Below are positions 1 through 37,659 of a stretch of DNA of 37,659 nucleotides, in pieces. The notes under the pieces were generated by a model. It was not told the DNA's origin, searched no databases, and saw nothing but the letters and a program-made list of their open reading frames with translations. Position numbers and translations under genes: made by a program. The stretch is taken from positions 1-37,659 of the forward strand of contig JAVLCF010000006.1 of NCBI GenBank assembly GCA_031581195.1, written 5' to 3'. Within the stretch, counting starts at the first letter, position 1. Each line of letters begins with the position of its first letter. Source of the stretch: Trueperaceae bacterium (GTDB lineage Bacteria; Deinococcota; Deinococci; Deinococcales; Trueperaceae).

Positions 1-367
1 GGGCGCCCGGGTGCTGGTGCTCCTGCCCGACATGCCGGGCGTGGAGGCGGCGCACCTGGCGGCCCTCCGGCGCGCGGCGCGGGCCGGCGGCGGGGCGGCC
101 AGTCGCTACCCGGGTGGGGCGGTCGGGGCGCCGGCGTTGCTCCCGGCGTCGCTCGCCGCCGCCCTCGCCGCGGAGGCGGACGTCGCCCAGGATCGGGGGG
201 TGGCGCCCGCGTTGGCGGCCGGCGTGGAGGCGGGGGACGTGGCGGTCGTGCCGCTGACCGATGCCGGCGACGTCGATACGCCGGACGCCGCCCGCGCGCG
301 GGGCTGGACGCCGGGGGGGTCGGGGACGGCGGTTCGCGCCGCGCATCGGGGCGTACGCGGCGCGTGA
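1..367 (+). CDS. MocA/MobA-type nucleotidyltransferase, C-terminal part (partial at window start)
   Basis: The open frame enters from the left edge (first full codon at base 2) and stops at TGA 365-367; about 121 residues are visible. The segment LLPDMPGV resembles the mid-domain D-x-P motif of molybdenum-cofactor cytidylyltransferases (CDQP in MocA), followed by ASRYPGG, VGAPALLP and a closing GDVDTPDAARARG, which matches the 'D(V/I)DTPED' end of the MocA/MobA NTP-transferase fold. By family it would transfer CMP or GMP to molybdopterin, or act in a related sugar/cofactor nucleotidyl transfer. The N-terminal NTP-binding loop lies outside the window, so the exact substrate cannot be judged. 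The next hairpin with a T-run on this strand is at 462-487. Confidence 0.6.
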   Translation, partial: GARVLVLLPDMPGVEAAHLAALRRAARAGGGAASRYPGGAVGAPALLPASLAAALAAEADVAQDRGVAPALAAGVEAGDVAVVPLTDAGDVDTPDAARARGWTPGGSGTAVRAAHRGVRGA

Positions 368-410
368 ACGGGCGTTGGGGCCCCACATCGCGGTGGATGG
401 CTGCAACCCC

Positions 411-439
411 TTGACGAATCGCGCATACCGGGATACGTT
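411..439 (+). promoter_or_regulatory. Promoter of mini-RNA unit 1 (-35 TTGACG, 17 bp, -10 TACGTT)
   Basis: TTGACG lies at 411-416 and TACGTT at 434-439, exactly 17 bp apart. The whole block 393-439, including 18 bp upstream of the -35, recurs with one mismatch in 47 at 698-744 and with 11 mismatches at 952-998. Conservation of the upstream bases and of the spacer suggests a bound regulator besides sigma. Confidence 0.75.
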
Positions 440-446
440 ACGACTT

Positions 447-488
447 ATCAATGCAAAGCGAGGGGCCCGCGGACGCGGGCCCCTTTTC
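447..488 (+). ncRNA. Candidate mini-RNA, unit 1 of three
   Basis: The promoter at 411-439 predicts a start near 446-447, and an intrinsic terminator ends the transcript near 488, so the RNA would be about 42 nt with only about 15 unpaired bases (TTATCAATGCAAAG region) before the terminator stem. No coding frame of use fits. The 5' part resembles that of unit 3 (CTTATCA then AAAG). Function is unknown. It could also be a non-functional promoter-terminator module, or its terminator may mainly serve the gene ending at 367. Confidence 0.5.
462..487 (+). terminator. Intrinsic terminator of unit 1
   Basis: A 9-bp perfect GC stem (GGGGCCCGC 462-470 with GCGGGCCCC 475-483) closes a GGAC loop and is followed by TTTT (484-487). 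It may also terminate the transcript of the gene ending at 367. Confidence 0.85.
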
Positions 489-715
489 GTGCGGTGCGTC
501 GGGCGGGTGGGGCTCGTGCGAAGCGCGCCGTCCGTCGATCGGGGCCGACCCGTCCCCCAGCGACGGGGCCGGACGTCGGCGCGGCGTCCACCCCCTGGGC
601 GGCACCCGGGTCGCCGCGCCCCCCGCTCTGGGGGCGGTCGGGGACGGTCGCGGGGCACGTACCCCGACGCATCGTCGCGTTCGGGGCCGTTCTCGCCGTG
701 GATGGCTGCAACCCC

Positions 716-744
716 TTGACGCATCGCGCATACCGGGATACGTT
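716..744 (+). promoter_or_regulatory. Promoter of mini-RNA unit 2 (-35 TTGACG, 17 bp, -10 TACGTT)
   Basis: TTGACG 716-721 and TACGTT 739-744 with a 17-bp spacer. The 47-bp block 698-744 is the second, nearly identical copy of the unit 1 promoter block, 305 bp downstream of the first. Confidence 0.75.
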
Positions 745-751
745 GAAAGAT

Positions 752-793
752 ATCGACGCGAACGAACGGGCCCGCCGCTGCGGGTCCGTTTTC
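752..793 (+). ncRNA. Candidate mini-RNA, unit 2 of three
   Basis: The predicted start is about 751-752 and the end about 793, giving an RNA of about 42 nt made of a short AU-richer leader (TATCGACGCGAACGA) and a terminator hairpin. The promoter matches unit 1 almost exactly, while the RNA body has diverged except for GGGCCCGC in the stem. No translated product is apparent. Confidence 0.5.
766..792 (+). terminator. Intrinsic terminator of unit 2
   Basis: A 10-bp stem (766-775 with 780-789, one G-U pair) closes a CGCT loop and ends in TTTT at 789-792. Confidence 0.8.
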
Positions 794-872
794 ATGAGGT
801 CCGTTTCCGTCCGTTTCGAGACGTCCGTTTCGTGACGTCCGTTTCGGAATGTCCGTTGCGTGGGGTCCGCGT
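784..872 (+). repeat. Degenerate tandem repeat, 14-bp period (GTCCGTTT core)
   Basis: The core GTCCGTTT occurs at 784, 799, 809, 823 and 837, with decayed copies at 851 (GTCCGTTG) and 865 (GTCCGCG). From 809 on, the steps are exactly 14 bp, with GACGTCCGTTTCG as the clearest unit. The first copy overlaps the 3' arm and T-run of the unit 2 terminator, so the repeat may have grown from it by slippage. Confidence 0.75.
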
Positions 873-892
873 CATGGGGCGGGGACGGCGGT

Positions 893-922
893 CGGGGCCG
901 TCGAGACGTCCTTTCGGCCCCG
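893..922. repeat. Inverted repeat between units 2 and 3
   Basis: CGGGGCCG (893-900) and CGGCCCCG (915-922) are perfect complements around a 14-base loop. There is no T-run, so it is not a terminator. Meaning unknown; it lies 48 bp upstream of the unit 3 -35. Confidence 0.35.
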
Positions 923-969
923 GCATCGACCCGGTTGGGGGCGAAACGACGGCGGATGGCTGCATCCCC

Positions 970-998
970 TTGACGAATGCCGCATATCGTCGTATCCT
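970..998 (+). promoter_or_regulatory. Promoter of mini-RNA unit 3 (-35 TTGACG, 17 bp, -10 TATCCT)
   Basis: TTGACG 970-975 and TATCCT 993-998 are 17 bp apart. The block 952-998 is the third copy of the conserved promoter sequence (36 of 47 bases as in unit 1); GGATGGCTGCA and CCCCTTGACGAAT are retained. Confidence 0.75.
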
Positions 999-1005
999 TA
1001 TCACC

Positions 1006-1051
1006 ATTAAAGAAGACGCAAGGCCGCGTCCGCTTCGGCGGGCGTTTTTTC
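1006..1051 (+). ncRNA. Candidate mini-RNA, unit 3 of three
   Basis: The start is predicted near 1005-1006 and the end near 1051 (about 46 nt). The leader ATTAAAGAAGACGC precedes the terminator. GACGC (1015-1019) can pair with GCGTC (1026-1030), which overlaps the 5' arm of the terminator, so two exclusive folds are possible. The next gene (1106-2107) lies on the opposite strand, so this is not a normal leader of a downstream gene. Confidence 0.5.
1027..1050 (+). terminator. Intrinsic terminator of unit 3
   Basis: A 7-bp stem (1027-1033 with 1038-1044, one G-U pair) is capped by a stable C(UUCG)G tetraloop and followed by six T (1045-1050), the strongest terminator of the array. Confidence 0.9.
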
Positions 1052-1105
1052 GTGGCGCGACGTCGCGGGGACGGTCGCGACGGCGCGGCGGTCGCCGCGC
1101 CCGCG

Positions 1106-2107
1106 TCAGTCGTTCGCGGCGTCGCCGTCCGCGGGCTCGGAGGCGGCGTCGAGCCCACGCTCGCGGACGAACGCGTCCCACGTCCCGCGGTCCACGAGCG
1201 CGGGGATCGCACCGGGCCGCGTCGTGGCCAGCGCCGCGTAGGCGTTCGCGCGGGCCAGCGCCCCCTCCAACGCCGCGCGGTCGTCGGCCAGGCCCGGCGT
1301 GGTCGTCCACGCCGCCAGGAGCGCCGCGACGAAGGCGTCGCCCGCGCCGGTCGTGTCCACCGGCGTGACGCGCACCCCCGGGACGTGCCCCGCATCGTGC
1401 GCCGTGAACCAATCGACCCCCGCCGCGCCCCGCGTGACCACCAACAGGGCGAGATCGTCGTGCCACAGCGTCCGGGCGGCGGCGGCGTCGGTCGCGCCGG
1501 TCAGGAACGCGAGTTCGTCCTCCGACACCTTGACGACGTGCGCGTGGGGCCACAGCATGCGGATCCCCTCGCGCGCCGCGTCGGCGTCGGGCCACAACGC
1601 CAGGCGGAGGTTCGGGTCGTAACTGACCCACGCGCCCCCCGTCCGCGCGGCGTCGATCGCGGCGAGCGTCGCGCTGCGCGACGGCTCCTGGATCGCGCTG
1701 ATGCTGCCGTGGTGCAGGACGTCGCCGCGCGCCAACGCGTCGCGATCGAGGTCCTGGGGCCGGTGCAGCTGGTCGGCGGAGGGGTGGCGGTAGAACAGGA
1801 AGTCGCGCTCGCCGTCCGCGTCGAGGGACACGAACGCCAGCGCGGTGCGGGCGGCGGCGTCGAAGCGGAGCTGGGTGACGTCCACCCCCGCGCCCGCCAG
1901 GACGCCGGCCAGCCAGCGACCGAAGGCGTCGTCACCGACCTTGCCGACGAAGCCCGACGCGACCCCCAGCCGCGCCAGCCCCACCGCGACGTTGGCGGGC
2001 GCCCCGCCCGCCGCCTTCGTGAACCGTTCGGCGTCGGCGACGGAGACGCCGGTCCGGTCGGGCACGAAATCGATCAACAGCTCCCCGAGCGTCCAGACGC
2101 GGGTCAT
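1106..2107 (-). CDS. Fructokinase-like pfkB-family sugar kinase
   Basis: 333 residues starting at ATG 2107. It phosphorylates a sugar, most likely fructose, with ATP in the cytoplasm. The ribokinase/pfkB signatures are both present: GGAPANVAVGLARLG at residues 34-48 and DTTGAGDAF at 251-259, where D257 is the catalytic base. GELLIDF at the N-terminus and SYDPNLR near residue 162 are typical of bacterial fructokinases (ScrK/CscK-like). A -10 box TACCCT (2119-2114) lies 6 nt before the ATG, which fixes the start and implies a leaderless mRNA. It is divergent from sucA. Fructose specificity is inferred from family resemblance; 2-keto-3-deoxygluconate kinase is the main alternative. Confidence 0.85.
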   Translation of the reverse strand: MTRVWTLGELLIDFVPDRTGVSVADAERFTKAAGGAPANVAVGLARLGVASGFVGKVGDDAFGRWLAGVLAGAGVDVTQLRFDAAARTALAFVSLDADGERDFLFYRHPSADQLHRPQDLDRDALARGDVLHHGSISAIQEPSRSATLAAIDAARTGGAWVSYDPNLRLALWPDADAAREGIRMLWPHAHVVKVSEDELAFLTGATDAAAARTLWHDDLALLVVTRGAAGVDWFTAHDAGHVPGVRVTPVDTTGAGDAFVAALLAAWTTTPGLADDRAALEGALARANAYAALATTRPGAIPALVDRGTWDAFVRERGLDAASEPADGDAAND

Positions 2108-2113
2108 GGCGCA

Positions 2114-2119
2114 AGGGTA
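2114..2119 (-). promoter_or_regulatory. Leaderless -10 box of the fructokinase gene
   Basis: TACCCT on the minus strand ends 6 nt before ATG 2107. There is no clear -35 and no Shine-Dalgarno sequence. Confidence 0.6.
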
Positions 2120-2179
2120 CCGCGGACGTCCCGCGGCGCGGCCGGCGGGACGTTCGTCCGTGGTAGAACGTCGCACGAG

Positions 2180-4996
<2,817 letters not shown>

Positions 4997-5054
4997 GCGA
5001 CCGCCGCGCGGTCCGCCCCGCCCCCGCCGCACGACCGACCCCGATCCCGACCCC

Positions 5055-5063
5055 GGGAGGGAG
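5055..5063 (+). promoter_or_regulatory. Strong Shine-Dalgarno sequence of sucB
   Basis: The purine block GGGAGGGAG ends 6 nt before ATG 5070 and decides that start, in contrast to the many leaderless genes around it. Confidence 0.7.
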
Positions 5064-5069
5064 TGAACG

Positions 5070-6305
5070 ATGACCGACGTCAAGGTGCCCTCCGTGGGCG
5101 AATCGATCACCGAGGTGTTCCTCGGCGCGTGGCTCAAGCAGCCGGGCGACGCCGTCGCGAAGGACGAACCGCTCGTCGAGGTGGAGACCGACAAGGCCAC
5201 CCTCGAGGTCCCCGCCCCCGAGGCGGGCGTCCTGTCCGAGATCCTCGCCGAGGAGGGCGCCACCGCCGAGGTCGGCCAGGTCATCGCCCGCGTCGACGAG
5301 ACCGCCACCGGCGACGCCGCCCCGGTGCAGGACGCGCCGGCGGAGGACGCGCCGGCCGACGCGGCCCCCGCGAGCGCCCCGACGCCGGAGCCACCCGCCC
5401 CGGCGACCGGCCCCGCCGGCGCCGTCATGCCCGCCGCCCAGCGGCTGCTGGACGCGCACGGGCTGGACGCCGCCCAGGTGCCCGCCAGCGGGCCCGGCGG
5501 GCGGCTGCTGAAGGAGGACGTGCAGCGTCACCTCGACGCGCAGGGCACGACCGACGCCGCCTCGACCGGCGCCCCGGCCACCGCCCCGACCACCGCCGCC
5601 GCGGTCCGCGGTGAGGAGGCGGTCCCGATGAGTCCGCTCCGCCGCACCATTGCGCGCCGCCTCGTCGAAGCGCAGCAGACCGCCGCGCTCCTCACGACCT
5701 TCAACGAGGTCGACATGAGCGCCGTCATGGCGCTGCGCAGCACGTACAAGGACGCCTTCGAGAAGCGCTACGGGGTCCGCCTGGGCTTCATGAGCTTCTT
5801 CGTCAAGGCCGCCATCGACGCGCTCAAGGCGATCCCGCAACTCAACGCCGAAATCCGCGACGACGCGATCCTCTACAAGGACTACTACGACGTCGCCGTC
5901 GCGGTGTCGACGAAGAAGGGCCTCGTCACGCCGGTCGTGCGCGACGCGGAATCGCTGAGTTTCGCGGAGATCGAATCCACGATCGCCGACTTCGGGGTCC
6001 GCGCCCAAGCGAACCAACTCACGCCCGACGAGTTGACCGGCGGGACGTTCACCATCAGCAACGGCGGGGTGTTCGGCAGCCTCCTCTCCACCCCGATCGT
6101 CAACCCGCCGCAGTCCGGCGTGCTGGGGATGCACAGCATCCAGCAGCGCCCCGTCGCGGTCGACGGCGAGGTGGTGATCCGCCCGATGATGTACCTGGCC
6201 CTCACGTACGACCACCGCATCGTCGACGGCCGCGAGGCCGTGACGTTCCTGAAGCGCATCAAGGACGCGGTGGAGACCCCCGCGCGCCTCCTGATCGAGG
6301 TCTGA
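5070..6305 (+). CDS. sucB: Dihydrolipoyllysine succinyltransferase, E2 of 2-oxoglutarate dehydrogenase
   Basis: 411 residues. E2 forms the core of the complex and moves the succinyl group from its lipoyl arm to CoA. Residues 1-80 are a lipoyl domain with the modified lysine in [15 protein letters not shown] (K42); about 83-115 is an Ala/Pro/Asp-rich linker; about 119-155 is the peripheral subunit-binding domain ([24 protein letters not shown]); a second Ala/Thr linker follows; the catalytic domain from about 187 begins [17 protein letters not shown] and ends with the active-site [11 protein letters not shown] (H382, D386). [10 protein letters not shown] favours succinyl- over acetyltransferase. 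It sits 73 bp after sucA and 4 bp before lpd, as expected of one operon. Confidence 0.96.
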
Positions 6306-6309
6306 CCCC

Positions 6310-7737
<1,428 letters not shown>

Positions 7738-7744
7738 CGCCCCC

Positions 7745-7779
7745 GTCGCGCCGCACCGCGCTCCGGGACACGGCGCGAC
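7745..7779. repeat. Inverted repeat between lpdA and mqnE
   Basis: GTCGCGCCG (7745-7753) and CGGCGCGAC (7771-7779) are perfect 9-base complements with a 17-base gap. No T-run follows, so a terminator is doubtful. The right arm sits where the -35 of the mqnE promoter would be, so an operator is possible. Confidence 0.4.
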
Positions 7780-7793
7780 GCCGCCCGCGCTGC

Positions 7794-7799
7794 TAGGTT
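7794..7799 (+). promoter_or_regulatory. Leaderless -10 box of mqnE
   Basis: TAGGTT ends 6 nt before ATG 7806; no Shine-Dalgarno sequence is present in the gap. Confidence 0.6.
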
Positions 7800-7805
7800 G
7801 ACGCC

Positions 7806-9050
7806 ATGACGCGATCCCCCACCGCCGCTTCGGGCCCCGCCGTCCCGCCGGCGTCGGCCGGGGCCCCCGCCGCGGGGGCGCCCGCGACCGTCGTCCCGCT
7901 GCCGAACGGCCACGCCGCCCCCGTGCACGACCCCGCCCTCGCCCGCATCGCCGACAAGGTCCTGAGCGGGGGGCGGGTGACGTTCGAGGAGGGCATGACC
8001 CTCTACGACACGCCGGACCTGCCCGGCCTCGCCGCCCTCGCCGACGCGGTCCGCGCCGAGAAGGTCGGCGACAAGGCGTACTACGTCCACAGCCTGCGGC
8101 TGTCGCAGACGAACGTCTGCTACGTCGGCTGCACCTTCTGCGGCTTCCAACGCACGATGGACCAGGAGGGCGTTTGGGACATGGACCTGAGCGACGTCTG
8201 GGCGTTCGTCGAGAAGCACGCGACGCCGGACCTCGTCGAGATCCACATCAGTTCCGGGCACCACCCCAAACGCGGCTGGGACTACTACCTCGACCTCACG
8301 CGCGGCCTCACCGACCGCGGCTACCAGGTGAAGGCCTGGACCGCGGCGGAGATCCACCACTTCGCGCGCATCGCGCGGCCCGCCGGCACCACCGCACCGG
8401 TCCCCTACCGCGAGGTGCTCGCGCAACTCCAGGAGGCCGGCCTGGTGGCCCTGCCCGGCGGCGGGGCGGAGATCTTCGCCGAACGCGTCCGCCGCCGCAT
8501 CGCGCGCGCCAAGGTCGACGCCGACGGGTGGCTCGACGTGCACCGCGCCGCCCACGAGCTGGGCATCCCCACGAACGCGACGATGCTGTACGGGCACGTC
8601 GAGACGCTCGAGGAGCGCCTCGACCACATGATGCGCCTGCGGACCCTGCAGGACGACGCGCCCGGCTTCATGAGCTTCGTGCCGCTCGCCTTCCAGCCGG
8701 ACAACAACCAGCTCGCCCGGGAGATCGGCAAGACGGAGTTCACGACCGGTCTCGACGACCTCCGCAACCTCGCGGTCGCCCGCGTGGTGCTGGACAACGT
8801 CCCGCACGTCAAGGGCTACTGGATCATGATCACGCCCGAGCTCGTGCAGGTCTCGCTCGGCGCGGGCGTCAGCGACGTCGACGGCACCATCTCCGACGAA
8901 CGCATCGCGCACGCCTCGGGCGCCTCGACCGAGACCGGCATCAGCGAAGGGGACCTGATCCGCCTCATTCAGGATGCGGGCCGCGTGCCCGTCAAGCGCG
9001 ACGCGATCTACACCGAACTCGAGGTGCACCCCGCGCGCCCGCTCGCGTGA
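7806..9050 (+). CDS. mqnE: Aminofutalosine synthase (radical SAM)
   Basis: 414 residues. MqnE joins 3-[(1-carboxyvinyl)oxy]benzoate to S-adenosylmethionine to form aminofutalosine in the futalosine route to menaquinone. The radical-SAM cluster motif is CYVGCTFC (C105, C109, C112) inside YYVHSLRLSQTNVCYVGCTF. EIHISSGHHP, LPGGGAEIFAERVRRRI, NATMLYGHVETLEER and FVPLAFQPDNN are characteristic of MqnE rather than of MqnC or CofH. The first 40 or so residues (Ala/Pro-rich) are an unusual low-complexity extension; the start is supported by the -10 box 6 nt upstream. Its stop overlaps the GTG start of mqnA, so the two pathway enzymes are translationally coupled. Confidence 0.93.
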   Translation: MTRSPTAASGPAVPPASAGAPAAGAPATVVPLPNGHAAPVHDPALARIADKVLSGGRVTFEEGMTLYDTPDLPGLAALADAVRAEKVGDKAYYVHSLRLSQTNVCYVGCTFCGFQRTMDQEGVWDMDLSDVWAFVEKHATPDLVEIHISSGHHPKRGWDYYLDLTRGLTDRGYQVKAWTAAEIHHFARIARPAGTTAPVPYREVLAQLQEAGLVALPGGGAEIFAERVRRRIARAKVDADGWLDVHRAAHELGIPTNATMLYGHVETLEERLDHMMRLRTLQDDAPGFMSFVPLAFQPDNNQLAREIGKTEFTTGLDDLRNLAVARVVLDNVPHVKGYWIMITPELVQVSLGAGVSDVDGTISDERIAHASGASTETGISEGDLIRLIQDAGRVPVKRDAIYTELEVHPARPLA

Positions 9051-9958
9051 ACGCGTTCGCCCTCACGCAGGCGCACGACCTGCCCGCCGCCCGGGCGGCG
9101 GGCGAGGAACGCCTCGGCGTGGTGGCGTACACGAACGTCGCGCCGCTGCATTGGGGCCTCGCGCCGTGGGACGAGGACGGGCACCGCGCCCGCTTCGTAT
9201 CCGGCGTCCCGACCGAACTCAACGCCGCGCTGCTGCGCGGCGACGTCGACCTGACGCTGATGAGCTCCGTCGCCTTCCTCCGGCACCGCCACGACCTCGC
9301 CGCCCTCCCGGACTTCAGCGTCGCCAGCCTCGGTCCGGTCCACAGCGTCACGCTGTTCCACCACCGCCCGTGGGCGGACCTGGACGGGGCGCGCATCGCG
9401 GTCACGACCGCCAGCGCGACCAGCGTCGCGCTGCTCGAGGTCCTCCTCCGCGCCTCGGGCCTCCGCGCGACCCTCGTCCCGCACGAGGACCGCGATCTCG
9501 GTGCGATGCTGGCGTCGTTCGACGGCGCGCTGCTGATCGGGGATGCGGCGCTGCGCGAGGGCGTCGCCCGCCGCGAGATCGGCGGCGTCCGCCCGCACCT
9601 GAGCGACCTCGGCGAACGCTGGTACGACGCCACCCGCCTCCCGTTCACGTTCGCCGTGTGGGCCTACCGCCGCGACCGGCCGCCGTCGGCGCGGATGGTC
9701 GCGAAGCTGCGCGCCGCCCGCGAGCGGGGGCTCGGCCACCTCGCCGACGTCGCCGCCGCCGCCGCTCCGCAGGCCGGCGTCACGCCGGAGGCGATGCTGC
9801 ACTACCTCGCCAACTTCCGCTACCACCTCGGGCCCCCCGACCGCGACGGCCTGCTGGCCTTCGCGGCGCGGGCGGTGCCGGACCTCGACCCCGCCGACCT
9901 CCGCTTCGCCGAACCGCCCGCCGACCCCGCGCCCGGCGCGCCCCGCGCGGGGCGGTAG
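9047..9958 (+). CDS. mqnA: Chorismate dehydratase
   Basis: 303 residues from a GTG start that overlaps the mqnE stop (GTGA). MqnA dehydrates chorismate to 3-[(1-carboxyvinyl)oxy]benzoate, the substrate of MqnE. The family landmarks are YTNVAPLHWGL near residue 26, SGVPTELNAALLRGDVDLTLMSSVAF near 49-74 and LLIGDAALR near 163, in a periplasmic-binding-protein-like fold. The first 20 residues precede the usual family start. With mqnE it gives the first two steps of the pathway; mqnB, mqnC and mqnD are not in the window. Confidence 0.92.
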   Translation: MNAFALTQAHDLPAARAAGEERLGVVAYTNVAPLHWGLAPWDEDGHRARFVSGVPTELNAALLRGDVDLTLMSSVAFLRHRHDLAALPDFSVASLGPVHSVTLFHHRPWADLDGARIAVTTASATSVALLEVLLRASGLRATLVPHEDRDLGAMLASFDGALLIGDAALREGVARREIGGVRPHLSDLGERWYDATRLPFTFAVWAYRRDRPPSARMVAKLRAARERGLGHLADVAAAAAPQAGVTPEAMLHYLANFRYHLGPPDRDGLLAFAARAVPDLDPADLRFAEPPADPAPGAPRAGR

Positions 9959-9961
9959 GCC

Positions 9962-12066
<2,105 letters not shown>

Positions 12067-12070
<4 letters not shown>

Positions 12071-12819
12071 CGCCCGGCCCGCCGACCGTGCACGTCCTCA
12101 CCCCCACGAAGGACCGGCCCGACCGGCTGCGCGACGCGCTCGCGTCGCTGCAGGCGCAGACGCACGGCGCCTGGCGGGCGTGGGTCGTCGACGACGGCGA
12201 CGGGTCCGGCGTCGCGGCGGTCCGGGAGCAGGGCGACCCCCGCCTCCACGCCGAACGCAACCCCGGGCGGGGGCAGGTCGACGCCCGCAACGCCGCGCTC
12301 GACGCGGCCCTCGCGCACGCCGACCGGGACCTCGACGTCGTGATGCTGCTGGACGACGACGACCGGTTGCGCGACGCGGAGCACCTGGCGGCGGTCGTCG
12401 CCCGCCTCGCGGACGGGCCCGCGCTGGTGCATCGCGGCGGTTGGTTCGCGTTCGAGGCGGACGCCCGCCGCGAACCGTTCGACCCCCCCACGAGCGTCGC
12501 CTCGTTGCGTCACGACAACACCGTCCTCACCGTCGGGTTGGCGTGGCCGGCGGCGCTGCACGCCGACCTCGGGCGGTTCGACCCGGCGATGGGCAGCTAC
12601 TTCGATTGGGATTGGATCCTCCGCGTCACGGATGCGGGCGTGCCCCTCGCGCACCTGGCGGGGCTGGGGGTCGAGTACCGCGTGCACGACGCGAACACGT
12701 CGGGTCGGCCGAGCGAGGTACGCACCGCGGCGTTCGAGCGGTTCGTCGCCAAGCACGCCCTCGACGTCGTGCAGAAGGACCACGTCGCCGTCCACCGCGA
12801 GCGTCGCGGCGAGGGCTGA
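12067..12819 (+). CDS. GT2-type (GT-A fold) glycosyltransferase
   Basis: 250 residues from a GTG start overlapping the glgX stop (GTGA). [39 protein letters not shown] is the nucleotide-sugar-binding start of family 2 glycosyltransferases, and [11 protein letters not shown] holds the DxD metal site (D96-D99). [21 protein letters not shown] resembles the GT2 acceptor/catalytic 'ED' region, with DWDW in its place. There is no membrane segment, so it is cytoplasmic. The acceptor is unknown. Coupling to glgX suggests polysaccharide or glycolipid metabolism but does not prove it. It ends convergently with the next gene. Confidence 0.75.
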
Positions 12820-12864
12820 CGCCCCCGCCTCCGGGGTCCGCCTCCCGGGTTCCCCTCCCGGCGC

Positions 12865-13926
12865 TCAGGCGCGCGCGGGGCGGGCGGCGTCCGGCGCGAC
12901 GTCCATGGCCGCGACCACCGCCATGTGCGGCATCGTGAGGGCGCTGATCCACACCAGGTACGTCGCGACGTACCCCTCCGCCCCGTCGATGCGCGGCGCG
13001 GCCCACGCCCACAACCCCACCAGGACGCCGATCGCCAGGACCGTCATCGGGGTCAGGTCGCGCGCGAGGCGCGCCCACCCGCGCGCCGTCCGGCCCTCCG
13101 CGACGTCCCGGCGCTCGCGCGGCCGGAGGACCAACAGGCGCACCAGGTGCCGCAGGGCGTGCCAGAACAGGAAGTACACGCCGATCGCCAGGTAGGGCGG
13201 GACGAGGAGGAACGTCGCCGCGAGCAGCGCGACCTCCGCGACGTCGAGCGTCACGCCGACCCGCGTCGGCCAGGCGCGCCGCAGCGTCGCGAGCCACCCC
13301 AGGCCGCTCCCGACCAGCAGTGCGGCCGTCACCAGGCGGACCGGGGCCGCGCCGGGGTCCGGGAGGGCGCCGCCCGCCCCGACCGCCGTCGCGGCGTGCT
13401 CCAGCAGGCCGGCGACGACGTCGGGGTACGCCAGGACCGGGATTGCGACCGGCAGCGCGCCGCGGAGCGCGCCCGTCGCGAGGGCGTCGCCCCACCCCAG
13501 GGCGCGGCGCCCCAGGTGCAGCTGCAGGAAACGCAGGTCCCCCTGCCCCCAGTGCGCGACCGTCGCGACCAGGAACGCCGCGAAGGCGGCGGCGGGCGCG
13601 ACCGTCCACGCCGCCAACGTCGCGACGGCGAGCGCCAGGTACGCGCCCAGAAACGCCGTCACGCCGGCCGGCGTGCGGCCCCACGCGAACCCGACGCGGG
13701 CGGGGACGACGTGATCGAGGGCGCCGTGCGGGAGGCCGAACGCGACGATGCCGATCAGCAACGGCGCGAACATCGCGGCCGCCGCCGCGTCGGGCGCGAG
13801 GACCGCCAGCGCGACCGCCGACGCCACCAGCCCCCACCCGGTGGCGGCCACCGCGAGGGACAGCCGCGCGAACGGAGCCGCGTCGGCCGACGGTGCGTGC
13901 GGGCCCCCCGCCGTCGTCTGCATCAC
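12865..13926 (-). CDS. blh: Brp/Blh-family beta-carotene 15,15'-dioxygenase
   Basis: 353 residues from GTG 13926 (ATG 13923 is one codon later; the -10 box 6 nt upstream favours the GTG). An integral membrane non-haem iron enzyme that splits beta-carotene into two retinals. The family histidine motifs are all present: FGLPHGALDH (residues 63-72), TVAHWGQGD near 152, YFLFWHALRHL near 265-275 and LTMPHMAVVAA near 335. Hydrophobic stretches give about eight or more membrane helices. Retinal implies a rhodopsin, but none is encoded here. The gene stands alone, between a convergent glycosyltransferase and the hslVU operon. Confidence 0.85.
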   Translation of the reverse strand: MMQTTAGGPHAPSADAAPFARLSLAVAATGWGLVASAVALAVLAPDAAAAAMFAPLLIGIVAFGLPHGALDHVVPARVGFAWGRTPAGVTAFLGAYLALAVATLAAWTVAPAAAFAAFLVATVAHWGQGDLRFLQLHLGRRALGWGDALATGALRGALPVAIPVLAYPDVVAGLLEHAATAVGAGGALPDPGAAPVRLVTAALLVGSGLGWLATLRRAWPTRVGVTLDVAEVALLAATFLLVPPYLAIGVYFLFWHALRHLVRLLVLRPRERRDVAEGRTARGWARLARDLTPMTVLAIGVLVGLWAWAAPRIDGAEGYVATYLVWISALTMPHMAVVAAMDVAPDAARPARA

Positions 13927-13932
13927 GGCCCG

Positions 13933-13938
13933 ACGCTA
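13933..13938 (-). promoter_or_regulatory. Leaderless -10 box of blh
   Basis: TAGCGT on the minus strand lies 6 nt before GTG 13926; no -35 consensus is evident. Confidence 0.55.
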
Positions 13939-14035
13939 CGCCCGGTCCGCCGCCGCGACCGTGTCGGTCCGCACCGTCGCGCCGCAGCATCGTGGCCGCC
14001 GCCACGAACTTCGCGGTGCGGGGGAGGCCGCGGCG

Positions 14036-15355
14036 CTACAGCACGTAGCGGGCGAGGTCCTCGTCGCCGACGACGTCGCCCAACCGGGCCCGTACGTACG
14101 CCTCGTCGATCGTGACCGCGCCCAGGTCGGTGCCGAAGGCGACGTCCTCCAGGACCCGCTCGAGGATCGTGTGGAGGCGCCGCGCCCCGATGTCCTCCAC
14201 CTCGCGGTTGACGCGTTCGGCGACCTCCGCGATCGCCCGGATCGCGCCGTCGTCGAACGTCAGGTCGGTGCCGTCGACCGCCAACAGGTCGACGTACTGC
14301 CGGGTGAGGGCGTAGCGCGGTTGCGTCAGGATGCGCTGCAGGTCGGTGGCGGTCAATTCGTCGAGCTCCACCCGGATCGGGAAGCGCCCCTGCATCTCTG
14401 GGATGAGGTCCGACGGGCGGTTCGACGCGAAGGCGCCGGCCGCGATGAACAGCACGTGGTCGGTGGCGACCATCCCCAGCCGGGTCTGGACGCGGGTGCC
14501 CTCCACGACCGGCAACAGGTCGCGCTGCACCCCCTCGCCGGAGACGTCCGCGCCGGCGGCGCGCTCGTCCCCGGCGATCTTGTCGATCTCGTCGAGGAAC
14601 ACGATGCCGCGGTTCTCCGCGCGATGGATCGCCTCGCTCGCCACCTCGTCGTCGTCCAGCAGCTTCTGCGCCTCGAGGTCCTGCAGGACCGTCCGCGCTT
14701 CGCGCACCGGGAGGCTGCGCCGCTGCGTTCCCTGCGGCCGCATCTTCTGGAACATCTCCTGCAGGTTCCGGCCGATCTCCTCCATGCCCGGCATGCCGAG
14801 CGGCGTGCCGGCCGGCTCCTCGGGCACCTCGATCTCGACGGTGCGGTCCTCGAGGTCGCCCTTGCGCAACAGCGCCCGCATGCGCTCCAGGCCCTCCTCG
14901 GTCCCGCCCGGCAGCAGCGCCTCCAGCAGCGCGCGCTCCGCGAGGGTGGCGGCCTCCTCGGCGACCTCCGCCTTCTTCTCCGCCTCGACGAGGGCGTGCG
15001 CCGCCTGCGCGAGGTCCCGCACGATCCCGTCGACGTCCCGCCCGACGTAGCCGACCTCGGTGAACTTCGTCGCTTCGACCTTCACGAACGGGGCGCGCGC
15101 CAACTTCGCGAGGCGCCGCGCGATTTCGGTCTTCCCGACCCCCGTCGGGCCGATCATCAGGATGTTCTTCGGGGTCACCTCGCCCTGCACGTCGGCGGGC
15201 AACGCCCGGCGGCGGACGTGGTTGCGCAGCGCCACCGCGACGCTGCGCTTCGCGGCGTGCTGCCCGATGATGTGCGCGTCGAGCGCCTCGACGATCTCGA
15301 GCGGCGTGAGGTCCGCGAGGTCCTTGCCCGGGCGCGCCACGAGGTCGCCGCTCAC
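14036..15355 (-). CDS. hslU: HslU, ATPase subunit of the HslUV protease
   Basis: 439 residues from GTG 15355, overlapping the end of hslV by 4 nt. HslU is the AAA+ unfoldase that feeds substrates into Hsl[31 protein letters not shown] is the family N-terminus, followed by Walker A GPTGVGKT (residues 69-76), the pore loop GYVGRD, an I-domain insertion of about 110-230 (charged, coiled-coil-like), Walker [13 protein letters not shown], sensor FIAAGAF and the arginine finger region [14 protein letters not shown]. The C-terminal tail LARYVL fits the HslV-docking tail of HslU. Length matches E. coli (443). Confidence 0.96.
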
Positions 15356-15945
15356 GCGGTCCCCTCCTCGCCGCCGTCGGGGTCCGCGGGGTCGGGCGCG
15401 TCGGGGTCGGTGGGGACCGCCAGGACGGTCGCTTCGCCGCTCGTGTAGACGTCGATGTCGCCGGCGATGCGGATCGCCTCCCGCGCGATGCGAGGGGCGC
15501 TCAGGTCGGTGTGCTCGAGGAGCGCCCGGGCCGCCGCAGCTGCGTACGCGCCGCCGCTCCCGACCGCCGCGACCGGCACGTCGGGGGCGACGACGTCGCC
15601 GGCGCCCGACAGGCTGAGGATGCGTTCGGCGTCGGCGACGAGGAGCATCGCCTCGAGGGTGCGCAGCGCCCGGTCGGTGCGCCACTCCTTGACGGTCTCC
15701 ACCGCGGCGCGCATGAGGTCGCCCTTCGCGCCGGCGAGGTACCCCTCGAACTTCTCCATCAGCGTGAAGGCGTCGCTCACCGCGCCGGCGAAGCCGGCGA
15801 CGACGGGGCCGCGGTCGAGGCGGCGGACCTTCACCGCGCCGCGCTTGACGATCTGGTCGCCGAGCGTCACCTGCCCGTCGCCCGCGAGGGCGCTCACGCC
15901 GTCCTTGTGGACGGCGACGATCGTGGTGCCGTGCATGCGCGTCAT
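15352..15945 (-). CDS. hslV: HslV, peptidase subunit of the HslUV protease
   Basis: 197 residues from ATG 15945; ATG 15936 is an in-frame alternative. HslV is a proteasome-like threonine peptidase forming double hexamers capped by Hsl[13 protein letters not shown] places the catalytic Thr after a short propeptide (MTRMHG or MHG) that must be removed, rather than directly after Met as in E. coli. [24 protein letters not shown] and [22 protein letters not shown] are family hallmarks. A D/P/E-rich C-terminal tail of about 20 residues is an extension. The -10 box TAGCCT, 7 nt before ATG 15945, favours the longer start. First gene of hslV-hslU. Confidence 0.95.
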
Positions 15946-15952
15946 GCCGCCG

Positions 15953-15958
15953 AGGCTA
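15953..15958 (-). promoter_or_regulatory. Leaderless -10 box of hslVU
   Basis: TAGCCT on the minus strand ends 7 nt before ATG 15945. No heat-shock CIRCE-type inverted repeat is visible in the gap to tdk. Confidence 0.55.
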
Positions 15959-16004
15959 CCGCGGACGCCGCCTCCGCCCCGCGGCCCGCGGCACGGGGCT
16001 GCGG

Positions 16005-16010
16005 TACCCT
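16005..16010 (+). promoter_or_regulatory. Leaderless -10 box of tdk
   Basis: TACCCT ends 7 nt before ATG 16018; there is no ribosome-binding site. Confidence 0.6.
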
Positions 16011-16017
16011 GGTCGGC

Positions 16018-16638
16018 ATGCAGGCGCACCCGTACGGCGGTGGGTGGCTCGAGGTGGTCGTCGGGCCGATGTTCAGCGGGAAGTCCGAGGAACTCATCCG
16101 GCGCGTCACCCGCGCGTTGATCGCGAAGCAGGCGGTGCAGGTCTTCAAGCCGGCGATCGACGACCGCTACGAAGCGATCGCGGTCGCGAGTCACGCCGGC
16201 CGGACGCTGGAGGCGGTCGCCGTCGACGGCGCCGCCGACGTCGCCGCGAAGGTGGCGGACGGCACCGAGGTCGTGGCGATCGACGAAGCGCAGTTCTTCG
16301 ACGACGCCCTCGTCCCCCTCGTGCAGGATTTCGCCGACGCCGGCAAACGGATCGTGGTCGCCGGCCTCGACCTCGATTTCCGGGGGGAGCCGTTCGGGCC
16401 GGTCCCGACCCTCCTCGCGCGCGCGGAGCACGTCGAGAAGCTCACCGCGATCTGCCGCTGCGGGGCGGCGGCGACGCGCACGCAACGCCTCATCGGGGGG
16501 CACCCCGCCCACTACGACGACCCGGTCATCCTCGTCGGCGCGCAGGAGCGCTACGAGCCGCGCTGCCGCCGCTGCCACGACGTGCCGCGCGCCGCGCGCG
16601 CCGCCCCGTTGTTCGCCGCGGCGACCGCGCGGTCCTGA
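16018..16638 (+). CDS. tdk: Thymidine kinase (type II, zinc-binding)
   Basis: 206 residues. It phosphorylates thymidine to dTMP with ATP, the salvage route. Walker A GPMFSGKS at residues 16-23, the catalytic/Mg site in AIDEAQFF near residue 88, the lasso region [12 protein letters not shown] near 118-129, and four cysteines for the structural zinc: C-x-C in AICRCG near 147 and C-x-x-C in CRRC near 184. Length is as usual for the family (about 200). It is divergent from hslV and ends 9 bp from the end of the convergent aspS. Confidence 0.95.
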
Positions 16639-16647
16639 CGCGCCCCG

Positions 16648-17964
16648 TCAGGGGTGCAGGCGGCTGCCGTCGCGCGGGAAGGCCCGCGCGAAGCGGACGT
16701 TGGGGAGGCCGACGAGGAGCGCCGTGAGGCGTTCGGTCCCGATCGCGAAGCCGCCGTGGGGCGGCATGCCGTGCCGGAACACCTCGAGGTACCCCTCGAA
16801 GCGGCCGGGGTCCATCCCGCGCTTCTCGAGCTCGCGCACGAGGACGTCGGGGTCGTGCACGCGTTGCCCGCCGGACGTGATCTCGGTCCCGCGGAACAAC
16901 AGGTCGAGCCCGCGCGTCAGCCCGTCGCCCGTCGGGAAGGTGTAGAACGGTCGGGCGGCTTCGGGGTAGCGCGTGACGAACACGAAGTCGCTGCCGTGCT
17001 CCTCCTTCGCCCAGCGCCCGACGAGGCGTTCCGCTTCGGGGTCGAGGTCCTTGCCGCCCGAGACGTGCCCGTAGCGTTCCTCGACGAGGGTGCGCGCCTC
17101 GAGCAGCGGGATGCGGGGGAACGGCGCGTCGGCGAGGGGCGGCTCCGCCCCGAGCCGCTCCAGTTCGCCCGCGGCGCGGTCCCAGGTGCGACGGACCATG
17201 CTGCGCAGCAGCTGCTCCTGGAGATCCATGACGTCGCCCTCGTCGCGGATGAAGCCCAGCTCGACGTCGAGGCTGAGGTACTCCGCGAGGTGCCGGACGG
17301 TGTGCGACGCCTCGGCGCGGAAGACCGGGGCGGTCTCGTAGACGCGTTCGAAGACCGCGACCATGATCTGTTTGTAGAGCTGCGGCGACTGCGCGAGGTA
17401 GGCGCGGGTGCCGTAGTAGTCGACCTCGAACAGGTCCGCGCCGCCCTCCGCGCCGGCGGCGACGAGTTTCGGCGTGAAGATCTCGGTGAAGGCCGCGTCG
17501 TCGAGGAACGCACGGAACGCCGCGACGAGCTCCGCGGCGACCTTGCCGGTCGCCTGCGCTTCGGGCGTGCGGACGGTGACGGCACGGTACTGCAGCAGCG
17601 TCTCCGGCGCGGCGTGCCAGGACGCCTTCGGGAGCTCCACGGGGGGCGGCACGGTGGCTTCGGCGAGGACGTCGAGGGCGTCCGCCTGCACCTCGTACCC
17701 GCCGGGCGCCTTCGCGGACGCGGCGACGACGCCGCGCACCTCCACCGCACTTTCGGGGAGGGGGATGGTGGCGTCGCGCAGGACGCACTGCGCGAGGCCG
17801 GAGCGGTCGCGCAGCACGAGGAAGCGCACCCCCCCGAGGTCGCGGCGGGCGTGCACCCACCCGCGCAGCAGGACGCGTTCGCCCTCGTGCGCGGCCAGGT
17901 CGCGCGCGAGGGTCCGGGGCGTGGGGTCGGGGCCGGTGTCGGGGGCGGGCGTGGAGTCGGTCAC
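16648..17964 (-). CDS. aspS: Aspartyl-tRNA synthetase, short archaeal-type (probably non-discriminating)
   Basis: 438 residues from GTG 17964, with GAAAGGA about 5 nt upstream as ribosome-binding site. Residues about 10-105 are the OB-fold anticodon-binding domain (LLRGWVHARRDLGGVRFLVLRDR); the class II catalytic core follows, with AQSPQLYKQIMVA and PVFRAEASHTVRHLAEY (motif 2), and HGGFAIGTERL (motif 3) near the end, closing in FPRDGSRLHP. It lacks the large GAD insertion of the ~590-residue bacterial AspRS. By family knowledge (the Thermus/Deinococcus AspRS2 type) such enzymes often charge both tRNA-Asp and tRNA-Asn with Asp, with GatCAB converting the latter; this is inferred here. AsnRS was considered, but the KQIM and GMPPHGG signatures are AspRS-like. 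A leader ORF and terminator lie immediately upstream. Confidence 0.9.
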   Translation of the reverse strand: MTDSTPAPDTGPDPTPRTLARDLAAHEGERVLLRGWVHARRDLGGVRFLVLRDRSGLAQCVLRDATIPLPESAVEVRGVVAASAKAPGGYEVQADALDVLAEATVPPPVELPKASWHAAPETLLQYRAVTVRTPEAQATGKVAAELVAAFRAFLDDAAFTEIFTPKLVAAGAEGGADLFEVDYYGTRAYLAQSPQLYKQIMVAVFERVYETAPVFRAEASHTVRHLAEYLSLDVELGFIRDEGDVMDLQEQLLRSMVRRTWDRAAGELERLGAEPPLADAPFPRIPLLEARTLVEERYGHVSGGKDLDPEAERLVGRWAKEEHGSDFVFVTRYPEAARPFYTFPTGDGLTRGLDLLFRGTEITSGGQRVHDPDVLVRELEKRGMDPGRFEGYLEVFRHGMPPHGGFAIGTERLTALLVGLPNVRFARAFPRDGSRLHP

Positions 17965-17996
17965 GGCGTTCCTTTCGGGAGGGGCGGTGGGGACGC

Positions 17997-18029
17997 AAAA
18001 GAACGACCCCCGGGCGGGCCCGGGGGTCG
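17997..18029 (-). terminator. Intrinsic terminator in the aspS leader
   Basis: On the minus strand an 11-bp perfect stem (18029-18019 with 18014-18004, CCCG loop) is followed by TTCTTTT (18003-17997). It lies after the leader ORF stop and 32 nt before aspS, so it would stop transcripts before aspS unless prevented. The 5' arm TCGACCCC (18030-18023) is also complementary to GGGGTCGA at 18070-18063 in the leader ORF. Confidence 0.85.
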
Positions 18030-18049
18030 ATGCGAGGCGGCGTGCGGCG

Positions 18050-18163
18050 TCACGCCCCAGGCTCGACCCCGCGCGGATTGTCGGTCCGCCCCTGATCGTT
18101 CGACGCCCACGCGGTGTGCGCGGGGGCGAACGTCGACGGGGTCGCGGGGCGGCGGGCGGTCAT
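18050..18163 (-). CDS. Candidate 37-residue leader peptide of aspS
   Basis: A 37-codon ORF, ATG 18163 to TGA 18052-18050, 7 nt downstream of a -10 box and so probably translated from a leaderless mRNA. Its sequence includes S-N-D-Q-G-R-T-D-N (residues 21-29): two adjacent Asn/Asp pairs in codons AAC GAT and GAC AAT, two of which end in T and are expected to be rare in such a GC-rich genome. Two 8-base segments inside it (18144-18137 and 18071-18064) are perfectly complementary, and the second can instead pair with the 5' arm of the following terminator. This is the layout of an amino-acid-sensing leader peptide. It is unlike any small protein I recognise; a chance ORF cannot be excluded. Confidence 0.6.
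   Translation of the reverse strand: MTARRPATPSTFAPAHTAWASNDQGRTDNPRGVEPGA
18063..18070 (-). promoter_or_regulatory. Candidate antiterminator segment of the aspS leader
   Basis: GGGGTCGA (minus strand 18070-18063, codons 32-34 of the leader ORF) is a perfect complement of TCGACCCC at 18030-18023, the 5' arm of the terminator. Pairing of the two would prevent the terminator. An overlapping CGGGGTCG (18071-18064) also pairs with CGACCCCG at 18144-18137 in codons 7-9. Confidence 0.5.
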
Positions 18164-18170
18164 GCGTGCG

Positions 18171-18200
18171 AGCGTAGCCCCCGCGCGACGCGCCCGTCAA
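18171..18200 (-). promoter_or_regulatory. Promoter of the aspS leader (-35 TTGACG, 18 bp, -10 TACGCT)
   Basis: On the minus strand TTGACG (18200-18195) and TACGCT (18176-18171) are 18 bp apart, and the -10 ends 7 nt before ATG 18163. It is the only protein-gene promoter noticed here with a clear TTGACG -35; the other three are those of the mini-RNA array. Confidence 0.75.
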
Positions 18201-18215
18201 CGCGGGGTCCGCCGG

Positions 18216-18668
18216 TCATCCCCCGGTGGCGCGTGGGGTGGGGGGTGCCGGGGGCGCGGCGTCGAGGGCGGTCCGGACGGCGGCGGCGAGCGGCGCGATG
18301 GGGCTGTACGCTGCGAAGGCGTCGGCGTCGAGCCACGCGTACGCCTCGTGCTCCGCACTGAGGACGACGGCGGGGTCCGGGGCCTGCGGGGTGGCGCGGT
18401 AGACGACGACGACCATCGGCTCGCCCGCCCGCGACGCGGCGTACGCCGTCCAGGGGCGCACCTCGACGGCGACGTCGAGGCCCGACTCCTCGCACACCTC
18501 GCGGCGGGCGGCGTCGCGGGGCGCTTCGCCCGGCTCGATGCGGCCCGACAGCGCCTCCCAGACGCCGGGGGCGGCCTCCGCGCCGGCGGCGCGCCGGAGC
18601 GCCAGCACGCGGCCCGCGTGGAGGACGAGGACGGCGACGGCGGCGACGTGGTTGGCGGCGTTCGGCAC
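18216..18668 (-). CDS. NUDIX hydrolase
   Basis: 150 residues from GTG 18668. NUDIX proteins hydrolyse nucleoside diphosphates linked to another group. The NUDIX box G-x5-E-x7-R-E-V-C-E-E-S-G-L is complete at residues 42-64 (GRIEPGE through REVCEESGL). The N-terminus AANHVAAVAVLVLHAGRVLALRRA forms the first strands of the fold. The substrate cannot be read from the sequence. A leaderless -10 box 7 nt upstream supports the GTG start and separate transcription from the phosphorylase gene that ends 26 bp before it. The last 20 residues are Ala/Pro-rich. Confidence 0.88.
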   Translation of the reverse strand: MPNAANHVAAVAVLVLHAGRVLALRRAAGAEAAPGVWEALSGRIEPGEAPRDAARREVCEESGLDVAVEVRPWTAYAASRAGEPMVVVVYRATPQAPDPAVVLSAEHEAYAWLDADAFAAYSPIAPLAAAVRTALDAAPPAPPTPRATGG

Positions 18669-18675
18669 GGCGGAC

Positions 18676-18681
18676 AGGGTA
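18676..18681 (-). promoter_or_regulatory. Leaderless -10 box of the NUDIX gene
   Basis: TACCCT on the minus strand ends 7 nt before GTG 18668, within the 26-bp gap after the phosphorylase gene. Confidence 0.55.
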
Positions 18682-18694
18682 GCCCGCCCGGCGC

Positions 18695-20383
18695 TCAGGG
18701 GCCGGCCTCCGCGATCCAGCGGACCTCGTACGGGGCGAGGTCGTGCGGGCCGGCCTGCCACCGCTCGCCGGTGAGCAGGTCGCGGCCGGCGGGGAGGTCC
18801 GCCCGCGCGTCGCGACCGGCGAGCTCGTGAACGGCGGTGACGGGCGCGTCGTCGCCCCGGCGGATCGCGAGGACGCCCGGCGGGGCGTCGGGGATCGCGT
18901 GGGGGGCGTTCGGGTGGAAGGCGGGGTGCGACCGCCGCGTGCGGAGCAGGTGCTGCAGAACGTGCAGGATGCGGGCGCGGCGCGAGGTGGGGTCGGCGAG
19001 CTCGCGGAGGGTGGCGTCGGCGTCGAGCTTCGCGCGGTTGATGGCGCGTGGCGTGCCGGTGGCGTGCGCCAGGTCCGGCGCGCCGCGCGAGCCCAGCAGG
19101 CTGTGCAGGTACAGCGCCGGCACGCCGGGGAGCGCCATCATGACCGCGTGCGCCGCGGCGAACCGGGCGACCTCGCGCTCGAGCGGTTCCTCGACGCTCG
19201 GCGTGCGCAGCGCGTCGAGGTAGCCGACGTTCAGTTCGTAGGGGGTCTCGCGGCCGTCCGCGTCGCGCTTCCGGCCGACCTGGCCGCCCAGGGCGAGGGT
19301 CCGCTCGACGAGGCGGTCGATCGCGTCGGGGGGCAGGATCGACTCGACGGCGCGCACGCCGATCCCGTCGTGGCTGGCGAGGAAGTTCAGGAACCACGTC
19401 GCGTCGCTCGGGGTGCGCAGGTCCGCCGCCCACGTTCGGAGGGGACCGACGTCGCCGGTCGTCATCGTGTGCAGGACGAGGGGCGGGAGGGCGAAGTTGT
19501 AGACCATCTGCGCTTCGTCGTCCCCCGACCCGAAGTACGCGACGTTCTCCGCGTGCGGCACGTTCGTTTCGGTGAGCACCACGACGTACGGGGCGGCGAC
19601 CTCGAGCACGGCGCGCAGGAGGCGGATCAGGCCGTGCGTGTGCGGGTGGTGCGCGCAGGGCGTCCCCAACTCCTTCCAGAGGTACGTCACGGCGTCCAGG
19701 CGCAGCACCTGCGCACCGTGCTCGACGTACGCGAGCAGGACCGAGACGATCTCGCGCAGGAGCGTCGGGTCGCGGTAGTCGAGGTCCACCTGGTCGGGTC
19801 CGAACGTCGTCCAGACCCAGCGGTCGCCGTCGTGGGCGGCGAACTTCGTGAGGAGCGGCGTCGTGCGAGGCCGCACGACGCCGCGCACGTCGGCGTCCGG
19901 CGCTTCGCTGCGGAACCAGGTGCGTTGCGGGGCGTCGCCGCGCAGGTAGGCGGCGAACCAGTCCCCCTGCGCCGAGGCGTGGTTCACGACCGCGTCCACC
20001 ATGAGGCGGTGGTGCGCGGCGAGGCCCTCGACGTCGCGCCACGTGCCGTAGCGCGGGTCGACGGCGTCGTAGCTCTTCACGGCGAACCCGTCGTCGGACG
20101 ACCAGGGGTGGAAGGGGAGGACGTGGACGGTGGAGACGGTGTCGGCGAGCGGCCCCTCGAGCCACGTCCGGAGGGTGCGGAGGGGGGCTTCGCCGTCGCG
20201 GCGGAGGGCGTCGGCGTACGTGATCAACAGCGCGTCGCGTTCGCTCATGCGCCGTGCGGGCGGGACGGCGGGGGCCGGGTGCGCCTCCCGGAACGCCGTC
20301 GCGACGCGCAGCAGGTCGTCGGCGAGGGCGTCGCCGACCTCGCCGTAGAGGCGTCGCGCTTCGCGCCGGACGGGGGCGCTCAC
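18695..20383 (-). CDS. GH13 sucrose-phosphorylase-like enzyme (possible glucosylglycerate phosphorylase)
   Basis: 562 residues from GTG 20383, overlapping the GT4 stop (GTGA). Subfamily GH13_18 enzymes split an alpha-glucoside with phosphate to glucose 1-phosphate. Seen: VHVLPFHPWSSDDGFAVKSYDAVDPRYGTW near residue 86, MVDAVVNHAS near 128 (region I), nucleophile D230 in VLRLDAV, acid/base E272 in VVLTETNVPH, and the third Asp D339 in ASHDGIG. The extra N-terminal helix region (1-85) and the match to the YcjM type make glucosylglycerate phosphorylase more likely than sucrose phosphorylase, but specificity is an inference. Last gene of the LacI/ABC cluster; imported glucosides are its likely substrate. 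Confidence 0.8.
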   Translation of the reverse strand: MSAPVRREARRLYGEVGDALADDLLRVATAFREAHPAPAVPPARRMSERDALLITYADALRRDGEAPLRTLRTWLEGPLADTVSTVHVLPFHPWSSDDGFAVKSYDAVDPRYGTWRDVEGLAAHHRLMVDAVVNHASAQGDWFAAYLRGDAPQRTWFRSEAPDADVRGVVRPRTTPLLTKFAAHDGDRWVWTTFGPDQVDLDYRDPTLLREIVSVLLAYVEHGAQVLRLDAVTYLWKELGTPCAHHPHTHGLIRLLRAVLEVAAPYVVVLTETNVPHAENVAYFGSGDDEAQMVYNFALPPLVLHTMTTGDVGPLRTWAADLRTPSDATWFLNFLASHDGIGVRAVESILPPDAIDRLVERTLALGGQVGRKRDADGRETPYELNVGYLDALRTPSVEEPLEREVARFAAAHAVMMALPGVPALYLHSLLGSRGAPDLAHATGTPRAINRAKLDADATLRELADPTSRRARILHVLQHLLRTRRSHPAFHPNAPHAIPDAPPGVLAIRRGDDAPVTAVHELAGRDARADLPAGRDLLTGERWQAGPHDLAPYEVRWIAEAGP

Positions 20384-21627
20384 GCCGTGACCCCGAGCGA
20401 AGCGAGGGGCCCCTCGAGCGCCGCGCGGAGGGCGGGGAGGCCGAAGTGGGCGGCGGCGCGGGTGCGGTTCGCCGCAGCGATCCGGGCGCGCGCCTCGGGG
20501 TCGTCGAGGAGCGCGCGGACGCGCGCGACGGCGGCGTGGTCGATCGCGCCGTCGATCTCGACGAGGTCGAGGCCGGCGGGGGCGATGTCGGCGACGTAGA
20601 CGTCGTAGCGATTCACGAGCGCGACCCGGTCGAACGCGAGGGTCTCCAGGAGGGCGTTGCCGAACCCCTCGTACAGGCTGGGGTACGTGACGAAGTCGGC
20701 GGCGAGGTAGGCGTCTCGAAGCGCGAAGTGCGCATCGTCCCGGGCGGGTCCGAAGGCGTCGGGGACGTAGCGCAGGTCGACCCCTGCGGCGTCCGCCTGG
20801 GCGCGGAGGGCGGCGAGGGTGGCGTCCCCCTCGTCGCCCGAGGCGTGGGTGATGACGAGGACGTTGCGGGGGTCGTCGAGTCGCGCGAGGAGCTCGACGG
20901 CGAGGTGGATGCCTTTGCGGGGCACGACGCGGGTGGGTTGCAGGATCAGGCGGCGGTCGTGCTGGAGCCCCAACGCCGCGCGGACGCGGGCGCGGACGTC
21001 GGCCGCCTCGTCGGGGGTGGGGCGGGGGGCGCCGAAGTCCATGACGTTCGGGGCGACGGTGGCGTGCAGCCCCCTGCGCTGCGCGAGCGCGTCGGCGGCG
21101 GGGGTGTTGATCGCCAGGTGCCGCACGTGGGGGGCGTCCCACGGGAAGTAGGTCTCGAGCCAGTCGGGGACGCGCGGGTGGGCGAAGCGGTCGCGCTCCC
21201 AGGCGTAGTCGTGTTCGTGCGAGAGGGTCGGGAGGCCGGTCGCGTCGACGACGCGCGCGAGCGCGCCGGCGAGCGGGAGGTGCATGGGGATCGCCCAGGC
21301 GTTCTGGACGACGAGGAGGTCGGGGGCGGCGTGACGCACGACGGGAAGCATCGCATCGGCGAGGCGGTCGGCGGCGGTGGCGAGGTCGGTGGGCAGCGTC
21401 GGGTCGTCGGGCGCGTCGGCGGGGGGGAAGGCGCGCCGCTGCAGGGCGCGCGCCTCGGGCGCGCGGAAGTGCATGGCGGGCAGCGCGACGGCGCCGGGCG
21501 TCTCGACGTCGCCGGCGACGTCGCGGCGCTCGAAGCCCAGGTCCCCGAGCACGCGCGCGACCTTCGTCGCTTCGAGGGAGACGCCGTCGGTGCCGGCGAG
21601 GCGGGTGGCGAGGTGCAGGGCACGCAC
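20380..21627 (-). CDS. GT4-family glycosyltransferase
   Basis: 415 residues from GTG 21627. The N-terminus LHLATRLAGTDGVSLEATKVARVLGDLGFE is a GT-B start, and the C-terminal half has the retaining GT4 signatures QPTRVVPRKGIHLAVELLARL and the E-x7-E motif region in YPSLYEGFGNALLETLAF. Such proteins next to GH13_18 phosphorylases resemble mannosylglucosylglycerate synthases, which would use GDP-mannose and glucosylglycerate; this rests on context and recollection of the family. It overlaps the phosphorylase start by 4 nt and follows malG by only 75 bp. A biosynthetic transferase inside an import/phosphorolysis operon is unexpected. Confidence 0.75.
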   Translation of the reverse strand: MRALHLATRLAGTDGVSLEATKVARVLGDLGFERRDVAGDVETPGAVALPAMHFRAPEARALQRRAFPPADAPDDPTLPTDLATAADRLADAMLPVVRHAAPDLLVVQNAWAIPMHLPLAGALARVVDATGLPTLSHEHDYAWERDRFAHPRVPDWLETYFPWDAPHVRHLAINTPAADALAQRRGLHATVAPNVMDFGAPRPTPDEAADVRARVRAALGLQHDRRLILQPTRVVPRKGIHLAVELLARLDDPRNVLVITHASGDEGDATLAALRAQADAAGVDLRYVPDAFGPARDDAHFALRDAYLAADFVTYPSLYEGFGNALLETLAFDRVALVNRYDVYVADIAPAGLDLVEIDGAIDHAAVARVRALLDDPEARARIAAANRTRAAAHFGLPALRAALEGPLASLGVTA

Positions 21628-21628
21628 G

Positions 21629-21706
21629 TCAGGCCTCCGTGCGCAGGGTGGGCGCGGCCGCGGGGTCGGGGCGGGGGGAGGGGATCGGTTCGGCCTCGGT
21701 CGTCAT
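21629..21706 (-). CDS. Possible 25-residue ORF between malG-like and GT4 genes
   Basis: ATG 21706 overlaps the malG stop (ATGA) and the ORF stops at 21631-21629, 1 nt before the GTG of the GT4 gene. The product is Pro/Ala/Glu-rich (MTTEAEPIPSPRPDPAAAP...) with no recognisable fold. It may simply carry ribosomes from malG to the GT4 gene. Conservation is unknown. Confidence 0.25.
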   Translation of the reverse strand: MTTEAEPIPSPRPDPAAAPTLRTEA

Positions 21707-22932
21707 CCCTTCACCCCTCCGGAGGTCAGGCCCCCGACGAGGTACTTCTCGAACCAGAAGAACAGGATCATGATGGGGACCGTCACGACGACCGCGCCGG
21801 CCATGAGGTACTGGCGGGGGACCTCCTGCGAGTCGAGCGCCACCATGCCGCGCGAGAGGGTGAAGATCTCGGGGCTGTCGAGGAACATGAAGGCGAACAG
21901 GAACTCGTTCCAGGCGATCATGAACACGTACAGGCCGACCGAGGCGAGGGCGGGGAGCGACAGCGGCAGGGTGATGCGCCAGATGACCCCGAGGCGCGTC
22001 GAGCCGTCGATCATGCCGGCCTCCTCGAGGTCCTTGGGGAGCGTCTGGAAGTAGCTGCGGAGCATGTACAGCGCGACGGGGAGGGTGGTGGCGGGGTAGA
22101 CGACCAGCAGGCCGGGGAGGGTGTCGCGCAGCCCCAGTTGGCTGAAGATCGCGTAGAGCGGGATGACGAGCACGATGGCGGGGAACATGTAGATCAGCAG
22201 GATCGAGCGCGACAGCCAGGCGCGCCCGGGGAAGCGGAGGCGCGTCACGGCGTACGCGCCGAGCACCGCGAGGGCGAGGGTGATCGCGACGGTGACGACG
22301 GCGACGAAGGTGCTGTTGAGGATGAAGCGCGCGAAGTCGAACGTGATCAGGACCTCGCGGTAGCCGACGAGGAGCTCCGTGAGCCCGCGGGAGACGTCGA
22401 TCGCGAGGTTCGTCGGGTCGCGCAACAGCTCCGCCCGGGGCTTGAGCGACGAGGCGACCATGAACCAGAACGGCAGGACGACGATGGTGACGAAGAAGCC
22501 GAACCCCACGCCGCGCAGCCCGCGCAGCAGGACCCGTTCGCGGTCGTGCGGGTCGACGCGCACGAGGTCGATCTCGCGCAGCCCGTAGCGGGTGGTCTGG
22601 CCGATCAGGATCCACGTCACGACGGCGGCGGGGGCGCCCCAGAACGGGTGGGCGAGGTCGAGGGGCGCGCCGCCCGACGCCGCCGCCCACGCGAGCCCCA
22701 CCGCCGCCCCGGCGGTCCAGGCGGCGGGCGCGGGCGTGTCCTTGCCGCGGCGGAGGGCGGCGAGGACGCCGCCGAGCGCGGCGCCCGACGCGAGCGCCCA
22801 CCCGAGCGGTGCGGAGGCCGCCCCGGTGGTCGTGAGGGTCGTGAGGAGGCTCCAGGCGAGCACGAGGAGGGCGGCGGCGAAGGCGCCGACGAGGCTCGCG
22901 AGGGCGAAGCCGGCGGGTGAGGTGCGCATCAT
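21703..22932 (-). CDS. Sugar ABC transporter permease, MalG type
   Basis: 409 residues from ATG 22932, overlapping the malF stop (ATGA). A CUT1-type membrane subunit. The permease core is residues about 135-409: FVTIVVLPFWFMVASSLK, NSTFVAVVTVAITLALAVLGAYAVTRLRFPGR, and the ATPase-contacting EAA loop LEEAGMIDGSTRLGVIWRITLPLSLPAL near 315. It is about 120 residues longer than usual MalG proteins: the extra N-terminus contains several hydrophobic segments (12-32, 44-60, 70-86, 98-110), probably three to four more helices of unknown role. Confidence 0.9.
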   Translation of the reverse strand: MMRTSPAGFALASLVGAFAAALLVLAWSLLTTLTTTGAASAPLGWALASGAALGGVLAALRRGKDTPAPAAWTAGAAVGLAWAAASGGAPLDLAHPFWGAPAAVVTWILIGQTTRYGLREIDLVRVDPHDRERVLLRGLRGVGFGFFVTIVVLPFWFMVASSLKPRAELLRDPTNLAIDVSRGLTELLVGYREVLITFDFARFILNSTFVAVVTVAITLALAVLGAYAVTRLRFPGRAWLSRSILLIYMFPAIVLVIPLYAIFSQLGLRDTLPGLLVVYPATTLPVALYMLRSYFQTLPKDLEEAGMIDGSTRLGVIWRITLPLSLPALASVGLYVFMIAWNEFLFAFMFLDSPEIFTLSRGMVALDSQEVPRQYLMAGAVVVTVPIMILFFWFEKYLVGGLTSGGVKG

Positions 22933-24185
22933 TCCCCCTCCGGAGCGAAGCGGAAGTAGAGGATCATGAAGGTGGCCAGGATGACGAAGAGGACGACGGC
23001 GACGGCGGCGCCGGCACCGAGGTCGGCGAGCGCGAACGCCTGGTCGTACACCTGGACGGTGAGGGTCTTGGTGCCGGCGGCGCCGCCGGTCAGCAGGAAG
23101 ATGTCGTCGAACTTGTTGAACGTCCAGATGAAGCGCAGCAGGAACAGGGTCGAGAGGATGCCGACGAGCTGGGGCAGGGTGACGTACCAGAAGCGTTGCA
23201 GGGGGCTGGCGCCGTCGACGTCCGCCGCCTCGTACATGTCCTGCGGGATCGCCTGGAAGCGCGCGAGGATGAACAGGAAGGCGAAGGGGAAGTAGCGCCA
23301 CGCCTCGAACAGGATGACGACCGTGAGCGCCATCGGGACGGCCAGTTCGAGGCCGAACAGGTCGACGGTCGCGGTGCGGCGACTGAGGAAATTCACCGCC
23401 TGCTCGACGAGGCCGTACTCCTTGAGGACGGCGTTGACGTTCCCCGAGAGCGGGTCGAGGAGGAACGCCCAGGCGAAGGCGGCGGCGATGACGGGGGCGA
23501 CGTAGGGGAACAGGAACACGCCGCGCAGGACCCCCTTGCCGAGGAAGTCGGCGTGAAGGAGTTGGGCGGCGAACAGCCCCAGCAGGATCGAGCCGATCGT
23601 GCCGAAGACCGTGTACCAGAGGGTGACGCGCAGCGCCGGCCAGAAGTCGGGCGCGCCGATGACGCGACGGAAGTTGTCGAGCGTGAAGGTGGCGTCGGTG
23701 AGGACGTTCGGGGCGCGCCCGCGCATCTGGGGTCGGGTGGCGAGCGGGTCGGGGAAGCCGGCGTCGGCGTAGGCGGGCCCGGCCTCGAAGGTGAGGTCGA
23801 GGTTCTCGCGGTGGCCGCCCTCCCACGTCCCCAGGACGCAGGCGAGGTCGCGGCCGTCCTGCTCGCAGCGGGGGTCGTCGGTCGTCAGCGTCAGGCCGGC
23901 GGGGAGGGCGTCGAACAGGACGACGTCGCGGATGGCGACGTCGAGGGAGCTGCTGCGCATCTGGTAGCGCACGACGACGTCGCCGCCGACGGCGGTCGCT
24001 TCGCTGCGGAGGCGTTCGCGGACGATCGGTTCGGGGGGGCGCAGGTCGCCGAGCTCGACCGGTTTGAAGGCGATCCAGAAATTCGCGAGGACGGGGAAGA
24101 GGACGATCGCGAAGACGATCGCGAACGTCGGGGTGAGCATCAAATAGGCGAGTCGGGCTTCGCGGGCGGCGAGGGTTCCGCGCAC
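22929..24185 (-). CDS. Sugar ABC transporter permease, MalF type, with DUF11-like insert
   Basis: 418 residues from GTG 24185, with AGGAAGG 7 nt upstream. TM1 is about residues 13-40. Residues about 60-143 form an extracytoplasmic insert resembling a DUF11/Ig-like domain: IRDVVLFDALPAGLTLTTDDPRC ... LACVLGTWEGG, with C107 and C116 positioned for a disulfide. The permease core follows from about 180, with the EAA loop YEAADVDGASPLQRFWYVTLPQL near 325. With malG-like and malE-like genes it forms a CUT1 importer. No ATPase gene is present, so a shared MsmK/MalK-like ATPase elsewhere is expected. Confidence 0.9.
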   Translation of the reverse strand: MRGTLAAREARLAYLMLTPTFAIVFAIVLFPVLANFWIAFKPVELGDLRPPEPIVRERLRSEATAVGGDVVVRYQMRSSSLDVAIRDVVLFDALPAGLTLTTDDPRCEQDGRDLACVLGTWEGGHRENLDLTFEAGPAYADAGFPDPLATRPQMRGRAPNVLTDATFTLDNFRRVIGAPDFWPALRVTLWYTVFGTIGSILLGLFAAQLLHADFLGKGVLRGVFLFPYVAPVIAAAFAWAFLLDPLSGNVNAVLKEYGLVEQAVNFLSRRTATVDLFGLELAVPMALTVVILFEAWRYFPFAFLFILARFQAIPQDMYEAADVDGASPLQRFWYVTLPQLVGILSTLFLLRFIWTFNKFDDIFLLTGGAAGTKTLTVQVYDQAFALADLGAGAAVAVVLFVILATFMILYFRFAPEGE

Positions 24186-24205
24186 GGGACGTCCTTCCTG
24201 GGGGG

Positions 24206-24234
24206 CCCGGGGGCCGGCCGTGCCGGCCCCCGGG
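24206..24234 (-). repeat. REP-like stable hairpin between malE and malF
   Basis: A perfect 13-bp GC stem (24206-24218 with 24222-24234, 3-base loop) without a T-run, just after the binding-protein gene. As with the malE-malF intergenic hairpin of E. coli, it may stabilise the upstream mRNA and give more binding protein than permease. Confidence 0.6.
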
Positions 24235-24241
24235 GTGGGCG

Positions 24242-25573
24242 TCACTGCAGGGCGGCCACGCGGCTCTGCAAGCGTTCGACGGTCTCCTCGACGGTCGCTT
24301 CGCCGTCGAGGTAACTGCGGACGAGTTCGGCCATGACGCGGGTGCCGTAGAGGCGCGAGAGGAGCGCCCCTTCGCCCTGCGCGTACGCCCAGCGGTCGGC
24401 GACGGCGAGGCCGGCGACGATGTCGTTCACGACGTCCTCGCCGTACAGTTCCCCAAGCGAGGCGCGGCGGTCGACGCCGACGTCGAGTTCGCCCCAGCCG
24501 TCGACGAACGCCGTGGCGTCGGCGCTCGTGCCGTTGCGGACCGGGAACAGGCCTTCGGGCGCCATGGAGAGCCACTCGAGGTAGGCGTCGCCGTCGAGGA
24601 TCCACTCGACGAACGCTTGCGCCGCTTCGGTGTCGGCGTCGACGGTGATGCCCCAGTTGGAGAGCGCCGCCCAGCTGGCGCCCTCGGGGTGGTCGGGGCC
24701 GGCGAGGTTGGTGACGATGCCGGTGACTTCGGCGAGCTCGGTGGTGGTGGGGTCGTCGCCGATCGTGACGGGGGCCGCGTCGCGGAGGCCGGCCATCTCG
24801 TCGAGGATGAACGGCGACCAGACGATCATGGCGGCGCGCCCGTCGAAGTACAGCTCGCGCGACTGTTGCCAGAAGAGGTTGCCGTCGGGGCTGGCGTCGG
24901 CGAGGGTCTTGTAGAACTCGAGCGCGTGGGTGGTGGCCTCCGCGTCGAGGCCGATGCTGCCGTCGTCGTTCACGAGCTGCACGCCGTTGGCGAGGAACAG
25001 GTGCTCGATGACCTGCATCGTGTAGTCGTTGTCGACGTCGGTGGCGGCGACGAAGCCGAAGGTGTTCGGGGGGTCGTGGAGCGCTTCGACGGCGGTTTCG
25101 ATCGCGGCGTAGCTGGTGGGCGGCGCCAGGCCGGCCTCCTCGAAGAGGTCGGCGCGGTAGACGAGCAGCTGCGTCCAGCCGTCGCTGGGCACCGCGGCGT
25201 AGCCGTCGGGGGTGGCGTTGAGGCCGAGCAGGCCCTGCGCGAACGTGCTCTCCCCGAGGGCGTCGATGACCTCGCTGGCGGCGGTGACGTCGAGGATGCC
25301 GGCCTCGGCCCAGCCGATCGTCTGGCTGACCGGGTGGTAGATGAGGTCGGGCAGGTCGCCGGCGCTGAAGGCGGCGGTGATGCGCGTCGCGAGTTCGGAC
25401 TCCTCGACGGGGATCACCTCGATCGCGGTGCCGGTCTGCGCCTCGAACTGCGCGGCGATGCTCTCCTGCACCTCCATGCGTTCGGGTTGGACCTGCGTGG
25501 TCCACATGCGCAGTTGCGCGAACGCCAAGCTGCCGATCAGGGCCAACGCGAGGGGGACGACGAGTCGTTTCAC
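24242..25573 (-). CDS. Sugar ABC transporter substrate-binding protein, MalE type
   Basis: 443 residues from GTG 25573, with AGGAGG about 6 nt upstream. A Sec signal peptide (KR, hydrophobic core LVVPLALALIGSLAFA, cleavage before Q20) without a lipobox cysteine predicts a soluble periplasmic protein. The body is a cluster B (CUT1) binding protein: ESIAAQFEAQTGTAIEVIPV, AAFSAGDLPDLIYH, YAAVPSDGWTQLLVYRADLFEEAGLAPPTSYAAIETAVEAL, AAMIVWSPFI. The ligand is unknown; the neighbouring phosphorylase suggests a glucoside such as glucosylglycerate or sucrose. It follows lacI by 78 bp, which contain a 6-bp hairpin (25595-25611). Confidence 0.92.
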   Translation of the reverse strand: MKRLVVPLALALIGSLAFAQLRMWTTQVQPERMEVQESIAAQFEAQTGTAIEVIPVEESELATRITAAFSAGDLPDLIYHPVSQTIGWAEAGILDVTAASEVIDALGESTFAQGLLGLNATPDGYAAVPSDGWTQLLVYRADLFEEAGLAPPTSYAAIETAVEALHDPPNTFGFVAATDVDNDYTMQVIEHLFLANGVQLVNDDGSIGLDAEATTHALEFYKTLADASPDGNLFWQQSRELYFDGRAAMIVWSPFILDEMAGLRDAAPVTIGDDPTTTELAEVTGIVTNLAGPDHPEGASWAALSNWGITVDADTEAAQAFVEWILDGDAYLEWLSMAPEGLFPVRNGTSADATAFVDGWGELDVGVDRRASLGELYGEDVVNDIVAGLAVADRWAYAQGEGALLSRLYGTRVMAELVRSYLDGEATVEETVERLQSRVAALQ

Positions 25574-25651
25574 GGGCTTCCTCCTTCGTACCGTCGAGCC
25601 GCGGGGGCTCGGGGGCGTGTCCGAACCGCGCCGGTCTGCGCGGGTGTCGGC

Positions 25652-26638
25652 CTAGCGGGGCGGCGGGACCGTGGAGTCCCGCGGGACGAGGTCGGGCGTG
25701 ACCGGCGCGGGGGGGCCCGCGCCGGCGTCGAAGAGGCGGGCGGCGGCGTCGCGCCCGAGGGCGCGTCCGGGCTGCCGGACGGTGGTGAGGGGCGGGTCGA
25801 GGTAGGCGCTCCAGGGGAGGTCGTCGAAGCCGACGACGGACAGGTCGTCGGGGAGGTGCAGGCCGCGTTCGCGGGCGGCGGCGTAGAAGCCGGCGGCGAC
25901 CCGGTCGTTGGCGCACAGGACGGCGGTGGCGTCGCCGTCGGCGAGGAGGGTGGCGCCGGCGGCGCGGCCGCTTTCTTCGCTGAAGTCGGTGTCGACGACG
26001 CGGCGGACGCGCAGGCCGTGGCGGGGGGCGAGGGTGCGGAGGGCGGCGCGGCGTTCCGCGCCGTCGCGGCGCGGGCCGGCGAGGTGGGCGACGTCGCGGT
26101 GCCCGAGGGCGGCGAGGTGGGCCAGGGCGGCGTCGATGCCGGCGTGGTTGTCGATGCGGACCTCGGGGACGCCGCCGTCGCCGGGCGGGCGTTCCGCACC
26201 GACGTGCACGACCGGCGTGTCGCCGACCAGGTCGCGGAGGGGGGCGTCGTGCAGGTGGCTGCCGATCAGGACGAGGCCGTCGACGCGGCGGGCGACGAGC
26301 GTGGCGACGCGGCGCGCTTCGCGCGCCTCGTCGCGGTGGTCGGTCATGATCGTCGCGAGTTTGTCGTGGGCTTCGAGGACGTCCTCGACGCCGCGTGCGA
26401 TGGCGGCGTTGAGGGGTCCGACGAGGTCGGGGACGAGGATGCCGACGACGTCGCTGCGGCCGGTGATGAGGCCGCGGGCGGCGGGGTTGGGGACGTAGCC
26501 GAGGTCGCGGATGGCGTCGCGCACCACGCGGGCGGTGGCGTCGGCGACGGCGCCGCCGTTGACGACGCGGGAGACCGTCGCCGTGGAGACGGCGGCGTGT
26601 CGAGCGACGTCGTGCAGGGTGGGGGGACGGTCGGGCAT
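25652..26638 (-). CDS. LacI-family transcriptional regulator
   Basis: 328 residues, ATG 26638 with AGGAGG 3 nt upstream. LHDVARHAAVSTATVSRVVNG (residues 7-27) is the LacI helix-turn-helix, followed by the hinge PNPAARGLITGRSDVVGILVPDL and a sugar-binding periplasmic-type core (VVGFDDLPWSAYLDPPLTTVRQPG near residue 277). It is first in a same-strand run lacI-malE-malF-malG-GT4-phosphorylase and most likely represses that operon until a sugar binds. Two LacI-type operators bracket its own promoter, which argues for autoregulation of the whole operon. Confidence 0.92.
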   Translation of the reverse strand: MPDRPPTLHDVARHAAVSTATVSRVVNGGAVADATARVVRDAIRDLGYVPNPAARGLITGRSDVVGILVPDLVGPLNAAIARGVEDVLEAHDKLATIMTDHRDEAREARRVATLVARRVDGLVLIGSHLHDAPLRDLVGDTPVVHVGAERPPGDGGVPEVRIDNHAGIDAALAHLAALGHRDVAHLAGPRRDGAERRAALRTLAPRHGLRVRRVVDTDFSEESGRAAGATLLADGDATAVLCANDRVAAGFYAAARERGLHLPDDLSVVGFDDLPWSAYLDPPLTTVRQPGRALGRDAAARLFDAGAGPPAPVTPDLVPRDSTVPPPR

Positions 26639-26668
26639 CGGCCTCCTGGCGCCCCGAAGCGGGACGAC

Positions 26669-26682
26669 TGCAAACGTTTACA
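26669..26682. promoter_or_regulatory. LacI-type operator 1
   Basis: TGCAAACGTTTACA is a near-perfect palindrome with the central CG of LacI-family operators. It lies at about +10 to +24 relative to the predicted start of the lacI operon. Confidence 0.75.
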
Positions 26683-26698
26683 TCTTGTCGATGGCTCC

Positions 26699-26727
26699 AC
26701 TATGGCGCACGGCGAGCCGGAATGCAA
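26699..26727 (-). promoter_or_regulatory. Promoter of the lacI-malEFG operon
   Basis: On the minus strand TTGCAT (26727-26722) and CATAGT (26704-26699) are 17 bp apart, giving a start near 26692. The -35 overlaps operator 2 and operator 1 lies just downstream of the start. Confidence 0.6.
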
Positions 26728-26736
26728 GCGTTTTCA
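26723..26736. promoter_or_regulatory. LacI-type operator 2
   Basis: TGCAAGCGTTTTCA, a slightly degenerate copy of operator 1, centred 54 bp from it and overlapping the -35 of the operon promoter. The AT-rich octamers stand out strongly in this GC-rich sequence. Confidence 0.7.
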
Positions 26737-26760
26737 GCGGCCGGCGGGCGGGCGCCGCCC

Positions 26761-27408
26761 TCAGGCGTCGCGCACGACGTCGTGGAGGACGACGACGAGG
26801 ACGACGCCCGCGTGGACGTCGACGCGGGTCCCGTCGCCCTCCGCGACGTTCGACACCCCGCGCCCCACGCCGCGCGGGAGGGCGGCCGCGTCCAGCGGGT
26901 AGGCGGCGCCGCCCACGCTCACGCGGGCGACGTCGCCGAACCCCACCAGACTGAACGTCGTCCCCGCCGGCAGCGGCAGGTCCAGCGCGCCGCCGGCCGC
27001 GACCGGATGGACGTCCTGCAGGCCGTCCAGGAGCGCGAGCGCCTCGCCGCGCTCCGCGCGGCGCGCGGCGATCTGCGCCGCCGCCAGCGACTGGTCGAGC
27101 CGCCCCCCGAACGCCCCCACGACGAGGGTACGCGTCGCCCCCCGCGCCCGCGCGGCGTCGAGCGCCAACTCCAGGTCGAGGACGTCCTTGTCGGCGGGGG
27201 CCGCCTCGACCGCGAGGCCGGGCCAGGCCGCCCGGTCGGCTTCGCGCACCGAATCGAGGTCGCCGACCAGCCGGTCGGGCGTCACGCCCAACGCCGCGGC
27301 GTGCCGGAGGCCGCCGTCCGCCGCGATCACGAGGGTCGCGTCGCGCACCGCCGCGCGCAGGCGGGCGGTGGCGTGCACCGCCCCGCCCGCCAGCACCAGC
27401 GCCGTCAC
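26761..27408 (-). CDS. thiN: Thiamine pyrophosphokinase
   Basis: 215 residues from GTG 27408, overlapping the ATPase stop (GTGA). It transfers pyrophosphate from ATP to thiamine, giving TPP. ADGGLRHAAALGVTPDRLVGDLDSV (residues 30-54) holds the D31-G-G and GDLDS motifs, K74-D and D-x-E lie near 74-80, and GAFGGRLDQSLA (98-109) is the family signature; the C-terminal half is the thiamine-binding beta domain (GTTFSLVGFGD, LPRGVGRGVSN). Its place after thiP-thiQ-like genes completes a salvage route from uptake to cofactor. Confidence 0.93.
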   Translation of the reverse strand: MTALVLAGGAVHATARLRAAVRDATLVIAADGGLRHAAALGVTPDRLVGDLDSVREADRAAWPGLAVEAAPADKDVLDLELALDAARARGATRTLVVGAFGGRLDQSLAAAQIAARRAERGEALALLDGLQDVHPVAAGGALDLPLPAGTTFSLVGFGDVARVSVGGAAYPLDAAALPRGVGRGVSNVAEGDGTRVDVHAGVVLVVVLHDVVRDA

Positions 27409-28421
27409 GCGTCGTCCTCGAGCGGCGTCCAGGCGTCGTCGGGCACCCGCAGCGACAGCGCCTCCCCGACGCCGGGGACGTCGCTAGGCAGTTCCCGGGG
27501 GCGGGCCACCCAGCGCAGCGTGGCGCCCCAGTCGGGGGCCTCCAGGTCGAAGGCGACCTCGGCCCCGAGCCGCACGACCCGCGCGACGGAGAACGGCCGC
27601 CCGTCCGGGTCGGGCGTCCACCGCTCGGTGCGCAGCAGCACCGGCCCGCCGAACCCGAGGCGACGACCCACGTCGGCCGGCAGCACCTCCCGGAGGCCCA
27701 GGAAGCGCGCCGTCCAGACGTCGCCGGGCGCGTCGAGCAGCGCGTCCGGGGTCGCCACCCGGCGGATGCGGCCGGCCCGCATGAGCGCCACGACGTCCCC
27801 GAGCGCGAACGCCTCCCGCTGGTCGTGCGTGACGTACACCGCCCGCAGGTCGAGGGACCCGAGCAGGTCCCGGAGCTCCGTCTCGAGGTCCGCCCGCAAC
27901 GCCCGGTCGAGGTTGCTGAGCGGTTCGTCGAGCAGCAGCGTTCGCGGGTGCGGCGCAAGCGCTCGCGCCAACGCGACGCGTTGCCGTTGCCCGCCCGACA
28001 GCTCGTGCGGGCGGCGCGCCTCGGCGCCGGCGAGACCGACGCGCTCCAAGAGCTCCGCGACGCGGGCGCGGCGCGCGGCGCGCGACCAGCCGGCCTCGAC
28101 GAGCGCGAAGGCGACGTTGCCCGCGACGTCGAGGTGCGGGAACAACGCGAAATCCTGGAACACCATCCCCACCCCCCGCCGTTGCGCCGGGATGGGCGCC
28201 AGGTCGCGCCCCGCGAGCGTCACGCGGCCCGCGTCGGGCGGTTCGAGGCCGGCGAGGATCCGCAGCAACGTCGATTTCCCGCAGCCCGACGGGCCGAGGA
28301 GCGCCACCGTCGCGCCGGCCGGCACGTCCAGGTCGACGCCGTCGAGGGCCCGCACGGCGCCGTAGCGGCGGACGACGCCGCGGACCGCGAGGACGTCGTC
28401 GTCGGCCGGCGCCGCGCTCAC
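27405..28421 (-). CDS. thiQ: Thiamine-type ABC transporter ATP-binding protein
   Basis: 338 residues from GTG 28421, overlapping the permease stop (GTGA). Walker A GPSGCGKST (43-51), Q-loop Q89 in VFQDFALFPHL, signature LSGGQ (141-145), Walker B LLLDEP (162-167) and switch His in THDQREA are intact. It is about 100 residues longer than E. coli ThiQ: residues about 240-338 look like a TOBE-type regulatory domain, as in PotA/FbpC relatives. Assignment to thiamine rests on the neighbours thiP-like, thiN and the riboswitch-controlled thiB, not on the ATPase itself; an iron or other CUT-like role is the alternative. Confidence 0.85.
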   Translation of the reverse strand: MSAAPADDDVLAVRGVVRRYGAVRALDGVDLDVPAGATVALLGPSGCGKSTLLRILAGLEPPDAGRVTLAGRDLAPIPAQRRGVGMVFQDFALFPHLDVAGNVAFALVEAGWSRAARRARVAELLERVGLAGAEARRPHELSGGQRQRVALARALAPHPRTLLLDEPLSNLDRALRADLETELRDLLGSLDLRAVYVTHDQREAFALGDVVALMRAGRIRRVATPDALLDAPGDVWTARFLGLREVLPADVGRRLGFGGPVLLRTERWTPDPDGRPFSVARVVRLGAEVAFDLEAPDWGATLRWVARPRELPSDVPGVGEALSLRVPDDAWTPLEDDA

Positions 28422-30013
28422 CACTCCCCCTGCCCGCCGAGCCGGTCGAGGAGCGCCATCACGAGACCGGTCGCGAGCATCAGGGTCACCGCCATCGCCA
28501 TCGCCGCAGCATGGTTCTCCGCGCCGGGCCGCCCCAACCGCTGGTAGATCGCCACCGGCAACGTCGCCCACTCCGGACGCGTCAGCACGAGCGCCGCGCC
28601 GAACTCCCCGAGCGACACCGCGGCGGCGAACCCGCCGCCCGCCACGAGGGCGGGACGTAGGGCGGGCAGGTCGACGCGCACGAGGCGTCTCCACGGTCCC
28701 GCCCCGGCGACCGCCGCCGCCGCGCTGCGCGACGCCGGGATCCCGCGGAGCGAGGGCAGCAGCGCCCGCGCGACGAACGGCATGCCGATCAGCGCGTGCG
28801 CCGCCGCCAACCCCCCGAAGGTGCCGGCCCACGCCGGCCAGGCGAGGAGGATGCCGAGGCCCAGCGTGACGCTGCTCGTCGCGAGCGGTAGGAGGCTCGC
28901 CCGGTCGAGCCACCGGTGGCCGCCCCGCACGACGGCGTACGCGAAGGCGGTCCCGGCCGCCGTCGCGAGCAGCGCGGAGGCCCCCGCGAAACGCAGCGAC
29001 GTCCACGTCGCCTGCGCGCCGGAGGCGACCCCGAGCAGGTCGCTGGGGGCGAACGCGGCGCGCCACCCGAGCGCGGTGGGGCCGTCCGCGCCGGGCGGCA
29101 CGACGCTGCGCCACGCCAACGCCGCGAGCGGCGCGAGGGTCAGCAGCAACGGCGGCGTCAACGTCGCGGCGAGCGCGAGCGTCCCCCCGCGCCCGGGGCG
29201 CGGCAGCGGTGCCCCGCCGCGCAGGGGGACGGCGGTGCGCGCCTGCAGCGCCGCGTAGCCGCCGGCGACCGCCATCGCGACGACCAGCTGCAGGGCGGCG
29301 AGGGTGGCGGCGACGTCGAGCTGGAGGGTGCGCGCGACGCTGCGGTACACCTCCACCTCGAGGGTGTTCCAGGCGCCCCCCGGCGCCAGCAGAAGGATCA
29401 CGCCGAAGCTGGTGAAGGTGAAGACGAACACGAGGGCGGCGGCGGCGAGGATCGCCGGGGCCGCCAGCGGCAGCGTGACGCGCCACGCGGTCCGGAGCGG
29501 CCCCGCGCCGAGCGTGGCGGCGGCGTCGCGCAGGCGCGGGGCGGCCGCCTCGAGGAAGCCGCCGACCAGGCGCACGACGATCGCGTGGTTGTAGAACACG
29601 TGCGCGAGCAGCACCAGGCCCAGCGTGTCCAGCCCGTCGATCCCCAGCGCGCCGCCCGGCCCCAGGAGCGCCAGGAAGGCGGCGCCGGCCACGACGGTGG
29701 GCATGACGAACGGCACCGTGAAGGCGGCGCGCAGCAGCGCCTTGCCGGGAAAGCGGTAGCGGGCGAAGACGAGGGCGGCGGGGAGGCCCGACGCCAGCGT
29801 GAGGGCGGTCGAGAGCGTCGCCTGCGCGAGGGTGCGCCCCAGCCGCTCGCGGAAGAACGGGTCGCCGGCCACGTCCGCGAGGGCCGCGAACGGCGCGTCG
29901 GCGAGGCCGCGCTGCAGGATCGCGGCGAGCGGCACGAGGAGGAGGACGGCAAGGAACGCCGTCGCCAGGAGCGCCGCGACGCTCGCCGGTCCGAACGGTC
30001 CGCGGCCGTTCAC
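28418..30013 (-). CDS. thiP: Thiamine-type ABC transporter permease (two fused permease domains)
   Basis: 531 residues from GTG 30013, with GGGGAGG about 4 nt upstream. It has two homologous permease halves (about 1-265 and 266-531), each with about six helices and an EAA loop: LRDAAATLGAGPLRTAWRVTLPLAAPAI near 182, and ASRSAAAAVAGAGPWRRLVRVDLPALRPAL near 430. Length and fusion match ThiP (536 in E. coli). The related iron permeases FbpB share this architecture; thiN directly downstream favours thiamine. Its binding protein gene thiB is separated by an opposite-strand AEC gene. Confidence 0.85.
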   Translation of the reverse strand: MNGRGPFGPASVAALLATAFLAVLLLVPLAAILQRGLADAPFAALADVAGDPFFRERLGRTLAQATLSTALTLASGLPAALVFARYRFPGKALLRAAFTVPFVMPTVVAGAAFLALLGPGGALGIDGLDTLGLVLLAHVFYNHAIVVRLVGGFLEAAAPRLRDAAATLGAGPLRTAWRVTLPLAAPAILAAAALVFVFTFTSFGVILLLAPGGAWNTLEVEVYRSVARTLQLDVAATLAALQLVVAMAVAGGYAALQARTAVPLRGGAPLPRPGRGGTLALAATLTPPLLLTLAPLAALAWRSVVPPGADGPTALGWRAAFAPSDLLGVASGAQATWTSLRFAGASALLATAAGTAFAYAVVRGGHRWLDRASLLPLATSSVTLGLGILLAWPAWAGTFGGLAAAHALIGMPFVARALLPSLRGIPASRSAAAAVAGAGPWRRLVRVDLPALRPALVAGGGFAAAVSLGEFGAALVLTRPEWATLPVAIYQRLGRPGAENHAAAMAMAVTLMLATGLVMALLDRLGGQGEW

Positions 30014-30024
30014 GCCGCCTCCCC

Positions 30025-30050
30025 GCCTCCGGGACGTGCGTCCCGGAGGC
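30025..30050. repeat. Perfect inverted repeat between divergent thiP and AEC genes
   Basis: GCCTCCGGGAC (30025-30035) and GTCCCGGAGGC (30040-30050) form an 11-base perfect inverted repeat around GTGC. It lies 5 bp upstream of the AEC -10 and just upstream of the thiP ribosome-binding site, so it could be an operator for either or both genes, or an mRNA hairpin before thiP. It has no T-run on either strand. Confidence 0.65.
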
Positions 30051-30055
30051 GTGGG

Positions 30056-30061
30056 TAGGAT
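30056..30061 (+). promoter_or_regulatory. Leaderless -10 box of the AEC gene
   Basis: TAGGAT ends 5 nt before GTG 30067; no ribosome-binding site is present. Confidence 0.55.
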
Positions 30062-30066
30062 GCCGC

Positions 30067-30975
30067 GTGCTCGCCTCGATCGCCGTGCTGATCGACGTCG
30101 TCCTGCCCGTCTTCACGGTGGTCGCCCTCGGGGCGCTCGCCGGCCGGTGGCTGCGGATCGACGTCCCGTCCCTCAACCGCACGAGCCTGTACGTCCTGCT
30201 TCCGTTCCTGGCGTTCCGCGCGATGGCGGGCCTCGACCCGGGCGAGATCGCCGTGGCGCGATTGGTGCTCGGCTTCGCGACGTTCGCCGCGGCGATCGCT
30301 GCCATCGCCTGGACCCTCGGGGCGCGCCTCGACGGGCCGGCCCGGCGCGCGTTGGCGGGCACGTCGATGCTCGGCAACGGCGCGAACGTCAACCTCTCCG
30401 TCGCGTTGTTCGCGTTCGGCGAGGCGGGCCTCGACCGCGCCGTCGTCCTGTACGTCGCGACCGCCCTGCTGATGTACACCCTCGGGCCGGTGTTGTTCGG
30501 CGCGGCCCGCACCCCGGCGCAGGTGCTGCGGACCGTCGCGGGGTTCCCGGTGTTGTGGGCGGCGCTCGCGGGCCTGGTCGTCCACCGGACCGGCGTCGCG
30601 TTGCCGCTCCCCGCGACCCGGGTCGTGGAGCTCGTCGCCGACGCCGCGATCCCGGTGATGCTGCTGATCCTGGGGTTGCAGCTGGTGAAGACCGGCCGCT
30701 GGCGCCCCACGAAGCGCGTGTGGGGCGCCGTCACCCTGAAGATGATTCTGGCGCCCGCCCTCGGGACCGCCGCCGGCCTGCTCGTGGGGTTGACCGGGCT
30801 CGACCTCGCGGCGCTCGTCCTGCTGAGCGCCATGCCGACCGCCGTCAACACGCTCGTCATGACGGTGGAGTTCGGCGGGGACCCCGCGCCGGTCGGGGAG
30901 ACCGTCGCGATCACGACCGCCGCGTCGCTCGTGACGCTGCCGATCGTGCTGACGCTGCTGCGTCCCCTGCTCTAG
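30067..30975 (+). CDS. AEC-family (auxin efflux carrier-like) transporter
   Basis: 302 residues from GTG 30067. A polytopic membrane protein with about ten helices in two inverted halves. Typical AEC features: VVLPVFTVVALGALAGRWLRID at the N-terminus, SLNRTSLYVLLPFLAFRAM, the mid-protein GNGANVNLSVALFAFGEAG, IPVMLLILGLQLVKT and SAMPTAVNTLVMTVEFGGDP near the end, where the family carries its unwound-helix N/P motif. AEC members export organic acids, amino acids or similar anions; the substrate here is unknown. It sits on the opposite strand between thiB and thiP, which raises the question of a thiamine-related or simply inserted role. Confidence 0.88.
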   Translation: MLASIAVLIDVVLPVFTVVALGALAGRWLRIDVPSLNRTSLYVLLPFLAFRAMAGLDPGEIAVARLVLGFATFAAAIAAIAWTLGARLDGPARRALAGTSMLGNGANVNLSVALFAFGEAGLDRAVVLYVATALLMYTLGPVLFGAARTPAQVLRTVAGFPVLWAALAGLVVHRTGVALPLPATRVVELVADAAIPVMLLILGLQLVKTGRWRPTKRVWGAVTLKMILAPALGTAAGLLVGLTGLDLAALVLLSAMPTAVNTLVMTVEFGGDPAPVGETVAITTAASLVTLPIVLTLLRPLL

Positions 30976-30992
30976 GGCGGCGGACCGGCGCG

Positions 30993-32084
30993 TCAGCGCA
31001 CCTCGTCCGGGGCGCGCCCGCGCTGCACGACCTGGGTCCACTGCTCCAGCCAGCGGGCCTGGTTCGCTTCGATGCGGGCCGCGTCGAGCGACGCGACGGC
31101 CGCCTCGGGCGGCGCGGGCGCGTACGCCTCGAAGGCGTCGGGCAGCGGCACGTCGTCGCGGGCGGGGTAGACGAACATCGCTTCGGGGACCGCCGCCTGC
31201 GTCGCGGGCGCCAGCAGGAAGTCGACGACGCGCGCGGCGGCGTCCTCGTCGCCGCCCGCGAGGACGCCGGCCGCTTCGATCTGCCGCCACGCGCAGGCGT
31301 CGCAGTGGAGGCTGCCGGTCGGGGCGACGTCGAGCGGCGTCTCGGCGAACAGCACCTCCGCCGCGGGGCTGGTGGCGTACGAGAGGACGACCGGGCGGTC
31401 GCCGCCGTAGCGGGTGAAGGCGGTGTAGTAGGCGTCCGACCAGCCGGACGTGACGCGCACGTCCGCGTCGCGCAGGTCCGCCCAGTAGTCCAACCAGTCG
31501 TACGCGCCGCCCTCCCCGAACCGAGCGATCGTGGTGAGCAGGAACGCCAGGCCGGGGCTCGACGTCGCGGGGTCGGTGACGACCGTCGCGCCGGCGTAGG
31601 CGGGCGTCGTCAGGTCGCGCAGGTCGCTGGGGACCGCGAGGCCGCGCGCCTCGAGCGCGGCGAGGTCGTAGTTGAGGGTGACGTACCCGACGGTGACCGG
31701 CGTGAGGCGGTCGCCGGCGAAGCGCAGGGCGTCGGGCACGGCGTCGAGGGCGTCGGGGGCGTACGGCGCGAACAGGTCGCGGGCGCCTTCGCGGGCGATC
31801 AACGCGTCGTCGATCCCGAACAGCGCGTCGGCGATCGGGCGGCCGGACGTGAGCAGCGCCCGGTTGACCATCGCGCCGGCGTCCCCGCCGGACACCAGGC
31901 GCAGGTCGAGGCCGGTCTCCGCCTCGAACGCCGCGACGCGCGCCTCGGGCAGCGTGAACGAGTCGTGCGTCACGAGGGTGACCTCCTGCGCGGCGGCGGA
32001 CGACGCCGCCGCGACGGCGCACAGGAGGGCGGCGGCCAGGGCGCGCCGGGCCGCGCGGAGCGGGTGGGGGGTGGGGTGAGGCAT
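30993..32084 (-). CDS. thiB: Thiamine-binding periplasmic protein
   Basis: 363 residues from ATG 32084. A Sec signal peptide (Arg-rich n-region, ALAAALLCAVAAASSAAA, cleavage near residue 32) precedes a ThiB-type binding protein: EVTLVTHDSFTLPEARVAAFEAETG, DALFGIDDALIARE, GYVTLNYDLAAL, SSPGLAFLLTTIARFGE, VTSGWSDAYYTAF, LSYATSPAAEV and the segment CDACAWRQIEAAGVLAGG that matches the ThiB 'RQVEYAGIL' region. It captures thiamine or TPP for ThiPQ. A TPP riboswitch covers its 5' leader, which confirms the assignment. It ends 17 bp from the convergent AEC gene. Confidence 0.94.
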   Translation of the reverse strand: MPHPTPHPLRAARRALAAALLCAVAAASSAAAQEVTLVTHDSFTLPEARVAAFEAETGLDLRLVSGGDAGAMVNRALLTSGRPIADALFGIDDALIAREGARDLFAPYAPDALDAVPDALRFAGDRLTPVTVGYVTLNYDLAALEARGLAVPSDLRDLTTPAYAGATVVTDPATSSPGLAFLLTTIARFGEGGAYDWLDYWADLRDADVRVTSGWSDAYYTAFTRYGGDRPVVLSYATSPAAEVLFAETPLDVAPTGSLHCDACAWRQIEAAGVLAGGDEDAAARVVDFLLAPATQAAVPEAMFVYPARDDVPLPDAFEAYAPAPPEAAVASLDAARIEANQARWLEQWTQVVQRGRAPDEVR

Positions 32085-32118
32085 GGGTCTCCCTTCCGGT
32101 CACCAGGGAAGGGAATCG
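32085..32118 (-). promoter_or_regulatory. Expression platform of the TPP riboswitch (ribosome-binding-site hairpin)
   Basis: GGAAGGG (32097-32091), the Shine-Dalgarno of thiB, pairs perfectly with CCCTTCC (32113-32107). The loop and part of the stem, CCCTGGTGAC (32108-32099), can instead pair over 10 bases with GTCACCAGGG (32199-32190) at the very 5' end of the aptamer. The two folds exclude each other, predicting translational control of thiB. Confidence 0.75.
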
Positions 32119-32199
32119 GTCACGCTTCCTACGCCCGTCCGAGCGGGGTCAGGTTCCGAGGGTGTGATCTCAGCCCGCGTCGCGGGCACCCCTGGTGAC
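32119..32199 (-). promoter_or_regulatory. TPP riboswitch (THI box) of thiB
   Basis: On the minus strand the conserved parts occur in order: CAGGGGTGCCC, a GC hairpin arm, GGGCTGAGATCACACCC, GAACCTGACCC and GGGCGTAGGAAGC. A P1 stem GTCAC/GTGAC (32199-32195 with 32123-32119) closes the aptamer. TPP binding would hold the 5' strand in P1. Confidence 0.96.
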
Positions 32200-32205
32200 G
32201 GGGGA

Positions 32206-32211
32206 AGTGTA
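32206..32211 (-). promoter_or_regulatory. -10 box of the thiB riboswitch transcript
   Basis: TACACT on the minus strand places the transcription start at about 32199, the first base of the aptamer P1 stem. The -35 is not recognisable. Confidence 0.55.
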
Positions 32212-32258
32212 GCGCGCCGGCGGGGGGGTGGGGCGTGACGCGGGTCGCGCCGCGCCGT

Positions 32259-33527
32259 TCAGTCGCCGGGGGCCGGCTGCGGCGCGGCGGTGGGGCGGAG
32301 CCGCACCGCGATCGCGATGGTGGCGAGGAACATCGCGGCGGCGGCGACGAACACCGCGCGGTAGCCGACCTCCCCGCCCCCCAACGCCGCCGCCAGGCCG
32401 ACGCCGACGAGCGGCGCGACGGCGCGGCTGGCGGCGATCACGGCGTTGTCGAGCCCGAACGCCGAGCCCACCTCCGTCTGCTCCGTCACGACGTTCAGCA
32501 GCGCCGACAGCGACGGCATCACCCCGCCGATCGCGACGCCGGCCACGGCGTTGAGGAGCAGCAGCTGCGCGGGCGTCGCGACGAACGCCATCGGGAGGTA
32601 GCTGGCGGCGGCGACGGCGCTGGAGCCGATCAGGACGGTGCGGTGGCCGATCCGATCGCCGAGCCGCCCGAGGCCGAACGCCGAGAGGGTGCTGGTGGCC
32701 GACGCGACGCCGATCACCAACCCCGTGAAGGTCGCGGTGCGGCCGTCGCCGGCCAGCAGCAGCGGCACGAACAACGGCAGGATGGGGACCAGCACGCCGC
32801 GCGCCAGCCACGCGAAGAAACGCGCGGCGAAGGTGCCCTGCACGCCGGGGGTGGCGAGGATGTGCCGCCAGTCGGCGAGGAAGCCGGTGAACGGCCGCAT
32901 GGTGGCGGGCCGCTCGAACGCTTCGCGGACCCCGACCTGCACCAGGATCCCCCCGAGCAGCAGCAGGGCGGCGGTGACGACGTGCGCGGCGCGGTAGCCG
33001 AAGGCGTCCGCCATCAGGCCGCCCAGGAGCGGCCCGAGCGCCACGCCGCTCATCAGGGACGTCTGCAGCGCCCCGAGGGCGAAGCCGGAGCGTTCGCGCG
33101 GCGCTTGCGAGGCGACGAGGGCGTTGGCGGCGCTGATGACGCCGGTCAGGACGCCCTGCACCATGCGAAGCAGCACGAGTTCCTCGGCGCTGCGCGCGAA
33201 CGCCATCAGGAAGATGACCGCCGCGCCGCCGAACATCGCGCGTTGGACCATCGGTTTGCGTCCGAACCGGTCCGACACCGCGCCCCAGAAGGGGGAGGCG
33301 ATCATCATCGTGATCGCCTGGCCGCTGAACACCGCGCCGGCGAGGAAGGTGAGGTTCAGCCCCCAGGACGAACCGAGCTCGTGCACGTAGTTCGGGAGGA
33401 ACGGGAAGATCGTCGAGAAGCCGACGGCGGCCAGGAGCTGCGCGACGAACATGACCGCCAGCACCCGCCGCCAGTCGCTGGCCGGGGGGCCGGACGGGGC
33501 GGGGGTGGGGGGGTTCGCGGCGCGCAC
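32259..33527 (-). CDS. Major facilitator superfamily transporter (drug-efflux type)
   Basis: 422 residues from GTG 33527. Twelve predicted helices. Between TM2 and TM3 the MFS motif A appears as GAVSDRFGRKPM (residues 82-93), repeated in the second half as GLGRLGDRIGHRT. RMVQGVLTGVISAANALVASQ and GALQTSLMSGVALGPLLGGLMAD (motif C-like) are typical of the DHA1/MdtG-type multidrug exporters. The substrate is unknown. It is divergent from pta across 87 bp that hold two leaderless promoters. The start is supported by the -10 box 6 nt upstream. Confidence 0.88.
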   Translation of the reverse strand: MRAANPPTPAPSGPPASDWRRVLAVMFVAQLLAAVGFSTIFPFLPNYVHELGSSWGLNLTFLAGAVFSGQAITMMIASPFWGAVSDRFGRKPMVQRAMFGGAAVIFLMAFARSAEELVLLRMVQGVLTGVISAANALVASQAPRERSGFALGALQTSLMSGVALGPLLGGLMADAFGYRAAHVVTAALLLLGGILVQVGVREAFERPATMRPFTGFLADWRHILATPGVQGTFAARFFAWLARGVLVPILPLFVPLLLAGDGRTATFTGLVIGVASATSTLSAFGLGRLGDRIGHRTVLIGSSAVAAASYLPMAFVATPAQLLLLNAVAGVAIGGVMPSLSALLNVVTEQTEVGSAFGLDNAVIAASRAVAPLVGVGLAAALGGGEVGYRAVFVAAAAMFLATIAIAVRLRPTAAPQPAPGD

Positions 33528-33533
33528 CCGCGC

Positions 33534-33539
33534 ATCCTA
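33534..33539 (-). promoter_or_regulatory. Leaderless -10 box of the MFS gene
   Basis: TAGGAT on the minus strand ends 6 nt before GTG 33527. Confidence 0.55.
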
Positions 33540-33602
33540 CCGACTCGCGCCGGAGCGGCCCGGCGGCGCGGCGCACGCGACGCGGGGGCGCGCCACCCGC
33601 GA

Positions 33603-33608
33603 TACCCT
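33603..33608 (+). promoter_or_regulatory. Leaderless -10 box of pta
   Basis: TACCCT ends 6 nt before ATG 33615 and fixes the start of a frame that is otherwise open much further upstream. Confidence 0.6.
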
Positions 33609-33614
33609 GACCGC

Positions 33615-35792
33615 ATGGCGACCTCGCACGTGTTCTTCCTCGCGCCCGTCGGCCCCGGAGCGGGCCTCACGACGGTCGCGATGGGCCTCGTCCGCGCCCT
33701 CGACCGGAGCGGCCTGCGGGTGGGCTTCCACAAACCGATTCGACAGCCCGGCGGCGACGAGGGGACCGGCGACGGCGGCGGCCCGGAGCGCTCGGGGCAC
33801 TTCGTGAGCGAGACGAGCGACGTGCTGGCGGTCCCGGCCCTGCCGTGGGCGCACGCCGAGGAACGGCTCGGGGCGGGCCAGGAGGGCACCCTCCTCGAGG
33901 AGATCGTCGGGCGGGCGCAGGAGGTGTCGGCGGACGCGGAGATCGACGTGTGGATCGTCGAGGGGCTCGTCGCGACCGCCGACCACCCCGAGCTCGACAC
34001 CCTGAACGAGGCGGTCGCGACGGCGTTCGACGCGGAGGTCCTGTTCGTGGGGGCGTTGGCGGACGGCACCCCGGAGGCGTTCTCGGAGCGCCTCGAGGCG
34101 CTCGCGCAGACGTACGGGGGGGCGGCGGACCCGCGGACGTTGGGGGTCGTCGTGAACAAGCTGGGGGCGCCGCCCGAGCGGTTCGGGGCGGCGTTGGCGG
34201 CCGCGCGCACCCCGACGGAGGTGCCGACGGCGGCCGACCTGCGCGCCCGCATGGCGGTCCTGGGGCCGTCGTTTCGGCTGCTCGGGACGGTGCCGTGGGA
34301 CCCGGCGCTCGTGTCGCCGCGGACGCTGGACGTCGCGCGGCAGTTGGACGCGACGATCTGGAACGCCGGCGCGATGGACCGCCTGCGCGTCGCGGACGTC
34401 GCGGTGGTCGCGCGGACGGTGGCGAACATGACGCACCGGTTGCAGCCGGGCACGTTGATCATCACGCCCGGCGACCGCGACGACGTCGTGCTGGCCGTCG
34501 CGATGGCGGCCCGCAACGGCGTGCCGCTGGCGGGGTTGGTGTTGACGGGCGGGATCGAGCCGGACCCGCGCATCGCCGCCCTCGCGGAGACGGCGTTGCG
34601 GGGGGACCTGCCGGTCCTGACCGTGCCCGAGGACAGCTACGTCAGTGCGGCGCGGGCGGCGGCGATCGACCTCGAGGTGCCCGCCGACGACCTCGACCGG
34701 ATCGAGCGGGTGATGGACGGCGTGGCGTCGGCGTTGGACGTCGAGGCGTTCGCCGAGCGGATCGCGACCGACCGCGAACCGCGCCTCTCGCCGCCCGCCT
34801 TCATGCACCGCCTCGTGACCGAGGCGCGCGCGGCGAACGCGCGCATCGTGCTGCCGGAGGGGGACGAACCGCGGACGGTGGAGGCCGCCGTCCGTGCCTT
34901 CGAGCGGGGCATCGCCCGCCCGGTGTTGCTCGCGACGCGCGAGGCGGTCGAGCGGGTCGCCGCGGCGCGCGGGCTGACGCTGCCCGACGGGGTCGAGGTG
35001 ATCGAACCGACGGCGCACCGGCGGGAGCGCTACGTCCCGGCGATGGTGGCGCTGCGGGCGCACAAGGGCGTGACGGAGCCCATCGCGCGGGAGCAGCTGC
35101 TCGACGACGTGGTGCTGGGCACGATGATGCTGGCGGAGGGGGAGGTCGACGGGCTCGTGTCGGGCGCGGTGCACACGACCGCGTCGACGGTGCGGCCGGC
35201 GATGCAGTTGATCAAGACCACGCCGGAGGCGAAGTTGGTGAGTTCGGTGTTCTTCATGGCGCTCCCCAGTCAGGTGCTGGTGTACGGCGATTGCGCCATC
35301 AACCCCGACCCGAACGCCGAGGAGTTGGCCGACATCGCGATCCAGTCGGCGGACAGCGCGGCGTTCTTCGGGATCGAGCCGCGCGTCGCGATGGTGTCGT
35401 ACTCGACCGGCGATTCGGGGGAGGGCAGCGACGTCGAGAAGGTCCGCGCGGCGACGGCGCGGGTGCGGGAGCTGCGGCCGGACCTGATCGTGGACGGTCC
35501 GCTGCAGTACGACGCGGCGTCGGTCGCGTCGGTCGCGGCGTCGAAGGCGCCGGGCAGCCCCGTCGCGGGCCGCGCGACGGTGTTGATCTTCCCCGACCTG
35601 AACACGGGGAACACGACGTACAAGGCGGTGCAGCGCAGCGCCGGGGTCGTGTCGATCGGGCCGATGCTGCAGGGGTTGCGGCGGCCGGTGAACGACCTCT
35701 CGCGCGGGGCGTTGGTGGACGACGTGATCTACACGATCGCGTTGACCGCCATCCAGGCGCGGCAGGCGGCCGAGCGGGCCGCGGCCGGGTAG
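33615..35792 (+). CDS. pta: Phosphate acetyltransferase (long, three-domain form)
   Basis: 725 residues (E. coli Pta 714). It interconverts acetyl-CoA and acetyl phosphate. Residues about 1-190 are the N-terminal P-loop-like domain (VFFLAPVGPGAGLTTVAMGLVRAL; WIVEGLVATADHPELDTLNEAVA), about 225-370 the DRTGG domain (ITPGDRDDVVLAVAMAARNGVPLAGLVLTGG), and about 395-715 the catalytic PTA domain (IVLPEGDEPRTVEAA, DGLVSGAVHTTASTVRPAMQLIKT, VYGDCAINPDPNAEELADIAIQSA, GPLQYDAA, LIFPDLNTGNTTYKAVQR). No ackA is adjacent; mutS2 starts 4 nt after the stop. Confidence 0.96.
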   Translation: MATSHVFFLAPVGPGAGLTTVAMGLVRALDRSGLRVGFHKPIRQPGGDEGTGDGGGPERSGHFVSETSDVLAVPALPWAHAEERLGAGQEGTLLEEIVGRAQEVSADAEIDVWIVEGLVATADHPELDTLNEAVATAFDAEVLFVGALADGTPEAFSERLEALAQTYGGAADPRTLGVVVNKLGAPPERFGAALAAARTPTEVPTAADLRARMAVLGPSFRLLGTVPWDPALVSPRTLDVARQLDATIWNAGAMDRLRVADVAVVARTVANMTHRLQPGTLIITPGDRDDVVLAVAMAARNGVPLAGLVLTGGIEPDPRIAALAETALRGDLPVLTVPEDSYVSAARAAAIDLEVPADDLDRIERVMDGVASALDVEAFAERIATDREPRLSPPAFMHRLVTEARAANARIVLPEGDEPRTVEAAVRAFERGIARPVLLATREAVERVAAARGLTLPDGVEVIEPTAHRRERYVPAMVALRAHKGVTEPIAREQLLDDVVLGTMMLAEGEVDGLVSGAVHTTASTVRPAMQLIKTTPEAKLVSSVFFMALPSQVLVYGDCAINPDPNAEELADIAIQSADSAAFFGIEPRVAMVSYSTGDSGEGSDVEKVRAATARVRELRPDLIVDGPLQYDAASVASVAASKAPGSPVAGRATVLIFPDLNTGNTTYKAVQRSAGVVSIGPMLQGLRRPVNDLSRGALVDDVIYTIALTAIQARQAAERAAAG

Positions 35793-35796
35793 CGGC

Positions 35797-37659
35797 GTGG
35801 ACGCCGACCTGCTCGCGACGTTGTCGTTCCCGCGGGTGCGTGCCGCGCTGGCGGACCGCGCCGCCACCCGCTTCGGGAGGGAGGCCGCCGAGGCGCTCGC
35901 GCCGTGCGACGACCCCGCGGTCGCCGCGGCGCGGCTGGATCGCGTCGCGGAGATCCAGGCGCTCGGGGAGCTGCCGTTGGGCGGGATCGAGGACGTCCGC
36001 GAGGCGGTGGACGCCGCCCGGGACGGGCGGATGCTGGAGGGGGACGTGATCGTGCAGGTGGCGTACACCCTCGACGCGGTGGAGCACCTGCGGCGGGCGG
36101 CGGCGCAGCGGGAGCAGCCGCAGCTCGGGGCGGTGGCGGCCGGCATGGGAATGTTCGACGGGTGGTTGCGGACGGTGCGCGAGCAGGTGGACGGCGAGGG
36201 GCGCGTGCGGGACGACGCCACCCCGAAACTGCGCGACGTGCGGCGGCGCTTGCGGCCGCTTCGCGGCCGCATCCGCAGTGCGCTGGAGGCGCTGCTGGAG
36301 CGGCACGCGAGCGCGGTGCAGGATCCGATCGTGACGTTGCGGCGGGACCGCTACGTCATCCCGATCCGCGCCGAGGCGCAGGGGCAGGTGCCGGGCATCG
36401 CGGTCGACGCCAGCGATTCGGGGAAGACGGTGTTCGTCGAGCCGCAGTCGGTGGTGGCGATGAACAACGAGTTGGCGTTGTTGATGGTCGAGGAGCGCGA
36501 CGAGGTCCGAAGGATCCTGTTCGAGCTCGGTCGGGCGTTGGCGGCGCATCCGGACCTCGACGCGACGTTCGAGGCGGTCGCGACGCTCGACGTGGCGTCG
36601 GCGACGGCGCGGTTGGCGGAGGATTGGGGGCTCGTGCGGGCGGAGGCCGGCGAGGACGGGCGGCTGGAGCTGCCCGCCGCCCGCCACCCGTTGGTGGAGG
36701 GGTGCGTCGCGAACGACGTCGCGCTGGACGAGGCGCGGCGCCTGATGGTGATCACGGGCCCGAACGCGGGCGGGAAGACGGTGCTGCTCAAGACGCTGGG
36801 GGTGGCGGTCGCGATGGCGCAGGCGGGCCTCCCGGTGGCGGCGGGGGTCGAGGGGCGCCCGCCGCGGCTGCCGTGGTTCGCGCGGGTGCGGGCGGACATC
36901 GGCGACGAACAGTCGATCGAGGCGTCGTTGTCGACGTACGCGGGGCACCTGACGCGGCTCGGCGTGATCCTGGCGGAGGCGGACGCGGAGACGTTGGTGT
37001 TGATCGACGAGTTGGGGTCGGGCACCGATCCCGACGAGGGGGCGTCGCTGTCGCAGGCGATCCTGGAGCGGGTGGTGGCGTCGGGCGCGAAGGGGTTGGT
37101 GACGACGCACCTGGCGCCGCTCAAGGTGTTCGCGTCGGACGCGGCGGGGCTCCGCAACGCCGCGATGCGGTTCGACGTCGACGCGCTCGCGCCGACCTTC
37201 GAGCTGGTGGTCGGGCAGCCGGGCCGCAGTTACGCGCTGGCGATCGCGGAGCGTTTGGGCCTCCCCGACGCGGTGTTGGCGCGCGCGGCGGCGTTGTTGG
37301 GGCCGGAGGGGGGGCGCCTCGAGCGGCTGCTGGAGGCGCTGGAGGACCAGCGCGAATCGCTCGCGGCATCCCGCGCGGAGGCGGAGCGCGACGCGGCGGC
37401 GGCGCGGGAGCGCGCGGGCGAGCTGGAGGCGGAGATCGCGCGGTTGCGGGCGCGCGAGGACGAGCTGTTGGCGGAGGCGGCGGCGAAGGCGGAGGCGCAA
37501 CTGCAGGCGACGCTGCAACGCGCGACGCGGCTCGGGAAGACCGCGGCGACCGACGCGGGGGGTGGGCGGTCGCAGGCGCTCGAGGAGATCCGGGCGTTGC
37601 GGCGCGAAGCGCGCCGCGACGCGCCGCGGCTCGCGCTCTTCGACCGGGGTGGGCGGCGG
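35797..37659 (+). CDS. mutS2: MutS2 endonuclease/ATPase (C-terminus beyond the window)
   Basis: 621 residues visible from GTG 35797, 4 nt after the pta stop; the frame is open to the window edge. MutS2 proteins bind recombination intermediates or collided ribosomes and cut or split them. Seen: the MutS2 start LLATLSFPRVRAALADRAATRFGREAAE, the clamp/lever region (RDRYVIPIRAEAQGQVPGIAVDASDSGKTVFVEPQSVV near residue 185), Walker A GPNAGGKT (321-328), Walker B TLVLIDELGSGTDPDEGASL near 400, the switch TTHLAPLK, and a Glu/Ala/Arg-rich coiled coil from about 505. The N-terminal mismatch-recognition domain of MutS is absent, as expected. KOW and Smr nuclease domains should lie beyond 37659 but cannot be seen. 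Confidence 0.94.
   Translation, partial: MDADLLATLSFPRVRAALADRAATRFGREAAEALAPCDDPAVAAARLDRVAEIQALGELPLGGIEDVREAVDAARDGRMLEGDVIVQVAYTLDAVEHLRRAAAQREQPQLGAVAAGMGMFDGWLRTVREQVDGEGRVRDDATPKLRDVRRRLRPLRGRIRSALEALLERHASAVQDPIVTLRRDRYVIPIRAEAQGQVPGIAVDASDSGKTVFVEPQSVVAMNNELALLMVEERDEVRRILFELGRALAAHPDLDATFEAVATLDVASATARLAEDWGLVRAEAGEDGRLELPAARHPLVEGCVANDVALDEARRLMVITGPNAGGKTVLLKTLGVAVAMAQAGLPVAAGVEGRPPRLPWFARVRADIGDEQSIEASLSTYAGHLTRLGVILAEADAETLVLIDELGSGTDPDEGASLSQAILERVVASGAKGLVTTHLAPLKVFASDAAGLRNAAMRFDVDALAPTFELVVGQPGRSYALAIAERLGLPDAVLARAAALLGPEGGRLERLLEALEDQRESLAASRAEAERDAAAARERAGELEAEIARLRAREDELLAEAAAKAEAQLQATLQRATRLGKTAATDAGGGRSQALEEIRALRREARRDAPRLALFDRGGRR

Follow-up and report, generated by a model that had tools for sequence, protein, structure and literature searches.

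A predicted asparagine-type leader-peptide attenuator before the non-discriminating AspRS gene of Trueperaceae, Thermaceae and their relatives

Organization of the aspS2 Locus

The stretch of DNA analyzed here (the window; 37,659 nucleotides of a Trueperaceae genome) carries on its minus strand aspS2, annotated from family profiles and structural relatives as a non-discriminating aspartate--tRNA(Asn) ligase of 438 aa (17964-16648, with a GTG start at 17964). The encoded AspRS lies above the curated cut-offs of NCBIfam NF003483 (525.2 bits, cut-off 353) and TIGR00458 (371.4 bits, cut-off 368.4), and its closest solved relative is AspRS2 of T. thermophilus (1n9w, 3kfu), the non-discriminating enzyme of the transamidosome. 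By these similarities, the product is classified as an archaeal-type, non-discriminating AspRS, making Asp-tRNA(Asn) for asparagine synthesis.

The window genome additionally encodes an AsnRS, an ordinary bacterial AspRS and GatB. A first-pass annotation of this DNA had pointed to an AspRS that charges both tRNAs; the enzyme is more precisely a dedicated Asp-tRNA(Asn) ligase, encoded in addition to an ordinary AspRS. Across the order, AsnRS is found in 104 of 111 genomes and GatB in 101, and a match to an AsnB-type asparagine synthetase in only 36, including the window genome, where the match is partial. In Thermus and Deinococcus, the second AspRS and GatCAB form Asn on tRNA(Asn) (PMC4206432). 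For this reason, and because AsnRS, an ordinary AspRS and GatB are also encoded, the regulated function is expected to be tRNA-dependent asparagine synthesis. The AsnRS and bacterial-type AspRS genes of the window genome lie close together on the same strand (L105, G000:C41:12712-16740), and no similar leader was seen there.

Upstream of aspS2, the minus strand contains a promoter made of TTGACG (18200-18195), an 18-nt spacer and TACGCT (18176-18171). Only 7 nt separate the -10 element from the ATG (18163) of a 37-codon leader ORF, a leaderless arrangement. This ORF (18163-18050), supported by the ORF listing and by comparison with orthologues, encodes MTARRPATPSTFAPAHTAWASNDQGRTDNPRGVEPGA, with Asn22-Asp23 (AAC GAT, 18100-18095) and Asp28-Asn29 (GAC AAT, 18082-18077). 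It is followed by an 11-bp stem (18029-18004), delimited by folding and comparison, of which CGACCCCCGGG (segment 3, 18029-18019) forms the 5' arm and CCCGGGGGTCG (segment 4, 18014-18004) the 3' arm. The stem has a folding energy of -24.7 kcal/mol (z -4.0; equaled by 0 of 200 shuffles), and the U-tract TTCTTTT (18003-17997) follows directly. The promoter, leaderless ORF, both codon pairs and terminator all lie exactly where the first-pass annotation had placed them. The promoter-to-ATG arrangement occurs twice on the two strands of the 37.7-kb window, and only at aspS is it accompanied by a short ORF.

Three 8-base complements had also been described. All three are present, and as the annotation itself had cautioned, such GC-rich complements arise easily: by itself, the pairing does not exceed chance in this DNA, and the pairing of segments 1 and 2 is not seen as conserved. 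The folding energy of the whole window leader is not distinctive either (z -1.45). Stability alone is thus uninformative, and as small complements are unremarkable in GC-rich DNA, conservation is needed as the deciding evidence.

Conservation revises two of the elements. Segment 2, the 5' strand of the putative antiterminator, had been equated with GGGGTCGA (18070-18063), whose partner is TCGACCCC (18030-18023; duplex of -15.5 kcal/mol). This segment is peculiar to the window genome; the alignment supports instead CCTGGGG (18061-18055), at or just 5' of the leader stop (-10 to +1 relative to it) and homologous to CTCGGGG of the relatives. It pairs with CCCCGGG (18025-18019), and the duplex of segments 2 and 3 amounts to -13.5 to -15.2 kcal/mol. 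The GGGGTCGA pairing could supplement this homologous segment. Likewise, ribosome stalling had been placed at codons 22-23, which are retained as a second, genome-specific predicted site, but the homologous predicted stall site is codons 28-29, where the Asn codon is 9 codons from the stop, like in most Trueperaceae. Compared with its sister genome (G106), the window leader contains a 15-nt in-frame insertion and has two Asn/Asp sites. Codons 22-23 match Asp-Asp-Asn of the sister leader, by which they are identified as the ancestral site, changed beside the insertion.

Conservation of the Leader across the Order

The upstream DNA of 96 aspS2 orthologues was compared. They come from every one of the five families of the order and from 28 genera, with Thermus and Meiothermus among those that have the leader. 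A script that required TTGAC, a spacer, a TANNNT-like -10 element and a start codon, and that ignored amino acids, detected short ORFs in 92 of the 96 regions. Three more leaders were placed by hand, because a contig ends or the -35 element deviates, giving an intact short leader ORF in 95 of 96. In these 95 regions, promoter, start, Asn/Asp codons, segment 2 at the stop and hairpin all recur, so that the ORF and Asn/Asp codons on whose presence in relatives the first-pass annotation had staked its proposal are indeed conserved. Nearly all regions have TTGAC, a spacer of 17-18 nt and TANNNT, with the start 7-11 nt past the -10 element. In the one exception (G004), aspS2 lies directly behind another gene and the element is absent.

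A NUDIX ORF ends just upstream of the window leader, at 18216, and the hairpin could in principle be the terminator of that gene, with chance complementarity of a kind common in GC-rich DNA. However, the promoter sits between the NUDIX gene and the hairpin, and the upstream genes vary among the relatives while the leader is retained. This conservation already contradicts the NUDIX explanation, to which we give practically no chance.

The leaders vary from 7 to 37 codons. Within the genus of the window, the lengths are 37, 32, 28 and 28 codons, with all differences in frame; examples of other leaders are MTPFAARLQDDNRERWRPGA, MKCFFNNSADDDN, MRGLLNNDR, MLRADDNL and MRPRLLNNG. Across families, the peptides have almost nothing in common except the Asn/Asp codons: Asn is retained although sequence and length turn over almost completely. 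It occurs in 77 of 78 distinct leaders and makes up 12.3% of leader residues, versus 1.7% in AspRS2 itself. In 27 of the 28 genera, even the poorest leader contains Asn, versus 7.2 genera expected; as genera are treated as independent, which they are not fully, the corresponding P value is overstated. One leader (G091) has Asp but no Asn, and that of G110 is degenerate. The proposed coupling to both amino acids agrees with the codons for Asn, but Asp is present in only 59 of the 78 distinct leaders and missing from about a quarter. Judged from these sequences, Asn is the constant feature of the leaders and the main signal.

The leader ORF is probably translated. A functional small protein, expressed from its own transcription unit with the hairpin merely as its terminator, would explain why the ORF has a promoter and a terminator of its own. 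This is very improbable, as peptides of 7 to 37 residues are alike across families only in their Asn/Asp codons, the leader stop overlaps or abuts the antiterminator segment, and the unit is tied to aspS2.

Directly 3' of the leader stop, a CGTCG motif is kept in most Trueperaceae (CGCCG, 18049-18045, in the window); it has no evident pairing partner.

In most groups, the hairpin before aspS is followed by a U-tract. Thermus proper deviates: its U-tract is mostly missing (on average 2.3 U in 8 nt, versus 5-6 in most other groups), and its hairpin, which is more stable (-30 kcal/mol), stops a short distance from a Shine-Dalgarno sequence. An example is Thermus parvatiensis (L116, 1340-1520), with a very strong aspS2 hairpin near the Shine-Dalgarno sequence and no U-tract. 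The output step may therefore differ in Thermus proper, where termination is uncertain. These features would suit control of translation or a non-canonical termination, in which a hairpin close to the ribosome site of aspS2 would hold back expression until it is unfolded by a stalled ribosome. Given the canonical U-tract in the window and most other groups, and its retention in the trpE leaders of some Thermus species, this explanation is improbable for the element as a whole, and may hold for Thermus proper alone.

Geometry and Pairing of the Segments

The position of segment 2 depends on the group. It overlaps the stop in most Trueperaceae (-12 to +1 relative to the stop) and lies just 3' of it (+3 to +12) in most Thermaceae and in an Oceanithermus-like family. 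The distance from Asn to the stop is 9 codons (27 nt) in most Trueperaceae and 2-3 codons in the other two groups. Codons and segment 2 thus shift together, and in all three groups a ribosome at the stop could reach segment 2. Conservation covers the architecture, the identity of the codons and the geometry.

When the RNA in front of the ribosome is folded by partition function, with an assumed footprint of 13 nt, the result is consistent with a switch. In Trueperaceae, segment 3 pairs upstream with a computed probability of 0.35 when the ribosome is at the stop and of 0.83 when it is stalled; the corresponding values for Thermaceae are 0.24 and 0.55. In some Thermaceae, a stall at the last Asn frees segment 2 only partly under this assumed footprint; a stall 1-2 codons earlier frees more.

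In Trueperaceae, segments 2 and 3 of one genome form better pairs than segments swapped between genomes (0 of 5000 permutations, ancestry uncorrected), and own pairs are no better than swapped ones in Thermaceae or the Oceanithermus-like family. With the segment 2 start fixed at last-Asn+12, dinucleotide shuffling gave a mean z of -1.7 in Trueperaceae and about 0 in the latter two groups, because GC runs pair regardless. The alignment of relatives that the first-pass annotation had suggested shows conservation of ORF, codons and terminator, but not compensatory change beyond shuffles: covariation between segments 2 and 3 is weak within Trueperaceae, with two pairs changed on both sides and a score matched by 53 of 500 shuffles, since the core is nearly invariant. 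The RNAalifold consensus is likewise weak.

The segment 1 of the first-pass annotation finds no support in the alignment as a conserved element. A protector hairpin between segments 1 and 2, as in trp leaders but inessential to the class, is not a general feature; a hairpin of this kind over the Asp codons is visible in one family (f3) only. By folding, an untranslated leader is predicted to favor pairing of segments 2 and 3, i.e., read-through.

Specificity and Leaders of Other Genes

A covariance model built from 28 Trueperaceae leaders gave one strong match in each of 32 Trueperaceae genomes, corresponding to aspS2 wherever coordinates were compared. Thermaceae gave weak matches, among them leaderless leaders 5' of trpE and of ilvB; family searches confirmed the downstream gene for two of the trpE cases and for ilvB. 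The trpE leaders contain Trp-Trp codons (MTLPSVLWWPG, MVRPFARWWSG, MRIFAAWGWWPG), and the ilvB leader MRSVLALSLALVLIVGPAGGGA contains Leu, Val and Ile codons. Inspection directly 5' of trpE revealed Trp-rich leaders in other families too, e.g., MLQVPFYPWWWPG and MNAYVTYWWWQPEKPRV, in a scan that selected for Trp. As Asn, Trp and branched-chain codons each match the gene downstream, the identity of the regulatory codon goes with the gene, which is what attenuation demands. Five weak matches (L205, L207, L208, L210 and L211) are not attenuators and were set aside as chance; L209 was assigned to neither group.

In Thermus and relatives, leaderless Trp-Trp leaders, an antiterminator and a terminator lie directly 5' of trpE (L201, G055:C3:17400-18100; L199, L202, L206 and L212), and some Thermus species keep the U-tract. 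The leader of Thermus ilvB, an acetolactate synthase gene (L200, G049:C106:1284000-1284900), is a candidate branched-chain amino acid attenuator. The conserved leader 5' of trpE in Trueperaceae is of another kind, marked by a SWTGxLGRWR-like motif (L217, L219, L222 and L224); its peptide might serve in arrest or in attenuation.

Based on the conservation in 95 of 96 regions, the single strong match per genome and the codons that follow the gene, the mechanism of the first-pass annotation, in which translation of an Asn/Asp leader peptide would govern attenuation of aspS, is largely supported at the sequence level, with the corrections given above.

Proposed Mechanism

We consider it very likely, with a probability of about 0.88, that the non-discriminating AspRS gene is controlled by ribosome-mediated transcription attenuation sensing Asn-tRNA(Asn). 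From sequence and folding, we infer as follows how transcription starts, where ribosomes stall, when transcription terminates and how the system responds to Asn. The transcript would begin at or beside the leader AUG, and a ribosome would consequently load at once. When Asn-tRNA, together with Asp-tRNA, is plentiful, the ribosome would reach the leader stop and cover segment 2; segment 3 would then be free to form the hairpin with segment 4, and transcription would stop 5' of aspS2. When Asn-tRNA(Asn) is scarce, the ribosome would stall at the Asn/Asp codons and leave segment 2 exposed, and its pairing with segment 3 would prevent the terminator and allow expression of aspS2. AspRS2, with GatCAB, would then restore Asn-tRNA(Asn).

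A further reading can be proposed tentatively, although we judge it somewhat less probable than its opposite: the attenuator may read the amidated end product and not charging as such. EF-Tu and the transamidosome should withhold Asp-tRNA(Asn), the misacylated intermediate, from the ribosome, so that ribosomes would stall on Asn codons when the throughput of GatCAB falls behind. In that case, the leader would measure what the transamidosome delivers and adjust the synthetase accordingly, and this gauge would have been retained from the ancestor of the order onward.

No Asn-type leader-peptide attenuator and no aspS case was found in the open-access literature. If the attenuation proposed here is correct, no earlier attenuator with an Asn-type leader peptide would be on record in the literature searched, and tRNA-dependent asparagine synthesis would be coupled to the level of its own product. 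Classical attenuation with leaderless leaders would also gain a range that takes in Trueperaceae, Thermaceae and their relatives and that includes Asn, Trp and the branched-chain amino acids at the least. In Thermus, which is grown in the laboratory, it could provide a simple reporter of the balance between Asp-tRNA(Asn) and Asn-tRNA(Asn).

Comparison with Known Attenuation Systems

The aspS2 element shows several sequence features of the attenuator class: a leader ORF with cognate codons and an intrinsic terminator (its U-tract missing in Thermus proper), an antiterminator that, by sequence and folding, cannot coexist with the terminator and that a ribosome would cover or uncover depending on where it stands, and a regulated gene whose function relates to the amino acid that the regulatory codons specify (the Asn pathway here, like Trp for trpE and branched-chain amino acids for ilvB). 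On these features, it is assigned to ribosome-mediated attenuation of the classical kind; the target and the amino acid are new.

The trp, his, pheA, pheST and ilv attenuators of Proteobacteria and Actinobacteria share the cognate-codon leader ORF, the mutually exclusive antiterminator and U-tailed terminator, and a stop placed such that the ribosome can mask segment 2. The aspS2 leader differs by its Asn (with Asp) codons, its target, an enzyme of tRNA-dependent amino-acid synthesis, its leaderless start, the lack of a conserved protector segment 1 and its occurrence in Deinococcota. The leaders before trpE and ilvB in this order likewise have a leaderless ORF, a stop beside a GGGGC-type segment 2 and a terminator close to the gene, and differ in their Trp or Leu/Val/Ile codons. 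An attenuator before T. thermophilus trpE is said to have been described in an older report. Leaderless cysteine attenuators of mycobacteria, reportedly described by Canestrari et al. in 2020 (cited in PMC9031893), likewise use a short ORF with a leaderless start and an abundance of one amino acid to control the expression of what lies downstream; they differ in the amino acid, the phylum and the target genes. A survey of 2010 found no amino-acid leader peptides outside Proteobacteria and Actinobacteria but its own His leaders (PMC2965389), and a T-box survey of 2008 lists only ile and gly T-boxes for Deinococcus radiodurans (PMC2494555).

Among aspS orthologues of other phyla (L120-L186), no similar leader was seen, and three of them, all from Bacillota (L120-L122), have a T-box (RF00230). 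A T-box-like RNA that senses tRNA directly, without translation, is conceivable also for aspS2, as the orthologous gene is preceded by T-boxes in Clostridium and other Bacillota. Nevertheless, the conserved feature here is an ORF, no T-box or other Rfam family matched the leader, and RF00230 gave no covariance-model match at E up to 5 in window positions 16000-20000, nor any match in two Deinococcota loci, which makes such an RNA highly implausible. In Bacillota, the T-box places the same gene family under control of tRNA charging by binding tRNA directly, with no leader peptide; the aspS2 element has an ORF and no T-box. The attenuator proposed for aspS2 would thus be another case in which the regulatory input is kept and the sensor changed.
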